This document shows positions 1 through 38,201 of a stretch of 38,201 nt of DNA, piece by piece; position 1 is the stretch's first letter; each line of letters starts with the position of its first letter. Source of the stretch: a virus. The DNA lies in the IMG/VR virus record IMGVR_UViG_3300017726_000019, positions 1-38,201 of that record; one strand, given 5' to 3'. A program made the translations under genes and the position numbers. The notes beneath the pieces are model-generated. The model saw only the letters and a program-made list of their open reading frames with translations. It did no database searches and was not told the DNA's origin.

Positions 1-1169
1 AGTTGTTCAAGTTCCTCAGTGCTAATAAGGGCAAACATAAGATCAGCAGTAGCAGGGAGACCAAAGGACTCACTAGTGTCAGTAAGGTCAACGTCAGAGC
101 TACCATAACCAGAACGAGTGGTCTGGGTGGCAGATACGATAGGGACCGAGGCTTCGCAAGCCAACCCTCTAAGCTCTTCTGCAATAGACTTAATATATGA
201 ATATGAATTGATAGAACCACCTTGGCGATATCTGCTGGAAGCACATATATTAAGGTAATCAATGAAAATAATATCAGGTCTAAATGATTTCTTAAGTGCA
301 AGTTCATTAAGAAGTGCTCTAAAATGTCCACTATGTGCAGATGCTGTAGGGTATTCTTTAATTATAAGTTGACCTTGAGTTTTTTGTGCAAGTTTTGTCA
401 CCTTATCCTCAAACATCACTTTAGGAAGGTTACTTATCTCCTGAATTGGTACGTTGAGAAGGTTTGCATCGATACGTTCAGCAATCTTTTCTTCAGCCAT
501 CTCCATCGTAATATACAGAACATTCTTATTCTGCAGTAAACAAGCAGAGGCAACATGACACATAAACAGAGACTTACCGACACCTGTTCCTGCTAGTGCA
601 ATGTTAAGGGTCTTATTAGGAAGACCACCTTTTGTAATTTTATCAAAGTATTCAAGATCAAATGGAATTTTATCTTCTTTCCGATTATATGACTCAAATC
701 TTTCTTCATAGTCTTGGAGATAATCATGACCCACATGATTATCAAAGCTTACACCAAGAGCATCTGAGAGGATACTAGGAATAGCATCACGATTCTGTTT
801 CTCATCATTACCATCCGCAATATGAATAGATTCCATAAGTGCCAAATAAATGGCACGATCACGACACCACTTCTCAGTAGTATTAATCAACCACTCAAAC
901 TCACTCGAAGAATCTTCAAGTGATTGAACAAGAGATATAATATCTTTGAATGATGTGTCAGTAACATCCTTTCGATTTTCAATTTCAATACAAAGAATTT
1001 CTTTACTAGCAAGTTTATTATACTCATTAATAAATTTTGAAATCTCTTCAAACACAATTTGTTCAGAGGATTCTTCAAAATATTCCCTTTTTAAAAAAGG
1101 AAGAACTTTCCTTGCATATTCTTCATTGTTTAATAGATTCTTCAGAATCAGAATTTCCACCTTGTCCAT
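1..1169 (-). CDS. 41: Replicative DNA helicase gp41 (DnaB-like), 3' end cut by window
   Basis: This is the T4 gp41-type hexameric 5'-3' helicase that unwinds DNA at the fork and works with the primase. I read the frame directly from the complement. It starts MDKVEILILKNLL at 1169 and keeps 389 codons before the left edge; T4 gp41 is about 475 aa, so the C-terminus is missing. The Walker A motif AGTGVGKS lies at residues about 193-200. It is followed by ITMEMAEE and by IIFIDYLNIC (Walker B), and GLPATADLMFA sits close to the edge, all closely matching T4 gp41. The start overlaps the upstream oxygenase gene by 47 nt, which suggests translational coupling. A nearer ATG at 1126 is in another frame and stops after 11 codons. 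Confidence 0.95.
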   Translation of the reverse strand, partial: MDKVEILILKNLLNNEEYARKVLPFLKREYFEESSEQIVFEEISKFINEYNKLASKEILCIEIENRKDVTDTSFKDIISLVQSLEDSSSEFEWLINTTEKWCRDRAIYLALMESIHIADGNDEKQNRDAIPSILSDALGVSFDNHVGHDYLQDYEERFESYNRKEDKIPFDLEYFDKITKGGLPNKTLNIALAGTGVGKSLFMCHVASACLLQNKNVLYITMEMAEEKIAERIDANLLNVPIQEISNLPKVMFEDKVTKLAQKTQGQLIIKEYPTASAHSGHFRALLNELALKKSFRPDIIFIDYLNICASSRYRQGGSINSYSYIKSIAEELRGLACEASVPIVSATQTTRSGYGSSDVDLTDTSESFGLPATADLMFALISTEELEQ

Positions 1170-1845
1170 AACTAAACTCAAATGATATGCTAATTCGTTT
1201 GCGGTCTTTTTCTTTAAATGGGGTTACTGTATGAACCAAGTAAGTTGGAAACAGAACAAGTAAACCAGCAGTTGGATAAAGATGCATGGCACTTACAGTA
1301 TGCCATTCATCCCGAACAGGATTTAAATGAATCCTTTTACCATGGCAAGGATCAAAGAAAGCAAGTGATCCTCCCATCTTACCATCACATGCGTGAGGTT
1401 GCAACCAAACAGATTCCTCTCGATAGTTATAAAAGGTTTTTTCACCTTCTATCCATCCTATAGGATAGTATACTGCAGCAAGAGAAGAAAGATTATGTTG
1501 ATGTGGGAAGTTGACATCACCAGGTCCATTTATATTTGCCCATAATCCAGAGCACTCTAGTTCAGGTTCCCAACCAAAGTTCTCACAATAGTTATTAGCA
1601 CAACCTCTAACAAGACTAGAAAGATCACGAAAACTTTCATAATCATTCTCAATACCACTTCTACTATGCCAACCACCAAAGTTACTTTGAACAACACCTT
1701 CAGGGTCTTTTTTAACTTCAGTAGAAATATCATTCACTAAGTTTTGGTTCATCTCATGAACCTCTTCAGTGAAATTTAATGTAAGAAGTGGAGTAGAAAA
1801 AAGTCCATGCTCGGCTGGAAATATTTCTACTGCCTTAGTTTCCAT
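1123..1845 (-). CDS. 2OG-Fe(II) oxygenase-like protein (copy 1)
   Basis: Predicted double-stranded beta-helix dioxygenase of the phage 2-oxoglutarate/Fe(II) type, 240 aa. Visible motifs are a proximal PHQHN, then AAVYYP, and a distal PTYLVHTVTPF followed by RKRISISFEF, where the His would bind iron and the Arg 2-oxoglutarate. The substrate is unknown. I chose the ATG at 1845 (METKAVEIF) because AAGGAG lies about 10 nt upstream; an in-frame ATG at 1875 would add 10 residues and overlap uvsX further. The gene sits between uvsX and gp41, overlapping both, in a replication operon. The His-x-His arrangement in place of the usual HxD leaves the metal ligands uncertain. Confidence 0.75.
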   Translation of the reverse strand: METKAVEIFPAEHGLFSTPLLTLNFTEEVHEMNQNLVNDISTEVKKDPEGVVQSNFGGWHSRSGIENDYESFRDLSSLVRGCANNYCENFGWEPELECSGLWANINGPGDVNFPHQHNLSSLAAVYYPIGWIEGEKTFYNYREESVWLQPHACDGKMGGSLAFFDPCHGKRIHLNPVRDEWHTVSAMHLYPTAGLLVLFPTYLVHTVTPFKEKDRKRISISFEFSYGQGGNSDSEESIKQ

Positions 1846-2839
1846 AACTAAATTGCTCCTTCGCAATACCATCAAGTTTCTGCATTACTTCTGGTGTGAA
1901 GTACTCCTCAGGATCTTTTAAGATTGCTTTGGCATAAATCTTTTTACCATTCATCTCATAACGACCTGCAACATTTTTCCAGAGACCTCCCAGTTCACCC
2001 AACTCAAGTAAACCAAAGTATCGATCGAGACCACGCTCATCGTAATAAAGACGCACCGTAACATCCTGATTCTCCTTACTTAAACGTGACTTAGCAGTCT
2101 TTGCCTTGATAAGATTTCCAATGACTTCTGTTCCATCCTTTTCTTTCTTTTTGCTGAGATGGATAATTGAAGAAGCAGCATACTTGAGTCCACTACCTCC
2201 TCCCATTTCTTTAGTTGGAACATAAGAACCGATGACATCATAAGTGTGATTAGTAACAATCATTGGAATGTTTGCTTGACCCAACTTGAGTGTAAGCATA
2301 CGGAAAGCACCTTTGATAAGTTGAGATTTCGTCATATCACGAACCTGCTTATCATTCAGTGCGTCTGTAATCTCCTTCTCAGTCGATAGCATCCCTAAAG
2401 AGTCTAACACAAACATCAGTGGTTTGCGGTCTTCTACAGGATCTTTTAGGTATCGATCAACAATCTTGAGTGCCTTACTACGAAACTCCTCAATAGTAAC
2501 AACATTCATCACAACAGTACGTTGAAGATCTACCCCACGACTTGAGAGTAGAGACTTGTTAACAGCGGCTTCAGTGTCAAAATATATGCACATACCATCA
2601 GGATTATTATCCAAGAAATTTTGAACGACTGCCAAACTAAAGAAAGTTTTGCCAGTGCTAGACTCCCCAGCAATGGCAGTAATCTTATTCCCAGATACGC
2701 CACCAAATATGCTACCTGAAACCAATGCGTTAAAGATGTACGAACCTGTGTCCACGAAAGTTTCTGTTTCATCTATATCTGATGCAATTTGTGCATATTC
2801 ATTACCAATCTCCTTGACAATATCTTTTAAAAAATCCAT
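1835..2839 (-). CDS. uvsX: RecA-like recombinase UvsX
   Basis: Strand-exchange ATPase that coats ssDNA and drives recombination-dependent replication with UvsY and gp41. It is 334 aa (T4 UvsX is about 390). Walker A GESSTGKT is at residues 58-65. CIYFDTEAAVN and PLMFVLDSLGML follow as the catalytic Glu region and Walker B, and MIVTNHTYDV is the RecA-type sensor segment. AAGGAT lies 9 nt before the ATG. It follows an oxygenase gene after a gap of six bases and overlaps the next oxygenase by 11 nt, so it is in one operon with gp43 and gp41. Confidence 0.95.
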   Translation of the reverse strand: MDFLKDIVKEIGNEYAQIASDIDETETFVDTGSYIFNALVSGSIFGGVSGNKITAIAGESSTGKTFFSLAVVQNFLDNNPDGMCIYFDTEAAVNKSLLSSRGVDLQRTVVMNVVTIEEFRSKALKIVDRYLKDPVEDRKPLMFVLDSLGMLSTEKEITDALNDKQVRDMTKSQLIKGAFRMLTLKLGQANIPMIVTNHTYDVIGSYVPTKEMGGGSGLKYAASSIIHLSKKKEKDGTEVIGNLIKAKTAKSRLSKENQDVTVRLYYDERGLDRYFGLLELGELGGLWKNVAGRYEMNGKKIYAKAILKDPEEYFTPEVMQKLDGIAKEQFSYGN

Positions 2840-2845
2840 AGTAAT

Positions 2846-3592
2846 TTATCCTTGGGGTTCGTTTCCATTTAGTCTATCATAATATCCAGATTCTTTCACC
2901 ATATTAAAACTTAGAGATCTCCTCTCAGAATTAACTGGAAGTGGATATGTCATGTGAGATAACCAGGCCGGGAAAATGAGAACAGTTCCTTCCTCTTGGT
3001 CAGGAATATATTCATCATGAGAGAAATCAAAATTTCCTCCATTAATCAACTGAACTTGTCCACCAATTCTTCCCCTATTATCAATACCTTCACTTTCTTT
3101 ATTTTTTAAATTAACTTCACTCAATTCTTCGGGAATCTTTAAAACAACTATTCCAGCAATTTCGGATCCATGATCATGATATGGAGTATAGTCACCTTTA
3201 TAATATCTGTTTACCCAAACATCCGAATAAAGAATTTCATGAGATAATTTAAATGTTCCATCATGTCCTGGAGTAATAACAGAAAGTTTTACTGATGAAT
3301 GATTATGTGTTCCTTCTGTATTTTGAATATAGTAATTACCGAGAGTTTCAATAAACTCAGTAAACCCAATATCCTCAAGGAAATCTTTTTCAAAGTAAAC
3401 TACTTCAAGATCTCTAAGAAGTAAATTTGGAATGTTTCCCCTAGAAGAACAATACTTTCTCATCTCTTCAGGATCTGAGCATATATCATCCACTTTTTTA
3501 TTCAAAGCATCCATTATATTTTTTGGACAAGTTGTTTCTAAGACAAAAGGTCCAAATGGTTGATGTAATCTTACGGGTAATTTCATTGCCAA
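2846..3592 (-). CDS. 2OG-Fe(II) oxygenase-like protein (copy 2)
   Basis: A 248-aa protein with the layout of the phage 2-oxoglutarate/Fe(II) dioxygenase family. TPYHDHGSEIAGIVVLKIP holds the proximal metal-binding His/Asp, and GTVLIFPAWLSHMTYPLP followed by ERRSLSFNM gives the distal His and the Arg that would hold the co-substrate. The substrate is unknown. It overlaps the small gene upstream by 10 nt and lies 6 nt before uvsX. It is clearly divergent from the other four oxygenase-like proteins in this window, so it is unlikely to be a recent duplicate. Confidence 0.75.
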   Translation of the reverse strand: MAMKLPVRLHQPFGPFVLETTCPKNIMDALNKKVDDICSDPEEMRKYCSSRGNIPNLLLRDLEVVYFEKDFLEDIGFTEFIETLGNYYIQNTEGTHNHSSVKLSVITPGHDGTFKLSHEILYSDVWVNRYYKGDYTPYHDHGSEIAGIVVLKIPEELSEVNLKNKESEGIDNRGRIGGQVQLINGGNFDFSHDEYIPDQEEGTVLIFPAWLSHMTYPLPVNSERRSLSFNMVKESGYYDRLNGNEPQG

Positions 3593-3780
3593 CGTTTTGT
3601 TTTTAAATAATCAAGAATATCACTACGAAGATCCATCAGTTCATGATAACACTTTTGATTATGAGCACATTGACGAAGTGCTGGATCTGGTTTAATTACA
3701 GACTCAATGAAGATGTCGAGTCCTCTATTCCATTTGTCCTTCTTACATTCATTATCGTCTATGTTATTCTGGTCCTTCAT
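3583..3780 (-). CDS. Small conserved-position hypothetical protein, 65 aa
   Basis: I do not recognise this protein. It is short, charged and soluble, with a Lys/Asp/Asn-rich N-terminus, two cysteines near the middle (RQCAHNQKCYHEL) and a likely amphipathic helix at the C-terminus. It has no signal peptide or membrane segment. Its ATG overlaps the stop of gp43 by four bases (ATGA), and its end overlaps the next oxygenase gene by 10 nt. This tight coupling supports a real gene and argues for coordinated translation with the polymerase. Confidence 0.65.
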   Translation of the reverse strand: MKDQNNIDDNECKKDKWNRGLDIFIESVIKPDPALRQCAHNQKCYHELMDLRSDILDYLKTKRWQ

Positions 3781-6272
3781 ACAAAAAATAACTCCAAGTT
3801 TACTGTCTTTTCAATAGACCATCCAATAGAATCAAGAACAGTCTTAAGTGGATCTAAGAATGCTTTTTCAAATTGTAAGTCATAGTCTATATATTTGTCA
3901 ACTCCAAGTTCATTGGGAAAATCTTGAATGAAGGAGATTACATTCTCATGAATTGTATTTGGTTTTTTCAAATACAAGAATTTAATCTTTTCACCGTTAT
4001 TGATCAAAGAATATTTGTGATCAAGTTTATTCTTCTTGATGTAGTAATTGAATAGGAGTGATCCTCTTACATGAATCGGTGTTCCTTTAGAATAAATTGT
4101 TGAATGTGATTTGTACTTTTGAACGTCAGATACAGAACGAGGAAAAGCAATTTCTTCTGGTCTCATCTTTTTAAACTCTTCCCTAGACTTATCAATAAAG
4201 TTAATTACATCTTCTTCTGTACCATTCATCATCAGTTTAAGTCCGTCCTTAATCATCTTACGGCATGGTGCTGGAGTTGATGACTTGACTGCTTCAATGC
4301 CCATGATCTTGAGTTTGGGTTCTTCATAACGAACACCCTCACTATCCCATACATTAAGAATGTAACGTTTCTTGGCAGTCCAAATACCACGTTCAGCAAT
4401 ATTCTCTCTCTTCATTTGCATCTTTTGATCATATGCCGAAACGTAGTCCGCAAGGTTCTGGTAACAGGTGTCAATGTACGGTTCCAGTTTTTCTTCGCAG
4501 ATCTTATTAAGTATATCCACAATCCGTTCTTTGTTGCTAGACTTAGCAGCAAAAAATTTATCAACAACAGGTCCCATATTAAGATAGATAGAATCTGTGT
4601 CTGATGCAATGACGTAATCCTCCGATTCGGTTTGCAAAAGATTATTTAGATATTGATTCATCCTATTCTCAATCCATCGGATACTTACTTGTCCTGACAG
4701 GGTAATTGCCTCTGCATTGGCAAGTTTGTAGTACCTAAAATACTGATTACCGATAGCGCCATAAGCACTGTTAAGAGAGATCTTCTTAGCCATTTGGATA
4801 TTGTTACAACGTGCAATCTCTTTCTCCAATGCTTTAGTTGGTGTTTTTTCATATTCTTGCTTTGCCTTGAGCATCTTTTTCTTAAAGATCACACGGTCTC
4901 CGTACATCTTCTCCATGAGTTCTGGTAAGAACCCACGAACATCTTTACGATACATTGCACCATTGGCACAGACCGCATTATCTTTATATAACTCAAATGT
5001 TATTTCTTCATTAAGTATTCGATCAACGTTAACCGTTGGATGTTTTTCATCGAGTAACGTCTCTGGGGAGATATTGTACTGCATAATGAGATGAGGGTAC
5101 AGACTGTTAAGGTCAAAACTGACAACCCAATCATACTTTCCTGGAATCGGTTCCTTGACATATGCTCCTGCATATTTTTCATTTTTGCTGCCTCCAACCT
5201 TTGGAGGAATAACAATATTCCTCCTCTTTAGATAATTGTAAATGATAGCATCCCAAGTCCGTACTTGATAAAACACATCGTTATAATTCACCTTGGCTTC
5301 GTATGCCATAGTGATTGCGAGTTCAATAAGTTTCATCTTGCTTTCCAGTCGGTCAACAAGTTCAACGTCAATGATGTTGTACTCTACAAACTTCTGCCAA
5401 TTACCAGTATAGAAATCTTTGAACGTATCGAACTCAGAGTGATCAAGTTTCTTCTGTCCAAGTTCTACAGTAGCAATATGATCTAGACGGTATGACTCTT
5501 GTGCTTTATAAGTAAACTTCTTATAAAGATCCATATAATCCAGTTGAGAGATACCTCCAACATCATATGAGATCTGATCTCTACCCATAATCTTCAACTC
5601 ATTCCGAGTTACAAGACCCCAAGGTGAGAAACGTTTCATCTGCTTCTCACCCAAGACACGATCTAATCGTCCACAGATATATGGAATATCATATAGTTGG
5701 CAATTCCAACCAGTAATAACTTCAGGAGGATTTGCATCCCACCAATCTAAGAAGGTCTGAAGAACTCCACGTTCTGTACTACAGTGAAAATATTTGACAT
5801 TATTTTGCTTAACTTCAAAAGGTTTAACACCCCAAGTCAGAATTTCTTTTGTAGAATAATCTTGAACTGTGATACATAAAATTTCTTCCGAGCAAGAAAT
5901 TGGATCTGGAAATCCATACTCAGAAGAAACCTCAATATCAATTGTTGTAAGTTTAATTTTACTAATATCAAACTTTAGTTCTTCCTCGGGATACTTCTCG
6001 GAAATGTATTGGCAGATATACCGATCATTACCATAAATGGTAAACCCCTGAACATCTTCATACTTTTTGTAGAAATCCCTACAGTCACGAACTCCACCAG
6101 GTTTGATAGGTTCAACACAGTCACCTTCCAAAGTTTTATACTTAGTCTTAGTTTTAGAAGGAACAAAGAGAGTTGGTGAAAACTCTTCTTTGTACATAAC
6201 AGACTTACCATCCTCATAACCACGGAACAGAAACTTGTTCCCGATCATTTGAACATTGGTGTAGAAATTCAT
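3777..6272 (-). CDS. 43: DNA polymerase gp43 (family B)
   Basis: Replicative family-B polymerase with 3'-5' proofreading, 831 aa (T4 gp43 is 898). The exonuclease site is TTIDIEVSS with D112 and E114. The polymerase motifs are SFDLNSLYPHLI near residue 390 (motif A), KKISLNSAYGAIGN (motif B) and IASDTDSIYLN (motif C, catalytic DTD). The C-terminus ends in NLELFFV, which could be the clamp-binding tail that contacts gp45. The start codon lies 59 nt inside the end of the upstream UPF0489-like gene, a long overlap for this genome. Confidence 0.97.
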   Translation of the reverse strand: MNFYTNVQMIGNKFLFRGYEDGKSVMYKEEFSPTLFVPSKTKTKYKTLEGDCVEPIKPGGVRDCRDFYKKYEDVQGFTIYGNDRYICQYISEKYPEEELKFDISKIKLTTIDIEVSSEYGFPDPISCSEEILCITVQDYSTKEILTWGVKPFEVKQNNVKYFHCSTERGVLQTFLDWWDANPPEVITGWNCQLYDIPYICGRLDRVLGEKQMKRFSPWGLVTRNELKIMGRDQISYDVGGISQLDYMDLYKKFTYKAQESYRLDHIATVELGQKKLDHSEFDTFKDFYTGNWQKFVEYNIIDVELVDRLESKMKLIELAITMAYEAKVNYNDVFYQVRTWDAIIYNYLKRRNIVIPPKVGGSKNEKYAGAYVKEPIPGKYDWVVSFDLNSLYPHLIMQYNISPETLLDEKHPTVNVDRILNEEITFELYKDNAVCANGAMYRKDVRGFLPELMEKMYGDRVIFKKKMLKAKQEYEKTPTKALEKEIARCNNIQMAKKISLNSAYGAIGNQYFRYYKLANAEAITLSGQVSIRWIENRMNQYLNNLLQTESEDYVIASDTDSIYLNMGPVVDKFFAAKSSNKERIVDILNKICEEKLEPYIDTCYQNLADYVSAYDQKMQMKRENIAERGIWTAKKRYILNVWDSEGVRYEEPKLKIMGIEAVKSSTPAPCRKMIKDGLKLMMNGTEEDVINFIDKSREEFKKMRPEEIAFPRSVSDVQKYKSHSTIYSKGTPIHVRGSLLFNYYIKKNKLDHKYSLINNGEKIKFLYLKKPNTIHENVISFIQDFPNELGVDKYIDYDLQFEKAFLDPLKTVLDSIGWSIEKTVNLELFFV

Positions 6273-6981
6273 AACGATAGTCTATTTCAAATTTTTTTAG
6301 GAGAGCACTTCGATCATATTTCTGATCGTAAAATTGTTCATATGTATGTATCACCTTCTCAAATATATTCCAAAATTGTGGTGGAATATTATATGGGGAT
6401 AAGCATACGAAGATGTAGTCAAACTTTGGATTACATAATAGTGGTTTTTTATCCGTGACTTCATAGTCACAGTCTAGCACAGTTTTGAGATATGATTGCT
6501 TAGATTTGGAAATATTTCCACATATATGCTGGAGACTTTTTAATCTATTCTCTCTACACAACAATTCAATCCAGTTACCCTCATCACACGAATAGTTACT
6601 TTCTTTTCGAGCAGGTCCACCATCAGTATTAATTACATCATCATGAGTATCTACATTGATTAATTCTATATCATGACAATCTTTTAACTTGTACATAATA
6701 TTATCATGTTCATATCCAAATCCAACATCATTACACTGCGGTAAAGAAGTTAGATATAGATATTTTAAATATTTCAACTTATCAGCATCATACACAAAGT
6801 CTTGATACCTATAGTTGCTTTTTTTATTAATGTTTTTCCACCTTTCTACTGGATGATTTATAGTATCACTTTCTTCTACCAAATCTAATAGATCAAAAAA
6901 TTCATCACACTCACCATCAAATCCATAATTATTTGGTTGTGATGGAAAAATATAATCAAGATCAATACTTAGAACTCTCAT
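6214..6981 (-). CDS. UPF0489/arginase-fold-like protein
   Basis: A 255-aa protein starting MRVLSIDLDYIFPSQ. The DLDY start and a later INVDTHDD, then EGNWIELL, resemble the UPF0489 family. That family has an arginase/deacetylase-like fold, and some members act as peptide arginases. I infer a possible metal-dependent hydrolase with Asp/His ligands in the DTHDD segment; the substrate is unknown. Its ATG overlaps the stop of the LSm-like gene upstream (ATGA), and its 3' end overlaps gp43 by 59 nt. Family assignment rests on motif memory only. The C-terminal third (Phe/Tyr-rich, FDYIFVCLSPYNIPP) fits a globular enzyme. Confidence 0.5.
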   Translation of the reverse strand: MRVLSIDLDYIFPSQPNNYGFDGECDEFFDLLDLVEESDTINHPVERWKNINKKSNYRYQDFVYDADKLKYLKYLYLTSLPQCNDVGFGYEHDNIMYKLKDCHDIELINVDTHDDVINTDGGPARKESNYSCDEGNWIELLCRENRLKSLQHICGNISKSKQSYLKTVLDCDYEVTDKKPLLCNPKFDYIFVCLSPYNIPPQFWNIFEKVIHTYEQFYDQKYDRSALLKKFEIDYRYEFLHQCSNDREQVSVPWL

Positions 6982-7205
6982 CCCATCAATTCTTGATACT
7001 TTTCTAGTAAGGTGGGTTTTGGATCTACAAGTGTCAGAATTTTATCTGACGACATCATAAATTGGTTATTATTTGTAATGTCAATTAACCAGGGTTCTAG
7101 TGTTCCATCCGTTTGAATTACAAATGGTTCTGTCAATTTACAATCAGGTTCCCCAATGTCAGCACCAGTTTCCTCAATCTGACTAATCAGAAGAGTTCGG
7201 TCCAT
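6978..7205 (-). CDS. LSm-like small protein, divergent (copy C)
   Basis: A 75-aa protein starting MDRTLLISQIEETGADIG. It ends with EPWL, then DKILTLVDPKPTLLEKYQEL, the same C-terminal pattern (PW, hydrophobic strand, DP, conserved Tyr helix) as the three other short proteins at 7183-7557, 11841-12125 and 25247-25627. The frame stays open upstream to 7250, but the longer start would deepen the overlap with the neighbouring gene, so I prefer the ATG at 7205. No strong ribosome-binding site is seen, consistent with coupling to the gene just upstream, which it overlaps by 23 nt. The RNA-binding (Sm-fold) role is an inference. Confidence 0.6.
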   Translation of the reverse strand: MDRTLLISQIEETGADIGEPDCKLTEPFVIQTDGTLEPWLIDITNNNQFMMSSDKILTLVDPKPTLLEKYQELMG

Positions 7206-7557
7206 CAAAACCAAAATCTTGACTACTAATTTCTCCATAGTTCTCATCATCCTGAGATAAAATTTGTTCTTGATATGTATCTTTTAGTTTATCGATTGGA
7301 TCGACAAACGTCACAATCCAATCCATTGCAACTGGATAGATAGGTCCTTTTCCAAGTGGAACCCAAGGTTGAAGTGAAATGTCGAAAGTTACTTGTGGTC
7401 GGTTTTCGGGAACGTCAATATCCTTCATACGAACAATACAAGGTTTTTTGAAAAAGTATCCAACTACCTTAGTATTTTCACCTTCACCATGATGCATTTC
7501 TTTTACATCAGAAATAACTTCTTCACCAGATTTCAGTACAGCAAGTTTTACGGTCAT
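7183..7557 (-). CDS. LSm-like small protein (copy B)
   Basis: A 124-aa protein starting MTVKLAVLKSGEEVISDV, a pattern of strand, turn (SGEE) and strand that recalls the Sm fold. SLQPWVPLGKG and MDWIVTFVDPIDKLKDTYQE follow; these elements recur in three other proteins of the window. The acidic tail is unique to this copy. I chose the ATG at 7557 with TGAGGA upstream; a TTG at 7575 in frame is less likely. It is the first gene behind a perfect sigma70-type promoter (TTGACA, 17 bases, TATAAT) and so heads the operon that continues into gp43, uvsX and gp41. That position suggests an early regulatory protein. Confidence 0.7.
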   Translation of the reverse strand: MTVKLAVLKSGEEVISDVKEMHHGEGENTKVVGYFFKKPCIVRMKDIDVPENRPQVTFDISLQPWVPLGKGPIYPVAMDWIVTFVDPIDKLKDTYQEQILSQDDENYGEISSQDFGFDGPNSSD

Positions 7558-7578
7558 AGTTTTTAAAATCCTCAATTC

Positions 7579-7607
7579 ATTATAGCAATAAAAAGGGGAG
7601 GTGTCAA
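7579..7607 (-). promoter_or_regulatory. Consensus sigma70 promoter embedded in a terminator
   Basis: On the minus strand TTGACA (7607-7602) and TATAAT (7584-7579) are separated by exactly 17 bases, a perfect match to the bacterial housekeeping promoter. The expected start near 7572 gives a leader of about 16 nt before the ATG at 7557. The -35 box lies inside the hairpin of the terminator at 7590-7631, and the 3' arm plus T-tract forms the spacer. Confidence 0.85.
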
Positions 7608-7631
7608 CTGGATTTTGCCAGTTACCTCCCC
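7590..7631 (-). terminator. Rho-independent terminator overlapping a promoter
   Basis: An 8-bp arm pair (GGGGAGGT with ACCTCCCC) and an inner 6-bp arm pair (AACTGG with CCAGTT) form one long hairpin with a 3-base bulge. On the minus strand it is followed by TTTTT. It should end transcripts coming from hsp20 and the two microprotein genes just before the new promoter fires. Confidence 0.85.
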
Positions 7632-7665
7632 GTCTGCGACGACGATATTCATTTTTATTTAGTAT

Positions 7666-7740
7666 TTATTTTTTAGGTGTCATCCAATATGCTCCGAAAG
7701 ATGTTGCTGAGATTGCTGCGATGATTGCTAGAATTTCCAT
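7666..7740 (-). CDS. Hydrophobic microprotein, 24 aa
   Basis: A 24-codon open frame, MEILAIIAAISATSFGAYW then a polar MTPKK tail. It would form a single membrane helix with a short positive C-terminus. No function is recognised. It follows the 27-aa hydrophobic frame at 7754-7837 after 13 nt and ends 35 nt before the terminator, so the two would share one short transcript. There is no clear ribosome-binding site, which weakens the call. It could be a phage membrane peptide acting on the host envelope or photosynthetic membranes, but nothing in the sequence decides this. Confidence 0.45.
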   Translation of the reverse strand: MEILAIIAAISATSFGAYWMTPKK

Positions 7741-7753
7741 TTGTCAGGATGTG

Positions 7754-7837
7754 TCATGATAGAAGGTTTGCAATTGGTCCACCAATAAAAAGAGTCATTA
7801 GTGTTCCAAGTGTTAGGGTAGTCATGGTGAAGTTCAT
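7754..7837 (-). CDS. Hydrophobic microprotein, 27 aa
   Basis: A 27-codon open frame starting MNFTMTTLTLGTLMTLFIGG and ending PIANLLS. It is almost entirely hydrophobic or small residues and would span a membrane once. TGGAG lies 6 nt before the ATG, a good ribosome-binding site and the main support for expression. A TATAAT with three phased repeats sits 30-70 nt upstream. Known short phage or photosystem peptides have this size and composition, but I cannot match it to any of them. Confidence 0.5.
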   Translation of the reverse strand: MNFTMTTLTLGTLMTLFIGGPIANLLS

Positions 7838-7859
7838 GTATTCTCCATCAGATTACATA

Positions 7860-7931
7860 ATTATATAGATTATACTGTATCACTATGATACACTTCTGTA
7901 TCAACAGCAGCAAAAATTAGTCAGGGTATCA
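7860..7931 (-). promoter_or_regulatory. Promoter region with three phased TGATACA/TGTATCA half-sites
   Basis: On the minus strand TGATACA (7903-7897), TGTATCA (7892-7886) and TGATACA (7882-7876) follow each other with centres 11 and 10 bp apart, ending one base before TATAAT (7874-7869). A related TGATACC lies at 7931-7925, over the end of hsp20. A second TATAAT is at 7865-7860. There is no -35 box at the right distance, because the repeats occupy that place. This looks like an activator or repressor site controlling the two microproteins. Confidence 0.55.
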
Positions 7932-8360
7932 AAACCACTCCTTTCTTTTGTGTGCATCTGGAACTACTTTACCAAGTGTAATACTTAGAAGCCCATCCTC
8001 AAAGCTAACTGATCTAACTTCCGTCTCGTCACTGAGTGTCCAGCACCTTGTGAAAGATCGTTGAGCCACTCCTCTATGGACGTATTCTGTTCCAGTTTCT
8101 CCATCTTCCCTTTGCCCTTCGACAAAGAGTTTACCGTCTTGTGTGTAGACATTTACTTGTGCTTTTTTAAATCCCGCAAGGGCAAGTTCTAGTCTCGATT
8201 CTACGTTGCTAACCGTGATTAGATTATACGGAGGATAGTTTGTCGTTGTTTCATGCAGATTAAACAGACGATCAAAGTATTCATCCATACCGATGCTATT
8301 CTTATTTATACGCTCAAACAACTGATTTACGTTGGCGGCGTTGTACTTCATTAAATCCAT
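7929..8360 (-). CDS. hsp20: Small heat-shock protein Hsp20
   Basis: Alpha-crystallin-type chaperone of 143 aa that would hold unfolding proteins in the infected cell; such genes are common in marine T4-like cyanophages. The N-terminal part has DEYFDRLFNL, typical of bacterial Hsp20. The crystallin domain runs from PPYNLI through NVYTQDGKLFVEGQRED and RSFTRCWTLSDETEV to DGLLSITLGKVVP. The C-terminal IxI-type anchor is not obvious. I chose the ATG at 8360 because AAAGGAG lies 7-8 nt upstream; the frame stays open to 8411. It is flanked upstream by a hairpin terminator and so is transcribed separately. Confidence 0.92.
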   Translation of the reverse strand: MDLMKYNAANVNQLFERINKNSIGMDEYFDRLFNLHETTTNYPPYNLITVSNVESRLELALAGFKKAQVNVYTQDGKLFVEGQREDGETGTEYVHRGVAQRSFTRCWTLSDETEVRSVSFEDGLLSITLGKVVPDAHKRKEWF

Positions 8361-8437
8361 TTGTACTTCTCCTTTAAAAGCAAGATTTGATTGTGTGGAC
8401 CCTTTCGGCATCCACTAGTATATAGTAGCATAAGACA

Positions 8438-8462
8438 TAAAAAACGGGGTGGTGAACCCCGT
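8438..8462. terminator. Hairpin terminator, probably bidirectional
   Basis: A 7-bp stem (ACGGGGT with ACCCCGT) and a 5-base loop, followed by TTTTTT on the minus strand and by AATTTTTT on the plus strand. It ends the ParB-like transcript just after its stop codon. TTCACC in the loop and arm, 17-18 bases before TTATGC/TATGCT, could be a degenerate version of the fused promoter found at 7579 and 9551. Confidence 0.8.
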
Positions 8463-8468
8463 AATTTT

Positions 8469-9464
8469 TTATTCGGTTATACTTAATGCAAAGTTGAGAG
8501 GTCCATTAAGTGTTCCTCGGTTCTTATAATCCTTTGCAACCTTATCCCAATCACGACCAACCTTACTTCCAGTTTCATCATTCATGTACTTATCAATCCA
8601 ATAAAGGAGATATGATACTGTACGATCCATATTATCCCATCTGGTATCTTTACAAATAGAAGCATCCTTGAACATTCCACCAGTCTTCCAAGTTTCAGTG
8701 ATGTGTGTTACACCATCCCAGTCATCACTAAAAGTATTACCCACACCCTTTTCAATCAACCTCCACATTTCACGAAGTTTTTGATTATTGGGACCGTAGT
8801 AATACAATGACATAAGACATGCAGTAACAAAAGGTTGACACCACTTATCCTTTTTAGTCATCAATTCATCAAGGGACTGAAGACAACCTTTAATCATCCA
8901 GAATGAAAGTTGATCTCGAAGTGCCTCAGTATTTTTGAGACCTGATTGATTCCACTCTGTTGGTTTCATAAAGTGGCAGGCTTTGTTCATTCCAGAAAGA
9001 ATCTGACCTCTAGAAAGTTTATCACTCTTGGGAGTATAATCATAAAATCCTGTTAAAATACCAAACACTTTCTGTTGGTTTTTTTCTGTTGCTTCTGCAG
9101 AATCAAATGTATCATACGATTGCTTGATTTCATCAAGATCATCATACTCATATGTGATGGCAATCAATTTTTCTGGAAGGTAATCTGATCCTTCTTTCTC
9201 CCAATTAAGTGCTCTAGTATTTCCATCAACTCTAAACAACATACCTTTTGGGTATAGTTTTCCAGCTACAGTGCAGTCTTTAGTCAAACGAACTAAATGA
9301 ACTACACAGTGTTCTGACCTAACTTTTTTGAGATGCCCTCTTGCCTTAGCAAGTCTTGCTTCTGTATCTCTTTGGCAAGGGACCTCTGGGAGGTTTAAAA
9401 ATTTTTGTAGTGTATAATTGCAATTTACGGTAATATTACCCGTAAAATCTTTAGTTTCAATCAT
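8469..9464 (-). CDS. ParB/sulfiredoxin-like domain protein
   Basis: A 331-aa soluble protein. Residues about 25-140 resemble the ParB N-terminal/sulfiredoxin fold: a CQRDTEARL segment, then LYPKGMLFRVDGNTRALNW, where the DGNTR box matches the nucleotide-binding GxxR-type box of ParB-like proteins, then a helix with DSAEATEKNQQ. The C-terminal 190 residues are helical and Trp-rich and I do not recognise them. Phage relatives of this fold include nucleases, DNA-binding proteins and modification factors. It is alone in its own transcription unit, with a strong promoter (9551-9579), an 80-nt leader and a terminator directly behind, which suggests a dosage distinct from the replication genes. Confidence 0.55.
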   Translation of the reverse strand: MIETKDFTGNITVNCNYTLQKFLNLPEVPCQRDTEARLAKARGHLKKVRSEHCVVHLVRLTKDCTVAGKLYPKGMLFRVDGNTRALNWEKEGSDYLPEKLIAITYEYDDLDEIKQSYDTFDSAEATEKNQQKVFGILTGFYDYTPKSDKLSRGQILSGMNKACHFMKPTEWNQSGLKNTEALRDQLSFWMIKGCLQSLDELMTKKDKWCQPFVTACLMSLYYYGPNNQKLREMWRLIEKGVGNTFSDDWDGVTHITETWKTGGMFKDASICKDTRWDNMDRTVSYLLYWIDKYMNDETGSKVGRDWDKVAKDYKNRGTLNGPLNFALSITE

Positions 9465-9550
9465 GGTTTTTATAAGTTAATCAACAAACTATTCACTAAC
9501 CCTAAAGAAAGTGCTGCATAAATGCAAGGTGTTTATTGGTTTACCGACTT
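9465..9550 (-). promoter_or_regulatory. 80-nt leader with a 12-bp palindrome
   Basis: This is the untranslated leader of the ParB-like gene. It contains the palindrome TGCATAAATGCA at 9515-9526, followed in the transcript by a possible five-codon frame (Met-Gln-His-Phe-Leu-stop). No strong ribosome-binding site precedes the ATG at 9464. The palindrome could be an operator or a protein-binding site; nothing else was seen here. Confidence 0.35.
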
Positions 9551-9579
9551 ATTATAGCACAAAAAAAGGGGGGCGTCAA
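9551..9579 (-). promoter_or_regulatory. Sigma70 promoter overlapping a stop codon and a terminator
   Basis: On the minus strand TTGACG (9579-9574) and TATAAT (9556-9551) are 17 bases apart, a match in 11 of 12 positions. The TGA inside TTGACG is the stop codon of the oxygenase gene upstream. The C-run and T-run of the terminator-like hairpin make up the spacer. Confidence 0.82.
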
Positions 9580-9584
9580 ACCCC
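9561..9584 (-). terminator. Terminator-like hairpin overlapping a promoter
   Basis: On the minus strand GGGG, a 7-base loop TTTGACG, then CCCC within a six-C run, followed by TTTTTTT. The stem is short, so it may be a partial terminator. It would end the long gp45-gp44-gp62-regA-oxygenase transcript. Confidence 0.6.
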
Positions 9585-10148
9585 ACTCAAAACACTAAAA
9601 TCTAAGATCTCTTCATAGTCATTGCCGATAGAAAAATTAAATGAAACTATTGTTTTTCTATCTGAAAAATTTGTTGTTCCTCTATGTGCAACATGTGCTG
9701 GAAATATTATAATATCTCCTTCTGTTACGGGTATTTGATGATGACTATGATCATATGGAAATACTAGTTCTGTTCTAGAACTTCCTACAGGAAACTCCAG
9801 ATAGTAAACACCAGTATATTGTTCACCATGTGTATGCCAATTGTGCATGTCACATTTGACATATTGTTGAAACCACATTTCAGTCAACTCAATCGACTTA
9901 TATGGTGTGATTGAAAGAAACTCATCTATAGAATTATAGAAGTGCTTTTCAAACAATTGAATCCAATCTCTTTCACCATCTCCAGACCAATCCCAATCAA
10001 GTCTGGAGACACTATCGATAGATCCTGTTTCTCTAGTTATAGTAGTTGATTGTGTTTTATCAATTTCGGAGAGAAGTTCATCTCTGATTAACTCATGATC
10101 CTTTACTCTCCCCTGGAAAATGAAATCCTTAAGGAGAATTTTTTTCAT
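9576..10148 (-). CDS. 2OG-Fe(II) oxygenase-like protein (copy 3)
   Basis: A 190-aa protein of the phage 2-oxoglutarate/Fe(II) dioxygenase type. HNWHTHGEQYTGVYYLEFP gives the proximal metal site, and EGDIIIFPAHVAHRGTTNF followed by RKTIVSFNFSI gives the distal His and the co-substrate Arg. The substrate is not known. The ATG overlaps the stop of regA (ATGA). It is the last gene of the clamp and clamp-loader operon, and its stop codon lies within the -35 box of the next promoter. Confidence 0.78.
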   Translation of the reverse strand: MKKILLKDFIFQGRVKDHELIRDELLSEIDKTQSTTITRETGSIDSVSRLDWDWSGDGERDWIQLFEKHFYNSIDEFLSITPYKSIELTEMWFQQYVKCDMHNWHTHGEQYTGVYYLEFPVGSSRTELVFPYDHSHHQIPVTEGDIIIFPAHVAHRGTTNFSDRKTIVSFNFSIGNDYEEILDFSVLSGV

Positions 10149-10579
10149 GCCTCTTCTTTTTTCTTCTTAGATCCAATATTGTATTTTTGCTCTAGTGACC
10201 ATTCACCCTTCTCTTTATAAGCAATAACCTTAATCTGATTGAGTGGTGCAATGTCCATAATCTTTTCTTCTTCTAGTAGTTCAACTAGTCCCCAATCAAC
10301 AAGAAGTTTAACAATTCTATTTCTACGTTGAATATCATTTACAGTAATATTTGCATATTTACCATCAAGGGCAAACAACTCTTTGAAGTGGACAATATAA
10401 TACTTGCCTTGCTTATGAAGAATATGACAAGATTGATATAACTTTTTTTCTTTACGAGATGCTACTCCAATGCGTGTTAGAGTTTCACGAACCTTCAGGA
10501 AGTCATCTGGTTCACGAAGACTGATCTCTACCATCATAGAAGAAGACCAAGTAACCTGTGGTTCAACAATTTTAGTCAT
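10145..10579 (-). CDS. regA: Translational repressor RegA
   Basis: RNA-binding protein that in T4 shuts off translation of early mRNAs, including clamp and loader genes. The match to T4 RegA is strong: EPDDFLKVRETLTRIGVASRKEK, read as two blocks, then LYQSCHILHKQGKYYIVHFK and a C-terminal KYNIG. It is 144 aa against 122 in T4, with 14-15 extra residues at the N-terminus and a Lys-rich tail. I keep the ATG at 10579 because it overlaps the gp62 stop (ATGA); the T4-like start would be the ATG at 10534, which lacks a ribosome-binding site. Confidence 0.95.
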   Translation of the reverse strand: MTKIVEPQVTWSSSMMVEISLREPDDFLKVRETLTRIGVASRKEKKLYQSCHILHKQGKYYIVHFKELFALDGKYANITVNDIQRRNRIVKLLVDWGLVELLEEEKIMDIAPLNQIKVIAYKEKGEWSLEQKYNIGSKKKKEEA

Positions 10580-10956
10580 TTTTTTCCACCCTTTTCAATC
10601 TTAGATTTGATAAAAATAATTTGTTCTTTAGAAAGAATTCTTAAAGCTTCTTTTGATTTCTCATTTGAATATCCATAATATTGTTTAATGGCATCCAAAT
10701 CATCAATCTTTTCTTTACGAATCCATGGAGAGAATCTTTTCTTTTTCCTCAGACTATTTAGCAAGAATGAATATTGCATATCTTTATCTAGGAAATGATA
10801 CTTATTCATTTCATTAGCAAACATGATTGCATCAAGATGTCCAGATAGACACTTGTTTATGATGAAGGGTGGATATTGTTTAACGGAGTCTGGGTTTTCT
10901 TTAATAACGTTTTCCTTATTAAAGTTTATTGAGTTCATCCAATCTTTCAATTCCAT
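10576..10956 (-). CDS. 62: Clamp-loader small subunit gp62
   Basis: Partner of gp44 in the ATP-driven loader of the gp45 clamp. It is 126 aa, shorter than T4 gp62 (187 aa). Identification rests on its place directly before regA and on the pattern YPPFIINKCLSGHLDAIMFAN, read in two parts, with NKYHFLDKDMQYSFLL and KKRFSPWIRK, which is typical of this subunit in T4-like phages. Unlike T4, it does not follow gp44 directly: six other genes lie between. Its ATG lies 10 nt inside the adenine methylase gene. Confidence 0.88.
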   Translation of the reverse strand: MELKDWMNSINFNKENVIKENPDSVKQYPPFIINKCLSGHLDAIMFANEMNKYHFLDKDMQYSFLLNSLRKKKRFSPWIRKEKIDDLDAIKQYYGYSNEKSKEALRILSKEQIIFIKSKIEKGGKK

Positions 10957-11825
10957 AGTTCTGCCTCTAGTGGTGTGGGTGGAGTAAGAGAATAGTTAGT
11001 AACTAGAAGTTCTGTCTTCACATTATCTTGAGTGTTCTTATCACCACGGTGAACCATAGAGTAACGTAGTTTCCAATACTCAAGATGATAATCCTTGTAC
11101 AACTCAAGCAGACGATCATTCACATTGTAAGTAATCATGAAGTCATGAGGACACTTATATACGTTCTCAGCAAATACCTCATGATCAAATGATCTGTGCA
11201 TCTCACGATTCTTTCCATACAGAAAGTCTTTGATGTCATATGGAGGATCAAGGAATACAAAAGTATTCTCAGGACCATCAGCATTCATTACTTCAGAATA
11301 ATCAATATTAGTAATCTTCCAATGCTTAATTAGTTTAGAGAACTGTGCAAGTTTATCTGCACCAACTAGAGAGAAGTTGGAATTGGCAGCAGTTCGAGAG
11401 AAAGAACTATTCTCAGTCAATCCAGAGTAACTGCACTTATTCATAATAAAGAAAGCAACTGCCTTCTGAAAATTATCGTAAGTATCAATATCTGTAGCAT
11501 ACCGATTGAACAGTTCCTTAGCAAAATTATCCTTCTCCTCTTGAGTGCCACTCTCAAGCATCTTCTCTTTCTGCTCTCTGACACTCTCAGAGAGGTCTTG
11601 ACCACGATCCCGCAGTTGTACCCAGAAATTGTATAGGGGCACATACAGATCATTCACCCAGACAGGAATGTCTGGATTCTCTTTTGTCACATCAATAGCA
11701 ATAGACCCACCACCAACGAATGGTTCACGATATTCAGTAATAACTTTTGGATACCATTGCGAGAGAGTCTTAATTGCTTTTGACTTGCCTCCAGGATATC
11801 TTAAAGGTGTCTTCAATGCTTTCAT
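10947..11825 (-). CDS. dam: DNA adenine methylase, D12 class (Dam-like)
   Basis: N6-adenine DNA methyltransferase of the D12/Dam class, 292 aa, full length. The SAM-binding motif is LRYPGGKSKAI near residues 8-18, then REPFVGGGSIAID, and the catalytic motif is FVFLDPPYDIKDF (DPPY). The target could be GATC as for T4 Dam, but the target-recognition region cannot be read by eye. GATC is frequent in the window, so the phage is not avoiding the site. The gene sits between gp44 and gp62 and overlaps gp62 by 10 nt. A likely role is protection from host restriction or marking of phage DNA. Confidence 0.9.
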   Translation of the reverse strand: MKALKTPLRYPGGKSKAIKTLSQWYPKVITEYREPFVGGGSIAIDVTKENPDIPVWVNDLYVPLYNFWVQLRDRGQDLSESVREQKEKMLESGTQEEKDNFAKELFNRYATDIDTYDNFQKAVAFFIMNKCSYSGLTENSSFSRTAANSNFSLVGADKLAQFSKLIKHWKITNIDYSEVMNADGPENTFVFLDPPYDIKDFLYGKNREMHRSFDHEVFAENVYKCPHDFMITYNVNDRLLELYKDYHLEYWKLRYSMVHRGDKNTQDNVKTELLVTNYSLTPPTPLEAELWN

Positions 11826-11840
11826 AATAAAATAAAAAAA

Positions 11841-12125
11841 TCAGAGGATTAGTTTCTTGGAAGGTGGAGTTTCAATAGTAGAGTACATCCTTTCATACTG
11901 CTCAACGATCTCGTCGGCAGGATTTTCAACATAGATGATCCACTTACGATCAATAGTAACAGGACTTCCCTTCTTAATCAAGGGAGCCCAAGGAACAAAT
12001 CCAACAGTACCATTCTGATTGGGAATGGGACTAATTGCATTAGTAACAAGAATAACGGTTTCTTCCTCAGTCAATTCACAAATGAATTCTTCACCAGAAG
12101 ATAGTTTAACAAGTTTTACATTCAT
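11841..12125 (-). CDS. LSm-like small protein (copy A)
   Basis: A 94-aa protein starting MNVKLVKLSSGEEFICELTE, the clearest Sm-fold-like strand-turn-strand in the window. GFVPWAPLIKKG and DRKWIIYVENPADEIVEQY follow, the same order of motifs as copies at 6978, 7183 and 25247. Short proteins of this type occur in several copies in marine T4-like phages. An RNA-binding or oligomeric scaffold role is inferred from the fold resemblance only. It lies 15 nt before the methylase in the operon. Confidence 0.7.
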   Translation of the reverse strand: MNVKLVKLSSGEEFICELTEEETVILVTNAISPIPNQNGTVGFVPWAPLIKKGSPVTIDRKWIIYVENPADEIVEQYERMYSTIETPPSKKLIL

Positions 12126-12144
12126 TTCATTTACCTAAATTTAA

Positions 12145-12150
12145 ATTATA
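12145..12150 (-). promoter_or_regulatory. Possible -10 element overlapping a stop codon
   Basis: TATAAT on the minus strand contains the TAA stop of the oxygenase gene upstream and lies 20 nt before the LSm-like ATG. No -35 box is seen at 16-18 bases, so this could be chance in AT-rich sequence. Confidence 0.25.
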
Positions 12151-12757
12151 CAGTGTATGGAGCACTTTCTGTCCATACAGTTCCCCTATGAACACAGTTA
12201 AAGGGAAGAGAAATTCTAGACTTACTAGTTAAATTTTCATAGACATGATGTTTTAATATTGATGGGAAAATTAAAACATCTCCATTTTTTGGTTTATGGG
12301 TATAGTGAGATCTATTATAAAGGTTATCATCTACATTTTCAAACTCTAAACCATTTCCAAAAGTATTTTGCTCTCTAATGAAAGCAATGTCTCCAGAATC
12401 GGGAGTGACATCAATATACCAAACCGCACTAATTGTAGAATTTGTGTGAGAATGTTCATGACACCACTGCCCTCTTTTGTGAAGATTAAACCATGATGCA
12501 ATTACTTCAAATTCTACATCCTTAGTATGACTAAGCACATTATAAAAATAGTCATGCACCAATAGAACTAACTGTTTTTTACATTCCAGTAGAGTTTTAT
12601 GCTCTAACACATTTTCTACACGACTTTTATATCCAGTACTAAGTCTTTCAAAATGAAACTTTTTTTGAAGTTTATTTAAATGGTCTTCCATGAAAGAAGG
12701 GACTTCTAAAAAAGATTTATACAATGGTATTGAGAATAGATCAATAACTTCACTCAT
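12146..12757 (-). CDS. 2OG-Fe(II) oxygenase-like protein (copy 4)
   Basis: A 203-aa member of the phage 2-oxoglutarate/Fe(II) family (TIGR02466/PF13759 type). The start MSEVIDLFSIPLYKSFL is typical of the family's N-terminus. GQWCHEHSHTNSTISAVWYI is the proximal metal site, and GDVLIFPSILKHHVYENL then SKSRISLPFN holds the distal His and the Arg. The substrate is unknown. It sits two bases after a small membrane protein gene that itself overlaps gp44. Confidence 0.8.
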   Translation of the reverse strand: MSEVIDLFSIPLYKSFLEVPSFMEDHLNKLQKKFHFERLSTGYKSRVENVLEHKTLLECKKQLVLLVHDYFYNVLSHTKDVEFEVIASWFNLHKRGQWCHEHSHTNSTISAVWYIDVTPDSGDIAFIREQNTFGNGLEFENVDDNLYNRSHYTHKPKNGDVLIFPSILKHHVYENLTSKSRISLPFNCVHRGTVWTESAPYTV

Positions 12758-12759
12758 TT

Positions 12760-12963
12760 TTAATAATAGTTTGGTCTTTCACTTTCATCTGCACGAAGAA
12801 GAACTCCATCTACTTTTAGAAGTAGTTCTCGCATATCATTATGCAGAACACGATATCCAGTACCAACATATAGTTGACCTAAGACAACTGCTATAGTAGC
12901 AGTTCCCCAGAATACATAATAGAATCTAGACTTAACTTGTGCTTTTAGTTTTGTGTTTTTCAT
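12760..12963 (-). CDS. Small single-pass membrane protein, 67 aa
   Basis: It has a basic N-terminus (MKNTKLKAQVKSR) and one membrane segment (YYVFWGTATIAVVLGQLYVG). A soluble acidic tail with RELLLKVDGVLLRADESERP follows. The charge pattern puts the N-terminus on the cytoplasmic side. The ATG overlaps the gp44 stop (ATGA). No function is recognised. Confidence 0.65.
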   Translation of the reverse strand: MKNTKLKAQVKSRFYYVFWGTATIAVVLGQLYVGTGYRVLHNDMRELLLKVDGVLLRADESERPNYY

Positions 12964-13910
12964 TTGAATTTACATTCCACCATAATTTCAGTTAGTGCTG
13001 CAAGAATATTAATCTCCTGATCAGCAACAAAAGCAATCTGATACTGATACTTAGCAATGACCAGAACTGCTGCTGCAAGAGAAGGTCCATCGACGGCATT
13101 TGCAAGACCATCATAAACCCTACGAAGGATTAGATTGGGATCATTATCTAGATTAGATGTGACCCATTTTCGGACATAACCAAAGTCTTTTACTTTCAGA
13201 TTCTTGATCAGATCTTCAACACTCACATCAGAAAACTGAGCAAGGATAGCACTATCAATGCTACCCGATACTGAGTATCGTTGACACTCATTAAGAACAC
13301 GTCTCCAATCTGGGAAGTGTTTGTTAATAAGTTCTACCAGGACCTTGTTATCATATTCAACACCTTCTGCAACCAAGATTTGTTGGAGACGTTTGAAGAA
13401 TTTTGCTGCAAGTCCCTGTCTGTCTTTTCCTTTAATTCCGAAATCGACCACCGCACATCGGGAGTGGAGTGGTTCGATGATTTTGTTCTTGAAATTACAG
13501 GTAAAGATGAATCTGCAGTTGTTATAAAATGTCTCAATATTTGCCCGTAAAAGGAGCTGTACATCGTGGGTCGTGTTGTCAGCTTCGTCAATAATGATGA
13601 CTTTGTGCTTTGCTTCAGTTGCAGAAAGTGATACGGTCGAAGCAAAGTTCTTTGCTTGGTTCCGTACTGTGTCCAGAAATCGTCCTTCATCAGATCCATT
13701 GATAACGTAATAATCAACACCTAATTGTTCACAGAGTGCCTTTGCCACTGTAGTTTTACCACAACCTGCAGGTCCAGAAAGTAGTAGATTTGGTATCTCT
13801 TTCTTATTTAGAAAGTCTTTGAACATAGTTTTAGTATGTTCAGGTAGGATACAATCATCAATAGTTTTAGGTCGATACTTCTCAACCCAAAGGAAATCAG
13901 TTTTGTTCAT
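12960..13910 (-). CDS. 44: Clamp-loader large subunit gp44 (AAA+)
   Basis: ATPase of the gp44/62 complex that opens and loads the gp45 clamp; 316 aa (T4 gp44 is 319). The start WVEKYRPKTIDDCILP is the typical RFC box. Walker A is LLSGPAGCGKTTVAK near residues 43-57, Walker B is KVIIIDEADNTT, and sensor 1 is RFIFTCNFKNKI. LHSRCAVVDF carries the SRC motif with the arginine finger. It lies 7 nt after the Nudix gene and overlaps the next small gene. Confidence 0.96.
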   Translation of the reverse strand: MNKTDFLWVEKYRPKTIDDCILPEHTKTMFKDFLNKKEIPNLLLSGPAGCGKTTVAKALCEQLGVDYYVINGSDEGRFLDTVRNQAKNFASTVSLSATEAKHKVIIIDEADNTTHDVQLLLRANIETFYNNCRFIFTCNFKNKIIEPLHSRCAVVDFGIKGKDRQGLAAKFFKRLQQILVAEGVEYDNKVLVELINKHFPDWRRVLNECQRYSVSGSIDSAILAQFSDVSVEDLIKNLKVKDFGYVRKWVTSNLDNDPNLILRRVYDGLANAVDGPSLAAAVLVIAKYQYQIAFVADQEINILAALTEIMVECKFK

Positions 13911-13917
13911 AATTTAG

Positions 13918-14343
13918 TTACACTATAGTGATGAAATTAGTCTGGTGTAGCATCTCATCGGGAAGTTTATCATACCACATAAACTCCGAACTTGTCTCAT
14001 CAAGAGTTGGTATAAACTCTTCTTGAACTTCAACCAAATAAAGCAAAGTAGGAGTATGTGTTGCTCTTGCTTCAAGGACATCTGGAAAGATGTAATTAGA
14101 GAATCCTACAAGTTTGAAATCCGAATAGTATCTTCCAATCTCTCTAGTATGAACTCTCTCAGCAAGTTCTTGAACGGTTTCTTTAAACCTAAGTCTTCCT
14201 CCAATAACCCAGAACACACCCTTTACAGGTTCTTGTGTTCTTTTGATTAGAAGAAATTTATCCTTACATCTAAACACAAAATCCACACAAAAAATTGGCA
14301 TGGATTTCATTATCTTTTGATACTCTTTTTCTTCAATAAACAT
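13918..14343 (-). CDS. Nudix hydrolase, GDP-mannose mannosyl hydrolase-like
   Basis: A 141-aa Nudix protein. The box reads GGRLRFKETVQELAERVHTR then EIG. This departs from the standard REUXEE pattern in the same manner as GDP-mannose mannosyl hydrolases (Gmm), which have GGRVxK..ET...AFERL..xELG. The later THTPTLLYLVEV also resembles the Gmm THYVVLGF segment. Predicted substrate is a nucleotide sugar such as GDP-mannose; a housecleaning role is an alternative. Its ATG shares a base with the stop of the AbrB-like gene (TAATG), 7 nt before gp44. Confidence 0.78.
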   Translation of the reverse strand: MFIEEKEYQKIMKSMPIFCVDFVFRCKDKFLLIKRTQEPVKGVFWVIGGRLRFKETVQELAERVHTREIGRYYSDFKLVGFSNYIFPDVLEARATHTPTLLYLVEVQEEFIPTLDETSSEFMWYDKLPDEMLHQTNFITIV

Positions 14344-14501
14344 TACAGGTCGTCATCAATAAATTTGGTCAAAGTAAAAGAACCGTCTTTGTTGTCAATC
14401 CATTCTAACATATCTCCTTCTTTCCATCCAGTTTCTTGCAGTATTTCTTCTGTGAAGGTTAGAACTCCATCATCACTAACTGTCAAAGTAGTTTTTATCA
14501 T
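14343..14501 (-). CDS. AbrB/SpoVT-like swapped-hairpin peptide, 52 aa
   Basis: A 52-aa protein. LTVSDDGVLTFTEEILQETG, followed by WKEGDMLEW and a DGSFTLTKF strand, matches the AbrB/MazE looped-hinge DNA-binding fold, in which two chains form one domain. I infer a dimeric DNA-binding regulator or an antitoxin-like protein; no toxin partner is evident next to it. It overlaps both neighbours: ATGA with the gene upstream and TAATG with the Nudix gene, so translation is likely coupled. Confidence 0.75.
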   Translation of the reverse strand: MIKTTLTVSDDGVLTFTEEILQETGWKEGDMLEWIDNKDGSFTLTKFIDDDL

Positions 14502-15025
14502 ACCCACTCAGGTTTACGTTCAGGAATACGAAGGTAGTTATCTTTTACCCACGGTTTGGATGCGATATACATCTTGTATTTGTCATAGATATCAACACCT
14601 GTATCATACTTGAACTCATCAGGTCCAGCAAAAACAAAAGGTGTTGTATCCTTCCCACTACGACCTTGAGGATCTGCGGTAGGGAGTATTTCCTTTGCTG
14701 CTAGGAGTGTCTTCTGACAGGTATGGACCTTACCATAACGAGCAGTGTACTCGTCACACATAGCAAGTCCATGAGCAAGCAACCACTGCCAGTTAGTTAC
14801 AAACTCATTTGCCCAAATAGTGCAGGGATGATTGCGAAAAGCACCCTTCTCAGTAGCATAGGGAGTACCGTCTGCTTTAGGAAGAGTGCCGAATCCATGC
14901 CCCCATTTGTCAGAGCACACAATAGCAAGCATCTGACAGGTCTCTAGAGGCATCTTAACGATGTGCTTGTCGGGAAGAACTCGTGCCGACTTGTGAGGAT
15001 CTGGGTCTGTAACAAAGATATTCAT
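14498..15025 (-). CDS. Conserved phage protein, DKHxVKMxLET family
   Basis: A 175-aa soluble protein. The start MNIFVTDPDPHKSARVLPDK, then HIVKMPLETCQML, with NHPCTIWA, NWQWLLAHGLAMCDEYTARYGK and a C-terminal DIYDKYKMYIASKP, is a pattern I know from uncharacterised phage proteins. Relatives are sometimes labelled pyrimidine-dimer glycosylase-like, but I see no clear match to T4 DenV, so I do not adopt that name. Several conserved His, Cys, Trp and Asp residues suggest an enzyme. It is coupled to the membrane gene upstream (ATGA) and to the AbrB-like gene downstream. Confidence 0.6.
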   Translation of the reverse strand: MNIFVTDPDPHKSARVLPDKHIVKMPLETCQMLAIVCSDKWGHGFGTLPKADGTPYATEKGAFRNHPCTIWANEFVTNWQWLLAHGLAMCDEYTARYGKVHTCQKTLLAAKEILPTADPQGRSGKDTTPFVFAGPDEFKYDTGVDIYDKYKMYIASKPWVKDNYLRIPERKPEWV

Positions 15026-15282
15026 AGCACTTTAGAAATTGAGATTGCCAGCAGGAATGATATCATTATAACCACATCCCACGACTTTGTGCGAACAAAG
15101 TAAGGAACTGAAATAAGGTCGGCAATTAAATTGATATACACACCCACCATAACATCAACATGAGTTATAGTAAAGTATGCAACAATAACTCCAATACTTC
15201 CAATTATTCTTAAAGTAACATCAGGAGTTATCTGTAGTTTGAGTTCAGAAGTTTTCTGCATGTATGATCTTTTGGTGAACAT
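15022..15282 (-). CDS. Small membrane protein, 86 aa
   Basis: After a charged N-terminus, three hydrophobic stretches can be seen: LRIIGSIGVIVAYFTI, VGVYINLIADLISVPYFV and DVVIMISFLLAISIS. It would therefore cross the membrane two or three times. The start at 15282 lies 55 nt inside the oxygenase gene; the next ATG (15261) would shorten it by seven residues and leave a 34-nt overlap. No function is recognised. Confidence 0.6.
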   Translation of the reverse strand: MFTKRSYMQKTSELKLQITPDVTLRIIGSIGVIVAYFTITHVDVMVGVYINLIADLISVPYFVRTKSWDVVIMISFLLAISISKVL

Positions 15283-15818
15283 CCACTATGGATATATCGA
15301 CCATCAAAAATAACCAAACGATTTGGTTTTGGAGTGATGGACTCTTTTATAGTAAAACTATCAATGTTATCTCCATTGACTTGAGATCCAGAATCTCTCT
15401 CATTAAAGATGATAGTATTACCATCGGTTTGATTTAAATAAAGAATTGATGAATAGTGAAATTGGCCAGGATAGTCAACATGAGGTCCATGAATAGCACC
15501 ATCTACAGTTTGTGTACATAGATCTGCTCTGACTCTCATAACTTCCTTTGCACCAAGATAAGATTTTACCTTTAGAGCAAAGGGATAAATCAAGTCACCT
15601 TCTCTAGATCTTGATTTATCCTTTTCAATAAGGAGATTAGAAAAACCTTGAGTGGGTTTAATCTCACCATTTATGCTGAATTTCTTATTACTAGTATAAG
15701 TAGAATCTCCACTATAGTACCAATGAAAATCATCATCATTCATGACAGTATTTACGATAAAATCGAAATAAGACTTATCAAGGAAATCATCAATTACTTC
15801 AATAAATTTAGTCCTCAT
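15228..15818 (-). CDS. 2OG-Fe(II) oxygenase, prolyl-4-hydroxylase-like (copy 5)
   Basis: A 196-aa dioxygenase with the classical HxD metal motif, unlike the four other copies: GPHVDYPGQFHYSSILYLN. It continues with DGNTIIFNER and RLVIFDGRYIHSGCSPK, where His is the third metal ligand, then CRKLLNSNYR with the Arg for 2-oxoglutarate. The start MRTKFIEVIDDFLDKSYFDF resembles prolyl-hydroxylase-like phage proteins. The substrate may be a protein or a nucleotide. It overlaps gp45 by 11 nt. Confidence 0.8.
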   Translation of the reverse strand: MRTKFIEVIDDFLDKSYFDFIVNTVMNDDDFHWYYSGDSTYTSNKKFSINGEIKPTQGFSNLLIEKDKSRSREGDLIYPFALKVKSYLGAKEVMRVRADLCTQTVDGAIHGPHVDYPGQFHYSSILYLNQTDGNTIIFNERDSGSQVNGDNIDSFTIKESITPKPNRLVIFDGRYIHSGCSPKDHTCRKLLNSNYR

Positions 15819-16476
15819 AAGATGAATCTGGTTCTAGGGCAATCCAGTAAGTAAGATTCTTATCAGAGTTAACAAACTTAGATAAAAGTTTCTTAGAAAT
15901 TGAAACTTGATAACTACCAGGAAGAATTTTAATATTTTCTACCTTAAAGTTGAAACTAAAAATATTCTCAGTCTCACCAACAATAATAGAGAAATCATTG
16001 GAAGTATCATTCTTACGATCAGATACAACTAATTTAACAACTCCATTCTCACCAACGACAGATAGATCTGGAAGTTGATAAACAGCAGATGCTTTAAGGA
16101 GTTTATCCAGTTGCTGAGTATTGAGATTGAAAGAGATCTCTTCAGATGTCAGAACAATATCTTTCTCAGGAGGACTGATAATCACATTGGGATCAGCAAA
16201 GAAGTACTTAGAACGCATCTTACCTTCACGGATAACCATGTAAGAATCATTCTCAATGTCAAGTTCAGGACTCTGGTGCAGACTCAGACCATTAAGAAAT
16301 TGGTTAAGATCATAAATGCCAAAATCTTTGGGGAAGTCTTCATTTACTTCAACCTCAGCAAGAATGTTCTTCATCACACTGATAGTACGGAGTTTCTTAC
16401 CTTCCTTGAAAAGGAGAGACTGGTTAATATTAGAAAAATTTTTAAGAATATTAACAGTTGAATCAGAAAGTTTCAT
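15808..16476 (-). CDS. 45: Sliding clamp gp45
   Basis: Trimeric DNA clamp that tethers gp43 and also activates late transcription through gp55. It is 222 aa (T4 gp45 is 228). MKLSDSTVNILKNFSNINQS at the start and LFKEGKKLRTISVMKNILAE match T4 gp45, and the C-terminus has LTYWIALEPDSSYED. I chose the ATG at 16476 because AAAGGTGATT precedes it; a GTG at 16482 in frame is a weaker option. It overlaps the DUF3310 gene by 14 nt. Confidence 0.95.
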   Translation of the reverse strand: MKLSDSTVNILKNFSNINQSLLFKEGKKLRTISVMKNILAEVEVNEDFPKDFGIYDLNQFLNGLSLHQSPELDIENDSYMVIREGKMRSKYFFADPNVIISPPEKDIVLTSEEISFNLNTQQLDKLLKASAVYQLPDLSVVGENGVVKLVVSDRKNDTSNDFSIIVGETENIFSFNFKVENIKILPGSYQVSISKKLLSKFVNSDKNLTYWIALEPDSSYED

Positions 16477-16975
16477 AATCACCTTTAGGTTGCTTGTGTA
16501 GACCAGAGAAATGGTAGAGAAGAATGCAATAATGAATTGCTTTTAGAATGTCTTGTTTAGACTTTCCACCCTTCTTACCAAAACGAGAAAGATATTTGAT
16601 TGCATTAGAACGACAGAATGGTTCTGCGTCACCAATACCTTCAATAAGATCAAGAGTCTGTGTTTTAGAATCTTGAGATGTATAGTGAGATTTATATGTT
16701 GAAGACAGGTACTCACGAACCTCCTTCATAGTCAAATCCTCTTCATACTTCCAAAAACCATTATTTGAAAGTTGATCAAGATTTAAGTCAATTCGGTCTT
16801 CACTCATAGATGAAATCGGCGCATTGATATTGAGAGTATTCCCAAAGTCGAGATAATCTTCTTCGAGAATTGGTCGGTCGTCTGCTAACGGACGACCATC
16901 GTTATTAAAGTAATTCATTTCGTTTTCACTTAATCCATACATTTCGTCGTAAAGCATACTCCAAGAATTAGTCAT
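16463..16975 (-). CDS. DUF3310-domain protein
   Basis: A 170-aa protein. The C-terminal part, residues about 125-160, carries the DUF3310 signature: CRSNAIKYLSRFGKKGG then KSKQDILKAIHYCILLYHF. Such domains occur as short proteins or fused to nucleotide kinases in phages; their biochemical role is not known to me. The N-terminal 100 residues are acidic and Asn-rich with no family resemblance. AGAGG lies upstream of the ATG, and a perfect sigma70 promoter (16990-17018) starts the transcript here, so this is the first gene of the gp45 operon. Confidence 0.75.
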   Translation of the reverse strand: MTNSWSMLYDEMYGLSENEMNYFNNDGRPLADDRPILEEDYLDFGNTLNINAPISSMSEDRIDLNLDQLSNNGFWKYEEDLTMKEVREYLSSTYKSHYTSQDSKTQTLDLIEGIGDAEPFCRSNAIKYLSRFGKKGGKSKQDILKAIHYCILLYHFSGLHKQPKGDYETF

Positions 16976-16989
16976 AATAAACCTCTGTT

Positions 16990-17018
16990 ATTATATCAGA
17001 AGTTGATGGTGTTGTCAA
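16990..17018 (-). promoter_or_regulatory. Consensus sigma70 promoter inside the 3' end of the cobS-like gene
   Basis: On the minus strand TTGACA (17018-17013) and TATAAT (16995-16990) are 17 bases apart, with all 12 bases at consensus. The -35 box is coding sequence of the cobS-like gene, and the stop codon TGA directly abuts TATAAT. It should drive the DUF3310, gp45, gp44, gp62 and regA operon early in infection. Confidence 0.87.
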
Positions 17019-18108
17019 TTGTATCGATACTATCATCAGATGTCATTTGAAAGTCAGCATCGATTTTGTCATAGAGTTCGATAAAAGATTGCTTGGTCTC
17101 ATCATCGAACCGTGCAGTGCAGACATCAATTGCTTTTTCTTTATTATTAAAAATACTGTAAGCACGAATGATGTGAACAAGACGACGAGTAGAGATGATT
17201 TCATCAACACCACCATCATAGAAAGTCTTACGGATGATGTCTGCCCAATCCACAAGACGTTTGCAGAAGGCAGGAGCAACCACATTAAGGTCTTTAGCAA
17301 TACCTTCAAGGATTTTCTGTTCAATTGAGGGAGATGGATATGACTGATCAAAAGTTACAGGGAAACGTTCGAGGAATGCTTCATTGAGAACATTGGTTCC
17401 GATAAAACGTCCATCTTCAGAACCCTTACCTTTAGTATTAGCAGTTGCAAATACTTGGAACCCTGCAGAAGGTTTTACAAATTTTCCAATCTTCTTAAGA
17501 AAGACACCCTTACCCTCTAGAATAGACTGAAGACAGAGAATTTTATTTGAAGCAAGATCAATTTCGTCAAGAAGAAGTACGGCACCTCGTTCAAGTGCTT
17601 CAATAACAGGACCATTATGCCAAACAGTATTACCATCAATAAGTCGGAATCCACCGATAAGATCATCCTCATCGGTCTCAATGGTAATGTTTACTCGGAT
17701 TAGTTCTCTACCAAGTTGAGCACAAGCTTGTTCCACAGAAAACGTTTTACCGTTACCAGAAAGTCCCGTGATAAACGTCGGATAAAAAAGATTGGACTTA
17801 ATAATTTTTTTAATATCACTAAAGTTACCAAAGCTGACGAAGGTATCATCTTTCTGTGGGATAAGGTTTTGTTCGATTGCAGGCACTGCTGCAGGTGAAC
17901 TATAAGTCACTTCAAGATCCTGAATGGGTTCTTTTACATCTTCCAAGTCCCATTTGCCACGACGAACTTTAAAACCAACCATCTTATTAGTGACAGTTTG
18001 GTAATTAGTTCCATTCATAGCACACCATGCACGAATGTCAGAACTGGTGACTTGATTGCCATACAGTGCTTGCAGAGAAGTGCGGATATACTCGGAAGAA
18101 ACGGTCAT
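16996..18108 (-). CDS. cobS: CobS/MoxR-like AAA+ ATPase
   Basis: A 370-aa AAA+ ATPase of the type annotated as porphyrin/cobalt chelatase subunit CobS in cyanophages. Walker A is GLSGNGKT at residues 115-122, Walker B is AVLLLDEIDLAS, and sensor 1 is QVFATANTKGKGS. RFPVTFDQSYPS then EQKIL is typical of MoxR/CobS. The first 60 residues form a separate N-terminal domain (IRTSLQALYG, then AWCAMNG). Upstream on the same strand lie a 55-aa zinc peptide and a VWA/HEXXH protein, the partner type expected for MoxR-like ATPases. Cobalt chelation would need a CobN-type subunit, which is not in this window; protein remodelling is the alternative. Confidence 0.9.
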   Translation of the reverse strand: MTVSSEYIRTSLQALYGNQVTSSDIRAWCAMNGTNYQTVTNKMVGFKVRRGKWDLEDVKEPIQDLEVTYSSPAAVPAIEQNLIPQKDDTFVSFGNFSDIKKIIKSNLFYPTFITGLSGNGKTFSVEQACAQLGRELIRVNITIETDEDDLIGGFRLIDGNTVWHNGPVIEALERGAVLLLDEIDLASNKILCLQSILEGKGVFLKKIGKFVKPSAGFQVFATANTKGKGSEDGRFIGTNVLNEAFLERFPVTFDQSYPSPSIEQKILEGIAKDLNVVAPAFCKRLVDWADIIRKTFYDGGVDEIISTRRLVHIIRAYSIFNNKEKAIDVCTARFDDETKQSFIELYDKIDADFQMTSDDSIDTIDNTINF

Positions 18109-18130
18109 TTGTGTCGTTTGAACTGAAGTT

Positions 18131-18136
18131 ATTATA
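18131..18136 (-). promoter_or_regulatory. Possible -10 element overlapping a stop codon
   Basis: TATAAT on the minus strand contains the TAA stop of the 55-aa zinc peptide and lies 23 nt before the cobS-like ATG. No -35 box is seen at 16-18 bases; an activator or chance is possible. Confidence 0.3.
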
Positions 18137-18299
18137 GTCTAGAATTTGGGTCAGTTTCCTCATCAGAGGACAGTTTAGAAAGTGGTATTCCTTTATGTTT
18201 TAACATACAAGCACTCCTTGCCCATGCCCTAGAAAGACTAGTGACATCAGCACAGAGTGTGTCAAATTTACCACAATAAGGACAAGATCTCTTAGTCAT
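18132..18299 (-). CDS. Zinc-finger-like peptide, 55 aa
   Basis: A 55-codon frame. It begins MTKRSCPYCGKFDTLC, with CxxC and a third Cys six residues later; another Cys and a His follow in ARSACMLKHKG, enough to bind one zinc ion. The tail is acidic. The ATG overlaps the stop of the VWA protein gene (ATGA), and the stop lies within a possible promoter of the cobS-like gene. Its place between the VWA and AAA+ genes suggests it is an accessory to that pair, for example an adaptor. Confidence 0.65.
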   Translation of the reverse strand: MTKRSCPYCGKFDTLCADVTSLSRAWARSACMLKHKGIPLSKLSSDEETDPNSRL

Positions 18300-20425
18300 G
18301 CAATCAATGAAACAAACTCATTAAGAACTTTTTTATTTGATTTTTTAGTCTTTAATGATTTGACAAAAGCAGACTTAATCTTTGCTTTCGTTGCACCTTC
18401 ATCAACTTCAAATTCTGCCTGATTGGAGAGATCAGATCCAGCAAGTCCAATATATGTATCATAACCAGAAGTTTTAATCATAACACAACGTTCCTTTCTC
18501 CACCTAGATTTCAATACTTCAGTATCTTCCCACGATTCTGAATGAAGACGAATGAAAGAACCAGAATCACGACCCTCAAGAATACGAATGCCTAAGAAAT
18601 TTGTATTTGGGAAATTATCTTTCAAATTAGTAAGGAGAAGATTTGTAAAAGAAACGTATGCAGAATCATGATACTTGGTTACTTTGTAAGTACTACCAAT
18701 CTTACGATCACGAATATAACAGTTAGCATGTAGACGTTTTGTTCCAATACGTTCTTCCCCGTTTGGATATAAAATCTCAGCATGACGATTGCAAGGTGCT
18801 GCTTCACCATCCGTCAAAACAATACACTGAACTTTTTCAAGAGAATATTTTTTCTTGAAGGCAGGAATAATATTATGAAGAGAAATTAGTGCTTCATTCA
18901 GAGGAGTTCCAGAAAGACTTAAACGAGAAGGAGGAGTGTAATCAACATACTTACAAAAGGAGAATCCAATTCGATACATTGTTTTCATTTGCTTTTCAAG
19001 AACTCGATTATTTACATCACTAGTAAGAATGTTCATCATAGAGAACTGATCAGACACTACAAGCACTCCATCTTTCTTTTCGTAATGAGGTTCTGGATAG
19101 ACTGGGTTATTGTTCTCATCCCATGTAATATAATTATATTCATTTGTAAAGGCATATACATCAAACGGAATTGATACCTTACGACAGAACCAAATTAGAT
19201 TAAACAGTTGCTTCATAGTATCAAGCATCACATGTCCCATGGAACCAGACCAATCAAGAACAAAAACTAGTCCATGATTCTTACCATCTGGAAGGACAGT
19301 TATTTTCCTGAATAAATCTTCATTGTACTTATAAGTATGGAGTTTAGAAGTATCAAGAACTCCAGTCCGAGATGTAGAAGAACGAGCATATGCACTCGCA
19401 GACTTTCTACACTCAAATTCTTTTACAAGATAGTTGACTTCTTTTTGTGCAGATTTTTTGAACTTATCGTAGTCAGTATCTACCCAATCAAACCTACTTG
19501 CATTGATACCTTCCAGCAACTCCCAATGATCATCACAAAGTTTGTGAATTTCTTTATTAGAAGAAACAACTGTCTTAAGATTAAGATTTGGAATGCTAAT
19601 ATAAGTTGTTTCACTATATTGATTATCTGCACCACGGTCATCTATCAGATCACTAATAGCATCTTGAAGATTGTCAACAGTCTTTACCTCAACATTAGAA
19701 GATCCACCATCAGAAGAAGATTCAATCTGTGGTATAGAATCCTCACCAGATTCACCCTGCTCAGAAGTCTCATTTGAATCTGTATCTAATTCACCATCAC
19801 TAGAATCGGAAGTGTTTTTATTTTCAGTAGAACCAGAAGATCCTTCAGTAGGAGCAAGTGTGTTCTCACTCTGGTCGTTATCTTGTTTTTGTTTACAATA
19901 GTTATATAATTCTTCAGCAACAATAAGAACATCAGAAAAAGTTTCACAATCAGCAATTGCTTTAATCAAACGTCCCTCTTCCATGTTATGAAAAGGAATG
20001 TTTACATAGTTACCAATCTTAAAGTAAAGATTTGCACGATCTGCAAGATTCATTGAAGGAATATCTTCATTCTCTAGTGCAAAAAAATCTTCATCAGAAA
20101 GTTCATCGTAACCACGATAAAAAGTTTTGGAAAGTCCAGCATACTTACGTTTCATAAGTTTTTCAATGCGAGCATCCTCTACAACATTGACAAACTGTTT
20201 GGGAGTATCCCAATCCCATTCATCAGGAGTGAAGAGAGCATGTCCAACTTCATGAGCAACTAACATATCAAAAACACACTCAGATGCCTTCTTCCACATA
20301 GGAAGTGTCAGAACCCGAGTGTGTACATTGAACATCGCAGTCTCAACATGACGGTGCTCAACAACCAGATCCTCGGTAGCAAGGAGTTTGGCAAGTTGAC
20401 CTTTGACCTCAAAGTTGATGGACAT
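18296..20425 (-). CDS. CobT-like VWA protein with an N-terminal HEXXH motif
   Basis: A 709-aa protein in three parts. Residues 50-100 have a zinc-metalloprotease-like site, LVAHEVGHALF (H58, E59, H62), followed by NVVEDARIE, which could supply the third ligand. Residues about 180-255 are a Ser/Glu/Asp-rich linker. The C-terminal half is a von Willebrand A domain with the MIDAS motif VLDWSGSMG (D391) and a later CIVLTDGEAAP. The layout is that of CobT, the cobaltochelatase subunit that works with the AAA+ ring of CobS, but the intact HEXXH suggests peptidase activity or its remnant. It forms a cassette with the zinc peptide and the CobS-like ATPase. Confidence 0.85.
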   Translation of the reverse strand: MSINFEVKGQLAKLLATEDLVVEHRHVETAMFNVHTRVLTLPMWKKASECVFDMLVAHEVGHALFTPDEWDWDTPKQFVNVVEDARIEKLMKRKYAGLSKTFYRGYDELSDEDFFALENEDIPSMNLADRANLYFKIGNYVNIPFHNMEEGRLIKAIADCETFSDVLIVAEELYNYCKQKQDNDQSENTLAPTEGSSGSTENKNTSDSSDGELDTDSNETSEQGESGEDSIPQIESSSDGGSSNVEVKTVDNLQDAISDLIDDRGADNQYSETTYISIPNLNLKTVVSSNKEIHKLCDDHWELLEGINASRFDWVDTDYDKFKKSAQKEVNYLVKEFECRKSASAYARSSTSRTGVLDTSKLHTYKYNEDLFRKITVLPDGKNHGLVFVLDWSGSMGHVMLDTMKQLFNLIWFCRKVSIPFDVYAFTNEYNYITWDENNNPVYPEPHYEKKDGVLVVSDQFSMMNILTSDVNNRVLEKQMKTMYRIGFSFCKYVDYTPPSRLSLSGTPLNEALISLHNIIPAFKKKYSLEKVQCIVLTDGEAAPCNRHAEILYPNGEERIGTKRLHANCYIRDRKIGSTYKVTKYHDSAYVSFTNLLLTNLKDNFPNTNFLGIRILEGRDSGSFIRLHSESWEDTEVLKSRWRKERCVMIKTSGYDTYIGLAGSDLSNQAEFEVDEGATKAKIKSAFVKSLKTKKSNKKVLNEFVSLIA

Positions 20426-20448
20426 GCGTGTCTGTCTTAGATGTACCT

Positions 20449-20454
20449 ATTATA
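20449..20454 (-). promoter_or_regulatory. Possible -10 element overlapping a stop codon
   Basis: TATAAT on the minus strand contains the TAA stop of the HNH-like gene and lies 24 nt before the ATG of the VWA gene. I find no -35 box, so the call is weak. Confidence 0.3.
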
Positions 20455-20770
20455 GAGGCAATACAGCCTTGGACTGCGATCTCTGTGCCAGTTTATAAAC
20501 CGTCACAGGGTCGTTTTTATGTCTAAGTCTATGACAATTAGAGCAGATCAAGACACATTTGTCAATTTCTGCTTGGACAATCTCCATAGAGTACCCATCT
20601 CTGAGTAACATTCGGACTTCATCCCTTTTCAATTCTGGTTGCTCATGATGAAAATCCATGCAAATTGGATCATAGGTATTTCCACAATCCTGACAGGGTT
20701 TTCCAGTTTTATAATTAGTCAACCATTGCATTCTGGATAGGACTTTAGATTTTCTTGTTCTTTTTGGCAT
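20450..20770 (-). CDS. HNH-type zinc endonuclease-like protein, 106 aa
   Basis: A small basic protein with two zinc-binding CxxC pairs, PCQDCGN (C26, C29) and ICSNCHRLRHKND, around MDFHHEQPE. This is the HNH/McrA-like layout in which HH supplies the catalytic His and the CxxC pairs hold the structural zinc. The basic N-terminus (PKRTRKSK) fits DNA binding. It could be a free-standing homing endonuclease or a packaging- or repair-associated nuclease. No intron or split gene is visible near it. Confidence 0.75.
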   Translation of the reverse strand: MPKRTRKSKVLSRMQWLTNYKTGKPCQDCGNTYDPICMDFHHEQPELKRDEVRMLLRDGYSMEIVQAEIDKCVLICSNCHRLRHKNDPVTVYKLAQRSQSKAVLPL

Positions 20771-20783
20771 TTTATGGTTCGTA

Positions 20784-21629
20784 TTATTTTAGATTTGGAT
20801 ATAAAAATTGATAATACCAAGAGTAATCTCTCAGTATTTTATGTTGAGATTTCCGTTTTATCAACGGAAACTCATATGTTTCTTTTTTAGAAACTACCTT
20901 AGGGTGTATCGTATGATCACCCCAAGGTGCATATATTGAATCATTGTGATATCTTTGCTTTACATCATTCAAATCATTCTCGTAATCATCGGCACCAATG
21001 AAGTCATAAATTCCAGATAATACTTTCCGAGGATTTTCCATCATATCTTCATATCTTACAAACTTAAAATTCTTTAGATAATTTCTCTCACAATCCAAAA
21101 CTTCCTTTAATGCAAACAAAGGTGTGTAGATCATATCGGTCTGCATGTAAGATTCAATTCTTTTATCCATCAAATCAACTTCATTATAATCATCTCTAGT
21201 TTCAAAAGGATAAAGTTCAGGAGTGGATGGACCCATAATTCTATTTACGGTTTCCATTTTTTCTAAAGAAGAAATAACTCCACGTAAATCTCGAACAACG
21301 TAGATAACTTTTGCGGGTGGAACAAGATTAAAAAGTAAGTCAAAATCTACTGCCCAACTTCTATCCTTATCAACGTAGATATTAGTATCACACAAATTTT
21401 CTAACCAAGAAGATATTCCTGCTCGCATAAAAGACTGATACAAGACCCTCATTTCTTTCATTGTATGTTGAGTCTCGGTGTATACCTTTTCAGAATGCTG
21501 TGAGATATTTGTCAGAATATTTGACAAACAAGAATCCATCTCTACAGTCATATCTGGATGTTGCTGTAAAAGATTACCCAGAAGAGTTGATCCACTTCTA
21601 GGTAATCCCGATATAGTTACAAATTTCAT
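20784..21629 (-). CDS. Sulfotransferase family protein
   Basis: A 281-aa PAPS-dependent sulfotransferase-like enzyme. The 5'-phosphosulfate loop is SGLPRSGSTLLGNLLQQHPD at residues 7-26, and the 3'-phosphate-binding segment is KVIYVVRDLRGVISSLEKM, including the conserved Arg and Ser. The acceptor is unknown; possible targets are a cell-surface glycan, a lipid or a protein. It is coupled by ATGA overlap to gp46, an odd place for a metabolic enzyme between recombination genes. It is full length and uses AT-rich codons like its neighbours, so if it was acquired it was not recent. Confidence 0.85.
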   Translation of the reverse strand: MKFVTISGLPRSGSTLLGNLLQQHPDMTVEMDSCLSNILTNISQHSEKVYTETQHTMKEMRVLYQSFMRAGISSWLENLCDTNIYVDKDRSWAVDFDLLFNLVPPAKVIYVVRDLRGVISSLEKMETVNRIMGPSTPELYPFETRDDYNEVDLMDKRIESYMQTDMIYTPLFALKEVLDCERNYLKNFKFVRYEDMMENPRKVLSGIYDFIGADDYENDLNDVKQRYHNDSIYAPWGDHTIHPKVVSKKETYEFPLIKRKSQHKILRDYSWYYQFLYPNLK

Positions 21630-23341
21630 GATTCGATTATCTGTGAGAAATTCTTTCTCTTTTCAAATTTAATAACACGATCAAATTTATCATGGAGAGA
21701 TTCTTTGTGAGAAATGACAAAGATGTTAGCGTCTTTAATAACAAATCGAATAATTTTAAGAAACTCATCAGTGCCAAATCCATCAAGAGATGAATCAAAA
21801 ATTTCATCCATAATCAAAAGATTTGTGCTAGTAGAATTCTTAATCTTAGCAACTTCTCTCCAGGTAAACAATAGTGCTAGATCAATACGTTGCTTCTCAC
21901 CTTCCGAGAATGAAGAGTAAGAAAAATCTTCATGAATTGGTGATTCTATCGTTTCATTAAACTCTTCATCAAGCTTGAAATTAATATAAAACTCCATCAT
22001 CTGAAGGTACTTGGATACCTGCAAATTGATAAGTGGTAGATACTTTTCAATAATCTTAGATTTTACTCCACTATCTTTCAACAATTCGTGTAGGAAGTCG
22101 TGATTAGTAACCTTGAGTCTCTTGTCAGTTAAATCATCAAATACCTTTTCAAGACTTTCTTTATATGCATTCAACTTATCCTGCTCTTCACTCTTATCAG
22201 TTGATTGATCATTGATGCTTTTAATCTCACGATTGAGTCCAGTTATCTGTGCCTGTAGTGATGAGATCTTTGCACTATTGGTACTAATTTTACTTTGGGA
22301 CTCCATAATAGATTTTGTAATATTATCATATACCTTCTCACGAAATTCTTCAGATTTGATAGTATCGATAAGTTGGTCATATCCATCCTCTAATTCATTT
22401 AGTTTGTTGTCAGTATTTTTAAGTCTTTTAACACGAAAAGACTCTTCTATAGGTTGCTCACATGTAGGACACGTGTGATTATCAGAAAAGAAATTTTGCT
22501 CACGTTTGATGGTATCCATTTTCTGTGAGATTTTACCCTTCAAGTTTCCAAGTTTACGAATTTTACTTTTCGCATCTTGCACACCTTCAAGTTCTTTACG
22601 ATATCTCAGAACTTCATTCTCCTCAATTATATTATCTTGATTAAAGACATCGATATCAATACTCAGTTCATTAATCTTATTATCATACTTCAGTAGTGTA
22701 TTCTTTCCTCTGGTGTCAAGTTCTCTAATAAAATTTTCTTGCATCCTAACCTTATCAGAAAATGATTCTTTCTTAAGATTCAACACCTTAATATCTTCCC
22801 TATGTTTCCTAAGTTGATCCTTAATAATATTATTCATCGTAGAAAAAACTTTGATGTCTAAAATATCTTCAATAACTTCACGTCTACCTGCTGCCGACAG
22901 TTGCATAAACGGTGTAAAATTACTACTCCCTAAAATTACAATTTGGGTGAAAGACTTATAATTCATCTTAAGAATACTTTGCTCAAGATATTTCTGCTGA
23001 TCATTTGCGGATGCTGCTTGATCTAAAAGTTTTCCATCACGATAAATCTCAAAAATATTTGGTTTAATACCACGAACAATATTCCACTCTACAGATCCAA
23101 TTCTAAAATCAATATTTACAACACAATCTTTCTCGTTCGTAGAGTTAATAAGTTGGGGTTTATTAATTTTGCGAAATGACTTTCCAAACAATACAAAAGT
23201 CAGTGCATCCAGGATAGTTGACTTCCCTGCACCATTCGTTCCAACTATTATACTGTTTTGACATTCATCAAGTTGAACTTCGGTAAATTGATTACCAGTT
23301 GAGAGAAAGTTTTTCCAACTAATTTTTTTAAAATAAATCAT
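21626..23341 (-). CDS. 46: Recombination exonuclease subunit gp46 (SbcC/Rad50-like)
   Basis: ATPase subunit of the gp46/47 nuclease that resects DNA ends for UvsX. It is 571 aa. Walker A is IVGTNGAGKSTILDAL near residues 32-47. A long coiled coil with a zinc hook, HTCPTCEQPI, occupies the middle, and the ABC signature SFSEGEKQRIDLALLF is followed by Walker B LLIMDEIFDSSLDG and a late ISHKE switch His. It overlaps the DUF3110-like gene by 14 nt. Confidence 0.97.
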   Translation of the reverse strand: MIYFKKISWKNFLSTGNQFTEVQLDECQNSIIVGTNGAGKSTILDALTFVLFGKSFRKINKPQLINSTNEKDCVVNIDFRIGSVEWNIVRGIKPNIFEIYRDGKLLDQAASANDQQKYLEQSILKMNYKSFTQIVILGSSNFTPFMQLSAAGRREVIEDILDIKVFSTMNNIIKDQLRKHREDIKVLNLKKESFSDKVRMQENFIRELDTRGKNTLLKYDNKINELSIDIDVFNQDNIIEENEVLRYRKELEGVQDAKSKIRKLGNLKGKISQKMDTIKREQNFFSDNHTCPTCEQPIEESFRVKRLKNTDNKLNELEDGYDQLIDTIKSEEFREKVYDNITKSIMESQSKISTNSAKISSLQAQITGLNREIKSINDQSTDKSEEQDKLNAYKESLEKVFDDLTDKRLKVTNHDFLHELLKDSGVKSKIIEKYLPLINLQVSKYLQMMEFYINFKLDEEFNETIESPIHEDFSYSSFSEGEKQRIDLALLFTWREVAKIKNSTSTNLLIMDEIFDSSLDGFGTDEFLKIIRFVIKDANIFVISHKESLHDKFDRVIKFEKRKNFSQIIES

Positions 23342-23597
23342 GCTCTTCTGGTGGAACCACTAACTCATTACTACTAATAATAGCATACATGTAACCATGT
23401 TGACTACATGTCTCAAACAACAAATCTTCTTCGACTTCAATAGATCTCATCTTAGGAGAACCACTTTCCTCAAGCATCATTACGAAACGTTCTACATCAT
23501 CTTCAGTTTCCCAGATGTATAGGATATTTACACCATCCTCATCTGCTACAGAATATGCTCCTCTGTCTTCTTCCCCGTCAATTACTACAATATACAT
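23328..23597 (-). CDS. DUF3110-like protein, 89 aa
   Basis: A small acidic protein. The segment TEDDVERFVMMLEESGSP, then RSIEVEEDLLFETCSQHGY, follows the pattern of DUF3110, a family of cyanobacteria and their phages (DDAxRFAxxLE, then FCxxxGY). Its function is unknown. It lies one base after gp47 and overlaps gp46, between the two subunits of one complex, so co-expression with them is certain if it is translated. It is one of the better host pointers in the window. Confidence 0.65.
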   Translation of the reverse strand: MYIVVIDGEEDRGAYSVADEDGVNILYIWETEDDVERFVMMLEESGSPKMRSIEVEEDLLFETCSQHGYMYAIISSNELVVPPEEHDLF

Positions 23598-23598
23598 A

Positions 23599-24648
23599 CT
23601 AGATCATTTCGCAAGCTTCCTGATACACCTCTTTGATAATTTTAGACAATTCAGATTTATCCAAATTAATCTCAGATTCTTGTATGTACTTATTTAACAA
23701 ACTCAAAGTATTCTCAGATTCAATCTCTTCAATTTTATCTTTTGAATACCAACCGTTGAAGTCTTGACTCTCTACAATTTTTAGATCTGCAACATTTGAA
23801 ACGTAAAACTTATCAATAAATTTTTCAAAGTTTTTATTATCAGTTTTCTTTCTGACAATAACTTTTACGATCATATCATGATACTTTGAAAAATCAAAGG
23901 TCCTATAGTCAGTATCTTCATAATAAACATGATGAAAAATACTATAAGGATTATTGACAAATCTATGCTCTAATGTTTCTGTATCAAAAATTGTAAACCC
24001 ACGCACATCATTTACATCATTCCAGTAGATTTCGTAAGAGTTTCCTGTGTAGTGGATGTTTCGATCATTTGATCGAGTGTGGTAGTGACCGCTGAAGACC
24101 TTGGTGAACTTCTCAAATAATTTGCTCTCATGACCATGCTCCATGATGCACTGTTTATTAGCAGCAAATCCTCGGAGTTCAAGGTGCCCCATCGCAATCT
24201 TGCTAGTTGTGCCTTTAAGAAGTTTAAAAGTACTTTCCTCATTTTCTTTATTAATCCATGGAATAAACATTAATTTTAAACCATCAATAATAACCTCAGT
24301 GGGTTCAGAATATACTTCTACGTTTTTATATTCACGGAGAAGAAGATCAACTGCATTTACATTATTAGTATTCTTATAGAATGCAGTATGATTTCCTACA
24401 ATGGTATGAATTTTACATCCCATACTTTCTAGAACATCATAGTAATTATCCTTTGCCCACTTAAGTGAACTAAAATTAATACCAGTTCTATTATCAAAAG
24501 TATCACCCATATCAACAATCGTAGTGATTCCCTCCTCTTTCAGAGTCGGGAAAAATACATCATTATAAAACTTTAGGAAAAAATCATGAAAGAGTTTTGA
24601 GTTCTTTCTTGCTCCAAAGTGTTGATCTGTAATGAGGGCAATCTTCAT
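23599..24648 (-). CDS. 47: Recombination nuclease subunit gp47 (SbcD/Mre11-like)
   Basis: Metallophosphoesterase nuclease, partner of gp46; 349 aa (T4 gp47 is 339). The metal-binding motifs appear in order: ITDQHFGARKNS, VDMGDTFDNR, IVGNHTAFYK, MGHLELRG and FSGHYHTRSN. The ATG overlaps the gp55 stop (ATGA), so the late sigma factor and the nuclease are on one transcript. Confidence 0.97.
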   Translation of the reverse strand: MKIALITDQHFGARKNSKLFHDFFLKFYNDVFFPTLKEEGITTIVDMGDTFDNRTGINFSSLKWAKDNYYDVLESMGCKIHTIVGNHTAFYKNTNNVNAVDLLLREYKNVEVYSEPTEVIIDGLKLMFIPWINKENEESTFKLLKGTTSKIAMGHLELRGFAANKQCIMEHGHESKLFEKFTKVFSGHYHTRSNDRNIHYTGNSYEIYWNDVNDVRGFTIFDTETLEHRFVNNPYSIFHHVYYEDTDYRTFDFSKYHDMIVKVIVRKKTDNKNFEKFIDKFYVSNVADLKIVESQDFNGWYSKDKIEEIESENTLSLLNKYIQESEINLDKSELSKIIKEVYQEACEMI

Positions 24649-25142
24649 ACGTTATTTGAACCCATTCCTCTAAGTTTAGAATAGACAGCATCTTTGATGC
24701 TATTATAGTCTGCATAGTTGGAATTGTCAACAGTATTGTCATTAACAAATACCTGATCATATCCAGTCTTTTCTAAGATCTTATTCTTAATGTCTAATTG
24801 CTTTTTCTCTTTCTGAATACGTCTCAAGAATGCGTAGTGAATAATCTGAGTAAAGTATGCGAAAGGATTTGTAGATTTCTCTGGATTAAAATTATGAATA
24901 TACTGAATACAGTTCTCTATTCCATCAGAGATCATATCATCTTTAAAGATGTAATTAACAAAGTTTGGTTTATATGATAAGTGTGTTGCAATCTTTAGAA
25001 AGCACTCACCAATGTAATTTGTAATCCGAGGTTTAGGTTCCCCATTTTCTGCTGCCTCAGCAATTGCTTTTTTATACTCTACAATTGCATCTAGGAAATC
25101 TCTATTATTTACATAATGTTCCGATTGTTTTCTTTTAGGCAT
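24645..25142 (-). CDS. 55: Late-transcription sigma factor gp55
   Basis: Small sigma70-related factor that directs host RNA polymerase to TATAAATA late promoters together with the gp45 clamp. It is 165 aa (T4 gp55 is 185). The region-2-like core DDMISDGIENCIQYIHNF, then NPFAYFTQIIHYAFLRRI and QKEKKQL, matches the family, and the C-terminus is short. It has its own sigma70-type promoter at 25174-25202, so the switch to late genes is set by the host polymerase. Confidence 0.94.
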   Translation of the reverse strand: MPKRKQSEHYVNNRDFLDAIVEYKKAIAEAAENGEPKPRITNYIGECFLKIATHLSYKPNFVNYIFKDDMISDGIENCIQYIHNFNPEKSTNPFAYFTQIIHYAFLRRIQKEKKQLDIKNKILEKTGYDQVFVNDNTVDNSNYADYNSIKDAVYSKLRGMGSNNV

Positions 25143-25173
25143 TTCATTATTACCAGTAGTTCAGTATGTACTC

Positions 25174-25202
25174 ATTCTACCACAGCTTGACAAATGTGTA
25201 AA
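25174..25202 (-). promoter_or_regulatory. Sigma70 promoter of gp55
   Basis: On the minus strand TTTACA (25202-25197) and TAGAAT (25179-25174) are 17 bases apart, 10 of 12 bases at consensus. A direct repeat TACACAT (25211-25205 and 25200-25194), one helical turn apart, overlaps the -35 box and could be an operator. The leader to the ATG at 25142 is about 25 nt. Confidence 0.75.
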
Positions 25203-25246
25203 CCATGTGTAGAATACCTTTGTTGAGGTTGATAGGAACGCTTTAT

Positions 25247-25627
25247 CTAACTCTTGAATAACTTCTCCAAGTATTTTCGAGTATCATCTGTAGATGATAT
25301 GTATCCCATTTTTCTACTTAAGTTAAATTTTTGATGATCATCTTTAGATTTTCTACAAAATGAATTATACATTTTAATCGTGTGATCATTATCACATTCT
25401 ACAATTGTTAAGACATCTTCCATATTAATTAAAATCATATCAGATGATGATGTTTTTAACCAAGGATCTATTTTATAACATGCTTGACCTCTAATTACAA
25501 TTTCATCAATTGTAACTGGATCTAATAACATAAGGAATTTTTTATCACCTTCGTTAGAAGGTGATACCTTAGAAAAGATCTCTTCTGTGTTCTTTAGTTT
25601 TATCGTCGCATAAAATTCTTCTTCCAT
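25247..25627 (-). CDS. LSm-like small protein (copy D)
   Basis: A 126-aa protein. YATIKLKNTEEIFSKV, then FLMLLDPVTI, YKIDPWLKTS and MEDVLTIVE, follows the order of motifs seen in the three other LSm-like copies in the window, but the end carries an extra 30 residues with RKSKDDHQKFNLSRK. Its ATG shares a base with the uvsW stop (TAATG). The Sm-like fold is an inference; no function is known to me. Confidence 0.65.
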   Translation of the reverse strand: MEEEFYATIKLKNTEEIFSKVSPSNEGDKKFLMLLDPVTIDEIVIRGQACYKIDPWLKTSSSDMILINMEDVLTIVECDNDHTIKMYNSFCRKSKDDHQKFNLSRKMGYISSTDDTRKYLEKLFKS

Positions 25628-27090
25628 TAATCCTTTAAATCGATGTTTATAATGTCGTAATTAAAATTTTCTTGATTATAGATCTTAATTCGTTCGATTA
25701 AGTGGTTAAGAGTGTAATTTTTTAAACTTCTAATCGTGCAGTCATCCGCAATGTCATAAAGAGTTGCTTTATTTTTATCCTTACCCTTTCTTAAAACTCT
25801 GCCGATGGACTGTAAATTACGGATTCTTGATTTAGACGGACTAGCAAAAATAACATTATGAAGATTTCTAATGTTAATTCCCGTTGAGAAAGTTCCATAT
25901 GATGCTACAATAATTGCATTACCTTCATTTTCAGTTATTCTTCGGACTTCCTCTCTTTCTTCAGAGTCAACTCCACCATGGACAAAAAATACTTTTCGTC
26001 CTTCACTTACGGAACTATTTATCTTTTCAAAAAGAGGTTCACCATGTGCGGCAACCCGACTATAAAGTATTAGAGTGTTACCTTCCAACCCTTTTGCAAG
26101 GTTCATTATAAATTTATTTCTTCTTTCATGTCCAATTAGGTACTGTATCTCGTCTTCATAAGTATCAAATTTTTTCGGAGTATGTTTTAAAATTAGGCAT
26201 CTAATTTCGAGATCGGAAACATGACCTTTCTCCATCAACTCTGATGTACGTGTTACTCTATAACAAGGACCAAACAATCCTTCCAATACCCATTTATGTG
26301 TTTGTGTTCCATCAAGTGTTCCTGTAAATCCATACCTATACTTGGTATGATGAAGATTATTCATAATTGTAATAAGAGACTTACTTTTAAATAAGTGTGC
26401 CTCATCACCAATTACTACATCAAAATCTTCAAAATAACTACGTTCAAGTTTATATATAGATTGCCATGTAGTGACGGTCACTGGAAGATCCGTTTGTTTT
26501 TCACACCCTGCATATATTTTGTGACAATATGAATCAGACTCCCATCCATAATCCCGAAAGTCAGAGACTAGTTGATCTACGAGACTGGTCGTTGGAACGA
26601 CTACAAGTATTTTTCGATTCTTATCCACATGATATCTCACGACAGCGTAAATCATCAGACTTTTTCCTGACGCAGTGGGACTTAACAGAATCTTTCTGTT
26701 ATATCTTAGTGCATCATAAACTGCTTCAATCTGATAATTTCTTGGGGTTAAAGCAGTTATCGAAGCAAGATAATCCTTAACTCCTTCTAAACTAATTTCA
26801 CTATTAAGTTCAAAAGGTTTTCCATAGTACTTGTTTGTTACAAACTCGTAGGTATAATCGTAGTTGCTACAAAATTCTACAAGTCTATGCAATAGACCTA
26901 TGTAAAGTCTCTTGGTCCTCATATCAAATAAGTGTATCTCACCATTCCAATTTCTCTTACGGTACTGAGGCATAAACTTTGCACCAGGAACCTCAAATTT
27001 GAAATGATCTCTCAGTTCATGTTCGATATGTGGTTCAGTTGTTATTTTAAGATATACTTCATTACATTTTTCGATGATTAGATTAGCCAT
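25627..27090 (-). CDS. uvsW: Recombination helicase UvsW
   Basis: SF2 helicase, 487 aa (T4 UvsW is 503), which unwinds R-loops and moves branched DNA, shifting phage replication to the recombination mode. Walker A is LLSPTASGKSLMIYAV, motif II is DVVIGDEAHLF, motif III is RYGFTGTLDG, and motif VI is LQSIGRVLRKGKDKNKA. The N-terminal substrate-recognition domain (AKFMPQYRKRNWNGEIHLFD) is present. It overlaps uvsY by 8 nt. Confidence 0.95.
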   Translation of the reverse strand: MANLIIEKCNEVYLKITTEPHIEHELRDHFKFEVPGAKFMPQYRKRNWNGEIHLFDMRTKRLYIGLLHRLVEFCSNYDYTYEFVTNKYYGKPFELNSEISLEGVKDYLASITALTPRNYQIEAVYDALRYNRKILLSPTASGKSLMIYAVVRYHVDKNRKILVVVPTTSLVDQLVSDFRDYGWESDSYCHKIYAGCEKQTDLPVTVTTWQSIYKLERSYFEDFDVVIGDEAHLFKSKSLITIMNNLHHTKYRYGFTGTLDGTQTHKWVLEGLFGPCYRVTRTSELMEKGHVSDLEIRCLILKHTPKKFDTYEDEIQYLIGHERRNKFIMNLAKGLEGNTLILYSRVAAHGEPLFEKINSSVSEGRKVFFVHGGVDSEEREEVRRITENEGNAIIVASYGTFSTGINIRNLHNVIFASPSKSRIRNLQSIGRVLRKGKDKNKATLYDIADDCTIRSLKNYTLNHLIERIKIYNQENFNYDIINIDLKD

Positions 27091-27520
27091 ATCCAGCTTG
27101 GAATTTCAAAAATTCAATTGAGTTTTTTATTTGGTATGTACGATTAGATATTTGTTTTAAGATACTATCGACATAATTGATCATTACATCGTAATATTCG
27201 ATCTTCATACTGACAGTAGAAAGTTTCTCGTCCGCATCAAGATACTTATTCATAGCATCTTTATCTCTTACCTTTTTTGGAAAAGGATCCTTTACATAAA
27301 CATCAGGATCTGCTTTTCCAGAATAGTACTCATATCTTTCGTGTCTAATATTATTTTTTTGTTGTGTTGCTTTAGTTTTCAGCAATACTAGATTGTTATG
27401 GATATCATAGTATTTGGAATGTAGTACGGGAATCTTTAATGATTCTTCATGAAGATTATCAATATCGATTTGGGAATCTTTATCCCACATCGATTTAATC
27501 ATACTAATGTCAAAAGTCAT
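27083..27520 (-). CDS. uvsY: Recombination mediator UvsY
   Basis: Loads UvsX onto ssDNA coated with gp32. It is 145 aa (T4 UvsY is 137). RHERYEYYSGKADPDVY, followed by a helical region with DADEKLSTVSMKIEYYDVM and ISNRTYQIKNSIEFLKFQAG, aligns with T4 UvsY (YYSGRGDGD, then a SRGFAIKHI segment). The ATG overlaps the stop of the gp3-like gene (ATGA), so a structural and a recombination gene share a transcript. Confidence 0.92.
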   Translation of the reverse strand: MTFDISMIKSMWDKDSQIDIDNLHEESLKIPVLHSKYYDIHNNLVLLKTKATQQKNNIRHERYEYYSGKADPDVYVKDPFPKKVRDKDAMNKYLDADEKLSTVSMKIEYYDVMINYVDSILKQISNRTYQIKNSIEFLKFQAGYG

Positions 27521-28086
27521 ACTCTTTGATTAAACCTATTATTGATGGTGTATATACTATACTTAAAAGTTACTGTTGCCGCAAAATATTGAATATCGGT
27601 ATCTGTTGAATCAAATTCCATCTGTGAAAGAGATGTTGGAAACATGTCTTTAAATACAACGTTGTATTGTAAATTTTCAGTGTTAGTTAAAATTTGTAAA
27701 GTTCCATCTGAATAAAAATTTTGTTGATTCTCAGTAAATGGTTGACCCAACAAACTGTCTTCATTTTGCAAATCGTATATTTCACTTAGGGATTCTGGAA
27801 ATCCAAGACCTCTCATCCAATTTTGAATTTCTAAATAATTTCCCAAATCTTCATCAACCAAGAATCTAACGGAAAGATCTTCAAAATCCATCATGTCACC
27901 AGGAACAGGAATCATTTTTAAATATGATCCTTGTTCTGCAACTCCCAGACTTATACCAGGAATATTTGCTGAGTTGGTAAAGTATGAGAGTTTAGGTGCT
28001 CTTGTTAATGAAAACTTAAAACCAGTTGGGGAAAGGAAATTCCTATTGGCAATCTGTTTTTTAAATGCTATTGATGTTACAGCCAC
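27517..28086 (-). CDS. 3: Tail completion / tail-tube-terminator-like protein (gp3-like)
   Basis: A 189-aa structural protein. SLTRAPKLSYFTNSANIPGI and VPGDMMDFEDLSVRFLVDED recall the tail-tube (gp19) fold, and in marine T4-like phages the gene between gp23 and uvsY is called gp3, the tail completion and sheath stabiliser protein (T4 gp3 is 176 aa). It starts with GTG at 28086, with AAGGA 12 nt upstream. I rank gp3 above a gp19 paralogue or gp54-like tube initiator because of position and length. Confidence 0.65.
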   Translation of the reverse strand: MAVTSIAFKKQIANRNFLSPTGFKFSLTRAPKLSYFTNSANIPGISLGVAEQGSYLKMIPVPGDMMDFEDLSVRFLVDEDLGNYLEIQNWMRGLGFPESLSEIYDLQNEDSLLGQPFTENQQNFYSDGTLQILTNTENLQYNVVFKDMFPTSLSQMEFDSTDTDIQYFAATVTFKYSIYTINNRFNQRV

Positions 28087-28110
28087 AACGATAGAGATCC
28101 TTGGATACTC

Positions 28111-28118
28111 TATTTATC
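28111..28118 (-). promoter_or_regulatory. Possible late promoter, GATAAATA
   Basis: GATAAATA on the minus strand, one base off the T4-type late motif TATAAATA, lies 25 nt before the gp3-like start. It overlaps the stop codon of the small upstream gene (TGA in GTGATAAATAG). Confidence 0.5.
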
Positions 28119-28287
28119 ACTCCAGTCCCATTAAGTATTCTCCAAGTGCTTCCTTTAATTGCTCGGTTGTTAGATGTGGTTCTTCTCTCAAATATTGTTC
28201 TAAAACATATACGCAATGATTTTTTATTGCCTCATCACTAGACCATGAAAGTCTGTCGTTTACAATATCTCTTGGTGTCTTTAGCAT
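28117..28287 (-). CDS. Small hypothetical protein, 56 aa
   Basis: A 56-codon frame starting MLKTPRDIVNDRLSWSSDEA. It is helical and acidic, with VYVLEQYLREEP and TTEQLKEALGEYLMG, and has no signal or membrane segment. I do not recognise it. It lies downstream of the gp23 terminator and upstream of a late-promoter-like motif that overlaps its stop, so it may be expressed by read-through. Confidence 0.6.
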   Translation of the reverse strand: MLKTPRDIVNDRLSWSSDEAIKNHCVYVLEQYLREEPHLTTEQLKEALGEYLMGLE

Positions 28288-28317
28288 AATCAATCTTCTG
28301 CTCTATTATGTAGACAT

Positions 28318-28346
28318 AAAAAAAAGAGACCTCCGAAGAGGTCTCT
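28318..28346 (-). terminator. Strong Rho-independent terminator after gp23
   Basis: On the minus strand AGAGACCTC, loop TTCG, GAGGTCTCT, then eight T in a row. A perfect 9-bp stem with a UUCG tetraloop is very stable. It ends the capsid transcript 22 nt after the gp23 stop and separates late virion genes from the recombination genes. Confidence 0.93.
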
Positions 28347-28367
28347 GGAAAACTCTGTGAACAGAGA

Positions 28368-29759
28368 TCACATGAGGTTTTTAACGGTTACACGTCTGTA
28401 GTAACGGTTAGAGTTGGTGGTTAGTCCACCGAGACCCTGGTTGGTTCCTTCTGAGAATGGGTTAGCAACTAGACCATAACGGGTCTTGAAGCCGATCTTA
28501 GGCTGGAAGGTGTTTTCTCCAACTGCACGAACCATCTGGAGAGGAACGTATGGGCAGTAGAATAGACCTGCGTCATAAGGTGAAGAACCCTTATAACCTG
28601 CAACGTAATACTGGTTAGCAGCATTGTTTGCAGAATATGGGTCGATGTATACACGGAACTTACCGAGTAGAGTACCAGCAAAGGTGTTGCCAGTGTCATC
28701 TACGTTAAGGTTTGCGTTGAGTGCTGGGGTGTAATCTAGAACACCAGCCATGGCTAGAGCAGAAGCAACGTCTGCAGAGCACATGATGATGTTGCCCTTT
28801 CCTCTACGAGTTCTTTGTGCAATCTGGTTCGCATCTCTTTCGATTTGGAACAGAAGACCCTTGAACTTCTCAACAGACCAACGACCATTGGAGTCGATAT
28901 CGAGATCGAATTCACCAGCAGTTGCGGTGTTGACGGTAGCACCTTGCTCAGCAACCTTATAGATGGTTCTGATGACTTCACGGTTGATCTCAGCAAGAAT
29001 CTCAGTAGAGAGAATGTTTGCGAGTTCAGCCTCAGCATTAAGACCGTGAATTGCCTTAATGTCTTGTGCTAGTTCTAGGGAGTATTCTGCCTTGAGTGCT
29101 CTGGACTTTGCAGTCACAGTAACTTTCTCAATGCTGAATGCCATCTCGTTGAACTGATCAGAGACGCCGAGATTCTCAGCATCGTCAGTTCTCATGCCCT
29201 GACCAACGTTATATGCTAGTTCGTTAGCAGATGCAGTTGGGTTGAGGACGGAAGGATTGCTACCAGACTGTGAGGTAGTACCCATACCAGAAGCAACACC
29301 AGACATTCCAGTGGTGTTGTTGAATCCTGAATCTTGTCCAGAGAAAGACGTATCTGCCTCGTTGAACATTGCTTCGGTTCCGCTCTGGTTGGTGTAGCGG
29401 GAACGCATTGCGAAGATGAGTCCAGTAGGACCACTCATTGGTTGAACACCTGCGAGGTCATATGCGACCAAGTTAGGCATTGAACGTCTAATTAGTGAAA
29501 TTAGAACGGGGTCGAAACCTGCGGTAGGACCACCAGCTGCGGATCCACCTTGGAATCCATCAGAACCAACTGCGTTGGTAGGTGCTTCTGCGAGGAATGA
29601 ACCTGAGTTGTTAAAAGAGTTTTGCTCTCTTAGGAATTTTTCTTGGTTTTCTAGCAGGACTGCGGTCACTGCTCTCTTATGGGAATCTTGAATATTATCA
29701 AGACCCTGATGATCGAGAACTGGTGCCCACTTCTCCTGCAATTGCTCGGAATTGAACAT
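28368..29759 (-). CDS. 23: Major capsid protein gp23
   Basis: Hexamer-forming shell protein with the HK97 fold; 463 aa (T4 gp23 is 521). MFNSEQLQEKWAPVLDHQGL and VTAVLLENQE form the N-terminal segment removed by gp21. RSMPNLVAYDLAGVQPMSGP and ALKAEYSLELAQDIKAIHGL are gp23 hallmarks. The C-terminus has KIGFKTRYGLVANPF. No gp24 vertex gene follows, which is usual for cyanophages. Next upstream is the scaffold gene gp22. Confidence 0.97.
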   Translation of the reverse strand: MFNSEQLQEKWAPVLDHQGLDNIQDSHKRAVTAVLLENQEKFLREQNSFNNSGSFLAEAPTNAVGSDGFQGGSAAGGPTAGFDPVLISLIRRSMPNLVAYDLAGVQPMSGPTGLIFAMRSRYTNQSGTEAMFNEADTSFSGQDSGFNNTTGMSGVASGMGTTSQSGSNPSVLNPTASANELAYNVGQGMRTDDAENLGVSDQFNEMAFSIEKVTVTAKSRALKAEYSLELAQDIKAIHGLNAEAELANILSTEILAEINREVIRTIYKVAEQGATVNTATAGEFDLDIDSNGRWSVEKFKGLLFQIERDANQIAQRTRRGKGNIIMCSADVASALAMAGVLDYTPALNANLNVDDTGNTFAGTLLGKFRVYIDPYSANNAANQYYVAGYKGSSPYDAGLFYCPYVPLQMVRAVGENTFQPKIGFKTRYGLVANPFSEGTNQGLGGLTTNSNRYYRRVTVKNLM

Positions 29760-29807
29760 TTGAGGTTTACCTATTAAGTGTTTGTTTTTGTTTGATTAAT
29801 ATTAAAT

Positions 29808-30947
29808 TCAGTTTTTAGCAAATGAAGAAAGTGTCTTCAGGTATGCTGCCATGGATCCAGAAACTACTTCTGGAGCTGCGTCTGCACCTTCAGATAACGT
29901 CTCAGTTTTTGCTTTTGGAGTTGCTTTGGTAGAGAAATAAGATTCTCTGAGCATTTCCAATTTTTCACGATATTTTTCTTCACTTTCAAACTCAACACTT
30001 TCAGCAAGTGAAGCGAGCTTTTCTTTCTGTGTCTCGGCAAGACCACCAGAAACTTGATCAAGAATACCCTCAGCAACAGTCTCTGCGAGACGGGAGTTTA
30101 GGGAAACATTCTTCTCAATTTGCTCGTTGAGTTTAGTCTCCATTTCATCAAGTTTTTCTACCATGCTATCAATTACATTATACTTTTCTTCAGGGATTGT
30201 TACATAATGAGTTTCAAAAAGATCCTTCATTCCAGAGAGGAAGGATTCAGTCATTTCTGCCTTAAGTGCGTGTTCGATTGCAAGTTCGTTCTCGGACACC
30301 CACTCATCAGCAACATATTCTAGATAAGAGTCTACACGTGCGGTTAGACCCTCTTGAATTTCCACTACTTCTTCAAGTAGTTTTTCTTCGTATTGTGCTT
30401 CTAGACCTTCTTTAACTTGTGCAACCTTTGCATTGATTGCAGTTTCAAAGATGGTTTTTGCTTTTTCTTGGAATTCTTCGGAGAGTTCCTCACCTTGGAG
30501 AAGTGCGTTAACATCTTCCTCCATATCATATTCAGCAACAACCTCAACTTCTTCGGTTGATTCTTCTTCAGAAACAACTTCCTCTTCAGTAGTCTCTTCT
30601 TCAGATACTACTTCTTCTTCTGTGGTTTCTTCTTCAGCAACCACTTCATCAGTGATTTCCTCTTCTTCCTTCATGCCAGCAGGCATTGCATCTGCTTTAC
30701 CAGCAGACTTAGTAACAACATCTCTAACTTGCTTGAGTGTTGCACCTGGTTCTTTGAGTTTTGCTGAATCGTCGTCAGACTTATAATTCTCGGGAGTAGG
30801 ACCACCGAGATCTTCTACAGAAGCAAGTTGAGTTCCAGGATCTGCCATTGTGGGCATTGGATCTGCTTTAGCAGCTCCAGAGTTAACAGCAGTACTGGAT
30901 TGCTTTGTGCCTACTTCCATTTCCTGTAAATTGTTGTCACTAGACAT
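29808..30947 (-). CDS. 22: Prohead scaffold protein gp22
   Basis: Core protein on which the capsid assembles and which gp21 then digests. It is 379 aa against 269 in T4. The identification rests on its place between gp21 and gp23, its acidity and its long helical part (residues 150-310). The N-terminal 95 residues are Ser/Pro/Asp-rich, followed by an acidic tandem repeat. A consensus late promoter lies 46 nt upstream, and GGAG precedes the ATG. Confidence 0.85.
   Translation of the reverse strand: MSSDNNLQEMEVGTKQSSTAVNSGAAKADPMPTMADPGTQLASVEDLGGPTPENYKSDDDSAKLKEPGATLKQVRDVVTKSAGKADAMPAGMKEEEEITDEVVAEEETTEEEVVSEEETTEEEVVSEEESTEEVEVVAEYDMEEDVNALLQGEELSEEFQEKAKTIFETAINAKVAQVKEGLEAQYEEKLLEEVVEIQEGLTARVDSYLEYVADEWVSENELAIEHALKAEMTESFLSGMKDLFETHYVTIPEEKYNVIDSMVEKLDEMETKLNEQIEKNVSLNSRLAETVAEGILDQVSGGLAETQKEKLASLAESVEFESEEKYREKLEMLRESYFSTKATPKAKTETLSEGADAAPEVVSGSMAAYLKTLSSFAKN
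30528..30659 (-). repeat. Acidic 11-residue tandem repeat in gp22
   Basis: Residues 97-140 of gp22 consist of four 11-residue (33-bp) units of the form TTEEEVVSEEE; two are identical and the outer ones are diverged. Such repeats can expand or shrink by slippage and may act as a spacer or charge-based sorting element in the scaffold. Confidence 0.8.
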
Positions 30948-30992
30948 TTGAGACTCTCCGTTTATCTTTTAGTAGATTAGATTAACTATATT

Positions 30993-31000
30993 TATTTATA
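30993..31000 (-). promoter_or_regulatory. Late promoter TATAAATA before gp22
   Basis: A perfect TATAAATA lies 46 nt before the gp22 ATG, the motif that gp55 recognises in T4-like phages. It sits in the longest gap of the virion block, which has no other feature. Confidence 0.82.
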
Positions 31001-31030
31001 AATTAAATTATTTTATGTAAGTACCACTAC

Positions 31031-31681
31031 TTATAGTGAATTTAAAAAGTCGTTGAATAGACCTAACTTATGCTCTTCCAATGCTTTTTGATCTACTAAC
31101 GTATTAATTCTACGTGCAGTCTTAGCAGCAATTTGTTCACGAAGGATTCCTCCTTGCCAAACCCATTCCTTTCCTTCCATGATTCCTGAAACAAAAGCAT
31201 CGGGTGCAGAAGGATCGGCAACAATATCAGCAGCAGTTGCCAACATGAAGTCTTCACCAACTTCAGAATAACCTTCCTTAGTTGGACGAAGTGATCCAAT
31301 TCCTCTAGAAGAAACTCCGAGCATCACACCTTCTTTAAGAAGAGACTCGGCAATTTTACCCATTGGTGTTGATAGGATTTGTGCCTTACCAATAAAGTCA
31401 TTTCCCTTTTGCTCAAGAGAAACGATTTTATGAGAAACACGATCAAGATTGATAGTTGGACCATCTGGATGACCTAGTTCACCTAGAGCACGACCTTTTG
31501 AAATGTGCTCATCAGTATATCTCTTTACCTCACGTTCCATTACGTTAAGACGATATACTCTGCCGTTACGGTTTTGTTGTTCGGTTTGGAGAAAAGGTCC
31601 TTGAATATAAAGAGTTTTCTTACCGTTTCTTGTTTCGGTAATAACCTCTACCTTTTCGATTTCTTCTCTGATTAGTTTCAT
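31031..31681 (-). CDS. 21: Prohead core protease gp21
   Basis: Serine protease that cleaves scaffold and capsid proteins during head maturation; 216 aa (T4 gp21 is 212). The start MKLIREEIEKVEVITE is T4-like. GELGHPDGPTINLDRVSHKI gives the catalytic His region, and LGVSSRGIGSL gives the nucleophilic Ser. I placed the start at 31681, two bases after the stop of the 89-aa gene. The frame stays open to 31741, but that would overlap the upstream gene and add a Cys-rich stretch not found in the family. Confidence 0.93.
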   Translation of the reverse strand: MKLIREEIEKVEVITETRNGKKTLYIQGPFLQTEQQNRNGRVYRLNVMEREVKRYTDEHISKGRALGELGHPDGPTINLDRVSHKIVSLEQKGNDFIGKAQILSTPMGKIAESLLKEGVMLGVSSRGIGSLRPTKEGYSEVGEDFMLATAADIVADPSAPDAFVSGIMEGKEWVWQGGILREQIAAKTARRINTLVDQKALEEHKLGLFNDFLNSL

Positions 31682-31683
31682 GG

Positions 31684-31953
31684 TTACGCAGTAAATCCGA
31701 CTTTTGCACCTAAGACTGTAGCAGCTGCAGCAAATATACAATGTGAGTATTGCTTTTCAACAAATTCAACAGAATTTCCTGGAAGGGTAATTGAACCAAC
31801 AACGTTTCCACCTTGAGTTTCTACCACAGTAACTAAACGTGCAGTAGCAGAATTATTTACGAGTCTAACTACAGATGCTTGAGAGAAGCTAGTAGCAGTA
31901 CCAGTTGTTGTTGGACAGGCTGCCTCAGCACCCAACAATAATGTTCTAGCCAT
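31684..31953 (-). CDS. Unknown virion-block protein, 89 aa
   Basis: A small protein, rich in Ala, Thr and Val and without charged clusters. FSQASVVRLVNNSATARLVT, then VVGSITLPGNSVEFVEKQYS and VLGAKVGF, look like a small beta-sandwich. The end GFTA could be an exposed tail. In T4 this place (between gp67 and gp21) holds gp68, to which I see no resemblance. It could be a decoration or tail-fibre-like small virion protein. It has a perfect late promoter of its own at 31977-31984, which suggests high late expression. Confidence 0.7.
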   Translation of the reverse strand: MARTLLLGAEAACPTTTGTATSFSQASVVRLVNNSATARLVTVVETQGGNVVGSITLPGNSVEFVEKQYSHCIFAAAATVLGAKVGFTA

Positions 31954-31976
31954 AGTACAAAAGTGCTTTTATAAGT

Positions 31977-31984
31977 TATTTATA
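31977..31984 (-). promoter_or_regulatory. Late promoter TATAAATA overlapping the gp67 stop
   Basis: TATAAATA on the minus strand contains the TAA stop codon of the gp67-like gene and lies 24 nt before the 89-aa gene. It is a perfect match to the T4-type late motif. Confidence 0.78.
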
Positions 31985-32141
31985 CTTCTTCTTCCTCAGT
32001 CTCATCAAAGACTGCACTACCAATAGATGGTTTCAAAGCATCAATCTTTTCTGCACTTTTTGCAAAAAGCATATTTTTAATTTTATCACTAATATTAGTG
32101 GGTGACTCATCTTGCAGAATCATATCCATTAGATCATCCAT
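31980..32141 (-). CDS. 67: Prohead core peptide, gp67-like, 53 aa
   Basis: A 53-codon frame: MDDLMDMILQDESPTNISDK, then KNMLFAKSAEKIDAL and an acidic tail FDETEEEEV. Position directly after the portal gene, small size and acidic composition match gp67, the internal core peptide that gp21 cleaves (T4 gp67 is 80 aa). It is shorter than in T4, as in other marine relatives. A late-promoter-like AATAAATA lies 24 nt upstream, overlapping the gp20 stop. Confidence 0.75.
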   Translation of the reverse strand: MDDLMDMILQDESPTNISDKIKNMLFAKSAEKIDALKPSIGSAVFDETEEEEV

Positions 32142-32164
32142 GATTTTAATTTAAGTAACGTTTT

Positions 32165-32172
32165 TATTTATT
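32165..32172 (-). promoter_or_regulatory. Possible late promoter AATAAATA before gp67
   Basis: AATAAATA on the minus strand overlaps the gp20 stop (TAA) and lies 24 nt before the gp67 ATG. The same variant occurs before gp18, supporting it as a late motif of this phage. Confidence 0.5.
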
Positions 32173-33847
32173 AGATCTCACCATCTTTGAGATCTTTCGC
32201 ACCAATTTCTGGTGCTGCAGTTGCCTGAGCATCTGCATTCATGTCGGGTTCCATGACTGGTTTACCCAAATCACCACCACCTTCAGGTGCAAATGGCATT
32301 CCCGTTTGTGGATCAATTGTTGCTGGATCTGGAATAATACCAGTTTTAATTTCCTTATCGATGAGTTTATCCTGCTCAACAATTTCCTCATCAGTTTGAC
32401 GAAGAATTTTTCTTCTTAGATAATCTTGTGAGAAATACTTTCCAACATATGGTTCTGCAGTTGCAACCATATTAAGTCTCTCAGTCATTAACTCAGTTTC
32501 TTTGAGTTCTGAGAAGTGGTTATCGTATAGGAAGTCATATTGAATATGCTCACTCATAATCTCCCAATCTTCAGGAGTAACAATATTCTTAAGAATAAGT
32601 TGAGTCTTTAGCATATCACTGAACATATTTGAGAATCTTTTTCTCAAACGTCCAACAAACTTGGTAAACTTGAGTTCGTCTCTCAGAATCTCGGAAGAAC
32701 GACCAAGATTAAAACCACTATCACTATCCATTCTTGATGGTGGAACATTTAGTGACTGATATAGTTTCTTCTTAAAGTAATCAATATCGGTAATTTCACC
32801 CAGATTTTGACCACCTGGTAGAGTTGTGATCTCAGTACCACGACCACCTTCACGACGAGGCAACCAGAAATCTTCAAGCATACTCATATGCTTTTTATCG
32901 TCACGAATCTCACCAGTGCTAGAATCATACACGAGTTTGTTACGGTATCTACTCATAACATCACGCAGATACTGTTCTGCTTTCTGCTTAGGTAGATTAC
33001 CAACATCAATGTAGAAAATTCTACGTTCTGGTGCTCTACTCAAACGATAGATTACCAAAGAGTCCTCAATCATTCTAAGTTGATTGAGTGACTTAATTGC
33101 TTTGTGTAGATATGAAAGAGTTGATCCCTTATTTCTATCTACAAGACCAGAAGTACAATATGCAATTGAATCTTTTGAAATTTTTACACCCTTAGAATCA
33201 TTCATTCCACCAGCTGCCTGGTTTGGATATTGAAGTTTTGGAGTGTACATAAAGTATTCTTCTACTTCAGGAAACACATAATCCATTGGATCTTCAGTGT
33301 TCTTTCTAACTATAACATTTGGATTACTATTATCCTTTTTAGTCTTACGAACATAACGCATTTTCATTGCGTCAATATAACGTAATTCTTGGATACCTTC
33401 CTGAGGGTTTTTTAAATCAATTACCTTATGGTAATAAAGTCTTCCATCAATATACCAATTTCTATAAATTTCGTGAGACTTCTTATCAAAATCCAATAAA
33501 TCTAGAATAGTCTTAAATTCTTCTCTAATTTTAGTTTTAATACCATCACTGGCATTGAGATTTGATAACTCAATTTTTACTGGTGAATCATCAGAATCTG
33601 AAACAATTGCTTCATTTACAATATCTTCAATAGCGCTATCTACTTCAGGATGCAGAGACATTTCCCTATATCTTCTAAGCAAATCGAACTCTGTTCGATA
33701 TACACCTTCTATATCAACATAAGATCCAAAAAATCCCGTACTCAAATAGTGGTCAACCCCGTCCTCATTATTTGGAGGAACAGGGGAGACTACTGACGGT
33801 GACTTAGGGTCTGAATCTTCAATTGAAAATCCAAAAAGTCTAGCCAT
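32171..33847 (-). CDS. 20: Portal protein gp20
   Basis: Dodecameric portal through which DNA enters the head; 558 aa (T4 gp20 is 524). LLRRYREMSLHPEVDSAIED and IVNEAIVSDS near the N-terminus, LYYHKVIDLKNPQEGIQELR and DMSRYRNKL-type helices (RDVMSRYRNKLVYDSSTGE) are typical gp20 blocks, as is LPGGQNLGEITDIDYFKKKL. The Pro/Gly-rich C-terminal 50 residues are variable in the family. Confidence 0.96.
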   Translation of the reverse strand: MARLFGFSIEDSDPKSPSVVSPVPPNNEDGVDHYLSTGFFGSYVDIEGVYRTEFDLLRRYREMSLHPEVDSAIEDIVNEAIVSDSDDSPVKIELSNLNASDGIKTKIREEFKTILDLLDFDKKSHEIYRNWYIDGRLYYHKVIDLKNPQEGIQELRYIDAMKMRYVRKTKKDNSNPNVIVRKNTEDPMDYVFPEVEEYFMYTPKLQYPNQAAGGMNDSKGVKISKDSIAYCTSGLVDRNKGSTLSYLHKAIKSLNQLRMIEDSLVIYRLSRAPERRIFYIDVGNLPKQKAEQYLRDVMSRYRNKLVYDSSTGEIRDDKKHMSMLEDFWLPRREGGRGTEITTLPGGQNLGEITDIDYFKKKLYQSLNVPPSRMDSDSGFNLGRSSEILRDELKFTKFVGRLRKRFSNMFSDMLKTQLILKNIVTPEDWEIMSEHIQYDFLYDNHFSELKETELMTERLNMVATAEPYVGKYFSQDYLRRKILRQTDEEIVEQDKLIDKEIKTGIIPDPATIDPQTGMPFAPEGGGDLGKPVMEPDMNADAQATAAPEIGAKDLKDGEI

Positions 33848-33882
33848 AATTTAATTGCTAAGTTTTACCTATTTAGTAGATG

Positions 33883-34530
33883 TTATCTGAGGGTTCCAGG
33901 ACCACCTGCCATTTCAAAGTACTGAACTTGGAATTCGACGGTGAATTCTTCGATGGTGTCTGAGGTGTCGTAAGAAAGATCAATTGCAGAAACATTAGTT
34001 GGGAAAATGTCAATGAAATTGTAAGTTCTTAGAACAGTGCTATCACCACTTCCAGAAGAACCGCCACCAGGACCAGCAGAACCAACCTTGTCACGAACTT
34101 TAGTTCCTTCAAGTTTGTCGGATCTACCAAGTTGATGAACAGTTGCATTCCTCATATAAGAGGTTGGGTTAACTGCACCAGTTGCGTTATCAAGTTTGGA
34201 GAGTAAGTTCATCCATGCCTCGAAAGCATGTCTGATCTTAAAGTCTTCATCGTTGATAATTGTAACAGTCCAGGTATCGAAGGTGCGGTCTCCCGCAACC
34301 TTCAATGTTCTACCTCTAAAAGGAATTTCGATTGCTGCAACGTTAGATGCTGGAAGTTGAGCTGTTTTGCAGAAGAATCTGAAATCAACTTTTTCTTCAG
34401 ATCCCCAGAAAGATTTTACTTCTGCTGGGAAATCATCTAACTGAACTTCAAAGATATTTGGTCTTGCACCACCACCAGCAAGTCTGGTTTTGAATGATGA
34501 CAGATTTTTGAGGCTTGGGTTGTTTGCCAT
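33883..34530 (-). CDS. 19: Tail tube protein gp19
   Basis: Stacks in hexameric rings to form the tail tube inside the sheath; 215 aa (T4 gp19 is 163). RPNIFEVQLDDFP at the N-terminus, then FFCKTAQLPASNVAAIEIPF and RTFDTWTVTIINDEDFKIRH, are the tube signature. It is longer than T4 gp19 because of an insert with GSAGPGGGSSGSGDST (residues about 147-165), a Gly/Ser loop that may be exposed. AGGGAG precedes the ATG. Confidence 0.95.
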   Translation of the reverse strand: MANNPSLKNLSSFKTRLAGGGARPNIFEVQLDDFPAEVKSFWGSEEKVDFRFFCKTAQLPASNVAAIEIPFRGRTLKVAGDRTFDTWTVTIINDEDFKIRHAFEAWMNLLSKLDNATGAVNPTSYMRNATVHQLGRSDKLEGTKVRDKVGSAGPGGGSSGSGDSTVLRTYNFIDIFPTNVSAIDLSYDTSDTIEEFTVEFQVQYFEMAGGPGTLR

Positions 34531-34552
34531 TTTAGTTTACGCTCCCTAATTT

Positions 34553-34560
34553 AATTTATA
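34553..34560 (-). promoter_or_regulatory. Late promoter-like TATAAATT before gp19
   Basis: TATAAATT on the minus strand, 7 of 8 bases of the late motif, lies 23 nt before the gp19 start and directly after the gp18 stop. Confidence 0.6.
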
Positions 34561-34571
34561 AAAAATGAATA

Positions 34572-36734
34572 TCAAACTCTGCCAGCAACTTCTTCAAAAC
34601 TAATACCTGTGCGTGTTGCAACAAATGTTAGAGTGACGTAGTTGATTGACTTTGTAGGCTTGAGGAAAATGTCAGCCCTGAACTCATTGTTGTCAATGAT
34701 ATCGGGAGTGTTATTAGATTCATCACAAACAACTAGGAATCCGTAAAGACCTCTCTTTGCTTGAACATCACGTAAGTATGGTTCGACAATGTTGATGAAG
34801 TTTGCTCTTGTGATCTCATCGTTGAGTTCAAAGAGTTGTGCATCACCAGCACTCTTGAGTGATTGCTCGACTGTAAGGAACAGACGACGAACATTGATTC
34901 TGTCGAATGCGGAGTTATAACCTAGTGCAGTCTTATCACCAAAGAGGATAATTCCAGTTCCAGGAGAATTGACAATTGAGTTAATTCTCTTAGGATAGAG
35001 ACGATCTCTTTGTGCCTTATTAGGATTGTATGCGAGTTTAACTGCATTGTTGATAACACCTCTCTGCTGACCAGCAGGTGAGAACCAAGGATATGCTTCA
35101 ATAGAAGTTCTTACACAAAGACCAGCAACGTCTGCATTCGTTGGAATGTAACGGAATCTGTTATTGAATCTATCGTAAGTGTACTTATATCCAGTATCAA
35201 AGATTGCATAAGAAGAGGATGCAAGTGGTGAATAGAACTCAAGAATATTGGATGTTTGAGTTTCTGTATTTGCAATATCAACGACATCAGTACGATGTGG
35301 TGAAATTACAGCAATACAATCCTTTCTACCTTCAGCAATTGCGATAAGTTCCTGTGCTTTTGCTTGGGACTCATACTTATTGGTACAACCAGGACCCATG
35401 ATTAGGTAATCAAGTGGGAATTCTTCTTCATTGTTGAAGAGTCTGTATGAAGAAACGATATCTCCAAGAGATGCTTGCATTCTGTTAGAACCAGTTGCAT
35501 AATCCTTACCACCCTTTAAGGTGTAAGTAATATTGCCGACTGATGCAAAAGAAACATCCTGTGCATCCTGACCCCAAAGTCCTGCAGCAGTTGAAATACC
35601 TGCTTTAGTTTGTGCAATATCTTCGTTGCCACTTCCGTCAGAGACATTATCACCAACGTAGATGTACTCTGAGAAGTCTGCAAGGTATTGGGGATAGTAG
35701 ATTTTCTGAGGTGAATTGACTGCAGATACTGCGTCTTTTGCCTTAGAGAGACCAATATGCTTCTCAAGAAGATTTCCTTTGATTCCAGTTACACTACCAT
35801 AGTCATCGATGACTGCTACGTGCATTTCATCAGATCTACCACTTCTTTCATTAGCATAGTTGCTAGTTCCAGGTTTTGGTGCAAGCTGACTCCAGTAAAT
35901 GATTCCGTTATCTAATGAAATTGTTTGTTGATCATACCAATCTTTGCTTGCACTAACAGTTGCACCAGCACCAGCACCGATTTGAATCTCACCTACAGAT
36001 CCACCAATATTTGCAGATGCAGGGAAAGATGCTACTTCAGAAGATTCTGAATAATCTAGTACATATGCAGTAGACGCAGCAGATACTCTTTGAACAACCT
36101 TAACAGTAAGATCAGTTCCGTTAATTTCGGTAACAACACCTTCTAGTCTTTGACCAGATAGTGATGAGGTTGAACCTCCAGAAACTAGGACTTCATTATT
36201 GTATCTGTAAGTAACAGCAGAACCAACAGTTACATTAGTTGCATCAGATACAGTTAGGATTTGATCTCCTCTGTCGTCAATGAAAGCAACCTTAAGATCA
36301 TTTGCCCACTCGCCAGGAGTTTTGGAAGCAAATGAATAATTTGCTACCTCGTCAGCATGATTTAAGTTATAGTCATCAATATTTTTAATTTTTAGTGATG
36401 CATCCCCAACAGATGAGGTTGTCTGGTCAGCAGCAATTGCTGCGTTTGCATTAACTAGATTACTTCCATCTGTTCTTACTACCTTAAGGACTCCTCCATA
36501 AGATAAGAAAGAAGATGCTGACATCCAGTACTCGTACTGACTATCTGTTGAAATTGGTTTACCGAAAACATTGATTAGTTCTTGTTCGGTAGAAACATCA
36601 ATAGGATAATCGATAGGACCGATTGCAAACGGTGCAGCAATAGCACCAATATTATCTAATACATTATCAGCTCTTCCAACAGTTAAGTCAACCTCTCGGA
36701 TTAATACTCCTGGAGATAATTGAGGAGTCGCCAT
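34572..36734 (-). CDS. 18: Contractile tail sheath protein gp18
   Basis: Forms the contracting sheath; 720 aa (T4 gp18 is 659). LSPGVLIREVDLTVG at the N-terminus and AIAAPFAIGPIDYPIDVST are the family start. LKGGKDYATGSNRMQASLGD and YLIMGPGC lie in the middle. At the C-terminus, SPAGQQRGVINNAVKLAYNP, NVRRLFLTVEQSL and FLVVCDESNNTPDIIDNNEF form the conserved core that makes the sheath lattice. The variable middle (residues 150-300) is the outer domain. GGAG precedes the ATG. Confidence 0.97.
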   Translation of the reverse strand: MATPQLSPGVLIREVDLTVGRADNVLDNIGAIAAPFAIGPIDYPIDVSTEQELINVFGKPISTDSQYEYWMSASSFLSYGGVLKVVRTDGSNLVNANAAIAADQTTSSVGDASLKIKNIDDYNLNHADEVANYSFASKTPGEWANDLKVAFIDDRGDQILTVSDATNVTVGSAVTYRYNNEVLVSGGSTSSLSGQRLEGVVTEINGTDLTVKVVQRVSAASTAYVLDYSESSEVASFPASANIGGSVGEIQIGAGAGATVSASKDWYDQQTISLDNGIIYWSQLAPKPGTSNYANERSGRSDEMHVAVIDDYGSVTGIKGNLLEKHIGLSKAKDAVSAVNSPQKIYYPQYLADFSEYIYVGDNVSDGSGNEDIAQTKAGISTAAGLWGQDAQDVSFASVGNITYTLKGGKDYATGSNRMQASLGDIVSSYRLFNNEEEFPLDYLIMGPGCTNKYESQAKAQELIAIAEGRKDCIAVISPHRTDVVDIANTETQTSNILEFYSPLASSSYAIFDTGYKYTYDRFNNRFRYIPTNADVAGLCVRTSIEAYPWFSPAGQQRGVINNAVKLAYNPNKAQRDRLYPKRINSIVNSPGTGIILFGDKTALGYNSAFDRINVRRLFLTVEQSLKSAGDAQLFELNDEITRANFINIVEPYLRDVQAKRGLYGFLVVCDESNNTPDIIDNNEFRADIFLKPTKSINYVTLTFVATRTGISFEEVAGRV

Positions 36735-36768
36735 GTTTTTCTCCGTGTGATTCAGTTTATCTAAAAAA

Positions 36769-36776
36769 TATTTATT
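36769..36776 (-). promoter_or_regulatory. Late promoter-like AATAAATA before gp18
   Basis: AATAAATA on the minus strand lies 35 nt before the gp18 ATG in an otherwise empty 78-nt gap, one base from the late consensus. Confidence 0.6.
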
Positions 36777-36812
36777 AAAATGTCACTTTTCATGTGGGAA
36801 ACTTGACGTGAA

Positions 36813-37034
36813 CTACCAATCTGGATATCCCCATGAATTATCACTCTTCTTATTCTTCATAATTCTCCTTATCGTACATTCTTTACACTCATATGAATAT
36901 GAAGATGCTACTGGTCCTCTATCTTTACGGGTTCTATAAAATTCACTTACAAGATTCTTAGACTGACCACAAACTCTGCATTCTCTATCATATAGTAATA
37001 GATGACCTAGTTTAATTTGCTCATCAAAATCCAT
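36813..37034 (-). CDS. Small zinc-ribbon protein between gp17 and gp18, 73 aa
   Basis: It has two CxxC pairs, ECRVCGQSK and YECKECTIRR, separated by 27 residues with SEFYRTRKDRG, so one zinc ion is likely bound. The layout resembles the zinc-binding half of HNH/endonuclease VII-type phage proteins but lacks a clear catalytic His. In T4 this place (gp17-gp18) has no such gene; gp16, the small terminase, lies on the other side of gp17. The ATG shares a base with the gp17 stop. It may assist packaging. Confidence 0.7.
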   Translation of the reverse strand: MDFDEQIKLGHLLLYDRECRVCGQSKNLVSEFYRTRKDRGPVASSYSYECKECTIRRIMKNKKSDNSWGYPDW

Positions 37035-38201
37035 TAATTATAATCCCACATATATGACATATCACCATATTCACCAACTGATGCATTGGACCAACGATCT
37101 CCTTGTGCATCAACGAAACTAGTATCTTCTAGACCATCATTCAAAAAACCAAACGGTGCCATATCTTGTTCAATCTGATTCTTCTGCTCTTCATATAATC
37201 TCTTACGAACATCCTGGTCTGTCAACTCTTTAAAGTAATCCATCTGGACTAACCAGGCATAAATGACAAGACACATTGCCAAGTCATCATTACAACCTTC
37301 TTCTGCCTCAAATGAATTATGCTTTGAAATGAATGTAGTTAGTTCAGCAATAATTTCATAATCATTGAAGATGAGTTTATCTTCCTCAATCATTGTCTTC
37401 AAATTCAAAGACCCAACTTTTTTAACAGTCTTTGACATCTTGACGCCAAGTTGTGTCTTCTTACCAGAAAATCCTTGTCCAACAATCTGTCCTGCTCTAC
37501 CTCTCATAGAACACATTAGTAGGTTTTGATACTCAAGATCATATTGCAGAATTGATGCTACTTGATCACCAATATCATTTACTTCACATAAAATATATGC
37601 ACTATTATAACTCTTTGCTACCTCGTAGATGATGTTTGGAAACAGCATCGGTTTGATATCATTATTCCTATATTTTGCTACAACTCTATGAGGAAATTCT
37701 GTTATATCAACTACGACAAATGCTGAGTAGTCTTCACCAACTCCTCTTGCAACGTCAACTGTCATAACATAATCATGATTTTCTAAAGAAGGTTGATATA
37801 CATCCAAACCTGCATTCTTATGCATTGGTGAATCATATACCAATGTTCTTAATTTACTAGGGGCAATCAGTGTGTCAACTGATCCTAGGAATTCACACTC
37901 AAACTCAACTTTAAACTGTTGTTCGGATGTGTTCGCAATAGTCTGTTCTTTCCATTTGGAATCTCTTCCAGGAACTTCTGACCAATGAACATCTGTATGA
38001 ATATACTCATTCTTTCCTCTTTCAGCATCATGCCACAGACGGTAGAAATGATTCATACCATGTGGAGTGGATACGATAATTACCTTGGTACTTTTACCAG
38101 AAGTAATAGTAGGATAAACAGAGGCAAAGAACGAGTCAGCAACGTGGTTTGGGACGAATGCGAATTCGTCGAGAAAGAGGATGTTAAAAGACATACCTCG
38201 G
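37034..38201 (-). CDS. 17: Terminase large subunit gp17, 5' end cut by window
   Basis: Packaging motor: an N-terminal ATPase, mostly outside the window, and a C-terminal nuclease that cuts concatemers. The visible part starts RGMSFNILFLDEFAFVPNHV, holding the Walker B and catalytic Glu, then IIVSTPHGMNHFYRLWHDA (coupling motif). The nuclease Asp residues are in VMTVDVARGVGEDYSAF, ILCEVNDIGD and NDDLAMCLVIYAWL. About 388 residues remain of an expected 550-600. Confidence 0.96.
   Translation of the reverse strand, partial: RGMSFNILFLDEFAFVPNHVADSFFASVYPTITSGKSTKVIIVSTPHGMNHFYRLWHDAERGKNEYIHTDVHWSEVPGRDSKWKEQTIANTSEQQFKVEFECEFLGSVDTLIAPSKLRTLVYDSPMHKNAGLDVYQPSLENHDYVMTVDVARGVGEDYSAFVVVDITEFPHRVVAKYRNNDIKPMLFPNIIYEVAKSYNSAYILCEVNDIGDQVASILQYDLEYQNLLMCSMRGRAGQIVGQGFSGKKTQLGVKMSKTVKKVGSLNLKTMIEEDKLIFNDYEIIAELTTFISKHNSFEAEEGCNDDLAMCLVIYAWLVQMDYFKELTDQDVRKRLYEEQKNQIEQDMAPFGFLNDGLEDTSFVDAQGDRWSNASVGEYGDMSYMWDYN

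Follow-up and report, generated by a model that had tools for sequence, protein, structure and literature searches.

A cyanophage AAA+/VWA gene pair with an intact metallopeptidase-type site: a candidate remodelling machine, very probably not a cobaltochelatase

Nearly all T4-like ocean cyanophages carry a gene for a VWA protein together with a gene for an AAA+ ATPase, neighbours that are usually annotated as “peptidase” and as a gene of vitamin B12 metabolism, respectively. In ocean virus surveys the ATPase gene, as cobS, is routinely scored among the auxiliary metabolic genes for vitamin B12. The stretch of DNA analysed here (the window; 38,201 nucleotides, IMG/VR record IMGVR_UViG_3300017726_000019) is a fragment of such a T4-like phage. 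Its open reading frames place three adjacent genes on the minus strand (Table 1), the start codon of the middle gene, for a 55-aa peptide, overlapping the stop codon of the VWA gene as ATGA. This layout agrees with the initial annotation, and the MIDAS, HEVGH, NVVED, Walker A, Walker B and sensor motifs that it listed are all present in the window translations. Taken together, the motifs of the VWA protein and the ATPase lie far beyond chance. The two genes are co-oriented in 115 of the 116 loci where both were found.

Table 1. Features of the AAA+/VWA locus and of its surroundings in the window
Feature	Positions	Strand	Basis or remark
VWA/metallopeptidase protein, 709 aa	18296..20425	-	ORF; PHROG 459 “peptidase”, E=2.7e-255; AF2 model
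HEVGH, residues 58-62	20240..20254	-	predicted zinc ligands H58, H62; predicted general base E59
NVVED, residues 80-84	20174..20188	-	E83, predicted third zinc ligand
MIDAS D391-W-S393-G-S395	19241..19255	-	T507 at 18905-18907, D539 at 18809-18811
Four-Cys peptide, 55 aa, C-P-Y-C-G...C...C...KHKG	18132..18299	-	ORF; variable cargo slot
MoxR/CobS/NorQ-class AAA+ ATPase, 370 aa	16996..18108	-	PF07728 AAA_5, E=4.7e-17; PHROG 249, E=2.1e-133
Walker A GLSGNGKT, residues 115-122	17743..17766	-	99-100% conserved, 99 homologues
Walker B LLLDE, residues 178-182	17563..17577	-	100% conserved, 99 homologues
DUF3310-domain neighbour gene	16463..16975	-	PF11753, E=4.7e-9; association only
gp46 recombination nuclease subunit	21626..23341	-	PHROG 77; upstream synteny anchor
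gp45 sliding clamp	15808..16482	-	PHROG 223; downstream synteny anchor
gp21 head maturation protease	31031..31741		

The ATPase has the motifs of an AAA_5-type enzyme, an arginine finger included. Walker A, Walker B (except for the variable I183), the TAN sensor (residues 222–224) and Arg248 are 99–100% conserved across 99 ATPases. Compared with solved structures in the PDB, it scores 74.6 bits against CobS, 50.6 against NorQ and 47.9 against CbbQ. The kinship to CobS resides in the AAA+ core, for which hhalign gave 99.5% against 0.06% for the N-terminal segment; the N-terminal region of the phage protein (about residues 1–110) is unrelated to that of CobS. Weak matches, mainly in syn9 (E = 0.003 and 0.007), at most hint at a helix-turn-helix domain at this end. 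Against the NCBIfam equivalog TIGR01650 for CobS, the ATPase reached 65.8 bits, below the cut-off of 558.55.

The VWA protein is built from a gluzincin-like N-domain (about residues 1–190), an acidic, low-confidence linker (about 190–245), a helical region and a C-terminal VWA domain (about 384–709). Far from being lost in most homologues, the candidate zinc site is among its best preserved parts: in 105 homologues filtered to below 90% identity, only 43 of the 709 alignment columns are invariant, and these include H58, E59 and H62, the N80, E83, D84 and R86 of the motif N80-V-V-E83-D84-A-R86, and all five MIDAS residues (D391, S393, S395, T507 and D539), each identical in 105/105. The spacing from the first histidine to the glutamate ranges over 24–37 positions, and an Ochrobactrum phage homologue of 22% identity still keeps HEXXH and the glutamate. 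A hydrophobic C-terminal tail is likewise conserved. The AF2 model of the whole protein has a pLDDT of 77, and a fold search with it recovered the VWA domain only, matching NorD in NorQD complexes. The N-domain was therefore modelled separately (pLDDT 89). In this model HEXXH lies in a helix (49–65) and E83 in the next (76–94), and of the 14 best PDB matches, 13 have the fold of a zinc metallopeptidase, abylysin being the best and ArdC (E = 0.16), jannalysin and IrrE/PprI also appearing. With E-values of 0.1–1.2, it is the consistency of these weak matches that counts, and no single score does. The closest solved folds, the minigluzincins abylysin and jannalysin together with ArdC (E-values only 0.1–0.6), share with it a helix bearing HEXXH and, after it, another helix in which a glutamate is conserved; they are stand-alone proteins, whereas the phage N-domain is fused to VWA. 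That the ATPase and the VWA protein make up an AAA+/VWA pair, and that the latter keeps an intact site of metallopeptidase type, can be held with high confidence; that the N-domain is proteolytically active is predicted as probable.

Published readings of such genes conflict. cobS is a cyanophage core gene (PMC3037559), and for viral CobST, the same genes as the window pair, B12 production has been proposed and the “peptidase” label called a mistake (PMC8651126). For group 2.2 jumbo phages, a MoxR AAA+ ATPase and a vWA protein that has a metallopeptidase domain at its N-terminus have been read as a chaperone–protease pair acting in virion assembly (PMC7824862). According to the first proposal, phage CobS and CobT would replace missing host subunits, join host CobN and raise cobalamin for ribonucleotide reductase (PMC8651126). 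The clearly CobS-related ATPase core lends this idea some weight, as does the related “CobT” of phage T5S1, which passes the Pfam CobT cut-off. So do the hosts. The initial annotation had taken marine cyanobacteria to be without CobNST, a premise that fails for CobN, found over the curated cut-off in 32 of 41 Prochlorococcus genomes; CobS was over its cut-off in none of the 41, the single sub-threshold match coming from an assembly (G001) that also holds a phage contig (L135). Since these hosts do encode CobN, the hijacking idea is only weakened by the contrasts that follow.

The sharpest of these concerns CobT itself. Genuine bacterial CobT and the phage VWA protein are homologous, yet HEXXH was absent from all 33 genuine CobT proteins checked, which instead read DS(M/I/V)AL and (D/E)AVEQ at the HEXXH and NVVED positions. 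A site that is invariant in phages and absent from CobT is thus selected for something that CobT does not do. The window VWA protein matched no Pfam family at E ≤ 0.01, and hence neither PF06213 (the CobT N-terminal family) nor PF11775 (CobT_C). Three of the five weakest PF06213 matches (L182–L184), which lack HEXXH in the usual place, were set aside as a different CobT-type group. Neither the window record nor any of 22 complete records (20 phages and two plasmids) yielded a CobN. HEXXH versions in two chromosomal elements fit the same pattern, with CobN over the cut-off in neither genome, whereas 14 of the 15 genomes that encode genuine CobT have it. Phages of Pelagibacter and of enterobacteria, hosts not known to carry CobN, have homologous pairs too. 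The HEXXH contrast, the missing CobS N-terminus and the lack of CobN together support a remodelling machine over a cobaltochelatase, much as initially annotated; the AAA+ protein and its VWA partner count as a pair of the MoxR class, and the N-domain is metallopeptidase-like. Judged from sequence, the pair is very probably not a cobaltochelatase component, and hijacking of host CobN for B12 production appears quite improbable. The conservation contrast is a sharp and testable argument for the protease-machine reading; if that reading is true, a textbook case of a viral “B12 metabolism gene” has been misinterpreted.

The genomic setting bears on what such a machine might do. Within the replication cluster, gp46 and gp45 flank the pair: gp46 lies upstream in 92 of 97 loci, gp45 downstream in 52 of 56, and a DUF3310 homologue follows the ATPase gene in 51 of 56. 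Because the cyanophage synteny reflects inheritance within one lineage, there are about eight independent cases of a replication context. Where the homologous pairs occur in other, unrelated phages and in plasmids, they mostly adjoin DNA-replication genes as well, among them DNA ligase, DNA polymerase, primase, RecT/exonuclease, ssb, a toprim gene and primase-like genes. The plasmid pairs were found through the ATPase; querying plasmids with the VWA protein of the Ochrobactrum phage gave no match. A T4-type late-promoter motif precedes just 2 of 127 VWA genes and 3 of 112 ATPase genes, about the chance level, while in the same window it precedes the tail tube, scaffold and sheath genes. Two transcriptome papers, searched for expression of the pair, do not mention cobS, and the mentions of peptidase in them are unrelated.

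These observations weigh against the assembly reading, in which the MoxR/VWA pair and its fused metallopeptidase would be chaperone and processing protease for structural proteins. Complex T4-like virions do require chaperones, and an analogy exists in Acidianus two-tailed virus, whose MoxR/VWA pair acts in tail assembly, beside the jumbo-phage proposal for this very architecture (PMC7824862). Missing late promoters do not in themselves decide the matter, because assembly chaperones can be made earlier. However, the pair lies outside the structural cluster, the window already encodes a dedicated head maturation protease in gp21, and the plasmids that carry homologous pairs make no virions; we regard an assembly role as unlikely. 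The place in the replication cluster, the lack of late promoters and the replication-gene neighbours elsewhere favour a role in early or middle replication or takeover, to which we give about even credence.

Conceivably, the target could instead be a defence protein of the host. Its cleavage by the zinc domain, or its dismantling by the motor, would allow the DNA of a phage or plasmid to survive entry and replication. Among the folds that the N-domain model resembles are IrrE/PprI and ArdC, the antirestriction metallopeptidase encoded by plasmid R388, though the E-values are weak (that for ArdC given above), and the pair is common to phages and plasmids or integrated elements, where it stands beside ssb/RecT/exonuclease, toprim or primase-like genes. 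Invariance across 105 homologues would better suit a constant client than an arms race. No PADLOC model was matched, which sets aside a known defence system; that library lists defence, not counter-defence. Overall, an anti-defence or antirestriction function seems rather unlikely.

The best overall explanation, on which we stand about evenly balanced, is an ATP-driven remodelling machine with an early or middle, replication-linked role. By analogy with its family, the AAA+ protein would form a MoxR/NorQ-type hexamer, on which the VWA domain may dock as NorD does on NorQ, probably through its hydrophobic, conserved C-terminal end together with a finger-like insertion. The intact MIDAS would hold a client protein, and ATP turnover would pull or twist it toward the gluzincin-type zinc domain, which may clip the client or license its remodelling; the pair could also remodel a client without cutting it. 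At its weakest step, the scheme supposes that the client is a host or phage protein touching DNA replication, recombination or transcription, including possibly a host defence factor to be disabled. Given the place of the genes among those for replication and recombination, the machine would most likely act in early or middle infection.

The architecture itself is already published: judged by its published description, the jumbo-phage MoxR–vWA pair is the same (PMC7824862). The present analysis extends it to T4-like cyanophages and pelagiphages, and adds residue conservation, the contrast to genuine CobT and the replication-cluster context. NorQ/NorD and CbbQ/CbbO (PMC13036017) resemble the phage pair in AAA+ core, NorD-like VWA domain and hydrophobic C-terminal tail, but their clients and metal-insertion role are not shared. 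The AAA+ core is homologous to that of CobNST, as are N-domain and VWA through related phage proteins; what differs is the replaced HEXXH of CobT and, on the phage side, the missing CobS N-terminus and CobN. NorD is not known to carry a HEXXH domain. The conservation contrast between phage proteins and genuine CobT also bears on the origin of cobaltochelatase. Tentatively, and with considerable doubt, phages, conjugative plasmids and integrated elements might share a widespread, ATP-driven and VWA-gated metalloprotease machine that aids or protects replication, CobS/CobT being a domesticated branch whose protease site has decayed. A scan of bacterial genomes returned 15 relatives, most of them from metagenome bins whose taxonomy is mixed; a host-derived gene was dismissed, since most of these relatives look like binned phage contigs.

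The four-Cys peptide, initially annotated as a zinc adaptor of the pair, did not hold up as a conserved one. It is confined to 13 loci, the window included, all close relatives, and elsewhere the slot, from near 0 to 2.8 kb long, is either empty or taken up by a methyltransferase, pcyA or a 2OG oxygenase. The peptide is probably outside the machine and an occupant of a variable cargo slot. It nonetheless evolves under purifying selection, as in the comparison with S-SCSM1 (dN 0.27, dS 2.3).

Checking of the open reading frames placed the VWA, small-peptide and AAA+ genes of the initial annotation exactly where it had put them. The module lies in a 38.2-kb IMG/VR virus fragment of the T4-like cyanophage type, whose nearest annotated relative, Synechococcus phage S-SCSM1, shares 82.5% nucleotide identity across the module; gp46/gp47 flank it on one side and the gp45 clamp on the other. 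Between gp46 and the VWA gene, the window has acquired a sulfotransferase gene and a small HNH endonuclease gene, whose homologues hold that position in 14/97 and 13/97 loci, respectively.

Coordinates of the module, its neighbors and related features in other loci
Feature	Source	Position	Strand
T4-GC147 gene, downstream of clamp	window	14498-15025	
DUF3310 gene	window	16463-16975	
MoxR/CobS-class ATPase, 370 aa	window	16996-18108	-
Zinc peptide, 55 aa	window	18132-18299	-
VWA protein, 709 aa	window	18296-20425	-
HNH endonuclease gene	window	20450-20770	
Sulfotransferase	window	20784-21629	
T4-GC147 gene in VWA-ATPase slot	P-SSM2, ACG-2014d	L037:7211-7741; L042:8380-8949	
ATPase N-terminal region	syn9	L036:5983-6280	
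CobT-like protein	Pseudomonas phage nickie	L046:1954-4038	

The VWA protein carries an invariant protease-type site. Among 133 full-length homologues from viral contigs, bacterial assemblies and annotated phages, picked by BLAST rather than by motif and reduced to 105 by a 90% identity filter, H58, E59, H62, N80, E83, D84, R86, D391, S393, S395, T507 and D539 are identical in 105/105, a set that includes the HEXXH residues and NVVED glutamate singled out in the initial annotation; 43 of 709 alignment columns are invariant. The same residues were invariant in an earlier 27-sequence set, preselected with a loose HEXXH/ED pattern, with two Pelagibacter phages among its members as well as Ochrobactrum phage OC, whose protein is 22% identical to that of the window. 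In an annotated phage collection, 463 records match the VWA protein of the window, nearly all from cyanophages. In the CobT-like protein of nickie the site seems to have decayed independently, with DSEISK in place of HEXXH; RHEph10 and SSU5 retain HEXXH.

In the full VWA-protein model (54 sequences, pLDDT 77), a low-confidence acidic linker lies between an N-domain and a VWA domain, and the VWA domain finds its best PDB match in NorD of the NorQD complex. Modelled alone (41 sequences, pLDDT 89), the N-domain places HEXXH within helix 49-65 and E83 within helix 76-94. Zinc-metallopeptidase folds make up 13 of its 14 best PDB matches, among them abylysin, jannalysin, selecase, ArdC, IrrE/PprI, LTA4 hydrolase and ERAP1, all of them zincins; since the E-values are weak (0.1-1.2), these matches by themselves are consistent with a peptidase rather than strong evidence for one. 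Among predicted viral structures, the N-domain matches many phage and halovirus proteins named CobT or VWFA. In NorQD, the VWA partner reaches into the ATPase pore with a finger and grips the post-sensor-1 loop with its C-terminus (PMC13036017). By analogy, the phage pair would insert a finger and dock its C-terminus in the same manner. The phage VWA proteins have a conserved C-terminal F(I/V)xLVA-like tail (F704 in 102/105), and the full model predicts a beta-rich insertion at about 546-583 that could act as the finger. The N-terminal ~60 residues of the ATPase in syn9 and homologues look helix-turn-helix-like, with weak Pfam matches in syn9 (E=0.003, 0.007).

Is the pair a cobaltochelatase? 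Related phage proteins are homologous to genuine CobT, as T5S1 phage CobT shows by exceeding the PF06213 cut-off and aligning end-to-end with solved CobT 9uka. In the multiple alignment, HEAGH is paired with DSMAL, and the LEDIWMER segment with VEQARVEA. The N-domain profile of the window family reaches 98% with plasmid/T5S1 proteins and 84% with a CobT pair, one member still bearing HEXXH; its link to solved CobT is therefore weaker than that of T5S1 CobT. The window VWA protein found no match in a Pfam search, and TIGR01650 gives the ATPase 65.8 bits, below the cut-off of 558.55. The earlier view that this is not a cobaltochelatase is supported: CobN was absent from 20 complete phages and 2 plasmids, the segment opening CobS was not found in the phage ATPases, and HEXXH is missing at its usual position from all 30 top-scoring Pseudomonadota CobT loci and three weaker ones (HEPAH in CobT locus L164 lies upstream and is unrelated). 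CobT-type proteins of L182, L183 and L184, with a DCSGS MIDAS, lack HEXXH at the usual place and score far below genuine CobT; CobN matches in the L182 assembly (G243) and not in those of L184 and L183 (G129, G229). In L182 a CobS-like gene adjoins, and nearby genes resemble aromatic-compound metabolism. In the control panel, Caulobacter vibrioides was positive for CobS and CobT and negative for CobN; near-genuine CobST can therefore exist without the chelatase subunit.

The accompanying premise, that marine cyanobacteria lack CobNST, did not hold for CobN, which exceeds the TIGR02257 cut-off in 32 of 41 Prochlorococcus genomes; CobS exceeds its cut-off in none, and its sole weak match is in an assembly (G001) also holding a phage contig (L135). 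This agrees with the report that cyanobacteria have large subunits without cobS and cobT (PMC9227772). Viral CobST has been proposed to recruit host CobN (PMC8651126). Because hosts do have CobN, that proposal cannot be dismissed on the grounds of a missing partner. It is nonetheless weakened, since the phage proteins keep the invariant protease-type site and homologous pairs occur in phages of hosts, SAR11 and enterobacteria, that are not known to have the CobN route.

The zinc peptide is a real gene, with dN well below dS, yet the adaptor role once suggested for it is not sustained: it occurs in 13 loci only, always between the VWA and ATPase genes, a slot that elsewhere holds a SAM methyltransferase, pcyA, a 2OG-oxygenase-like gene, the T4-GC147 gene or nothing. 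The T4-GC147 gene, labelled 'DNA binding protein' in PHROG, may correspond to the pyrimidine dimer glycosylase described as overlooked in PMC9964418. The DUF3310 gene, which follows the ATPase in 51/56 loci, is more constant than any slot gene and may be a functional partner of the pair.

The surroundings suggest a tie to replication, with gp46 upstream in 92/97 loci and gp45 downstream in 52/56. Homologous pairs adjoin DNA ligase and DnaE in nickie and SSU5, primase and polymerase in ICP2 and T5S1, DNA polymerase III alpha in RHEph10, ssb/RecT/exonuclease or toprim in plasmids, and primase-like genes, assigned from ORF reading, in two integrated elements; for Roseobacter phage CRP-810, where a pyrimidine dimer glycosylase is close by, the picture is less clear. 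The T4-type late-promoter core NATAAATA lies ahead of the window's genes for tail tube, scaffold and sheath. It is not enriched over the whole window, and therefore its placement alone is informative. By contrast, it precedes only 2/127 VWA and 3/112 ATPase genes, a rate close to the chance level of about 1.7% calculated from the shuffled count.

The same architecture is known from group 2.2 jumbo phages, with a proposed role in virion assembly (PMC7824862); cobS has been published as a core gene of cyanophages (PMC3037559), and a cyanophage MoxR ATPase has been assigned to the CGN subfamily (PMC9964418). As far as the literature searched extends, the following are new: the quantified residue contrast between phage VWA proteins and genuine CobT, the test of the CobS N-terminus, and the comparisons of replication context across elements and of late promoters. 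In two pelagiphages (L034, L038), a gene for ribosomal protein S21 lies immediately 3′ of the ATPase.
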